Shown piece by piece: positions 1 through 35,760 of a DNA stretch of 35,760 bases. The notes below the pieces were generated by a model that made no database searches, was not told the DNA's origin, and saw only the letters and a program-made list of their open reading frames with translations. A program made the position numbers and the translations under genes. Each line of letters starts with the position of its first letter. Positions within the stretch are counted from its first letter, which is position 1. This stretch comes from Granulosicoccus sp. (GTDB lineage Bacteria; Pseudomonadota; Gammaproteobacteria; Granulosicoccales; Granulosicoccaceae). Location: positions 1 through 35,760 of the forward strand of contig JALZVU010000183.1 of the NCBI GenBank assembly GCA_023301795.1, given 5' to 3'.

Positions 1-99
1 CTGATCAACCCGATCGCGATGGAAGACGGACTGCGATTTGCGATTCGTGAAGGTGGCCGTACCGTAGGTGCGGGTGTTGTTGCGAAAATCATCGAGTAA
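1..99 (+). CDS. tuf: Elongation factor Tu, C-terminal end (partial)
   Basis: Only the last 32 codons are in the window, with the 5' part lost at the window edge. The frame reads [19 protein letters not shown] and ends [10 protein letters not shown] before a TAA stop. This is the conserved end of EF-Tu domain 3, which contributes to aminoacyl-tRNA binding. EF-Tu delivers aminoacyl-tRNA to the ribosome as a GTP complex in the cytoplasm. Its place just upstream of tRNA-Trp, secE and nusG matches the second tuf copy (tufB type) of many gammaproteobacteria. The family match is clear from the tail alone. Whether this genome has another tuf copy cannot be seen. Confidence 0.95.
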
Positions 100-136
100 C
101 GTCTCCCTCCAGCAGTCACAAGATATGTGATTGTAA

Positions 137-165
137 CGATGCAGGTGCCATGGGCACCTGCATCG
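137..165 (+). terminator. 13-bp perfect stem-loop after tuf
   Basis: Positions 137–149 pair perfectly with 153–165 around a 3-nt loop (ATG), 38 bases after the tuf stop. No U-run follows, so it is not a standard intrinsic terminator. It may protect the tuf 3' end, mark a processing site between tuf mRNA and the tRNA, or attenuate read-through. The pairing is directly visible; the role is inferred from position. Confidence 0.5.
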
Positions 166-288
166 CTTGGAAATCGAGTACAATCAGCGGTTCCTTGAAT
201 GTAAGACGTATCACTTGTTGGTGTGTCTTTCATGTAGTACCGGCAGGGCCTTTGTTTTTTAGGTAAATCCTGTCGCATCACCCGGATT

Positions 289-364
289 AGGCCAGTAGCT
301 CAATTGGCAGAGCGGCGGTCTCCAAAACCGCAGGTTGGGGGTTCGATTCCCTCCTGGCCTGCCA
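289..364 (+). tRNA. trpT: tRNA-Trp (anticodon CCA)
   Basis: A 76-nt cloverleaf. The acceptor arm AGGCCAG (289–295) pairs with CTGGCCT (354–360), followed by discriminator G and an encoded CCA end (362–364). The D-arm contains TAGCTCAATTGGCAGAGC, the anticodon loop reads CTCCAAA with anticodon CCA, and the T-arm contains GGTTCGATTCC. It decodes UGG as tryptophan. The gene lies between tuf and secE, as in Pseudomonas and many other gammaproteobacteria, and may be cut out of a longer transcript that starts upstream. Confidence 0.97.
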
Positions 365-439
365 ATCCGGCATTGTAAACGATGATCTGTAACATATTGA
401 CAGCCTTCCGCTTAGGGGTGGGTTGTTTACAATGCTGCA

Positions 440-838
440 GTGAAGAAAGCAACGGGCATATTGATGGTCTCCAAGGCCGAAGTTACATCGAGTACGGCGG
501 ATACGCTTAAGTTGGCGGCTGCAGGGGCACTTGTGCTCGCTGGGCTTGTCGGCTTTTACTATTTTGCCGGTCAGTCGCTTTTGATGCGTGTTATCGCGCT
601 GTTAATTGTCGCGGGACTTGCTGCATTTGTCGTGTACCAGACCGATCTTGGTAAGCGAACGGTAGATTTTTTCCGTGACGCGCGGACTGAGGTTCGCAAG
701 GTGGTCTGGCCTAGTCGCGCCGAGACGACACAAACAACCATCACAGTGTTCATCATTGTCTTTATTGTGGGGATATTCCTCTGGTTGTTTGATATGTTTC
801 TGGCATATCTTTTCAGACTAATTACCGGAATCAGCTGA
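440..838 (+). CDS. secE: Preprotein translocase subunit SecE
   Basis: SecE is the small clamp subunit of the SecYEG protein-conducting channel in the inner membrane. The protein (132 aa from this start; E. coli 127 aa) shows three hydrophobic helices at about residues 23–44, 47–68 and 99–127. The amphipathic hinge between helices 2 and 3 carries the conserved [13 protein letters not shown] motif at about residues 81–93, the family signature. The start is uncertain. A GTG at 440 gives the longest frame, but an in-frame ATG at 464 (MVSKAE) is equally possible and neither has a strong Shine-Dalgarno. The stop lies one base before the nusG start, so the two genes are almost certainly cotranscribed and translationally coupled, as in most bacteria. 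Confidence 0.95.
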
Positions 839-839
839 C

Positions 840-1373
840 ATGTCAATGCGTTGGTTCGTCGTTCAAGCGTTCTCTGGGTTCGAAGGCACCGTAAAGCGGT
901 CCCTGGAAGAACGGATAGAGCGTGCTGGTCTGGAAGAAAAATTCGGCGACATCCTTGTTCCGACTGAAGAAGTTGTCGAAATACGGAACGGGCAGAAGAG
1001 ACGTTCAGAGCGTAAGTTTTTCCCCGGCTATGTGTTGGTTCGCATGGAAATGGAAGATGAGACTTGGCACTTGGTCAAAGACGTGCCGAAAGTGCTCGGG
1101 TTTATCGGCGGTACAGCTGATCGGCCTGCGCCTATTTCGGACAAAGAAGCTGATGCGATCCTGCAACGAGTTCAGGATGGTGTTGAGAAGCCTCGTCCGA
1201 AAGTGTTGTTCGATGTTGGCGAGGTTGTGAGAGTTACCGATGGTCCGTTTAACGACTTCAACGGGGTGGTCGAGGAAGTTAACTTTGACAAGAACCGCTT
1301 GCTGGTGGCTGTGCAAATTTTTGGTCGTTCTACCCCTGTTGAGCTTGAGTTCAGTCAGGTCGAAAAAGCCTGA
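840..1373 (+). CDS. nusG: Transcription antitermination/elongation factor NusG
   Basis: NusG binds the clamp helices of RNA polymerase, suppresses pausing, and links transcription to Rho or to ribosomal protein S10. At 177 aa it is close to E. coli (181 aa). The N-terminal NGN domain (about residues 3–110) begins [13 protein letters not shown] and includes [12 protein letters not shown]. The C-terminal KOW domain (about 125–175) has [19 protein letters not shown] and ends in FSQVEKA. A second ATG two codons downstream (846) could also be used and would give MRWFV at the terminus. The gene is one base past secE and followed by a 214-bp gap before the L11–L1 genes, the classic arrangement. Confidence 0.98.
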
Positions 1374-1587
1374 TTGTAATCGCTGCGGTGTTTAGCGTGT
1401 TCGTCCCCCGTATATGTGAGTAGCGGGCACACAAATTAGTCATGCAGGCGCAAGTCTGTTTTCCCTCTTGCGCAACGCTGTCATTCGATGGTTGTTGTGT
1501 AAGGACACATCTCGGGGAGCTTGTGAAATTCTGGTTGCGTACCAGGGTTAGAGCACAGGCGCTTGAACCCGTCAGGAGTTTAGTTAT
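1374..1587 (+). promoter_or_regulatory. nusG–rplK leader region
   Basis: This is 214 bp without a credible gene. In E. coli the corresponding gap carries the promoter of the rplKA unit and, in the leader RNA, the binding site through which L1 represses its own operon. Here a 7-bp inverted repeat is visible (GCGCAAG at 1448–1454, CTTGCGC at 1467–1473), and AGGAG lies just ahead of the rplK ATG. I found no convincing sigma-70 hexamer pair and cannot place an L1 site by eye. The regulatory role is inferred from position. Confidence 0.35.
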
Positions 1588-2016
1588 ATGGCCAAGAAAG
1601 TTCAGGCTTACATCAAGCTGCAAGTGCCTGCCGGGCAGGCAAATCCCAGTCCACCTGTAGGTCCTGCATTGGGTCAGCATGGTGTGAACATCATGGAATT
1701 CTGCAAAGCATTCAATGCTTCCACGCAGAGCATGGAAGCAGGTCTGCCAATTCCCGTCGTTATTACTGTTTACAGCGACCGTAGCTTTACGTACATACAA
1801 AAGACTCCTCCCGCATCTGTATTGCTGCGCAAGATTGCTGGCATACCCAAGGGTAGTGGACGTCCCAATACTGAGAAGGTTGGCAAGGTTAGTCGCGCTC
1901 AGCTCGAAGAGATCGCGACGACTAAGAACCCTGACCTTACAGCGTCGGATATGGACGCTGCAGTTCGCACAATCTCCGGTACTGCACGCAGTATGGGTCT
2001 GGAAGTAGAGGGATAG
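1588..2016 (+). CDS. rplK: 50S ribosomal protein L11
   Basis: L11 binds the GTPase-associated region of 23S rRNA, supports factor-dependent GTP hydrolysis and is needed for RelA activation. The protein is 142 aa, the same length as E. coli L11. It starts [20 protein letters not shown] and contains [22 protein letters not shown] in its N-terminal domain, both highly conserved. The C-terminal RNA-binding domain carries [22 protein letters not shown] and ends [19 protein letters not shown] lies 8 bases before the ATG. The rplA start follows 3 bases after the stop, so L11 and L1 are cotranslated as a pair. Confidence 0.98.
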
Positions 2017-2019
2017 ATC

Positions 2020-2712
2020 ATGGCAAAGCTAGGTAAACGTACAAAAGCAATCCGCGAAAAGGTTGATCCGGTTAAGCAGTATGGGATCGAAGAAGCGTTC
2101 GCACTGCTCAAAGAGCTTTCTACTGTAAAGTTCGCTGAGTCCGTTGATGTTGCTGTAAATCTGGGTGTCGATCCGCGTAAATCTGATCAGGTCGTTCGTG
2201 GCTCAAGCGTCTTGCCAAACGGCACAGGAAAAACCGTTCGAGTAGCGGTTTTTGCTCAGGGTGCACAAGCAGACGCTGCTAAAGAAGCGGGTGCCGACAT
2301 CGTCGGGTTTGAAGACTTGGCTGAGTCCATCAAAGGCGGCACCATGGATTTTGATGTGGTCATCGCAGCCCCAGACGCCATGCGCGTTGTTGGTGCTCTT
2401 GGAACGATTCTCGGTCCTCGCGGACTGATGCCTAACCCTAAGGTTGGCACCGTAACACCAAATGTTGCGCAGGCAGTTACCAATGCCAAGGCCGGACAGG
2501 TCCGATACCGCGCTGACAAAGGCGGCATCGTGCACTGCACGCTGGGCAAGGCAACCTTTGAGCCAGCTCAGTTGCATGAAAATCTTACGCAACTTGTGGG
2601 CGATCTGATCAAGGCGAAGCCTTCTGCAGCAAAAGGCGTTTACATGCGAAAAATTACAGTCTCCACGACAATGGGGCCTGGGTTGACAATTGATCATTCC
2701 AGCCTGGTCTAG
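2020..2712 (+). CDS. rplA: 50S ribosomal protein L1
   Basis: L1 forms the mobile L1 stalk of the large subunit, helps release deacylated tRNA, and in E. coli represses translation of its own L11–L1 mRNA. At 230 aa it is near the E. coli length (234 aa). Family signatures include [25 protein letters not shown] in the first half and [15 protein letters not shown] in the middle. The C-terminal part reads [17 protein letters not shown]. The start lies 3 bases after rplK, consistent with coupling. A long non-coding leader for rplJ follows. Confidence 0.98.
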
Positions 2713-2725
2713 ACAGTAGATTTAA

Positions 2726-2749
2726 CAGACAACCCCGCGGGGTTGCCTG
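2726..2749 (+). terminator. Palindromic stem-loop just after rplA
   Basis: A 16-nt perfect palindrome (CAACCCCG/CGGGGTTG, 2730–2745) begins 18 bases after the rplA stop. Beyond one A·C mismatch it is extended by 3 more pairs (CAG/CTG). No clean U-run follows, only a T-rich stretch (GTTGTTTGTTGTTAG). It may attenuate transcription from the rplKA unit or stabilise its 3' end. In E. coli this gap also separates L1 from the separately controlled L10 unit. Confidence 0.45.
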
Positions 2750-2899
2750 AGTTGTTTGTTGTTAGTTAAGAACTTTGAGTGAGCAGGCAGCCTGCAAACA
2801 TAGCCGTGTTGGCCGTGGTTACAGGTCAGGAGCGAGTTAGCCATCGTCATTATTGACTTCGGAGCTTGGTCTGTCTCATCGAAGACCGTAGGTGCAGTT

Positions 2900-2929
2900 T
2901 TGGCAGAATACGTGTTGAATCGGCTTAAT
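2900..2929 (+). promoter_or_regulatory. Possible sigma-70 promoter for rplJL–rpoBC
   Basis: TTGGCA (2900–2905) lies 18 bp before CTTAAT (2924–2929). The matches to TTGACA and TATAAT are 5 of 6 and 4 of 6. A promoter is expected in this gap because the L10 unit has its own promoter in E. coli. The match is modest and it is a guess among several AT-rich options. Confidence 0.25.
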
Positions 2930-3100
2930 GTCCTGCGCAGATGGGGATGTAATGCGGCTAGTGCAGTAATTGTTTTGCTGTCCAATGCCAGATTGCGGAA
3001 CCAAGTGGGTAGGCGATATGAGGGTTTCGATCTCTTGCATCGTCTGCATGGCCGGCCTTTAGGAGATTTTTCCTGAAGGCCATAAAACTATAGGTGCTCT
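2930..3100 (+). promoter_or_regulatory. Likely L10 leader (autoregulatory 5' UTR of rplJ)
   Basis: The 388-bp gap between rplA and rplJ contains no credible gene. Its 3' part probably forms the structured leader bound by the L10–L7/L12 complex, which represses rplJL translation in E. coli and many other bacteria. A strong hairpin is visible: 3054–3064 pairs with 3071–3081 (11 bp including one G·U, 6-nt loop), ending 19 bases before the rplJ ATG. An AGGAG sits inside the stem while the apparent ribosome site AGGTG (3092–3096) lies outside it. A second possible stem pairs GCGAT near 3013–3017 with ATCGT near 3039–3043. The function is inferred from position and structure. Confidence 0.5.
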
Positions 3101-3625
3101 ATGGCTCTGAGTTATACAGAGAAGCAAGCAGTTGTTGCAGAAGTCGCAGAAGTTGCGAATTCGGCGATGTCTGCGGTTGCTGCCGAGTACCGGGGACTGA
3201 CTGTCTCGCAACTAACTGCTCTGCGTGCGAAAGCGCGTGAAACAGGTGTGTATGTGCGGGTCGTGAAGAATTCCCTGGCTAAGTTGGCAGTCAAAGGGAC
3301 TGAATTCGAGTGTATGAACGATCGCCTGAGCGGTCCGTTGATGCTGGCATTCTCGCAAGAGGATCCAGGTTCTGCGGCACGTCTTTTTCGCGACTTCGCC
3401 AAAGATAATGACAAGCTTGTCATTACTGTTGGTGCGGTTGGTGGAGAAACGATCGATGCTAGCGATATTGGCAAGTTAGCCAACCTCCCAACGCGGGACG
3501 AGGCAATATCTTTGCTAATGGCTGTTATGCAGGCGCCGGTTACCAAACTAGCGCGTACCTTGAACGAAGTGCCTGGAAAGCTTGTGCGTACGGTGGAAGC
3601 CGTTCGCCTTTCGAAAGAAGCTTAA
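3101..3625 (+). CDS. rplJ: 50S ribosomal protein L10
   Basis: L10 anchors the L7/L12 dimers to the large subunit and, complexed with them, represses its own mRNA. At 174 aa it is a little longer than E. coli L10 (165 aa). The N-terminal rRNA-binding domain starts MALSYTEKQAVVAEVAEVA and includes YRGLTVSQLTALRAKARE followed by VRVVKNSLAKLAV. The C-terminal helix that binds L7/L12 reads LARTLNEVPGKLVRTVEAV. It is preceded by the long leader described above and followed 118 bases later by rplL, the standard L10–L7/L12 pair. Confidence 0.98.
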   Translation: MALSYTEKQAVVAEVAEVANSAMSAVAAEYRGLTVSQLTALRAKARETGVYVRVVKNSLAKLAVKGTEFECMNDRLSGPLMLAFSQEDPGSAARLFRDFAKDNDKLVITVGAVGGETIDASDIGKLANLPTRDEAISLLMAVMQAPVTKLARTLNEVPGKLVRTVEAVRLSKEA

Positions 3626-3743
3626 TCACGAATCACATCGGTTCACTCAATCGGCAACTCGGAAACAACAACTGTTTCGAGCGGCCAAATACTTTACTAA
3701 GGGTTACACGTAACATTGCGTTTAACCGATCGGAGAAAGACAA

Positions 3744-4121
3744 ATGGCAGTATCAAAAGAAGACATGCTGGAAACCATCTCCAACATGTCAGTGATGGAG
3801 GTCGTTGACCTTATCAGTGCAATGGAAGAGAAGTTTGGTGTGTCAGCAGCTGCAGCAGTAGCCGCAGCTCCAGCTGGTGGCGGCGATGGCGGCGCAGCTG
3901 CAGAAGAGCAGACTGAGTTCGACGTGATTCTGGCTAGCTTTGGCGAAAACAAGGTTGGCGTTATCAAAGCGGTTCGTGGCGCTACAGGCCTTGGCCTGAA
4001 GGAAGCGAAAGACCTGGTCGAAAGTGCTCCTGCTTCTATCAAGGAAGCGGTTAGCAAGGCTGAAGGTGAAGAGCTTAAGAAGACGTTGGAAGAAGCTGGC
4101 GCTAGCGTCGAGCTTAAGTAG
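3744..4121 (+). CDS. rplL: 50S ribosomal protein L7/L12
   Basis: L7/L12 forms the flexible stalk that recruits translational GTPases. It is 125 aa (E. coli 121 aa). The N-terminal dimerisation domain (about 1–33, [16 protein letters not shown]) is followed by an Ala/Gly-rich hinge (about 34–54) containing [15 protein letters not shown]. The globular factor-binding domain includes [29 protein letters not shown] lies just upstream of the ATG, a strong ribosome site fitting the several copies of this protein made per ribosome. A hairpin and then rpoB follow. Confidence 0.98.
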
Positions 4122-4139
4122 TTTGATGTATGCCGTTGT

Positions 4140-4161
4140 ACCGGTCTCTAGCGAGACCGGT
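4140..4161 (+). terminator. rplL–rpoB intercistronic hairpin (attenuator or processing site)
   Basis: ACCGGTCTC (4140–4148) pairs perfectly with GAGACCGGT (4153–4161) around a TAGC loop, 19 bases after the rplL stop. No U-run follows. In E. coli the same gap contains a partial attenuator and an RNase III site that set the lower expression of rpoBC relative to rplJL. The stem here is a good candidate for that role, but this is inferred from position. Confidence 0.55.
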
Positions 4162-4279
4162 GCCGCGTCACTTGGCTGGCAGTCATTGCGACTGTCGGCC
4201 TGTTGTCGTTTCTGGCAACGAAAACATACATATTTGCGTGTAACACATAGCGCGCGTGGCAGACAAGCGAGGAACGTTG

Positions 4280-7200
4280 ATGGCCTTTTCGTTCACTGAA
4301 AAAAAACGTATCCGCAAGGATTTCGGGAAGCGTGCGCCTATTTTGGAGGTGCCGTACCTGCTGCAGACGCAGTTGGATTCCTACCGCAATTTCCTTCAGG
4401 AAGACAAGGGCCCAGAGGATCGGGCTGAAGTTGGTCTTCATGGAGCTTTTAACAGCGTCATGCCCATTGTCAGCTACTCCGGCAATGTGGAGCTGCATTA
4501 CGTCAGCTACCGGCTCGGCAAGCCAGCGTTCGACGAACGCGAATGTAAAATTCGGGGCCTTACCTACGCTGCACCTTTGCGGGTACTAGCGCGTCTGATT
4601 ATTTATGACAAGACCGCGCCTGCCAGCAGCAAGGTTGTTAAAGATATAAAAGAACAAGAAGTATTCATGGGCGAGTTGCCTTTGATGACTGGTAATGGCA
4701 CGTTCATTATCAACGGCACAGAGCGCGTAATCGTTTCGCAGCTGCATCGTTCTCCGGGTGTGTTTTTCGATCACGATCGCGGCAAAACGCATTCATCAGG
4801 CAAGCTGCTGTTCAGCGCCCGAATCATTCCTTACCGCGGATCGTGGTTGGATTTTGAATTCGACCCAAAAGATTGCGTCTTTGCACGTATCGATCGCCGT
4901 CGCAAGTTGCCTGCAACAATCGTGCTGCGTGCGCTTGGGTATGAGACTGCTGACATCCTCGACAACTTTTTCGACACACACAAGATCTCGTTGACGAAGA
5001 CCAAAATCGAGATGGAGCTTGTTGCTGAGCGTCTGCGCGGTGAGACAGCCGTTTTCGATATCAAGGCAGGTAAGGACGTCATCGTCGAAGCGGGTCGCCG
5101 CATTTCTGCCAAACATGTTCGGCAGCTCGAATCTGCAAATATCAAGAAGCTGGAAGTTCCTACAGAATATCTGGTTGGCAAAGTCCTTTTCCATGATATT
5201 GCTGATCCAGCTACTGGCGAGCTAATGGCAGAGGCCAATGCTGAGCTTACCGCTGAATTGGTTGAGCAGATCCAGGATGCCGGCGTCAAGAAGCTTGAAG
5301 TGTTGTATGTGAATGATCTGGACCGCGGTCCATACATTTCGAACACATTGCGTATTGACCCTACGAAGACACAGCTGGAAGCACAGGTTGAGATATACCG
5401 AATGATGCGTCCGGGCGAGCCGCCTACCAAGGAAGCTGCACAAAACCTGTTCAACAACCTGTTTTTCGAGCCTGATCGCTACGACCTGTCACCAGTAGGT
5501 CGCATGAAGTTTAATCGGCGTCTCATGCGTGAAAACACAGAAGGTATGGGTACGCTGGATAAGGAAGACATCGAAGCTGTCATGCAGGTCCTTATCGATA
5601 TCCGAAACGGTAACGGCACTGTTGATGACATCGACCATCTTGGTAATCGTCGCATTCGTTCGGTTGGCGAAATGGCTGAAAATGTTTTTCGAGTCGGCCT
5701 TGTGCGTGTTGAGCGTGCTGTACGTGAACGTCTGGGCATGGTTGAGTCCGAGGGGCTTATGCCTCAGGACATCATTAATGCAAAACCAGTTGCTGCCGCG
5801 GTCAAGGAATTTTTCGGATCCAGTCAGTTGTCGCAATTCATGGACCAGAACAATCCGCTTTCTGAAGTCACTCACAAGCGCAGAATTTCTGCTCTTGGGC
5901 CCGGTGGACTAACACGTGAACGTGCAGGCTTTGAAGTGCGTGATGTACATCCAACGCACTACGGTCGTGTTTGCCCAATCGAGACGCCGGAGGGTCCAAA
6001 CATTGGACTGATTAACTCGCTGGCGGTCTACGCACGGACTAACAACTTCGGTTTCCTCGAGACACCGTATGTCAAAATCGAAAACGGTGTGTCTACGGAC
6101 AAGATCGAATATCTGTCGGCAATCGAGGAAGGCAATTACGTCATTGCTCAGGCGAACACCGAGTTAGACGAGAAGGGCAAACTGACAAGCGATCTGGTTT
6201 CTGTTCGAACCAATAACGAATTCACCATGGAGACTCCAGACCGAGTCGAATACATGGATGTCTCGCCCAAGCAGATCGTATCTGTGGCGGCAGCGCTTAT
6301 TCCTTTCCTTGAGCATGATGATGCGAACCGGGCACTGATGGGTTCGAACATGCAACGTCAGGCAGTGCCTACATTGCGGGCCGAAAAGCCTCTCGTTGGA
6401 ACAGGCATCGAGCGAATCGTAGCGGTAGATTCCGGTTCGGCAGTTGTTGCCAAGCGCGGTGGTAACGTCGATTCAGTAGACGCTGCTCGAATTGTTGTTC
6501 GCGTTAACGATGCAGAAGCGGACGATGGTGCTGGTGGTGTGGATATCTACACGCTGACCAAGTACACACGTTCTAATCAGAACACGTGTATCAACCAGCG
6601 TCCATTGGTGCGAGTTGGTGACCAGATAGAGCGTGGTGATGTATTGGCAGATGGTCCGTCCACCGATATGGGTGAATTGGCACTGGGTCAGAACATGCTG
6701 GTAGCGTTCATGCCTTGGAACGGTTACAACTACGAGGATTCCATCCTTATTTCTGAGCGTGTTGTTCAGGAAGATCGCTTTACCACTATCCACATCGAAG
6801 AACTGACTTCAGTAGCTCGTGATACCAAACTTGGGCCTGAGGACATCACTGCCGATATTCCAAATGTTAGCGAAGGTTTGCTGAGCAAGCTGGATGAATC
6901 GGGCATCGTGTACGTTGGAGCTGAAGTGCGTCCCAACGACATTCTGGTAGGAAAAGTGACACCAAAGGGTGAGACTCAACTGACGCCTGAAGAGAAACTG
7001 CTGAGAGCCATTTTTGGTGAAAAAGCATCAGACGTAAAAGATACGTCACTTCGTGTGCCACCTGGCATGGACGGCACAGTTATCGATGTGCGAGTGTTTA
7101 CGCGTGATGGTGTTGACAAGGATTTGCGTGCTCAGGAGATCGAGCGTGAAGAGCTCAAGCAGGTACGTAAGGATATTCAGGACGAAACCCGCATTATCGA

Positions 7201-8365
7201 GAACGATATCTATGCTCGTATCGAACGGCTGATCGTCAACAAAGAAGTTGATAAAGGCCCTGATGGTCTGAATAAGGGTGACAAGATCACCAGTCAATAC
7301 TTGAATGGTCTTGAACGTGAGCAGTGGTTCCAGATATCCATGCAGGATGAAGCACTCAATGTGCAGCTGGAAAAAATTGCGCAAAGCATTGCAGATCATC
7401 GCGAAGCTTTTGAGCAGCGCTTTCTGGAGCAGAAGGAGAAGATTACCTCCGGTGATGATCTTGCGCCCGGTGTGCTCAAGATGGTCAAGGTGTATCTGGC
7501 GGTCAAGCGACGTTTGCAACCTGGCGACAAGATGGCTGGTCGGCATGGAAACAAAGGTGTTATCTCGATGATCGTGCCTGCCGAAGACATGCCTTACAGT
7601 GAAGATGGTGCGCCGGTCGATATTTGCCTCAACCCATTGGGTGTGCCGTCGCGCATGAACGTGGGGCAGGTTCTTGAGATGCATCTTGGCTGGGCTGCCA
7701 AGGGTCTTGGTCACAAAATCAATCGCATGATTAAGGCACAGCAGGCGATTAGTGAGATCCGAGCATTTCTTGACAAGGTCTACAACCACGAGGGTGCATC
7801 GCAGCACGTCGATATCGCTAGTCTAAGTGACGCCGAGATCAAGGAACTTGCAACTAACCTTGTTCGAGGTGTACCCATGGCAACGCCTGTATTTGATGGA
7901 GCCTCTGAAAAAGAGATTCGTCAGATGCTCGCATTGGCAGATTTGCCAGAGTCTGGTCAGGCTGTGTTGTATGACGGACGAACGGGCGATACCTTTGAAC
8001 GTCCTGTATCTGTCGGGTACATGCACATGTTGAAGCTGAATCACTTGGTGGATGACAAGATGCATGCACGTTCCACAGGTCCTTACTCTCTGGTTACTCA
8101 GCAACCTCTGGGTGGTAAGGCTCAGTTCGGTGGTCAGCGTTTCGGAGAGATGGAAGTCTGGGCTCTGGAGGCATACGGTGCGGCATATACACTGCGTGAA
8201 ATGCTCACGGTTAAGTCGGACGATGTGAAAGGGCGTAATACGATGTACAAGAACATTGTTGATGGTGATCACCGCATGGATGCCGGTATGCCTGAGTCGT
8301 TCAATGTTCTGCTCAAGGAGATTCGCTCTTTGGGTATCAATATCGAGTTGGAACAAGACCATTAG
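4280..8365 (+). CDS. rpoB: DNA-directed RNA polymerase subunit beta
   Basis: RpoB forms one pincer of RNA polymerase and most of the rifampicin pocket. It is 1361 aa (E. coli 1342). I chose the ATG at 4280 because the protein then begins [18 protein letters not shown], matching the conserved terminus, and GAGGAA lies 7 bases upstream; a GTG at 4256 would add 8 non-conserved residues. The rifampicin region (about residues 513–544) reads [20 protein letters not shown] and then [12 protein letters not shown], so the classic resistance positions look wild type. Other signatures are [18 protein letters not shown] and, near the C-terminus, [20 protein letters not shown]. It is followed by a hairpin and rpoC. 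Confidence 0.99.
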
Positions 8366-8377
8366 GAACGTTCTATC

Positions 8378-8409
8378 TGGTCAGCGCTGCAGAGATTGCG
8401 CGCTGACCA
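8378..8409 (+). other. rpoB–rpoC intercistronic hairpin
   Basis: TGGTCAGCGC (8378–8387) pairs perfectly with GCGCTGACCA (8400–8409), leaving a 12-nt loop. It occupies the first half of the 93-bp gap between the two polymerase genes and lacks a U-run. It may be an RNase site or help balance beta and beta-prime. The pairing is visible; the function is inferred. Confidence 0.5.
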
Positions 8410-8458
8410 TCTTGAACAACGAATACATTTTCCGCCGCAACGTCATGGGGAATAAAGA

Positions 8459-11400
8459 ATGAAAGATCTTCTGAATCTGTACAAAATGCAGGGCCAGACC
8501 GAAGAGTTTGATGCCATCCGTATCAAGCTCGCTTCGCCTGAGACCATCCGATCATGGTCCTACGGTGAAGTTAAAAAGCCGGAGACCATTAACTACAGAA
8601 CGTTCAAGCCAGAAAGAGATGGTTTGTTTTGTTCCAAGATATTTGGGCCGGTAAAAGACTACGAATGCCTGTGTGGAAAGTACAAGCGTCTCAAGCACCG
8701 CGGCGTTGTCTGCGAGAAGTGCGGAGTCGAAGTAACTCAGGCCAAAGTACGACGTGAGCGAATGGGCCATATCGATCTGGCAAGCCCGGTTGCACATATC
8801 TGGTTTTTGAAGTCCTTGCCTAGTCGTATCGGCTTATTACTGGACATGACACTGCGCGAAATAGAGCGAGTTCTTTATTTTGAAGCCTATGTGGTCATCG
8901 ATCCAGGTATGACGCTACTTGAAGGTGGGCAACTGCTCTCCGATGAGCAGTATCTTGAAGCGGTCGAAGAGCACGGCGATGAATTTGACGCTCGTATGGG
9001 TGCAGAAGCTGTCCATGATCTGCTCAAAGATATCGACATGCAGTCTGAAGCCGAAGAGCTGCGCGAAGAGATTGAAGCGACTAAATCTGAAACCAAATTA
9101 AAAAGACTCACTAAGCGTCTGAAGCTGGTTGAGTCCTTTATCGCGTCTGGTAACCGTCCAGAATGGATGGTAATGACTATCCTTCCAGTCTTGCCACCTG
9201 ATTTGCGTCCATTGGTACCGCTCGATGGTGGTCGCTTCGCAACGTCAGATCTTAATGATCTTTACCGTCGTGTTATCAACCGTAACAATCGCTTGCGCAG
9301 ACTGCTTGAGCTCAACGCGCCGGATATCATCGTGCGTAACGAGAAGCGAATGCTGCAGGAATCAGTTGATGCACTGTTAGACAATGGTCGTCGCGGACGA
9401 GCCATTACGGGTTCTAACAAGCGTCCTTTGAAATCTCTTGCCGACATGATCAAGGGCAAGCAAGGACGTTTTCGTCAGAACCTGCTCGGTAAGCGTGTTG
9501 ATTACTCCGGTCGATCAGTCATCGTTGTAGGACCAACTCTGCGTCTGCATCAGTGCGGTCTGCCTAAGAAGATGGCGCTTGAGCTCTTTAAGCCGTTTAT
9601 CTTCTCCAAGTTGCAGCTTCGCGGCATGGCTACCACCATCAAAGCGGCCAAGAAGATGGTCGAAAGAGAAGGTGCGGAAGTCTGGGATATCCTCGAAGAG
9701 GTTATCCGCGAGCATCCGGTCATGCTGAACCGTGCGCCAACACTTCACCGACTGGGTATCCAGGCGTTCGAGCCTGTACTAATCGAAGGTAAGGCTATCC
9801 AGCTTCACCCGCTGGTTTGTGCGGCGTTCAACGCTGACTTTGATGGCGATCAGATGGCGGTACACGTTCCATTGTCTATTGAGGCTCAGTTGGAGGCTCG
9901 GGCGTTGATGATGTCTACCAACAACGTACTGTCGCCGGCAAACGGAGAGCCGATAATCGTTCCTTCGCAGGATATCGTTCTGGGTCTGTATTACATGACT
10001 CGTACACGCGTTAATGCGAAAGGCGAGGGCATGGTATTTCAGGATATTGCTGAGTGTCATCGCGCTTACGAGAGTAAGGTTGCCGACTTGCACGCCAAGA
10101 TCACCGTGCGAATCACTGATTATGAACAGAACGAAGCTGGCGAGTGGCTACCGGTACCACGGCGCGTTGAGACAACGATTGGGCGAGCTATTGTTTCCGA
10201 AATTCTGCCGCCAGGACTTGAGTTTGCCAACGTCGATCTCAACCTGACCAAGAAGAACATCTCCCGCCTTATTAATCTGTGTTACCGCAGATTGGGTCTC
10301 AAAGAATCTGTTGTGTTCGCTGATCAGCTGATGTATCTGGGCTTTCGTTATGCAACGCTTGCCGGCGTGTCTATCGGAATTGAGGACATGGAAGTACCAG
10401 AAAACAAGAAAACTCTGGTTGCTGCCGCTGAAGCAGAAGTCCGTGAAATCCAGAACCAGTATTCAGAAGGTCTGGTAACCAACGGTGAGCGTTACAACAA
10501 GGTCGTCGATATCTGGTCATCAGCGAACGATCAGGTTGCCAAGTCAATGATGTCCAGCCTCGGTACTGAGGACGTTGTCAATGCGAAAGGCGAAACTGAA
10601 CAGCAGGAGTCATTCAACTCCATCTTCATGATGGCGGATTCCGGTGCTCGTGGTTCTGCTGCTCAGATTCGTCAGTTGGCGGGTATGCGTGGTCTGATGG
10701 CCAAGCCTGATGGCTCCATTATCGAGACGCCCATCATCGCTAACTTCCGCGAAGGTCTAAACGTAAATCAGTACTTTATCTCTACACACGGAGCTCGTAA
10801 GGGACTGGCCGACACGGCACTGAAGACCGCAAACTCGGGTTACCTGACACGACGACTGGTCGATGTTGCTCAGGACATGGTGGTTGTTGATCCGGATTGC
10901 GGTACAACCGCTGGCTTGACGATGAAGCCCATCATCGAAGGTGGTGATGTTGTTGAACCATTGCGTGAGCGAGTACTGGGACGTGTGGTTGCAGCACCTA
11001 TCATGCGACCTTCTGACGAGAAGCACATGCTGCTCGATGCTGGAACGTTGCTTGATGAGCACATGGTCGACATGCTTGAAGAAGAAGGCGTGGATGAGAT
11101 TCTGGTGCGTTCTGCTATTACTTGTGAGGCCGACTACGGTGTCTGCCGAGCGTGTTACGGACGTGATCTGGCACGTGGCCACATGATTAACATCGGTGAG
11201 GCTGTGGGCGTTATGGCGGCTCAGTCTATCGGCGAGCCAGGTACCCAGCTGACGATGCGTACGTTCCACATCGGTGGTGCTGCCAGCAGATCTGCGGCGG
11301 CCAGTAGTGTTGAGTCGAAGAGCAAAGGAAGCATTCGTCTGCATAACATGAAAGAGATTTCCAACCGGGAAGGCAAGCTTATGGCTGTGTCCCGTTCTGC

Positions 11401-12739
11401 GGAACTGTCTGTTGTGGATGATGCCGGTCGCGAGCGTGAGCGCTACAAGGTTCCTTATGGCGCTGTCATCCAGGCCAAAGAAGGCGCAGCTGTTGAAGCT
11501 GGCAGTATTCTCGCTACCTGGGATCCGCACACCCATCCGGTTATCACCGAAGTTGCAGGTTTTGCCCAGTTTCAGGATTTCGTCGAGAATGTTTCGATCA
11601 AAGTCGAAACTGATGACATTACCGGTCTGACAGACACCATCATCACGGATCACAAGCAACGTGGTGGTGTCAACAAGGATCTACGTCCGTCAGTCAAACT
11701 TCTGGACAAAGACGGTAAAGAGCTGCACTACTCTGGTACCGAGATTCCGGCTAACTACATGCTTCCGCCGGGCGCCATCATCAACCTTCAGGATGGTGAT
11801 GAGGTTCAGGTTGGTGATGTTGTTGCTCGTATTCCGCAAGCTTCCTCCAAGACACGAGACATCACGGGTGGTTTGCCACGTGTTGCTGACTTGTTTGAAG
11901 CACGTAAGCCTAAAGAGCCTGCAATTCTTGCTGAGAAGAGCGGTACCGTTAGCTTCGGTAAGGAAACTAAAGGCAAGCAGCGTCTTGTTATTACTGGGCC
12001 TAATCAGGAGCACTACGAGGAACTCATTCCAAAGTGGCGTCACATCAACGTATTTGAAGGTGAGACGGTGGAACGTGGTGAAACCATCGCTGATGGTGAG
12101 CCTAATCCACAGGACATTCTCAGATTGCGAGGTGTTGAGACACTAGCGGCCTACCTTGTTCAGGAAATTCAGGACGTTTACCGTTTGCAGGGTGTAAAGA
12201 TCAACGATAAGCACATCGAAGTCATTATTCGTCAGATGCTGCGTAAGGTTGATATCTCTGATTCGGGTGACACTCGCCTGTTACGTGGTGAGCAAGTGGA
12301 CTTCTTGCGTGTTAAAGAGGTAAATGAAGCGCTACTGGCCGAGAAGCCGAATGCCAAGCCTGCCGAATTCGATAACCTGCTCCTTGGAATAACCAAGGCG
12401 TCACTGGTAACCGAATCGTTTATCTCTGCAGCCTCGTTCCAGGAAACCACACGCGTGCTAACTGATGCGGCTGTTCGTGGTGCACGTGATGATCTTCGTG
12501 GCCTGAAAGAGAACGTTATCGTGGGTCGTCTGGTACCGGCTGGTACTGGTCTGGCGTTTCATAACGAGAGACGAAAGAGCCGTGCGAAGCTGAGCCTTGA
12601 TCATGATCAGGCGTTTGATCAGGTCATAGAGCAAGAATCTGCACTAGCTGCCAATTCTTTGGCACAGGCTGAAGCTATGCCAGCTAGTTTGCTTGACAGC
12701 ATCAGCCCGGCAGAGGGTGAGGGAGCTAGCGAAAGCTAG
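8459..12739 (+). CDS. rpoC: DNA-directed RNA polymerase subunit beta-prime
   Basis: RpoC carries the catalytic magnesium site, clamp and bridge helix of RNA polymerase. It is 1426 aa (E. coli 1407). The N-terminal zinc module shows [20 protein letters not shown]. The absolutely conserved catalytic motif NADFDGDQM begins at residue 458, placing the three Asp at 460, 462 and 464 as in E. coli. The region [19 protein letters not shown] and the second zinc site ([20 protein letters not shown]) are intact. The last 50 residues are poorly conserved, as usual. AATAAAGA precedes the ATG. Two terminator-like hairpins follow, closing the ribosomal/polymerase block. Confidence 0.99.
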
Positions 12740-12756
12740 TTACTAACCCTTTAAGC

Positions 12757-12789
12757 TGGCGAGCTGACAGCAGCTCGCCACGTATTTTT
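12757..12789 (+). terminator. First stem-loop of the rpoC terminator pair
   Basis: TGGCGAGCTG (12757–12766) pairs with CAGCTCGCCA (12771–12780) around an ACAG loop, and a TTTTT run follows at 12785–12789. The T-run starts 4 bases past the stem, so it is a weaker intrinsic terminator than the next one. Together they form a tandem stop for the rpoBC transcript. Confidence 0.75.
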
Positions 12790-12790
12790 C

Positions 12791-12820
12791 AAATGCCCTC
12801 CTAGTGAGGGCATTTTTTTT
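12791..12820 (+). terminator. Intrinsic terminator downstream of rpoC
   Basis: AAATGCCCTC (12791–12800) pairs with GAGGGCATTT (12806–12815) around a CTAGT loop, running into eight Ts (12813–12820). This is a textbook Rho-independent terminator. It isolates the flagellar cluster from rpoBC transcription. Confidence 0.9.
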
Positions 12821-13013
12821 GAATTGCCCTAACTGGCGCTTTCCTAACAGTCTACTGGCCAGTAACTGGCCTAAATTGCCTCTTAAAGGCCTGCTGGTCC
12901 GGTGAGAAGCGACCAATCGTTCAATATATGAACACTGGTTGATCATTCTCGTGATAGTGCTCACAGGTTCGTAACGGTAAGCTTTGTATTTACGGTTGCC
13001 AATTTGGAACTGA

Positions 13014-13028
13014 GGGCACACGCCTTGC
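13014..13028 (+). promoter_or_regulatory. Sigma-54 promoter for the fliE operon
   Basis: GGGCACA-CGCC-TTGC fits the sigma-54 consensus TGGCACG-N4-TTGC at 9 of 11 fixed positions. The essential GG (13015–13016) and GC (13027–13028) are at the exact spacing. Transcription would start near 13040, about 20 bases before the fliE ATG, with AGGAG at 13051–13055 as the ribosome site. In Pseudomonas and Vibrio the fliE operon is sigma-54 dependent under FleQ/FlrC, so the context fits. The activator sites upstream (12821–13013, no gene) were not identified; an imperfect dyad GTTCA-N5-TGAAC lies at about 12918–12932. Confidence 0.75.
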
Positions 13029-13060
13029 TCCTTCGCTTTTAGATCACGGTAGGAGCCGAG

Positions 13061-13399
13061 ATGAATAACTCGATTGATACAAATTCGTTACTAGTACAAC
13101 TTCGCACCATGGCGCAAGACGCGGGCATTCCGCCATCTGAGGCCTCGGTAGGTGATGTAGGGGCTGCCGGTGAATCGGTGGAGTTCTCGAAGATACTGGA
13201 AAATTCGCTACAAGCGGTTAGCAACCGTGGTGGCGAGGCCAAAGAGCTGCGTGAATCGTTTGAAGCGGGCAATCCGAATGTGGAGCTGGCAGACGTCATG
13301 ATTGCGGCTCAAAAAGCTCGCATCTCTTTTGAAGCTCTCTCTCAGGTTCGAAACAAGATGGTTAATGCCTATCAGGAAATCATGAGAATGTCTCTTTGA
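13061..13399 (+). CDS. fliE: Flagellar MS-ring/rod adaptor FliE
   Basis: FliE joins the MS-ring to the proximal rod and is an early export substrate. It is 112 aa (E. coli 104). The N-terminal half is poorly conserved. The C-terminal part has NVELADVMIAAQKARISFEA and ends QVRNKMVNAYQEIMRMSL, matching the family signature KLVxAYQEIMxM. It is the first gene after the sigma-54 promoter, with AGGAG 5 bases before ATG, and is followed 46 bases later by fliF. This fliE-fliF-fliG order is standard. Confidence 0.95.
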   Translation: MNNSIDTNSLLVQLRTMAQDAGIPPSEASVGDVGAAGESVEFSKILENSLQAVSNRGGEAKELRESFEAGNPNVELADVMIAAQKARISFEALSQVRNKMVNAYQEIMRMSL

Positions 13400-13445
13400 C
13401 ATCTTTCTCCGTTATCACCGCAAAGCCTCAGGCAACCCATAACTG

Positions 13446-15086
13446 ATGAGTGACGTTCAAACCATCAATTCTCCACCAGTGGCCAGTCCGGTCATGGCCG
13501 CTGTGGCGCGTACTCTGTTTGCGCCTCAGTTGGCTGCGTTGCTTATTGTGGCAACTGCACTGACACTTGGAGTCGGGTTGATACTGTGGGGTATGAAACC
13601 TGATTTTGTGCCAGTTTCAGAGCAAGGGAGTCGCGAGGATGCACTCCAGATCATTGAGCTCCTGGGCTCTCAAAACATTGAATTCAAACTCGACCCCTCC
13701 ACGGGCTTGGTGCTTGTGCCGCGTGATCAGGCTGCGCAAGTGCAAATGACGTTGGCGGCCAGTGGCTTCAACGCAGGTAGTAATTCAGTGGGTTTGGAGT
13801 TACTACAACAACAACCCGCACTAGGCTCAAGCCACTTCCACGAATCTGCTCGATACCAACACGCACTGGAAACCGAGCTATCGCGAACGATCGGCAGTAT
13901 GCGCAACGTTGATTCTGCGCGTGTGCATCTGGCCATACCCAAGCAATCAGTGTTTGTGCGTGACCGCGAGCAGGCATCTGCATCGGTCATGATCAAGCCT
14001 CAGCGAGGCAGAAGTATTGAAGATGAACAGGTAAACGCGGTGATCAATCTGGTGGCCTCCAGCATTCCCTATCTGGAAAGCGGGCAGGTAACTGTTGTAG
14101 ATCAATGGGGCCGTCTTCTGTCTACAGGGGATGATTCAGCGGGCGGTGCTACACGAGATCAGTTTCAACATGCGCGTAAGCTTGAAAAATTATATTCGGA
14201 GCGCATCGAATCATTGTTGGCACCTATTGTCGGTGCCGGTGCAGTAAGGGCTATTGTAACTGCTGACCTTGATTTCACAGTCAACGAGCAGACACAGGAA
14301 ACGTTCGAACCAGATGCGGCACAGCTGCGCAGTGAACAGATCGATACGCAAGTTAATCGTAACGGCGAAGCTGTTGGCGTACCTGGTGCCCTGACTAATC
14401 AACCACCAGGCGACGGTGATGTAGATCCAGCAATTGCCGGAGCTGAGGGAGGTGCCGAGATCACCAATGAAAGCTCCTCTGCTGTCAAGAACTACGAGCT
14501 GGATAAGACTATTACTCATGTCAGGCAGATGCCGGGTACCATCATTCGCTTATCGGCCGCCATTATCATTGATGACAAGACCTCATTAGCTGAGGATGGA
14601 ACGCCGGTCCGCACACCACTTACAGAAGAGGAACTGGCGGAGTACACACGTCTTGCTCAGGAAGCTATAGGCTTTACAGAGGCACGAGGTGACAGTGTGG
14701 TTGTATTCAATCGCTCGTTTCAGCCAGTGGAGGAAATAGTTCCAGTAGAGCCTCTGCCTATGTGGGAGCAAAACTGGTTTGGTACGGTTGTTCGTCAGGT
14801 GCTTGTAGGTCTTGCAGTGCTACTACTAGTGCTCATGGTGCTTCGTCCGGCGGCGAAACGCCTAATGCCTGTGCCTCAACCTTTAGCATTGCCCCCCGGT
14901 GATGAGGATGAGACTGATGAGAACGAAAAATCAAACAATAAGTCTGCAGACAGCGTGAAAGAACTTCCTTCTCTTGACCCACCGCCAGTGGTGTATGGTG
15001 ACATCCTGAATATGGCGAGAGCGATGGCTGCTGAGGATCCTCAACGTGTGGCAAAAGTGGTTAAGGACTGGGTCGCTGAAAAGTAA
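13446..15086 (+). CDS. fliF: Flagellar MS-ring protein FliF
   Basis: FliF builds the membrane MS-ring on which rotor and export apparatus assemble. It is 546 aa (typical 550–570). It has an N-terminal transmembrane helix at about 29–49, then periplasmic ring-building motifs such as IIELLGSQNIEFKLDPSTG and LELSRTIGSMRNVDSARVHLA. A second transmembrane helix lies at about 445–470. The cytoplasmic tail ends DPQRVAKVVKDWVAEK, the segment that binds FliG. A Gln/Pro/Gly-rich low-conservation loop (about 315–340) matches the known variable region. Its TAA overlaps the fliG ATG by one base, implying coupled synthesis of the two rotor partners. Confidence 0.97.
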   Translation: MSDVQTINSPPVASPVMAAVARTLFAPQLAALLIVATALTLGVGLILWGMKPDFVPVSEQGSREDALQIIELLGSQNIEFKLDPSTGLVLVPRDQAAQVQMTLAASGFNAGSNSVGLELLQQQPALGSSHFHESARYQHALETELSRTIGSMRNVDSARVHLAIPKQSVFVRDREQASASVMIKPQRGRSIEDEQVNAVINLVASSIPYLESGQVTVVDQWGRLLSTGDDSAGGATRDQFQHARKLEKLYSERIESLLAPIVGAGAVRAIVTADLDFTVNEQTQETFEPDAAQLRSEQIDTQVNRNGEAVGVPGALTNQPPGDGDVDPAIAGAEGGAEITNESSSAVKNYELDKTITHVRQMPGTIIRLSAAIIIDDKTSLAEDGTPVRTPLTEEELAEYTRLAQEAIGFTEARGDSVVVFNRSFQPVEEIVPVEPLPMWEQNWFGTVVRQVLVGLAVLLLVLMVLRPAAKRLMPVPQPLALPPGDEDETDENEKSNNKSADSVKELPSLDPPPVVYGDILNMARAMAAEDPQRVAKVVKDWVAEK

Positions 15087-16132
15087 TGGCTGAGTCGGAC
15101 GACAAATCTGATAGCTCAGGTCCACCTGGTGCCGATAAGATAGAGCTCAGCGGTTCGACGCAAGCCGCCATCTTGTTGATGGCTATTGGTGAAGAGGAGG
15201 CCGCCACAGTGCTCAAGCATATGAAGCCTGAAGAAGTGCAGGCGGTGGGCGAGGCTATGGCTGCAATCAACGGTGTTACTCAGGAGCAGATCGGCGATAC
15301 GCTGGATCAATTTATCAACCGCGTGCGCAATCAATCGTCACTGGGTGTGGAGTCTGCAAAGTATTTCAAGTCCACGCTGACGCGTGCGCTGGGCGTAGAC
15401 AAGGCTACCAGTGTGCTGGCCAGTATGGAGCCTATGGATGACGACTCAGGATTGAGTTCACTACAGTGGATGGACCCTCGCGTCGTTGCCAAGATAATCT
15501 CCAAAGAGCATCCGCAGATAATCGCAACAGTTCTCAGCCAGCTTAAATCTCAGCAAGCGGGCGCTGTGCTTGATTTATTGCCTGATGATATTCGGCCTGA
15601 CATCATGATGCGCATCGTCAAGCTCGATAAAATTCACCCAGCAGCACTGGCTGATTTAAACGAAATTATTCAAGAGCTGTTTGAGAACAACGCCACCATT
15701 GAAATATCAGGGCTTGGCGGTGTCTCGACAGTGGCGGAGATACTGAATAGCGTATCCAAAGATGCTGAGGAGCAGATTCTTGCGGCTATTGAAGAGACTG
15801 ATAGCGATGTCGTGGCACAAATCAAAGAAGGCATGTTTATCTTTGAGAATCTGTTGACGGTTACCGATCGTGATATGCAGACGCTGATGCGCGATCTCAG
15901 TAATGGTGATCTGATTCTTGCATTGAAGGGTGCATCGGAAGAGATGCAACAGAAAATATTTCGCAACATGTCGTCTCGTGCAGCTGAGCTTCTCAAGGAT
16001 GACCTGGAAGCGCAGGGGCCGGTTCGATTGACTGAAGTTGAGGATGCTCAACGTTCTATTATTACTGCTGCCAAGCAAGCTTCCGAAGATGGCAAGATTT
16101 CGCTAGGTGGAAAAGGGGATGACTTTGTTTAG
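15086..16132 (+). CDS. fliG: Flagellar motor switch protein FliG
   Basis: FliG is the rotor ring subunit that takes torque from the stator. It is 348 aa (E. coli 331). The N-terminal domain binds FliF. The middle domain has the conserved EHPQ motif at residues 141–144 (SKEHPQIIATVLSQL), which contacts FliM. The C-terminal torque domain contains LALKGASEEMQQKIFRNMSS followed by RAAELLKDDL, with the charged Arg and Asp-Asp residues of the stator-facing helix preserved. It therefore looks like a functional torque subunit, unlike its divergent partner FliM. It overlaps fliF by one base and fliH by 14. Confidence 0.97.
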   Translation: MAESDDKSDSSGPPGADKIELSGSTQAAILLMAIGEEEAATVLKHMKPEEVQAVGEAMAAINGVTQEQIGDTLDQFINRVRNQSSLGVESAKYFKSTLTRALGVDKATSVLASMEPMDDDSGLSSLQWMDPRVVAKIISKEHPQIIATVLSQLKSQQAGAVLDLLPDDIRPDIMMRIVKLDKIHPAALADLNEIIQELFENNATIEISGLGGVSTVAEILNSVSKDAEEQILAAIEETDSDVVAQIKEGMFIFENLLTVTDRDMQTLMRDLSNGDLILALKGASEEMQQKIFRNMSSRAAELLKDDLEAQGPVRLTEVEDAQRSIITAAKQASEDGKISLGGKGDDFV

Positions 16133-17003
16133 AGTACTAAGTGAGGCGGAATCAAAAAAGGTTACCCGTTGGCAGGCGCCCGATCTGGGTACTGATACCA
16201 GCAAGGTAGCGAAGACTCGGCAGCAAGCCAACCCGCGCCAATCTGCTAATGATGACATTGGTATGCAATCGTTGTTGGGTGGTCTTGAATTAAAGAGAGG
16301 TGCAGTGCCTATTCCTTCAGTAGCCCCCAGACTGCAAACTATCAATCCCATTGATGTACTAGCCAGCCATATGTCTGCGCAAGCATCACGAGCAGGGCAG
16401 CAAGCAGACGCTAGTCAGGTAGGCGCGGCTGCATCCGCACAAATGGTGCAGTCGAGTTACGACGAAGGATACGGAAAAGGTTTTGCTGCTGGCAGTACAG
16501 CGTTGCACCAGCAAGCTGTGCAAGAGCTAACGTTGGTGATCAATGCATTAGGTTCTGTAAATAGTCGTCAGGATGATAGTGAACTCGAAGATGAGTTGGT
16601 TAAGATGGCAGTAGATATAGCACGGCTTGTAATACAAAAAGAGATCAGCATCGATCAGACAATTATTCATGACATCGTTCGCACAGGGCTTGAACAATTA
16701 CCTGGGAATCCAGAATCCAGTACATGTGTAAACCTTCACCCTGCTGATGCAATTATTGTCCGTGACAACATGAGGCCTGATGCTGGTGTAACTATCATTG
16801 AGGATATATCCCTTGAACGTGGTGCTTGCCACATTGAGTCAGGAGCCAGTATTGTCAAAGCTGGTGTGAATGACTGGTTGCTCAATATATCCGAGCAATT
16901 AGGTCTCAATCCCAAATCGGCAACGCAAAGTACGGCACCCGTTTCATTGGTTGATGACGCCCTGCCTGGCAAATCACAGGACAACGATACGCGTGACAGT
17001 TAA
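16119..17003 (+). CDS. fliH: Flagellar export ATPase regulator FliH
   Basis: FliH binds and restrains the FliI ATPase and links it to the C-ring through FliN. The product is 294 aa, longer than E. coli FliH (228 aa), with a poorly conserved N-terminal third. The central YDEGYGKGFAAG stretch (about 118–129) is the typical Gly-spaced helical motif. The C-terminal half has the FliH/HrpE-type segment KMAVDIARLVIQKEIS. I prefer the ATG at 16119 over a GTG at 16107 because AGGTGG lies 8 bases upstream of it. It overlaps the end of fliG by 14 bases and is followed 11 bases later by fliI. Confidence 0.9.
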   Translation: MTLFRVLSEAESKKVTRWQAPDLGTDTSKVAKTRQQANPRQSANDDIGMQSLLGGLELKRGAVPIPSVAPRLQTINPIDVLASHMSAQASRAGQQADASQVGAAASAQMVQSSYDEGYGKGFAAGSTALHQQAVQELTLVINALGSVNSRQDDSELEDELVKMAVDIARLVIQKEISIDQTIIHDIVRTGLEQLPGNPESSTCVNLHPADAIIVRDNMRPDAGVTIIEDISLERGACHIESGASIVKAGVNDWLLNISEQLGLNPKSATQSTAPVSLVDDALPGKSQDNDTRDS

Positions 17004-17014
17004 TAGCTAGGCCC

Positions 17015-18346
17015 ATGCAAGCATCCACATTAAAACAACGTATTGGCCAACGTCGATCCAAGCTATGCGTCCCTGAACTCCCCGTCGAGGGGCGGTTGAG
17101 CACGTTACGTGGACTCACTCTTGAAGCGGAAGGTTGCAAGGCTGCTATTGGTGCCCGTTGTCTGATCGACACCGTATCAGGCGATAGTATCGAAGCGCAG
17201 GTGGTCGGCTTTAATCGTGAGCGGACGCTGCTGATGCCAGCGGGTTCTCTGGAGGGCTTACGTTCGCAGGCAAGAGTACGGCCGATACCCGGTCAAGCAA
17301 CAGCCCCCGCAGGTGATGCCTTGTTAGGTCGAGTCATCGATGCACGTGGACAAGCTATCGATTCCCTGGGTCCAATGCCCATATCGACCCGAGTGCCTCT
17401 TATGGGAAAACCTATTAACCCGCTGGATCGTGCTGCGGTAAAGGACAGCTTTGATGTTGGTGTTCGCTCAATCAACGGATTAGTGACGTTGGGGCGAGGG
17501 CAAAGAGTCGGTTTGTTTGCCGGTTCAGGTGTCGGTAAGAGTGCGCTGCTGGGAATGATGACACGTCATAGTGAGGCCGAAGTTACCGTGATTGGGCTGA
17601 TCGGCGAACGCGGACGTGAAGTTAATGATTTTGTGCGCGAAACCCTTGGTAAGGAAGGTATGAAAAAGGCTGTGGTTGTCGCTGTGCCTGCAGACCAGCC
17701 ACCGCTGCTGAGATTGCAAGGTGCCATGTTGGCCACGGCTATTGCAGAGAGCTTTCGAGATCGAGGCAAGCAAGTGCTGTTGTTAGTTGATTCTTTAACG
17801 CGCTTTGCACAAGCGCAGCGTGAAATTGGTCTGGCTACTGGCGAGCCACCAACCAGCAAGGGTTATCCGCCATCGGCGTTTGCCATGCTGCCCCAGTTAG
17901 TGGAGCGTGCCGGCAATATGGCTCACGGTGGATCCATCACCGCAATCTACACGGTCCTTGCAGAGGGTGATGATCAGAACGATCCCGTTGTAGACGCTGC
18001 ACGTGCTGTGCTAGATGGGCACATTGTGTTAACAAGAGCTTTGTCTGATGCCGCTCACTACCCGGCAATTGATATCGGCGCATCAGTCAGCCGAACGCGT
18101 TCATCGGTGAACACTCCGGAACAGGAAGTTGTCATTAAGCGCGCGCTTAAACTGGCTGCAGCATATCGTGCTCAGGAGGACATGCTCAGAGTTGGACTCT
18201 ATCAAAGAGGTAGCGATCCGGTGCTGGATGAAGCTGTGGCCGTCTGGCCTAAGTTGCAGCGGTTTTTACAACAATCCATGGATGCAGGTGTGAACATCCC
18301 TACCTGTCGAAAACAGCTGGCAGACGTGTTGGGCATGGGAGTCTGA
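17015..18346 (+). CDS. fliI: Flagellum-specific ATP synthase/export ATPase FliI
   Basis: FliI is the hexameric ATPase that energises and unloads substrates for flagellar type III export. It is 443 aa (E. coli 457). The Walker A motif GSGVGKS is at about 170–176, Walker B VLLLVD at about 254–259, and the catalytic-Glu region IGERGREV at about 196–203. The family signature PPTSKGYPPSAFAMLPQLVERAG is also intact. The gene is 11 bases after fliH. A 145-bp gap, long for this cluster, separates it from fliJ and may contain an internal promoter. Confidence 0.97.
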   Translation: MQASTLKQRIGQRRSKLCVPELPVEGRLSTLRGLTLEAEGCKAAIGARCLIDTVSGDSIEAQVVGFNRERTLLMPAGSLEGLRSQARVRPIPGQATAPAGDALLGRVIDARGQAIDSLGPMPISTRVPLMGKPINPLDRAAVKDSFDVGVRSINGLVTLGRGQRVGLFAGSGVGKSALLGMMTRHSEAEVTVIGLIGERGREVNDFVRETLGKEGMKKAVVVAVPADQPPLLRLQGAMLATAIAESFRDRGKQVLLLVDSLTRFAQAQREIGLATGEPPTSKGYPPSAFAMLPQLVERAGNMAHGGSITAIYTVLAEGDDQNDPVVDAARAVLDGHIVLTRALSDAAHYPAIDIGASVSRTRSSVNTPEQEVVIKRALKLAAAYRAQEDMLRVGLYQRGSDPVLDEAVAVWPKLQRFLQQSMDAGVNIPTCRKQLADVLGMGV

Positions 18347-18433
18347 TCTTCGTATTCCAGATGCCTTAATGGCTAATGTCCCATTTTGCGAACCAGTGTA
18401 ACTACAATTAACCGTTTCAAGCATCGATATTGC

Positions 18434-18460
18434 TGAACACTTCACGTCTTGCGCCGATAT
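18434..18460 (+). promoter_or_regulatory. Possible sigma-28 (FliA) promoter in the fliI–fliJ gap
   Basis: GCCGATAT (18453–18460) matches the FliA minus-10 consensus GCCGATAA at 7 of 8. The segment 11 bp upstream, TGAACACT (18434–18441), matches TAAAGTTT only at 4 of 8. The 145-bp gap (18347–18491) is one of the larger gaps in an otherwise tight cluster and has no other clear content. A weak candidate for separate expression of fliJ–fliK. Confidence 0.25.
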
Positions 18461-18491
18461 CTGTATTAAGGACAAACGCAAACGAGAAGAC

Positions 18492-18950
18492 ATGAGTTCT
18501 GAGCAGTTAGGCAAGCTTGCAGCACTTGCAGAAAAACGTGCAGATCAAAGCCGTGATCGATTGCAGCACGAGCAGCATCAGCTGCAACAGATCGATCATC
18601 ACAGCCGTGAGTTGCGATCTATTAACCAGCAATATCAACAGGGCACTATTGACAAGGCGTCAATCGCACCGCAATTGCTGGCACAAAGCCGAGGCTTTGT
18701 AGAACAACTGACTCACAAGCTTGATCAGTTGGCTGAGCAGCGAGAGCAGAAGTCTCAGATGGTAGAGACACAAAGGCGCGAGTGCCAGCAGCGTACTGCG
18801 CAACACACAGCTCTGGAACTTGTCCATGAAAACCGTGCTGACGAATACAAACATATGACGGAACGACGTGATCAGCAACAGTTGGATGAATTTGCAGCAG
18901 GCCAATTTTTTCAGCAACAACGACTCGAAAAGGAGCAAGGCAATGACTGA
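18492..18950 (+). CDS. fliJ: Flagellar export protein FliJ
   Basis: FliJ is the small coiled-coil stalk that fits into the FliI hexamer and couples it to FlhA. At 152 aa it has the usual length (E. coli 147). The whole protein is charged and helical with many Gln and His residues, for example LQHEQHQLQQIDHHSRELRS. It has no membrane segment. Sequence conservation in this family is low. The call rests on length, predicted coiled coil and position between fliI and fliK. GAGAAG precedes the ATG. Its stop overlaps the fliK start by 8 bases. Confidence 0.88.
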   Translation: MSSEQLGKLAALAEKRADQSRDRLQHEQHQLQQIDHHSRELRSINQQYQQGTIDKASIAPQLLAQSRGFVEQLTHKLDQLAEQREQKSQMVETQRRECQQRTAQHTALELVHENRADEYKHMTERRDQQQLDEFAAGQFFQQQRLEKEQGND

Positions 18951-20730
18951 ACCCGGACTGGCTTCATCGATAAATTTCTTGAGTGCTTCTACCCCCAAGC
19001 CCGGCCAAGGGGCAGTTTCATTGGGTGCTGTTGATAGTGCGCAGGCTCCGGATCGGAGCTTCTCGCGTGAGCTTGTTCATGCAAGTGAGCGCGGTGCCCA
19101 ATCAGATACTCGTCACGACAGTTCATCGCGCGACTCTGAAACTAGTGCCGAACGAACAGCAAAGCGCCCAGAGTCCGAGCAAGCTTCTGTATCTGAGCAT
19201 AAGCTGCGTCGTGACGCCCGGTCGGAAAAGGTACCTGAAAAATCATCAAGTGCATCAAGTGCATCAAATACGTCAAATGATGAAAGCGCAACAGCGTCGC
19301 AGGTAGATGCTCCTGTGATATCCACTGCCGCCTCGGACCATGAAGAACAAGTGGCGCAGACTAATGAGGTCGTGGAAACGGCATCCGAATCGGTGCCTGT
19401 AACCCCTGAGCTTCCCGTATCGCCTTTACCACTAGTGCAGATAACTGATGAGAGCGCGACTGATGTTTCTGTCATACAGTTACCTGTCAAGGCGGCTGTG
19501 GCTTCTGAACAGGTTTCAGTTAGTCAGAATTCTAAGCCTCCTGTTCAATTAGTTGACGCAAAGCAGGCTACTGAAAAACTTGCAACCGCCATTGCGCCAC
19601 AACAATCTCCAACCAATTCGACTGACCTTAGTGCAACTCGGGTAGTAGGCGATCAACTGTCGCCCGCACAACTCGCCAATCGCCAAGCGCATCGGTTGAA
19701 TAGTACCGTGGGACGCGGTACGCCAGCTGCCCAAGCTGTTGCCCAAGAGACGATAGACGCAGAATTAGAGGTAACGCGACCAACTCTGGCTGGAGCGCAT
19801 GTCGCGGGCAGTGTTGCAGGTCAGTTGAAGAGCCAGCAAGCGGTACTACCCAAGCAACTCGACACGGAGGTTACCGGCGCTACAGTTCTCAGTAAATCTG
19901 GTATGCCGATCGAGCAGCTTGAGACAAATGTACCTCAGCGCTTGCAGCATGCCGATTTAGCTGCCGCTGCCGCTGCTGATCTAGAGGTTGATGCAGATGC
20001 CAGACTCACGGCACAACAGGTCAAGCAGGACGTATTGCAGGAAAACCAGGCGCAGGCCCGTCAAGTTGCGCAGCAGCAGCAGGTTCTAAGCGCTAACCCA
20101 TTGTTACAGGCCGTAGTCGGCGATAGCGTTAGCCAACCAGCGGATAACATGGTTGTTTCATTGGGTGGCGGCATCGTTACTGCTCCCGTTTTGCAAAGAG
20201 CTGATGCCGCGAACGCGCAGCTTGTTAATGCGCCGCTTAACATGCCAATTCTGGAGGATGAAGCGGATAAAGCCATGTCTGGAAATATTCGCTGGATGGT
20301 CAACGAAGGCGTCAAGAATGCTGTGGTTAATGTCACGCCCAACGGCATGGGGCCAATCTCAGTAACTATCGGCCTAGAAAAAGATCAAATGAATGTCTCT
20401 ATCGTTGCCATGCAGGGCTCAACGCGTGAAGCACTGGATTCTATGCTACCTCGATTGCGCGAACAACTAGCAGCTCAAGGCCATGAGAATGTCAAAGTAG
20501 ATATTTCTGATGGACGGCCAGAACAGTCAGATAGAGGCTACGGGCAGCAGTATTCTGGTGATCAGCAACAATCTGATCGGGGAGGGCGTGCAATGGGTAC
20601 ACAAGTTGCTGAGGAAGATGGAAGTACGAGTCTGGTGAGTGAGACGAGCGCAGCTGTCGAGCCTGCACAGGTGCAGAGCACAGTTGGTAACGATGGCAAG
20701 ATCAGAAGAAGTTATGACGTTTATGTTTAA
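18943..20730 (+). CDS. fliK: Flagellar hook-length control protein FliK
   Basis: FliK measures the hook and switches the export gate from hook to filament substrates. The product is 595 aa. I start it at the ATG at 18943, with AGGAG 7–8 bases upstream, rather than at an upstream ATG inside fliJ. The first about 430 residues are a low-complexity, Ser/Gln/Ala/Glu-rich ruler with little conservation. The conserved C-terminal domain (about 445–540) reads MVNEGVKNAVVNVTPNGMGP and REALDSMLPRLREQLAAQG, matching the family pattern with LGP and LPRLRE. A Gln/Gly/Arg-rich tail follows. It contains short tandem repeats near residues 101–113. Confidence 0.92.
   Translation: MTEPGLASSINFLSASTPKPGQGAVSLGAVDSAQAPDRSFSRELVHASERGAQSDTRHDSSSRDSETSAERTAKRPESEQASVSEHKLRRDARSEKVPEKSSSASSASNTSNDESATASQVDAPVISTAASDHEEQVAQTNEVVETASESVPVTPELPVSPLPLVQITDESATDVSVIQLPVKAAVASEQVSVSQNSKPPVQLVDAKQATEKLATAIAPQQSPTNSTDLSATRVVGDQLSPAQLANRQAHRLNSTVGRGTPAAQAVAQETIDAELEVTRPTLAGAHVAGSVAGQLKSQQAVLPKQLDTEVTGATVLSKSGMPIEQLETNVPQRLQHADLAAAAAADLEVDADARLTAQQVKQDVLQENQAQARQVAQQQQVLSANPLLQAVVGDSVSQPADNMVVSLGGGIVTAPVLQRADAANAQLVNAPLNMPILEDEADKAMSGNIRWMVNEGVKNAVVNVTPNGMGPISVTIGLEKDQMNVSIVAMQGSTREALDSMLPRLREQLAAQGHENVKVDISDGRPEQSDRGYGQQYSGDQQQSDRGGRAMGTQVAEEDGSTSLVSETSAAVEPAQVQSTVGNDGKIRRSYDVYV
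19244..19279 (+). repeat. Degenerate 9-bp tandem repeat inside fliK
   Basis: Four head-to-tail 9-bp units: CATCAAGTG twice, then CATCAAATA and CGTCAAATG. They encode a Ser-rich stretch SSSASSASNTSND in the ruler part of FliK. Such in-frame repeats can change ruler length by slippage. Confidence 0.7.
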
Positions 20731-20787
20731 CATCAATAAATTGGCGCTTAGATCAGTTGGCGCGATGATGGCGCCAGGGTTGCACAC

Positions 20788-21258
20788 ATGAAAACGAAAA
20801 TTATCTATGGTGTTCTGGGTTTTCTAGGTTTGGCCCTCTTAGTTGGAGGTAGCGTAGGTGCATCGCTGTACTTTACAGGTGCATTCGAAGACAAACCTGC
20901 AATGGAAGCTGCAATGCCTGCAGCTCCGCCGTTACCAGAGGAAACGTTCTACTACAACATTCAGCCTGAGTTTGTCGTTAATTTTCAAGGGAAATCACGG
21001 GTTAAGTTTTTGATGATCGAGATGGTTGTAGCGACCCATGATGAGGAAGTTGTACCAATTTTGACTGAACATGATCCTGAGTTGCGAGACACACTACTTA
21101 GTCTACTTTCCGAACAGAATGCTGAAGAATTGAAAACCGCCGAAGGCAAGCAGGCATTGCGCGATGAGGCGCTGGTTCTAATAGACGCCATCGTCGGTCG
21201 ACACCATAAAACCGAACGAGTACATGACGTATTCATCACCCGTTTGGTCATGCAGTAG
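20788..21258 (+). CDS. fliL: Flagellar basal body-associated protein FliL
   Basis: FliL is an inner-membrane protein that surrounds and stabilises the stator units near the rotor. It is 156 aa (E. coli 154). One N-terminal transmembrane helix spans about residues 5–30, followed by an Ala/Pro-rich linker. The periplasmic stomatin-like domain contains YYNIQPEFVVNFQGKSRVKF and ends VHDVFITRLVMQ, close to the family's typical VxxVLFTxFVMQ end. A small inverted repeat (TGGCGC 20758–20763, GCGCCA 20771–20776) lies just upstream of the start. fliM follows within 22 bases. Confidence 0.95.
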   Translation: MKTKIIYGVLGFLGLALLVGGSVGASLYFTGAFEDKPAMEAAMPAAPPLPEETFYYNIQPEFVVNFQGKSRVKFLMIEMVVATHDEEVVPILTEHDPELRDTLLSLLSEQNAEELKTAEGKQALRDEALVLIDAIVGRHHKTERVHDVFITRLVMQ

Positions 21259-21280
21259 TCACCGAGAATTAATAGAAAAC

Positions 21281-22171
21281 ATGGAGACAATGAAGCAAGA
21301 AGCTACTGCGTATGATTTTGTCCAACCCGGGCATAAACTAAACACGCAGTGGCCAGTACTTGATTTAATCAGTCAGCGTATCGCAGGCGAGCTTGGCGTA
21401 TCGTTATCGGAACGCCTGAAGGTTAATATGCGCGGTACTGCGCGTGCGACGACACGCAGCAGGTACTCGCAATGTGTGCAGGCGTTTGGCAACACAGGTA
21501 CAGTCCACGAGCTGTCAATGACACCGCTAGCAGGTGGTGTCTGGTTCTGCATGGATATCAGCGTGGTGTCGGCTATTGTTAACAGCTATTTTGGTGGTAG
21601 CGCCGAACTGACTCCGCTCGAGGCACCACGCAAGCTGTCGCGTACCGAGGCACGCGTTATGCAGCATGTTATTGAAGCTGTAGTGGTGTCGGTCAATGAA
21701 GGTTGGTCGATGCTTCTGAATATGAAAGCGCAAAAAGTGCGTCAAGTGGATATTGAACGTCTTGCCAATGCCGCGCTGGAACAGGTAATGGTGACTAGCG
21801 ACATGCTTTTACAGGTAGGGGAAATAGAACTACCTTGCCAGCTAATATATCCATTTGAAACACTGAATCCTATAAACGAGCAGTTACAGAAAGAAAAAAC
21901 CAGCGCTGTTCGCGTGGACGAGCAATTCAGTCAGGCTATAAAGCGAGAGCTGCTCAATTGCGAGCTTGAAATTCGTGGGGTACTTGCTGAGTCGCATATC
22001 ACCCTTGGAGCCCTGCTTGAACTTCAAACTGGAGACTTTATTGCTTTACGTGATGTACAGACTGTCTCCTTCAAGACGCAGAATATGCCGTTGTTCGATG
22101 CCCGAGTGGGTAGTTCCAACGGTAGAGTCTCTGCCAGTCTTTCACGCTGGCACTTACCGGTAAACTCATAA
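21281..22171 (+). CDS. fliM: Divergent flagellar motor switch protein FliM lacking the CheY-binding N-terminus
   Basis: FliM forms the C-ring wall and normally binds CheY-P to switch rotation. The product is 296 aa (E. coli 334). Middle-domain landmarks are RKLSRTEARVMQHVIEAV (about 117–134), and a SpoA-like C-terminal domain lies at about 215–290 (ELEIRGVLAESHITLGALLELQ). Two hallmark features are missing. There is no N-terminal LSQxEIDALL peptide; the protein starts METMKQEATAYDF, directly at the segment aligning with the YDP of other FliMs. The FliG-contact GGxG motif reads FGGSAE (104–109). An ATG at 21290 is an alternative start. An extension to 21224 would overlap fliL and adds no such peptide. 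Identity is secured by position between fliL and fliN. Confidence 0.88.
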   Translation: METMKQEATAYDFVQPGHKLNTQWPVLDLISQRIAGELGVSLSERLKVNMRGTARATTRSRYSQCVQAFGNTGTVHELSMTPLAGGVWFCMDISVVSAIVNSYFGGSAELTPLEAPRKLSRTEARVMQHVIEAVVVSVNEGWSMLLNMKAQKVRQVDIERLANAALEQVMVTSDMLLQVGEIELPCQLIYPFETLNPINEQLQKEKTSAVRVDEQFSQAIKRELLNCELEIRGVLAESHITLGALLELQTGDFIALRDVQTVSFKTQNMPLFDARVGSSNGRVSASLSRWHLPVNS

Positions 22172-22175
22172 GATC

Positions 22176-22676
22176 ATGGCTGAAGAGAACACCGAACAAG
22201 AGATCGAAGAGCCCGAGGAATCCATGGAAGTACCTGAAGAAGGTGCACCTTCGGAGAGCCCTGCAGAGCCGTCTGATGATTCTGAGCCAGCTACTGTTGA
22301 TGATGAGCCTGAGACTATTCCTGAGCCAGCAAACGAACCCAGCATCGGCAATGAGATACCCGTTGTTGAACAGACGAGAGTCAGTGCTCCTGACGGAAGT
22401 GAGATAACAACACCCATTACTGATATATCCATGTTGCTGGATATTCCCGTCACTTTATCAATGGAAATTGGCCAGACAAAAATATCCATTAGTGAGTTGC
22501 TGAAGCTTAGTAAAGATTCTGTGATTGAATTGCAGCGCCTGGCTCACGAACCTCTGGATGTACTGGTTAACGGCACATTGATTGCGCATGGCGAAGCTGT
22601 TGTTGTAGGGGACAGGTTCGGTATCAGGCTTACTGACGTCATAAGCCCGCAGGAGCGGTTACGTAAGTTCAGTTGA
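22176..22676 (+). CDS. fliN: Flagellar motor switch protein FliN with a long acidic leader
   Basis: FliN forms the base of the C-ring and docks the FliH–FliI export complex. The product is 166 aa (E. coli 137). The SpoA core (about 81–166) is highly conserved: DISMLLDIPVTLSMEIGQTK, EPLDVLVNGTLIAHGEAVVV and FGIRLTDVISPQERLRKFS. The first 60 residues hold 23 Asp/Glu, many Pro, and no Lys or Arg. The usual N-terminal DEWAAAL-type motif is not present. The gene is 4 bases after fliM. A 164-bp gap follows before fliO. Confidence 0.93.
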   Translation: MAEENTEQEIEEPEESMEVPEEGAPSESPAEPSDDSEPATVDDEPETIPEPANEPSIGNEIPVVEQTRVSAPDGSEITTPITDISMLLDIPVTLSMEIGQTKISISELLKLSKDSVIELQRLAHEPLDVLVNGTLIAHGEAVVVGDRFGIRLTDVISPQERLRKFS

Positions 22677-22753
22677 TAATTGGTTCGATTCTCGCAAGGG
22701 AAGGTCAAGCCAAGGTGTTTGCGAACAGTCCAGGCTAAGATGAGCAGCTAGTC

Positions 22754-22818
22754 GATTGATTTATCAATCTTGGCATCGCTGTATTTGACCAGCTTACCTG
22801 GCCGTTGAGACGGCAGGT
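22754..22818 (+). other. Two small hairpins in the fliN–fliO gap
   Basis: The 164-bp gap (22677–22840) holds no gene. GATTGA (22754–22759) pairs with TCAATC (22764–22769). ACCTG-CCGT (22796–22805, with a bulged G at 22801) pairs with ACGGCAGGT (22810–22818) around a TGAG loop. There is no U-run. They may be processing or translational control elements ahead of fliO, which has a strong AAGGAGA site. I saw no sigma-54 or sigma-28 promoter here. Confidence 0.35.
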
Positions 22819-22840
22819 GTTTACCCTTAAGGAGAAGTAA

Positions 22841-23284
22841 ATGTTCCCTTTCACTATGGGAAGATGCCTGCGTACGTCTGGCATCGGCATAGCGTGTCTG
22901 CTTCCCACCGCCCGTGTGCTAGCAGCCGAGCCAACCAGAGCCGTCATAAGTCCATGGACAACTCTTGGAAAACTTGGCATTGCTTTAATTGTTGTACTGG
23001 CGATTTTCTGGGTGTTTGCACGCGTAATGCGTCAGTTTCAGGGATTCCAGGGTGGCATGCATAACGGTTTGAAGATTGTTGCTGCTTTGTCTGTAGGGCA
23101 GCGAGAACGAGTGATTGTTGTGCAAGCAGGCAACGAACAAATCATTCTGGGCGTAACCAGTACGCAAATAAATACCTTACACGTTTTGAACAAGCCGTTG
23201 GTGCAGGCTAGCGAGGCGTCGGCACAAGGCGACTTCAAGTCAAAGCTGTCTTCAGCGCTGAAGCGACAGGTGCCTTCAGAATGA
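22841..23284 (+). CDS. fliO: Flagellar export scaffold protein FliO
   Basis: FliO is a small membrane protein that helps the FliP ring assemble. At 147 aa it is in the normal range. It has a possible N-terminal signal-like segment ending [11 protein letters not shown] and one clear transmembrane helix at about 46–62 ([17 protein letters not shown]). The cytoplasmic part has the FliO-type [28 protein letters not shown] strand pattern. AAGGAGA lies 7 bases before the ATG. The end overlaps the fliP start by 4 bases (ATGA). Confidence 0.9.
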
Positions 23285-24030
23285 AGCGTGTACTTAATTG
23301 CACAGCCCTGATAGCGGTAGCTTTTCTGTTGCCTCTAGAGGCGCATTCACAAGCCGGTATGCCAGCCATCATTGTTGATGCTGCAGAGGGGGGCGGTCAG
23401 ACGTGGAGCTTGAGTTTGCAAGCGTTAGTGTTGATGACAACATTGACTCTGTTGCCGGCCATGTTGTTACTCATGACATCGTTCACACGCATCACTATTG
23501 TATTGGGAATTTTGCGTACTGCAATGGGTACAGCGCAGACGCCTTCTAATCAGGTGCTGATAGGACTAGCGTTGTTTCTAACGCTTTTTATCATGAGACC
23601 TGTTTTCACAGAAATATATGATACCGCTGTGCAGCCATTCCTGGCTGAGGAGATAGATGCCCAAACAGCCATTCAAGTTGCGGCACAACCTTTTCGCACG
23701 TTCATGCTTGCGCAAACACGCGCTAACGATCTCAATTTGTTTCTGAATATGTCAAATTCATTGCCACCACAAGATGTTAACGATGTCTCCTATTGGGTAT
23801 TGCTTCCTGCATTCGTTACCAGTGAGCTTAAGACAGCTTTTCAAATTGGGTTTATGCTCTTCATCCCATTTCTTATTATTGATCTTGTTGTTGCAAGTGT
23901 ATTGATGTCAATGGGTATGATGATGTTGTCACCGCTCATCATCTCGCTACCTTTTAAACTCATGCTGTTTGTACTTGTGGACGGATGGAATCTGGTGCTG
24001 GGAACCTTGGCAGGGAGCTTTTTCGTATGA
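23281..24030 (+). CDS. fliP: Flagellar export gate protein FliP
   Basis: FliP is the pentameric core of the flagellar type III export gate. It is 249 aa (E. coli 245). A cleavable signal peptide is visible ([23 protein letters not shown]), followed by transmembrane helices. Signatures include [20 protein letters not shown] with [16 protein letters not shown], and near the C-terminus [20 protein letters not shown] with [20 protein letters not shown]. It overlaps fliO and fliQ by 4 bases each (ATGA), typical of this gate operon. Confidence 0.98.
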
Positions 24031-24302
24031 CTCCTGATACTGTTATTGATCTAGGTAGGGAGGCTTTGACTACTACTGTGTTACTGGCTGCGCCTTTGTT
24101 GTTGGCAGCTCTGGCAACAGGGTTGGTTGTTGGTTTGTTTCAGGCAGCAACACAAATACAGGAACAAACCTTGAGTTTTATTCCCAAACTCCTTGCGATG
24201 GTAATCGCGCTGGTTGCAACAGGTCCGTGGTTGTTGCAGACCATAGTCGATTTTACAACAGAACTTATTACCAGCACCGTGCCACGCATCATAGGGTCGT
24301 GA
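24027..24302 (+). CDS. fliQ: Flagellar export gate protein FliQ
   Basis: FliQ packs around the FliP–FliR core of the export gate. The product is 91 aa (E. coli 89), with two transmembrane helices at about 13–39 and 53–77. It starts [14 protein letters not shown] and contains [24 protein letters not shown], the highly conserved loop. I start it at the ATG that overlaps the fliP stop (ATGA); an upstream frame inside fliP is not needed. fliR follows one base after the stop. Confidence 0.97.
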
Positions 24303-24303
24303 G

Positions 24304-25083
24304 GTGTCCGCACTTACGCTAACAGCAGAGCAAATAAACAGTTGGGTGTCGCTGCTTATGTGGCCTATGTTTCGTGTAATGGGTCTGTTTATGATCATGC
24401 CTGTGCTGGGCGGAGGCGAGGTTCCAGTTCGCGTTCGCGTTGCGGCGTCGTTGTTAGTGACATTGATGATCATCCCCTCATTAGAACCCATGCCGGTACT
24501 TGATCCACTATCGATGGATAGCATTGTTATTGTTTTGCAGCAATTACTGATTGGATTAGCAATGGGGCTATTGGTTTTGATCGCGTTCAATGCGGTGACA
24601 ATGGCTGGTGAATCTATCGCCATTACCATGGGCCTTGGTTTTGCACTCATGAATGATCCTCAAAACGGCGCCCAAGTTCCTATGGTGTCCCAGTTCTATC
24701 TTGTCCTGGCGACACTTTTGTTTCTATCGTTCGATGGGCATCATGCCATGCTTATGTTGCTGAACAGTAGCTTTAGCTTGATGCCTGTAGGTAAGTCGCT
24801 GGGTGCAGATAGTTTCTGGATAATAGCCAGCTGGGGGGCAACTTTATTCTACGGAGCTTTGGCGATTGCGTTGCCTGCGCTTGCGGCTATGCTCACCGTC
24901 AATATCACTATGGGAATCATTACTCGAGCAGCACCACAGCTCAACATCTTTTCTGTTGGTTTTCCGATTACGCTGACGGTCGGGTTTTTTGCCATCATGT
25001 TGTCTCTGCCAACATTCCAGTTCTCCTTTGCCAATTTACTGGATCTCTCTTACGAGACGATAGTCGAGTTACTGCGTAGCTGA
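24304..25083 (+). CDS. fliR: Flagellar export gate protein FliR
   Basis: FliR caps the FliP ring as the single-copy component of the export gate. It is 259 aa (E. coli 261), with about six hydrophobic segments. Signatures are FRVMGLFMIMPVLGGGEVPVRVRVAAS near the N-terminus and MTMAGESIAITMGLGFALMNDPQNGAQVP-like text in the centre. The C-terminus has APQLNIFSVGFPITLTVGF. The start is a GTG one base after the fliQ stop, with AGGG upstream. It overlaps flhB by one base (TGATG). Confidence 0.96.
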   Translation: MSALTLTAEQINSWVSLLMWPMFRVMGLFMIMPVLGGGEVPVRVRVAASLLVTLMIIPSLEPMPVLDPLSMDSIVIVLQQLLIGLAMGLLVLIAFNAVTMAGESIAITMGLGFALMNDPQNGAQVPMVSQFYLVLATLLFLSFDGHHAMLMLLNSSFSLMPVGKSLGADSFWIIASWGATLFYGALAIALPALAAMLTVNITMGIITRAAPQLNIFSVGFPITLTVGFFAIMLSLPTFQFSFANLLDLSYETIVELLRS

Positions 25084-26216
25084 TGGCCGAAAAGGATACT
25101 GGCGCAGAACGTACCGAAGAGGCCACCCCCAAGCGAATTGAGGAGGCTCGAAAAAAGGGCGATGTGGCGCGCTCGCGTGAACTAGGTACGTTCGTAATGC
25201 TATTGGCATCACTGGTTGGATTTGCCATGCTAGGCAGTACAGGTGTTGCCGCATACAAACGTATGGCGCAAAACCAGTGGCGTATTGAGCGTGAATTCCT
25301 GTTTAGTGATCAAGGCCTACTAAATGGTCTCTACGTACCGTTTATTGAGGCACTCTGGATATCCGCCCCTTTTCTGTTCCTTATGTTTGTTGCAGTGTTT
25401 ATTGGACCTTTGTTCATGGGAGGGTGGGTGTTCAGTATTACCTCGCTCAAAGTTGATCTAAAAAAGCTTGATCCTATGTCAGGCATCGTGCGTCTCTTTG
25501 GTATACAAAGCTTGGCTGAGTTGTTTAAGTCAGTGTTGAAAGTTGTAGTGTTGGGCGTATTGTCTGTCTTGATGTTCAAGCTGTACATCGATGATTTCGT
25601 GCTACTGGGATCGCTGCCAATCAACGACGCTGTGAGCAGTATGTTCAGCATAATATTCACCATTATCCTTGTGCTGGTGATGAGCCTTAGTCTGGTTGCG
25701 GTTGTGGATGTTCCGTATCAAAAATGGTCTTACGCAAAGAAACTGCGTATGACATTTCAAGAAGTGCGTGAGGAGCAAAAAGAGCAAAGTGGAAACCCTG
25801 AAGTCAAGGGTAAGATAAGGCAGATGCAGCAGGCCAACGCCAATAGAACAATGTTGCTCGATGTGCCTGAGGCGGATGTGGTTATTGTTAACCCCACACA
25901 CTTCTCGGTGGCGCTACGTTATGACGATAACCTTATTGCACCAGTAGTCGTTGCAAAAGGGGTTGATCATATGGCCTTGAAGATTCGAGAGATTGCCAAG
26001 CACAATAAAGTTGAAATATTCAGTGCGCCCCCTCTCGCACGAGCACTGCATCGACATAGCGAGGTGGGTGAAGCCATTCCATCTGAGCTTTATCTTGCAG
26101 TAGCACAGATTTTGGCCTATGTGCTGCAAGTGAAAGAGGCAAGCTTTAGTGAAGGGCGCAGATTAACGCGACCAAGCAGCTTTACGATTCCAAAATCTCT
26201 CGACTCCTCTGAATGA
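25083..26216 (+). CDS. flhB: Flagellar export switch protein FlhB
   Basis: FlhB controls the change from rod/hook to filament substrates. It is 377 aa (E. coli 382). The N-terminus has the conserved ERTEEATPKRIEEARKKGDVARSRE-type basic segment, followed by four transmembrane helices (about 35–55, 90–112, 150–170, 185–210). The cytoplasmic autocleavage site N270-PTH is intact in VIVNPTHFSVALRY, and GVDHMALKIREIAK follows. Self-cleavage between N and P is therefore expected. It overlaps fliR by one base; flhA starts 20 bases after its end. Confidence 0.98.
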   Translation: MAEKDTGAERTEEATPKRIEEARKKGDVARSRELGTFVMLLASLVGFAMLGSTGVAAYKRMAQNQWRIEREFLFSDQGLLNGLYVPFIEALWISAPFLFLMFVAVFIGPLFMGGWVFSITSLKVDLKKLDPMSGIVRLFGIQSLAELFKSVLKVVVLGVLSVLMFKLYIDDFVLLGSLPINDAVSSMFSIIFTIILVLVMSLSLVAVVDVPYQKWSYAKKLRMTFQEVREEQKEQSGNPEVKGKIRQMQQANANRTMLLDVPEADVVIVNPTHFSVALRYDDNLIAPVVVAKGVDHMALKIREIAKHNKVEIFSAPPLARALHRHSEVGEAIPSELYLAVAQILAYVLQVKEASFSEGRRLTRPSSFTIPKSLDSSE

Positions 26217-26235
26217 TAAGTAACGCAGGTTAACG

Positions 26236-28317
26236 ATGAACATTCTCAACCTCAAGCGACTGATCAGCGAATTACATTTAACCGGCTTAGGCGCACCATT
26301 CCTGGTGTTACTGATGTTGGTAATGATGGTTCTGCCCATACCCACCATCGGGTTGGATTTGCTGTTTACGTTTAATATCGCTTTGTCCCTGATCGTTCTA
26401 CTGGTAACGGTATACAGCACACGCCCGCTCGAATTTTCTTCTTTTCCAACGGTGCTATTGGTGGCAACCATGTTGCGCCTCTCACTTAACATTGCCTCCA
26501 CCCGGGTCGTGCTTCTGGAAGGGCATACGGGTACTGCCTCAGCCGGGCAGGTTATCGAGTCGTTTGGTAACTTTGTTATTGGTGGTAACTACGCCGTTGG
26601 TTTTGTAGTGTTTGCCATCCTCGTTATCATTAACTTCATGGTAGTGACAAAAGGTGCGGGCCGTGTGTCTGAGGTGAGCGCACGCTTTGTTCTTGATGCT
26701 ATGCCGGGTAAACAGATGGCAATCGATGCTGATCTGAATGCCGGTCTCGTAGATCAGGAGGAGGCCCGTCGTCGCCGTGCTGATATTGCTAATGAGGCAG
26801 ACTTTTATGGATCAATGGATGGTGCCAGCAAGTTTGTAAAGGGTGATGCCATTGCAGGTCTGCTTATCCTCTTTATAAACATCATTGGTGGATTTGCGAT
26901 AGGGGTAGGCCAGCACGATCTTACATTTGGCGAGGCCGCCCATAACTACACCCTTTTGACTATTGGTGATGGTCTGGTTGCGCAGATTCCATCGCTGTTG
27001 CTCTCGATGGGCACAGCGATAATTGTTACGCGTGTGTCGTCTGCGGAAGACATGGGTCAGCAGATTTCGATACAGTTGTTCAAGGACCCACGGGCTATCG
27101 TTATAACGGCGGCGCTCATTGGCCTGTTGGGTATTGTTCCGGGTATGCCCAATCTGGTTTTCCTTGCCCTGGCTGCCATGCTGGGTGTTTATGCCTACTA
27201 CTCGCGAGCGACGTATCAGACGCCCGAAGAGATCATAGAAGATGAACCCCTGCCCGAATTAAAAACAGATCTAAGTTGGGATGATATCCGCAGCACCGAT
27301 ATTCTTGGACTGGAGGTTGGCTTTGGTCTGATTCCATTGGTGGATACACGTCAGGGTGGAAAATTACCAGATCGAATAAAGGCAGTGCGTCGCAAGCTGA
27401 CTGAAGAGCTTGGCTTTCTGATTCACTCGGTACACATTCGTGACAACCTAGAGTTGCCGCCTACCCGGTATCGCATTTCAATTTTGGGTGTTACCGAAGG
27501 TGAGGCAGACTTGTACCCTGACAAAGAAATGGCGATTGGTACCGGCGTGGAGTCCAGTTCGTTAAAGGGCATTGTTACCAAAGACCCTGCGTATGGCATG
27601 GATGCAATCTGGATTAGAGTAGATCAGAGAGATTATGCACAGTCGTTAGGTTACACGGTAGTGGATCCGGGCACGGTTATAGCGACGCACATGAGTAAAC
27701 TCCTTTCGCAACACGCTGGCAGTCTTCTCGGTCACGAGGAAGTACAGGCCCTGTTGGATTCTCTGGGCAAAACTGCACCTCGGCTCGTTGAAGATCTGGT
27801 GCCCAAAATGTTGCCCCTACCTACGGTGGTCAAAGTGCTGCAGAATTTACTTGACGAAGGCATACCGGTACGCGACATGCGCACTATTGCTGAGACGTTG
27901 GCCGAGAAGGGTACAAACACTCAAAACGCTGAAGAGCTGACAGCGGCGGTAAGAGTTTCCTTACGCAGGCAAATCACAGGTCAACTTGCCTCTTTTGAGG
28001 AGACTTTGCCTGTGATTACATTGGACGCAGAACTGGAAAAGCTGTGTCTTGACTCCGTTGCCTCTGAGCATGCAGGTGGGCTGGGCATCGAGCCTGGACT
28101 CGCTGAGAGGCTCTACCAATCACTCGCCGATAGCGTTCAACGTCAGGAGATGAGCGGTGAGCCGGCTGTTCTACTTGTTAGCCCTAAATTACGGCCTTGG
28201 CTGGCGGGTATGGTACGACACACAATTCCATTGCTGAAGGTTCTGGCCTACAACGAAATCGCAGAAACCAAGCGATTGAAGGTGATAGCCAACATCGGTG
28301 GCGAAGCCACTGCTTGA
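26236..28317 (+). CDS. flhA: Flagellar export gate protein FlhA
   Basis: FlhA is the nonameric ring that receives export substrates and uses the proton gradient. It is 693 aa (E. coli 692). About eight transmembrane helices occupy residues 20–320. The FHIPEP-region motif lies at about 147–181 (EVSARFVLDAMPGKQMAIDA, DLNAGLVDQEEARRRR). The cytoplasmic substrate-binding domain begins near 345 and ends LKVLAYNEIAETKRLKVIANIG. All family landmarks are intact. It is followed by flhF after 50 bases, the order seen in Pseudomonas and Vibrio. Confidence 0.98.
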   Translation: MNILNLKRLISELHLTGLGAPFLVLLMLVMMVLPIPTIGLDLLFTFNIALSLIVLLVTVYSTRPLEFSSFPTVLLVATMLRLSLNIASTRVVLLEGHTGTASAGQVIESFGNFVIGGNYAVGFVVFAILVIINFMVVTKGAGRVSEVSARFVLDAMPGKQMAIDADLNAGLVDQEEARRRRADIANEADFYGSMDGASKFVKGDAIAGLLILFINIIGGFAIGVGQHDLTFGEAAHNYTLLTIGDGLVAQIPSLLLSMGTAIIVTRVSSAEDMGQQISIQLFKDPRAIVITAALIGLLGIVPGMPNLVFLALAAMLGVYAYYSRATYQTPEEIIEDEPLPELKTDLSWDDIRSTDILGLEVGFGLIPLVDTRQGGKLPDRIKAVRRKLTEELGFLIHSVHIRDNLELPPTRYRISILGVTEGEADLYPDKEMAIGTGVESSSLKGIVTKDPAYGMDAIWIRVDQRDYAQSLGYTVVDPGTVIATHMSKLLSQHAGSLLGHEEVQALLDSLGKTAPRLVEDLVPKMLPLPTVVKVLQNLLDEGIPVRDMRTIAETLAEKGTNTQNAEELTAAVRVSLRRQITGQLASFEETLPVITLDAELEKLCLDSVASEHAGGLGIEPGLAERLYQSLADSVQRQEMSGEPAVLLVSPKLRPWLAGMVRHTIPLLKVLAYNEIAETKRLKVIANIGGEATA

Positions 28318-28367
28318 TGTGCTTAAGCTCATCTCCTGCCATCTCATAGATTATCGCGAACCAGACC

Positions 28368-29939
28368 ATGCAACTTAGACGATTCACTGCCGACTCTACA
28401 CCAGCCGCTCTCGGTGCAGTTCGCCTTGCACTGGGCGATGATGCAATCATTCTGGCTAATCGAAAGATCGGCGAGCAAGTGGAGATCATTGCAACAGGTC
28501 AAATGGAAGATGCACAAGCTCTGGCCGATATGAGCATGAGCATGAACACTGAGGTTGGACACGAAGATGTCAAAACAACGACGAACGGCGCTACTGCTAA
28601 CCTGATATCTGGAAACCGTGTAAGGTCAGAGCAACACAATGTGGGTTCGACCACCATAGAAGAGCTTAATGCTGCCGTTGAATCTGTGGAGCAAAACACG
28701 GCACCGCTGAAGTTTGGCCGAATACAACAACCCAACAACTCGGGAGATAATCCGGTTGCTGATTCACCGGATCGTCAATATGTTAGGCGGTCTACCCGAG
28801 CAACGTCACAGCCGATCACTGATGCCGATGCGTTAGCAGCGCTTAATACTCAAAAAAACCGAGAACCATCAGTCCGTCAAACACCGCCAGTTGTTGAAAG
28901 TGTTGACAAAGAAGTTTTGCGCGAAGAGATGCAGGAGTTTGCTTCAGGCTTGAACGAAACAGTTGCACGTCAAAACGAGCAGCTCATGCAGATCGTCAAA
29001 GCGCAAGGCGCTATGGTCGATCAGTACTTCAAAGGTCTAGAAGTTAATTTATGGGGTAGTACATCCCCAAATCGAAGGTTACATCTCCAAAAATTGTTTG
29101 CACTAGGCATCGGTGCCGAGTTGGCGGTCAAGCTGGTTGAGCGCTCCGATCCTGAAGCGTCGGTGGATGATGCACTACGTCGTTCCTTTGCGTTATTAAA
29201 ATCTACGTTGCCTATTGCTGTGGACAAAACATTCAGCGTACCTGGAGTAACCATATTTTCAGGGCCAACGGGTGCCGGTAAGACGACCGCTCTGATGAAG
29301 ATTGCCACGTCGCATGTAAAGGAGCATGGAAGTGATTCCATCGTTATCATATGTGCTGATACTCGAAGAATAGGGGCTTTCGAGGAATTGCAGGCTTATG
29401 GTCGCTTGCTGGGTGTCCCAACAGTGCATGCACATGATTCGTCAGAGCTAGACAGTCTATTGAGTGCGTTTACGCACAAACAGCTGGTGCTGATAGATCA
29501 TACTTTACCGATGGATGAGGATGCTGTCGAGATTCCAAAGCGCTTGTTGGAGCCTGCTTCAGCCGACTCAGTGCGGCAATTGCTTGTGCTTTCTGCGACG
29601 TCCCAATCAGCAACTCTTGATAGTTTGCTGTCGCGTTATGGTGAGAACCGATCGGCACATTGCGTATTGACTCATCTGGACGCAGATGCTCGATTAGGAG
29701 AGATGTTTAACGCAATTATCCGACACAACGTGCCTATAGCTTATTGGTCTGATGCCGCTAGTGTACAAAAGCCACTACAGCGGGCCGATGCGTCAACACT
29801 CATCGCTACAGCGGCTGCCATGAGTCGTCGTTTACCTTCTACACCCGATGATGAATGGTTATTACGCCTAATTCAGCCAACGGACAAGATGATGTCATAT
29901 CCAGGTTATTCAAATTCCACGCATGAGGTTAAAGCCTGA
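28368..29939 (+). CDS. flhF: FlhF-like SRP-family GTPase with altered G motifs
   Basis: FlhF places polar flagella and recruits the first basal-body parts in Vibrio and Pseudomonas. The product is 523 aa. It opens with the conserved MQLRRFTADSTPAALGAVRLALGDDAIILANRK segment, followed by a variable linker. The G domain has an intact P-loop GPTGAGKTT (299–307) and ADTRRIGAFEELQAYGRLLGVP (330–351). The expected DTAG motif reads DHTL (377–380) and TKLD reads THLD (435–438). The usual NGQxVPED stretch is replaced by SDAASVQKPLQ (461–471). GTP hydrolysis or FlhG stimulation may therefore be impaired. It overlaps the next gene by one base. No flhG follows. Confidence 0.9.
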   Translation: MQLRRFTADSTPAALGAVRLALGDDAIILANRKIGEQVEIIATGQMEDAQALADMSMSMNTEVGHEDVKTTTNGATANLISGNRVRSEQHNVGSTTIEELNAAVESVEQNTAPLKFGRIQQPNNSGDNPVADSPDRQYVRRSTRATSQPITDADALAALNTQKNREPSVRQTPPVVESVDKEVLREEMQEFASGLNETVARQNEQLMQIVKAQGAMVDQYFKGLEVNLWGSTSPNRRLHLQKLFALGIGAELAVKLVERSDPEASVDDALRRSFALLKSTLPIAVDKTFSVPGVTIFSGPTGAGKTTALMKIATSHVKEHGSDSIVIICADTRRIGAFEELQAYGRLLGVPTVHAHDSSELDSLLSAFTHKQLVLIDHTLPMDEDAVEIPKRLLEPASADSVRQLLVLSATSQSATLDSLLSRYGENRSAHCVLTHLDADARLGEMFNAIIRHNVPIAYWSDAASVQKPLQRADASTLIATAAAMSRRLPSTPDDEWLLRLIQPTDKMMSYPGYSNSTHEVKA

Positions 29940-30355
29940 TGACTGGATTGATTTTAATATCAATAGCGCTAACGGCGTTGATTGGGGTCTTGTGCACGCT
30001 TTTATTCATCCAGCAAAGCAAGTTGTTAAAACAAATATTACGACAGCAAGATGTACTCGTGAATCTTGACAAGACTGTGTCAGGACTTGCAACCAGTCAG
30101 GAATCCATGAGAAAACGTATCGATCAACTTGCCACGGATGTGCTGCAGCGGGAAATATACCAGAATGCTGGTGACCGTCATCAGCTGGCAATTCAAAGTG
30201 CCAAGCAAGGCCGGAGTGTCTTTGAGTTGGTTCGACGTCATGGATTATCCACGGATGAGGCAGAGCTCGTTGTTTCGCTACATGCTCCCAAAAATCTGGA
30301 CTCGATTATCAAGAACGCGAATCTCATAGATTCTGCAACTGTTGAACTAATCTAG
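29939..30355 (+). CDS. DUF2802 family membrane protein
   Basis: The product is 138 aa. One N-terminal transmembrane helix (about 3–24) is followed by a coiled-coil stretch (about 28–75). The C-terminal motif, LAIQSAKQGRSVFELVRRHG then LSTDEAELVVSLHAP, matches the DUF2802 pattern of a helix-turn-like repeat with GLSxxEAELxxxLH. No biochemical function is established to my knowledge. In Pseudomonas aeruginosa a DUF2802 gene closes the flhF–fleN–fliA–che–mot region; here it directly follows flhF, overlapping it by one base. Its place between flhF and the stator genes suggests a role in polar flagella or chemosensory array placement (inference). Confidence 0.8.
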   Translation: MTGLILISIALTALIGVLCTLLFIQQSKLLKQILRQQDVLVNLDKTVSGLATSQESMRKRIDQLATDVLQREIYQNAGDRHQLAIQSAKQGRSVFELVRRHGLSTDEAELVVSLHAPKNLDSIIKNANLIDSATVELI

Positions 30356-30358
30356 CCT

Positions 30359-31126
30359 ATGGATATCGCAACTCTTCTAGGCCTTGTAGGAGGTATGGGC
30401 GTAATCATAGCGTCCATATTCTTAGGCGGTAGTGTAGGTACGTTCGTTAATATACCCAGTATCACGGTTGTTGTTGGCGGAACGTTCATGGTGACACTTA
30501 GCCAGATATCACTAGCTCAGTTTCTTGGCTCCTTCAAGGTTGCCGGGCGGGCTTTCAAGCATCAGTCTATACCACCAGAACAGCTGATAGAAGAGGCGGT
30601 TGCACTGGCAAACGTAGCCAGACGAGAGGGTATTCTTGCACTGGAAGGCAAAGAGATCAACGACCCGTTCCTTGAAAACGGTATCAAGATGTGTATTGAT
30701 GGTCACGCGACGGAAATTGTCAACAAGATGCTTTCCAAAGATATCAATCTGGAGCTCGAGCGGCAAAATACAGGTATTTTAATGTTCAAGTCTATCGGAC
30801 AGGCTGCTCCTGCCATGGGTATGATCGGCACCTTGATCGGTCTTGTACAGATGTTAGCCAACATGGATGATCCCAAATCCATCGGGCCTGCGATGGCTGT
30901 TGCTCTGTTGACGACGCTGTATGGTGCCGTCATCGCTAATGCTCTTGCCTTGCCAATGGCGGCAAAGCTTAAGGCCATAAGCCAGGATGAGAGATTGAAC
31001 AAGCTTCTTATTCTTGAATCCATATCAGGTATTCAGGAAGGCGTGAATCCGCGTGTATTGCAACAGATATTGACAACATATTTACCTGAGAGCAAGCGCG
31101 AAGCTGCCTTGAATGCAGGTAAGTAG
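30359..31126 (+). CDS. motA: Flagellar stator subunit MotA, PomA (sodium) type
   Basis: MotA/PomA is the pentameric half of the stator. It is 255 aa, the length of Vibrio PomA (253) and shorter than E. coli MotA (295). It starts MDIATLLGLVGG and contains APAMGMIGTLIGLVQMLANM followed by DDPKSIGPAMAVALLTTLYGA, nearly the Vibrio sequence. Thr158, Thr185 and Thr186 fall at the same positions as the PomA threonines linked to Na+ transport. Four transmembrane helices are expected, and the cytoplasmic loop carries the charged residues facing FliG. Sodium coupling is a family-based inference. motB starts 3 bases after the stop. Confidence 0.95.
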   Translation: MDIATLLGLVGGMGVIIASIFLGGSVGTFVNIPSITVVVGGTFMVTLSQISLAQFLGSFKVAGRAFKHQSIPPEQLIEEAVALANVARREGILALEGKEINDPFLENGIKMCIDGHATEIVNKMLSKDINLELERQNTGILMFKSIGQAAPAMGMIGTLIGLVQMLANMDDPKSIGPAMAVALLTTLYGAVIANALALPMAAKLKAISQDERLNKLLILESISGIQEGVNPRVLQQILTTYLPESKREAALNAGK

Positions 31127-31129
31127 ATC

Positions 31130-31918
31130 ATGAGTGAAGAGACAGAATGCGAAGAGTGCGAAGAGGGCCAGCCGGAATGGTTGGCGACCTTCGCAGATCT
31201 CATGTCATTGTTGATGTGCTTCTTTGTTCTCTTGTTATCGTTCTCTGAGATGGATTTACAAAAGTACAAGCAGGTGGCTGGCTCTATGAAATTGGCTTTT
31301 GGCGTTCAACGAGTTGTAAAAGCTGACACAATTCCGCGCGGAACGTCAGTTATCAAACAGGAATTTAGCCCTGGAAAGCCCGATCCTAGTGTTATGAAAG
31401 CTATGGAGCAGAAAAGTGAGGATGACTCACGACCTGAAATAAAAATTGACTTGCCAGCTCCGGATCAAATCACCGAGCTTCAGGAGTTACTGGAAGCCAC
31501 ACTCGCCGAAGAAATTGAAGATGATGTGCTTGAGGTTTTGGTGACTGAGGATGGCGTAATGATACGCGTAAGAGAGGCAGATGCATTTCCCTCGGGTAGT
31601 GCTGAGTTGCAACGTGGATTTATACCTGTACTGGAAAAACTGCAGACGTTCCTTAATGATACGGAAGGCAGTATCGTTGTTGCGGGACATACTGACAATC
31701 TGCCTATCGATACCTTCGCTTACCCGTCAAATTGGGTGCTCTCAGCAGCTCGCTCGGCTTCGGTAGTTCACTACCTGGCTGAAACCAGCTTCACCGATCC
31801 AAGCCGTATAGAAATACGGGCGTATGCAGATACCCGGCCAGTGGCACCTAACGACACTGTTGAGAACAGGGCGAGAAATAGACGTATTGAAATTAACCTC
31901 AGTGTTCCGGAGTCATAG
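31130..31918 (+). CDS. motB: Flagellar stator subunit MotB, PomB (sodium) type
   Basis: MotB/PomB is the dimeric stator core that anchors to peptidoglycan. It is 262 aa (Vibrio PomB 316), mainly through a shorter periplasmic linker. The transmembrane segment FADLMSLLMCFFVLLLSFSE is essentially that of PomB, with the ion-binding Asp at residue 23. A plug-like helix and GSMKLAFGVQ follow. The OmpA-like domain (about 140–260) has VAGHTDNLPID and NRARNRRIEI, the peptidoglycan-binding signatures. The Cys/Glu-rich N-terminus (ECEECEEGQPEW) resembles that of PomB. It is cotranscribed with motA; a PilZ-like gene starts 5 bases later. Confidence 0.95.
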   Translation: MSEETECEECEEGQPEWLATFADLMSLLMCFFVLLLSFSEMDLQKYKQVAGSMKLAFGVQRVVKADTIPRGTSVIKQEFSPGKPDPSVMKAMEQKSEDDSRPEIKIDLPAPDQITELQELLEATLAEEIEDDVLEVLVTEDGVMIRVREADAFPSGSAELQRGFIPVLEKLQTFLNDTEGSIVVAGHTDNLPIDTFAYPSNWVLSAARSASVVHYLAETSFTDPSRIEIRAYADTRPVAPNDTVENRARNRRIEINLSVPES

Positions 31919-31923
31919 TAAAT

Positions 31924-32514
31924 ATGTCTAATGAAGATATCGATAGGCATAATCGACGTGAGACGTTCCGGCTTGATGACACGGTAACTCTGACAGTGCG
32001 GGTGCTTGATGAAGCATCGCTTAACGCTATTACCGAAGATTTTAGTGCGTTCAGATTTCGGTACTGTATGCAGTCACATATACAGAATCAGAAAGAAGTT
32101 CGTAGGCCAAAATTAATTCGCATAAAAAAGAGGGATCCTGATATTGCGGAGTACCTTGAAAGTCTTGAGGCACAGATAGTGCAATTGGCAGAACGGTTGG
32201 ATGAGGCTAGCAATGTTTCTGGTGATGTCATTGAGATTGCCGGTAGAGCAAGCCTATCCGCTTCAGGCATTCGATTTCGCACCACCCTGCCGATCAAGGA
32301 AGGTCAGGTTATGGAAATCGGAATGGTACTAAGCACTAACAATACTCAGGTTGTTATGCTGGGAGATGTGTTGCGAGTGGAAAGCCGTTCAGATGGTGGA
32401 TTTGCTGTATCTATCTATTTCTCGCATATTCATCAAGAAGACACTGAAGCTATTGTTCGACACCTTGCTAGGTTGCAGCAGCTTGAGTTGCAAGCGCGGC
32501 GTGGTGTAGGGTAG
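31924..32514 (+). CDS. PilZ-like domain protein with helical insertion
   Basis: The product is 196 aa with no membrane segment. The N-terminus has R12-ETF-R16, matching the RxxxR motif of PilZ c-di-GMP receptors. The second motif, normally [D/N]xSxxG, reads SLSASG (110–115), so the first residue is substituted. About 93 residues separate the motifs, far more than in typical PilZ proteins, and include a heptad-like helix (DIAEYLESLEAQIVQLAERL, 73–92). The end, YFSHIHQEDTEAIVRHLARLQ, is common in PilZ proteins. It resembles PilZ variants with inserted helices, some of which do not bind c-di-GMP. It lies 5 bases after motB, suggesting control of motor speed. No good Shine-Dalgarno is visible. 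Confidence 0.75.
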   Translation: MSNEDIDRHNRRETFRLDDTVTLTVRVLDEASLNAITEDFSAFRFRYCMQSHIQNQKEVRRPKLIRIKKRDPDIAEYLESLEAQIVQLAERLDEASNVSGDVIEIAGRASLSASGIRFRTTLPIKEGQVMEIGMVLSTNNTQVVMLGDVLRVESRSDGGFAVSIYFSHIHQEDTEAIVRHLARLQQLELQARRGVG

Positions 32515-32668
32515 GGCGATATAGGACGTTGCAGTGCGTTTTGGGTTTGCGAAAATTAGTCGCTATCTACTATATTATCAACAACACTAGGGTTAAGTAG
32601 CAGTCTAACGCGCTCGTCTAGCTCATTCGAACCCGCCAGAAGCCAACTTCACACATCAGACGCTTTCT
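32515..32668. other. Convergent intergenic region without clear terminator
   Basis: This 154-bp gap separates the plus-strand stator/PilZ genes from the minus-strand filament operon. It has an AT-rich centre (about 32564–32590) but no hairpin with a U-run on either strand. No promoter or small gene was recognised. Termination may be Rho-dependent or lie inside a neighbouring gene. Confidence 0.4.
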
Positions 32669-32974
32669 TCAGTCGTCCAGTGGCATGTTGGCTAGCTGAG
32701 ACAGTGCGAAGAAGCGAGCATTTCGCCAATATCCTGCAACCACATCCGGGTGTAGCGCTACTGCGTTTCCATCAATATCACGCTCTACCACCCAATCTTC
32801 AGGAAGTCCTGCAAAACCGTAGACCTGAGCTGGCACGCCTGCTTCGAGTTGTGCTAGATGCGATTCGCCCGTGCGGGCATGCTGAAACGCTGGTTGCATT
32901 CCAGCCAGCACTGCAGTGGGATCAACACACTGCTTGTCAGTCCATTCATCTGGAGTGTTGTATTGGGCAGTCAT
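32669..32974 (-). CDS. Small hypothetical protein at the end of the fliDST operon
   Basis: The product is 101 aa and I do not recognise the family. It is soluble, rich in Ala, Asp and aromatic residues, with no transmembrane segment or signal peptide. Distinct segments are FAGLPEDWVVERDIDGNAVA and HPDVVAGYWRNARFFALSQL. It begins 10 bases after the fliT-like stop on the same strand, so it is probably in the same operon. No strong Shine-Dalgarno is seen. An opposite-strand frame (32680–32976) covers the same bases, but its position is less sensible and its composition less protein-like. A flagellar role is only suggested by context. Confidence 0.55.
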   Translation of the reverse strand: MTAQYNTPDEWTDKQCVDPTAVLAGMQPAFQHARTGESHLAQLEAGVPAQVYGFAGLPEDWVVERDIDGNAVALHPDVVAGYWRNARFFALSQLANMPLDD

Positions 32975-32984
32975 GAAACTGCGC

Positions 32985-33371
32985 TTACCCTATCGAGCTT
33001 GTTTGTGCGTAAAGATTCCTGGCTTTTACCTGAGCTGATAAATCACGATTTTCACTAAGCAATTTCCGTCTAGCGTCACGAGTCACATCTAGAATGCTTT
33101 GATCGAGCATAGTAATCTTCTCAATCAAATCTGCACGGTCGGAGGTGGACTTGACCTTACCGTCAGTATCACATGATGGTTGCACACTGTTCGCAGCTGA
33201 TTGCACTCTTTGTGTAGTATGGTTTCCATGCTGCGGGGGGAGGGCCAGTAAGGTACGACGTTCGCCATCAAGTCGGGAAAGTTCATCCCACTCGGCAGCT
33301 TCCGTCGCCTTAAGCATTCTTTGCATGAGGCTGAAAAGCTCCACAAGCTCTGTGTTGCTTAACTCCGACAT
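32985..33371 (-). CDS. fliT: FliT-like flagellar chaperone
   Basis: The product is 128 aa (E. coli FliT 121). It is helical, with an N-terminal segment VELFSLMQRMLKATEAAEWD followed by ELSRLDGERRTLLALPP. This resembles the FliT-type helix that includes a W-x-x-L/xLxxxR pattern. A polar Ser/Gln/Thr-rich loop (about 48–78) separates it from a second helical region that ends near the C-terminus. FliT proteins chaperone FliD before export. Sequence conservation in the family is low, so the call leans on position: its start overlaps the end of fliS by one base in a fliC-fliD-fliS-x operon. Confidence 0.7.
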   Translation of the reverse strand: MSELSNTELVELFSLMQRMLKATEAAEWDELSRLDGERRTLLALPPQHGNHTTQRVQSAANSVQPSCDTDGKVKSTSDRADLIEKITMLDQSILDVTRDARRKLLSENRDLSAQVKARNLYAQTSSIG

Positions 33372-33757
33372 TAGGCTGCAGCCAGGCTCTCAGGGGCTAT
33401 GGCTTGCCACGCATCTCTCAACACGTCAATGAGATGTGCGCAAACACCAAAACCCTCATCGTCCATGTTCTTTTCGGATGTGATCAAAGTAGCAACAATG
33501 TATCTATAAAGTTCAAAGAGATTGCCTGCTAGCTCATTGGTCTCGTAATCCTTTAGGCTTGATTGCAGTTCTTGAATGATAGCAATGGCTTTGTCGTTAT
33601 GCCGATGCAGGTCGCCACGTCTGCCATGAGCTACATGCTGACGGGCAATGGCAATGTTGCTAAGCGCTCCGTCATACAGCAGCGCTATTAGCTGGTGTGG
33701 TGACGCGCCTTCTACAAGCGTCGCCTTGCGAACCGATTTATATGCCTGAAGTGTCAT
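33371..33757 (-). CDS. fliS: Flagellin export chaperone FliS
   Basis: FliS binds the C-terminal helix of flagellin in the cytoplasm and prevents premature polymerisation. It is 128 aa (E. coli 136). The N-terminal QAYKSVRKATLVEGASPHQLIALLYDGAL pattern is the family signature, and ELAGNLFELYRYIVATLITS follows in the third helix. The gene lies 2 bases after the fliD stop, with no clear ribosome site, so translation is probably coupled to fliD. It overlaps the fliT-like gene by one base. Confidence 0.97.
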   Translation of the reverse strand: MTLQAYKSVRKATLVEGASPHQLIALLYDGALSNIAIARQHVAHGRRGDLHRHNDKAIAIIQELQSSLKDYETNELAGNLFELYRYIVATLITSEKNMDDEGFGVCAHLIDVLRDAWQAIAPESLAAA

Positions 33758-33759
33758 TG

Positions 33760-35073
33760 TTAATTCGTTGTTTGTCCAAGGCGACTAGCGAGGAATCCGC
33801 TGGTCTGTTGTAGATTGGATACCGCTAGGTCCATAGCAGTAAATTGTCGGCGTAGTCGGGCACTTGTGATATCCAGTCTGTATTCTAATCGCTCAATTTG
33901 CGTATCAATTGAGGATTTACGTATATCTGTGCCGTCTTCACGATTGTCTATTACTCCACCTGTCTGGGTGTATTCGTCCACTAGATCGGAAAAAATACTG
34001 GCAAGACCTGTGTCTTTTCTCGCGAATGCATCTACATAGCGATTCACACCTTGCTCGAGTGCTTTTTCGTACCGGTCAGTATCAATCGATAAGGTGCCAG
34101 TTCTGTCAAAACTGAATCCCATGTCCAATGCAGATGCATTATCGCCGCCACCTAGATCAACTGTGTTAAAAAATGCGCTGCGCATGCGTTGATCAATGCC
34201 GCGAGGTAGCTGGTCACCACTTAAATCACTTCTTGACAGGGAGTTTAATGTACTGCTCATGGCGTTGTACTTGGTCACGAACTCATCAGCTGCTGTTTTT
34301 AGCGTCGTCAGATCACGTCGTGTGTCTACGGTGGATTTCCCAACCCCAGTGAGCTCTATTGTCACGCCGCTGATTACATCGCTTACGCTATTTGATGAGC
34401 GAGTTACCTGGAAGCCATGCACGATCATACTGGCATCAGTGGCCTCTGTGATTTCCACGAATCCAGCCGAATTATCGCCTAGCGGAAAAGAACTGTTACG
34501 GGATATTCCAATTTTTCCTTCGGTTCCTGAATCGTTGGCAGTGACAACAAGTCTGGCACCACCATCGACATTGATAATACTGGCAGAAACGGTATTGTTC
34601 GTAGCTGCATCGTTGATTGCATCTCGCAGCGCACTTAGTGTGTTATTACTGTCGTCTACAACCACGTCAAAACTTGCAGCGTCAGTAGAAAATGTCAATG
34701 TGCCTTTCTCAACAGCGGCATCTGCCGAGGCGTATGCGCCACTGGACATTCTATGATTGGTCGCTACCGCTAGAACCTCGATTTCATGGTTTTCGGCATT
34801 TTCGCCGCCGGCTGTGGCAGTTGCTGTGAATACGTTTTCGTCAGAGCTAGTTGCAACGAAACCTCCAAATTCGGAATCCGAACCCAGAATTTCAACAGCG
34901 CTTTGAAATTCACTCAAAGCGCTTTTTATTGTGCCGAATGCACTTAATTCTACATCCAGTGCCTCTCTCTTTTCTTCCAGTACCACAACGGGTTGGCGTT
35001 CAATCTCGCCAAGTTGTTGGAGGATGCTCTCTACGTCTATTCCGGACCCTACGCCCGCTGCTGTTAGTGCCAT
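33760..35073 (-). CDS. fliD: Flagellar filament cap protein FliD
   Basis: FliD forms the cap that folds exported flagellin subunits at the filament tip. It is 437 aa (E. coli 468). The N-terminal segment contains GVGSGIDVESILQQLGEIER, the family signature. The middle is the variable Ser/Thr/Asp-rich head domain. The C-terminal region carries YTQTGGVIDNREDG and ends with the coiled region RLRRQFTAMDLAVSNLQQTSGFLASRL, the typical FliD finish. GGAGAG lies about 8 bases before the ATG. No flaG gene lies between fliC and fliD, unlike in Pseudomonas and Vibrio. Confidence 0.97.
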   Translation of the reverse strand: MALTAAGVGSGIDVESILQQLGEIERQPVVVLEEKREALDVELSAFGTIKSALSEFQSAVEILGSDSEFGGFVATSSDENVFTATATAGGENAENHEIEVLAVATNHRMSSGAYASADAAVEKGTLTFSTDAASFDVVVDDSNNTLSALRDAINDAATNNTVSASIINVDGGARLVVTANDSGTEGKIGISRNSSFPLGDNSAGFVEITEATDASMIVHGFQVTRSSNSVSDVISGVTIELTGVGKSTVDTRRDLTTLKTAADEFVTKYNAMSSTLNSLSRSDLSGDQLPRGIDQRMRSAFFNTVDLGGGDNASALDMGFSFDRTGTLSIDTDRYEKALEQGVNRYVDAFARKDTGLASIFSDLVDEYTQTGGVIDNREDGTDIRKSSIDTQIERLEYRLDITSARLRRQFTAMDLAVSNLQQTSGFLASRLGQTTN

Positions 35074-35105
35074 TGTTTCAACTCTCCATCCAGACCATTG
35101 GTAGT

Positions 35106-35135
35106 CCCGTGGAAAACGTCTATGTTTTCCACGGG
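35106..35135 (-). terminator. 12-bp stem-loop between fliC and fliD
   Basis: CCCGTGGAAAAC (35106–35117) pairs perfectly with GTTTTCCACGGG (35124–35135) around a 6-nt loop. It lies between the flagellin stop and the fliD start on the minus strand. No U-run follows in either direction. It may stabilise the abundant flagellin mRNA or partially attenuate transcription into fliDST, which would fit the much greater need for flagellin. Confidence 0.6.
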
Positions 35136-35153
35136 TGGTCAGCTAGTGGAAAT

Positions 35154-35759
35154 TTACCCCAGAAGCTGTAGTACGCTTTGCGGCGCTGAATTCGCCTGCG
35201 ATACCATCGCATTACCTGCTTGTTGCAGGATGTTTGCGCGTGTCATCGCTGCCGTTTCAACTGCAAAGTCAGCATCCATGATGCGTCCGCGTGCTGCAGC
35301 CTGGTTCTCTGCTCCAACTTGCAGGTTGTTGATAGCACTCTCGAAACGACTCTGTACCGCACCGAATTCTGCCCGTGCAGTTGTCACATTATCTATCATG
35401 GCATCGAGCGATGAGATTGCTGTCAGCGAGGCTGACGCAGTGTCAAGGCTAACGGCGGCTGAAATCGAATTGATATCTACCAGATTAATTTCCAGCTGGT
35501 TCGAAGAGCCCGCGTTCGCTCCAACCTGAAAGCTGATGGAGCTTCCGTCGTTGTTCAAAACAGTTTCGCCATTGAACATTGTTGTTTCAGAGATTCGAGC
35601 AATTTCTTCATTCAACTGATCGAATTCAGCGTCCAGATTGGCACGATCACTACTGGAGTTCGTACCGTTAGCAGACTGAACAGCAAGCTCACGCATACGC
35701 TGAAGCATGTTGCCTACTTCCTGCAAACCACCTTCAGCAGTTTGAGACAGTGAGATGCC
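35154..35759 (-). CDS. fliC: Flagellin, C-terminal two-thirds (partial)
   Basis: The frame is open to the window edge, so the 5' part (about 75–80 codons if it is a typical small flagellin) is missing; 201 codons remain. It reads GISLSQTAEGGLQEVGNMLQ then RMRELAVQSANGTNS, the conserved D1 region. The C-terminus contains DADFAVETAAMTRANILQQA and ends SQANSAPQSVLQLLG, the polymerisation and FliS-binding end. The part between is short, so the outer D2/D3 domains are nearly absent and the full protein would be about 275–280 aa, a compact flagellin as in several marine bacteria. An internal TTG near 35726 is not the real start. Confidence 0.97.
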   Translation of the reverse strand, partial: GISLSQTAEGGLQEVGNMLQRMRELAVQSANGTNSSSDRANLDAEFDQLNEEIARISETTMFNGETVLNNDGSSISFQVGANAGSSNQLEINLVDINSISAAVSLDTASASLTAISSLDAMIDNVTTARAEFGAVQSRFESAINNLQVGAENQAAARGRIMDADFAVETAAMTRANILQQAGNAMVSQANSAPQSVLQLLG

Positions 35760-35760
35760 G

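Follow-up and report, generated by a model that had tools for sequence, protein, structure and literature searches.

FliM lacks the N-terminal CheY-binding peptide in a Granulosicoccus flagellar cluster and throughout the sampled Granulosicoccaceae

The analysed window is a 35,760-nucleotide stretch of a genome whose closest named relatives are Granulosicoccus and Granulosicoccaceae. It contains rpoB and rpoC (positions 4256-12739), which directly precede a flagellar gene cluster with the following features:

15086..16132, + strand: fliG (TIGR00207, 4.6e-91), retaining the EHPQ motif of the FliM-binding face
20788..21258, + strand: fliL (PF03748, 2.1e-22)
21259..21280, + strand: intergenic gap between the fliL stop and the fliM start, 22 nt, into which the peptide would not fit
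21281..22171, + strand: fliM, 296 aa, without the CheY-binding N-terminal peptide; the sole FliM found in the genome
22176..22676, + strand: fliN, with an acidic N-terminal extension that contains no EIDALL-like peptide
28368..29939, + strand: flhF; flhG does not come next, and the window gave no FlhG match
29939..30355, + strand: DUF2802 gene (PF10975, 1.5e-10), directly after flhF, the place of flhG in comparators
30359..31126, + strand: motA/pomA-type stator gene (NF006527, 341.4 bits, cut-off 341)
31130..31918, + strand: motB-type stator gene (NF006508; PF13677)
31924..32514, + strand: PilZ-domain gene after motB (PF07238, 2.7e-8)

The score of the stator gene at 30359-31126 lies at the PomA cut-off and hints at a sodium-driven motor. 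The PilZ gene behind motB is a possible candidate for a c-di-GMP motor regulator or brake; a PilZ match was named in 12 of the 13 other family loci examined and in none of the genes at the G018 locus.

The fliM gene begins with an ATG at 21281 and its product starts METMKQEATAYDF. Pfam identifies the FliM middle domain (PF02154) at residues 11-202 (2.2e-17; 64 bits, cut-off 27), placing it only 10 residues past the start, and a FliMN_C domain at residues 223-288 (40.7 bits, cut-off 23.8). With 64 bits against PF02154, the middle domain is strongly divergent. The predicted structure has a mean pLDDT of 74, falling under 50 at residues 1-12 and 15-21; its residues 25-203 adopt the fold of a FliM middle domain, which aligns with Vibrio FliM at a Z score of 21.7 (1.8 A, 165 aligned residues) and with Salmonella FliM chains at Z scores of up to 24. 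The Salmonella alignments start with model residues 9-16 against chain residues 41-45, so that about 30 N-terminal residues are absent from the window FliM; the HMM alignment concurs, pairing its residue 7 with Salmonella chain residue 34. Having the PF02154 middle domain, FliMN_C and a fliL-fliM-fliN-fliO operon context, the protein is a true member of the FliM family, but without an N-terminal LSQxEIDALL-type peptide it stands outside the CheY-tethering kind. The original prediction of a fliM frame without this peptide is thereby confirmed by the open reading frame, its coordinates, the Pfam matches and the relatives. It had also held that no DNA between fliL and fliM could encode the peptide, which agrees with the 22 nt between the end of fliL at 21258 and the beginning of fliM at 21281, and that an alternative start at 21224 runs into fliL; this start does overlap fliL, and the sequence that it would add is unconserved in relatives.

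A frameshift or assembly error is not the cause of the missing peptide, as the same structure recurs in other assemblies including the single-contig, 7.78-Mb assembly of G024. A mis-called fliM start or a frameshift is furthermore ruled out by upstream stops in relatives, a six-frame scan and a motif scan. An in-frame stop lies two codons before the fliM start in L017 and at most 9 codons before it in L012, L016, L020 and L023, making an upstream extension of fliM impossible in each of these loci. The window genome (5.78 Mb, 97% complete, 313 contigs) yielded one FliM, and the second canonical copy that the original prediction had allowed for was found with neither of two models, PF02154 and a family-specific one. 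Another protein might have taken over the peptide, as FliY has in Bacillus, and CheY would then still be tethered; FliN of the genus does carry a long acidic N-terminal extension. We consider such a move very improbable, since the six-frame scan of the window and the chemotaxis loci L069-L073 revealed no LSQxEIDALL-type or EIDALL-like peptide and none was seen by eye in 16 family FliN proteins (two of the 18 FliM loci gave no FliN).

FliM is present in 14 of 27 genomes of the genus Granulosicoccus, the window's included, and in 3 of 9 other genomes of the family. A comparison with FliM of related genomes, as proposed along with the original prediction, shows that the peptide is absent from all 18 FliM genes of these 17 Granulosicoccaceae genomes. 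A permissive motif scan of the 420 nt before the domain gave an in-frame match in 0/18 family genes (off-frame chance matches in 2), compared with 39/42 FliM genes of other Gammaproteobacteria. Two of the three comparators missed by the scan read LNQ.EIDAL. by eye and the third (L185, G400) is degenerate; the peptide is thus present in 41 of the 42 scanned comparators, with one degenerate. Most of these 42 were picked for having the lowest FliM scores in a 369-genome class sample (190 with FliM); the scan left out G043, G103, G229 and G191 and the 28 top-scoring class loci L139-L166, and the first three of these carry the peptide by eye. Two Aquificaceae loci taken in a wrong frame (L215, L217) are not counted. 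Because even the weakest-scoring comparator FliM keep the peptide, divergence alone does not remove it. In FliM proteins of the genus, the YDF segment follows 7 to 12 residues after the start (starts picked by eye), the three family FliM from outside the genus have an acidic N-terminal extension but no peptide, and FliM of a Bugula symbiont relative (L209) is likewise without it. The loss in flagellated Granulosicoccaceae was probably one evolutionary event. Our search of the literature on FliM and its N-terminus, partial in coverage and especially so for subscription papers, met no report of a FliM naturally without the motif. We conclude that this is a real loss, throughout the sampled family, of a feature thought to be near-universal.

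Other features of FliM also vary within the family. Only 5 of the 18 family genes retain the final Gly of the GGxG motif, and the FliM of G031 (L022) contains an acidic low-complexity insertion within the middle domain, adjoining the GG motif. G001 encodes two different FliM genes (L013, L028), both peptide-less.

The chemotaxis signal is generally held to enter the motor through the FliM peptide. Both cheY and cheA, for which a search had been suggested with the original prediction, are present in the window genome on contig C18, where an MCP gene is divergent from cheY, a gene for a 148-aa protein (here termed X), cheA, cheW, a STAS-like gene, cheR and cheB. X was identified in 14/14 genus genomes with fliM and in 1/13 without it, the latter (G026, L098) being a marginal match with three stops that may represent a decayed X or chance. 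The C18 CheA query found a match with E < 1e-80 in 14/14 fliM-containing genus genomes, compared with a best match of 1e-38 in the 13 lacking fliM, where most CheA matches sit in frames of >1,200 aa, like Chp-type kinases. Fisher p values for the association with fliM are 7e-7 (X) and 5e-8 (non-Chp CheA), uncorrected for shared ancestry. Outside the genus, X was found in the 3 fliM-containing family genomes and in G029, and FliM is present in 16/16 genomes with X in the class sample, compared with 190/369 overall. In 29 of the 30 loci with X, cheY is the gene immediately before it; X is therefore not always beside cheY, the exception being G224, with no cheY within 1.5 kb upstream of X. In G233 the gene order is fliM, fliL, X, cheY, cheR, cheB, an unnamed 753-aa gene, cheW and cheA, and in several genomes cheY-X is located away from cheA, beside ketoacyl-synthase-like and aroQ-like genes (named by eye).

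CheZ was found in 0/36 family genomes; the same search identified it in 8 of 10 fliM-containing class comparators; G044, one of the remaining two, has X, and G037 has neither CheZ nor X. G024 encodes a second chemotaxis cluster (L218, G024:C1:276000-294000) comprising a 900-aa multi-Hpt CheA, its own CheY with Tyr at 106 by eye, and a true CheX (PF13690). CheA matches similar to this multi-Hpt CheA also occur in other fliM-containing genomes. For kelp-associated Granulosicoccus genomes, 32 flagellar and 11 chemotaxis genes are given in the accessible part of PMC9238374.

This gene content bears on the second option of the original prediction, namely a motor unresponsive to CheY. In that case the C ring would only assemble and export, speed would be set otherwise, for instance by the PilZ protein behind motB, and the chemotaxis genes would serve something else. 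A divergent FliM without the peptide is compatible with this, as are lateral motors with divergent FliM and FliG, which are described as non-chemotactic in the portion of PMC8042155 available to us. Furthermore, G029 (L219, L220; 98% complete) retains cheY-X, a chemotaxis cluster and CheA, while FliM was not found in it by two models, owing either to a recent loss of flagella or to a missing contig; these genes thus do not strictly need FliM. However, within the genus X with its neighbouring cheY and the non-Chp CheA go together with the flagellum, cheY-X adjoins fliL-fliM in G233, FliG retains EHPQ, and the divergent FliM is the sole one found in the window genome. A switch deaf to CheY is therefore disfavoured and, in our view, unlikely; judged from gene content, the motor is probably still chemotactic.

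Protein X of the window genome has no Pfam (E 0.001) or NCBIfam match, X of G336 has no Pfam match at E 0.001, and a PDB sequence search with X returned one match of E 0.85, which was taken as chance. Its structural model (pLDDT 92) matched CheX (6e-5), FliM middle domains (3e-4) and, weakly, CheC in Foldseek. VIA Z scores were 12.9 for FliM middle domains (141 aligned, 3.2 A), 10.9 for CheX (130 aligned, 3.0 A) and 10.2-10.5 for CheC. X thus has the common fold of CheX, CheC and the FliM middle domain (Z 9-13) and does not match PF13690. It was rejected as a sequence member of either CheX or FliM, since profiles gave no match to FliM or to the two CheX proteins of G024 and G336, which themselves do match PF13690. 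Residues Y93, E94 and N97 of X are invariant in 19/19 sequences, and the ExxN lies in a long helix; we take it to be the phosphatase motif of CheX and CheC. In G336 (L126), cheY and X are neighbours of a cheR-like gene and a true CheX, and CheX and X are accordingly separate genes in one cluster.

Judged from its fold and the ExxN, X is probably a phosphatase as a first guess, with an adaptor as the second. As an adaptor, X would be a new docking part, a free-standing protein resembling the FliM middle domain that binds CheY-P, places it on the C ring and so takes the role of the lost peptide, for which CheF of archaea, a CheY adaptor according to the accessible part of PMC9126983, provides a precedent. 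The resemblance of X to FliM middle domains, at least as good as that to CheX (Z 12.9 vs 10.9), and the position of its gene directly after cheY in nearly all X loci are in line with such a role. Against it stand the retained ExxN, the lack of any profile match to FliM or the two CheX proteins and the presence of X in genomes that keep the peptide, and we rate it as rather unlikely. The last of these points also weakens a compensatory role of X for the missing peptide, as X-carrying genomes outside the family keep the peptide.

The CheY encoded beside X contains a receiver domain (PF00072, 1.5e-25), has CheY chains as its top PDB matches and retains D12, D13, D57, T87 and K109 in 18/18 family sequences. 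These 18 family CheY (one from the FliM-less G029) were compared with 10 X-linked CheY from peptide-keeping genomes and 7 from cheZ loci, the last forming the canonical consensus (of 8 CheZ loci, L104 gave none). The comparison omits L124_0 (an extra response regulator), G224 and G336, and so counts 10 of the 12 X-containing non-family genomes; the CheY of G336 is of the X-linked kind by eye. At the nine FliM-peptide contact positions listed in the accessible part of PMC3774744, the family and canonical consensus sequences disagree at 9/9, weakly so at position 90 (S vs A/S). K91 is replaced by T and I95 by R in 18/18, and Y106 by L, V or M, so that the FliM-peptide-binding face of E. coli CheY is not preserved. 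As the two consensus sequences agree at 45/119 positions over their whole length, agreement at none of the nine contacts has a chance of ~0.011. Agreement is found at 18/28 positions of the phosphorylation-site face, whose helix 1 and loops contact the FliM middle domain and FliG in the Salmonella ring (PMC11528121, available part; residue limits of our own choice); among these 28 are residues common to receivers in general. X-linked CheY from genomes that keep the peptide are altered alike, with R95 in 10/10, indicating that the change either preceded the peptide loss or is unconnected with it. This weakens the idea that the CheY face was altered because the peptide was lost, and, on the sequences compared, the face change is not a sufficient explanation of the loss.

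According to the accessible part of PMC12826062, FlhG acts on FliM/N via the FliM N-terminus. We searched the DNA behind flhF with FlhG of G233 as query (a MinD/ParA-type ATPase by Pfam, named by its place). flhG is present in 21/21 comparator genomes with the locus in view, normally right after flhF, and was found behind flhF in 0/14 family loci including the window, where DUF2802 or motA stands instead. As the family forms a single clade, the Fisher value of 4e-10 overstates this contrast. No FlhG match was obtained in 0.80 Mb of family DNA (overlaps counted), which comprises loci only. The comparison omits G095, G398, G086 and the family genomes G016, G007 and G005 (contig ends) as well as G156 (stretch too short). 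In G318 and G182 flhG was seen and flhF was not named by BLAST, and in G400 flhG is present and the peptide is only degenerate. G. antarcticus has been reported to bear tufts of flagella in the accessible part of PMC9238374, and a larger number of flagella without FlhG would fit this observation.

Normally the N-terminal FliM peptide serves both CheY-P and FlhG, a protein that restricts the number of flagella. In the family, flhG is absent from its place after flhF and the X-neighbouring CheY has lost its peptide-gripping face; with neither partner left, the peptide would be dispensable. CheY-P would then most likely bind the groove between the FliM middle domain and FliG directly, without a tether, via its phosphorylation-site face, and the CheX-like X would probably end the signal in place of CheZ. 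We infer direct docking, the phosphatase role of X, the identity of the motor-driving CheY and the loss of both partners as the cause, and we put this scheme as a whole at about an even chance of being right. Of the routes left for CheY, untethered docking on FliM-middle/FliG is most likely by analogy to the CheY-bound C ring of Salmonella, in which, in the part of PMC11528121 available to us, CheY contacts the FliM middle domain and FliG and not FliN. The original prediction had offered CheY acting through FliN or the FliM middle domain as its other option, and this is the better of its two, with the middle domain favoured for the reason just given; FliN may nevertheless be a CheY site, as CheY associates with FliN in E. 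coli pull-downs (PMC7355467, accessible part). Its two-option reading is therefore partly supported, FlhG and the altered peptide-binding face of CheY having been left out of account. A variant in which CheY-P controls the switch without a FliM tether, possibly delivered by X as an adaptor and enabled by the loss of FlhG, seems improbable to us.

The pattern fits a rule under which the peptide is retained for as long as one or both partners depend on it. FlhG, the peptide and an X-linked CheY occur together in 9 genomes in which all three were read, and in Granulosicoccaceae an X-linked CheY without flhG at the locus goes with a lost peptide. E. coli, with a canonical CheY and no known FlhG, keeps the peptide. 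Since the loss in the family amounts to about one event, the link of the peptide with flhG and the CheY face represents a single case, and the second cluster of G024, with its own CheY and CheX, leaves the X-linked CheY as the presumptive motor-driving one. If the scheme is true, a family with chemotaxis genes and without the peptide shows that the second CheY site of the C ring can suffice, and it offers a natural test of what the tether contributes in affinity, cooperativity and speed. That flhG has gone from the locus in parallel suggests that selection for two partners maintains the peptide.

Compared with known systems, the window FliM resembles canonical FliM of Salmonella, E. coli and Vibrio in its middle domain, its FliMN_C domain and its place in fliL-fliM-fliN, and differs from them in having neither the N-terminal peptide nor the linker. 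The secondary FliM of Shewanella putrefaciens has no known CheY-binding motif either. FliM is divergent in lateral (secondary) flagella of Gammaproteobacteria too; in contrast to those motors, non-chemotactic according to the accessible part of PMC8042155, the window genome has this FliM as the sole one found, and chemotaxis genes track FliM. X shares with CheX (PF13690) and CheC their fold and the ExxN in a long helix, but unlike CheX it has no Pfam or CheX profile match and is nearer to FliM middle domains by Z score. The takeover of the motor by the F7 chemosensory system in place of F6, as described in the available part of PMC7184735, indicates that motor-driving chemosensory parts are exchangeable over evolution; the former cheY/cheZ output persisted in that case, whereas in Granulosicoccaceae, in which CheZ was not found, the cheY-X pair stands in.
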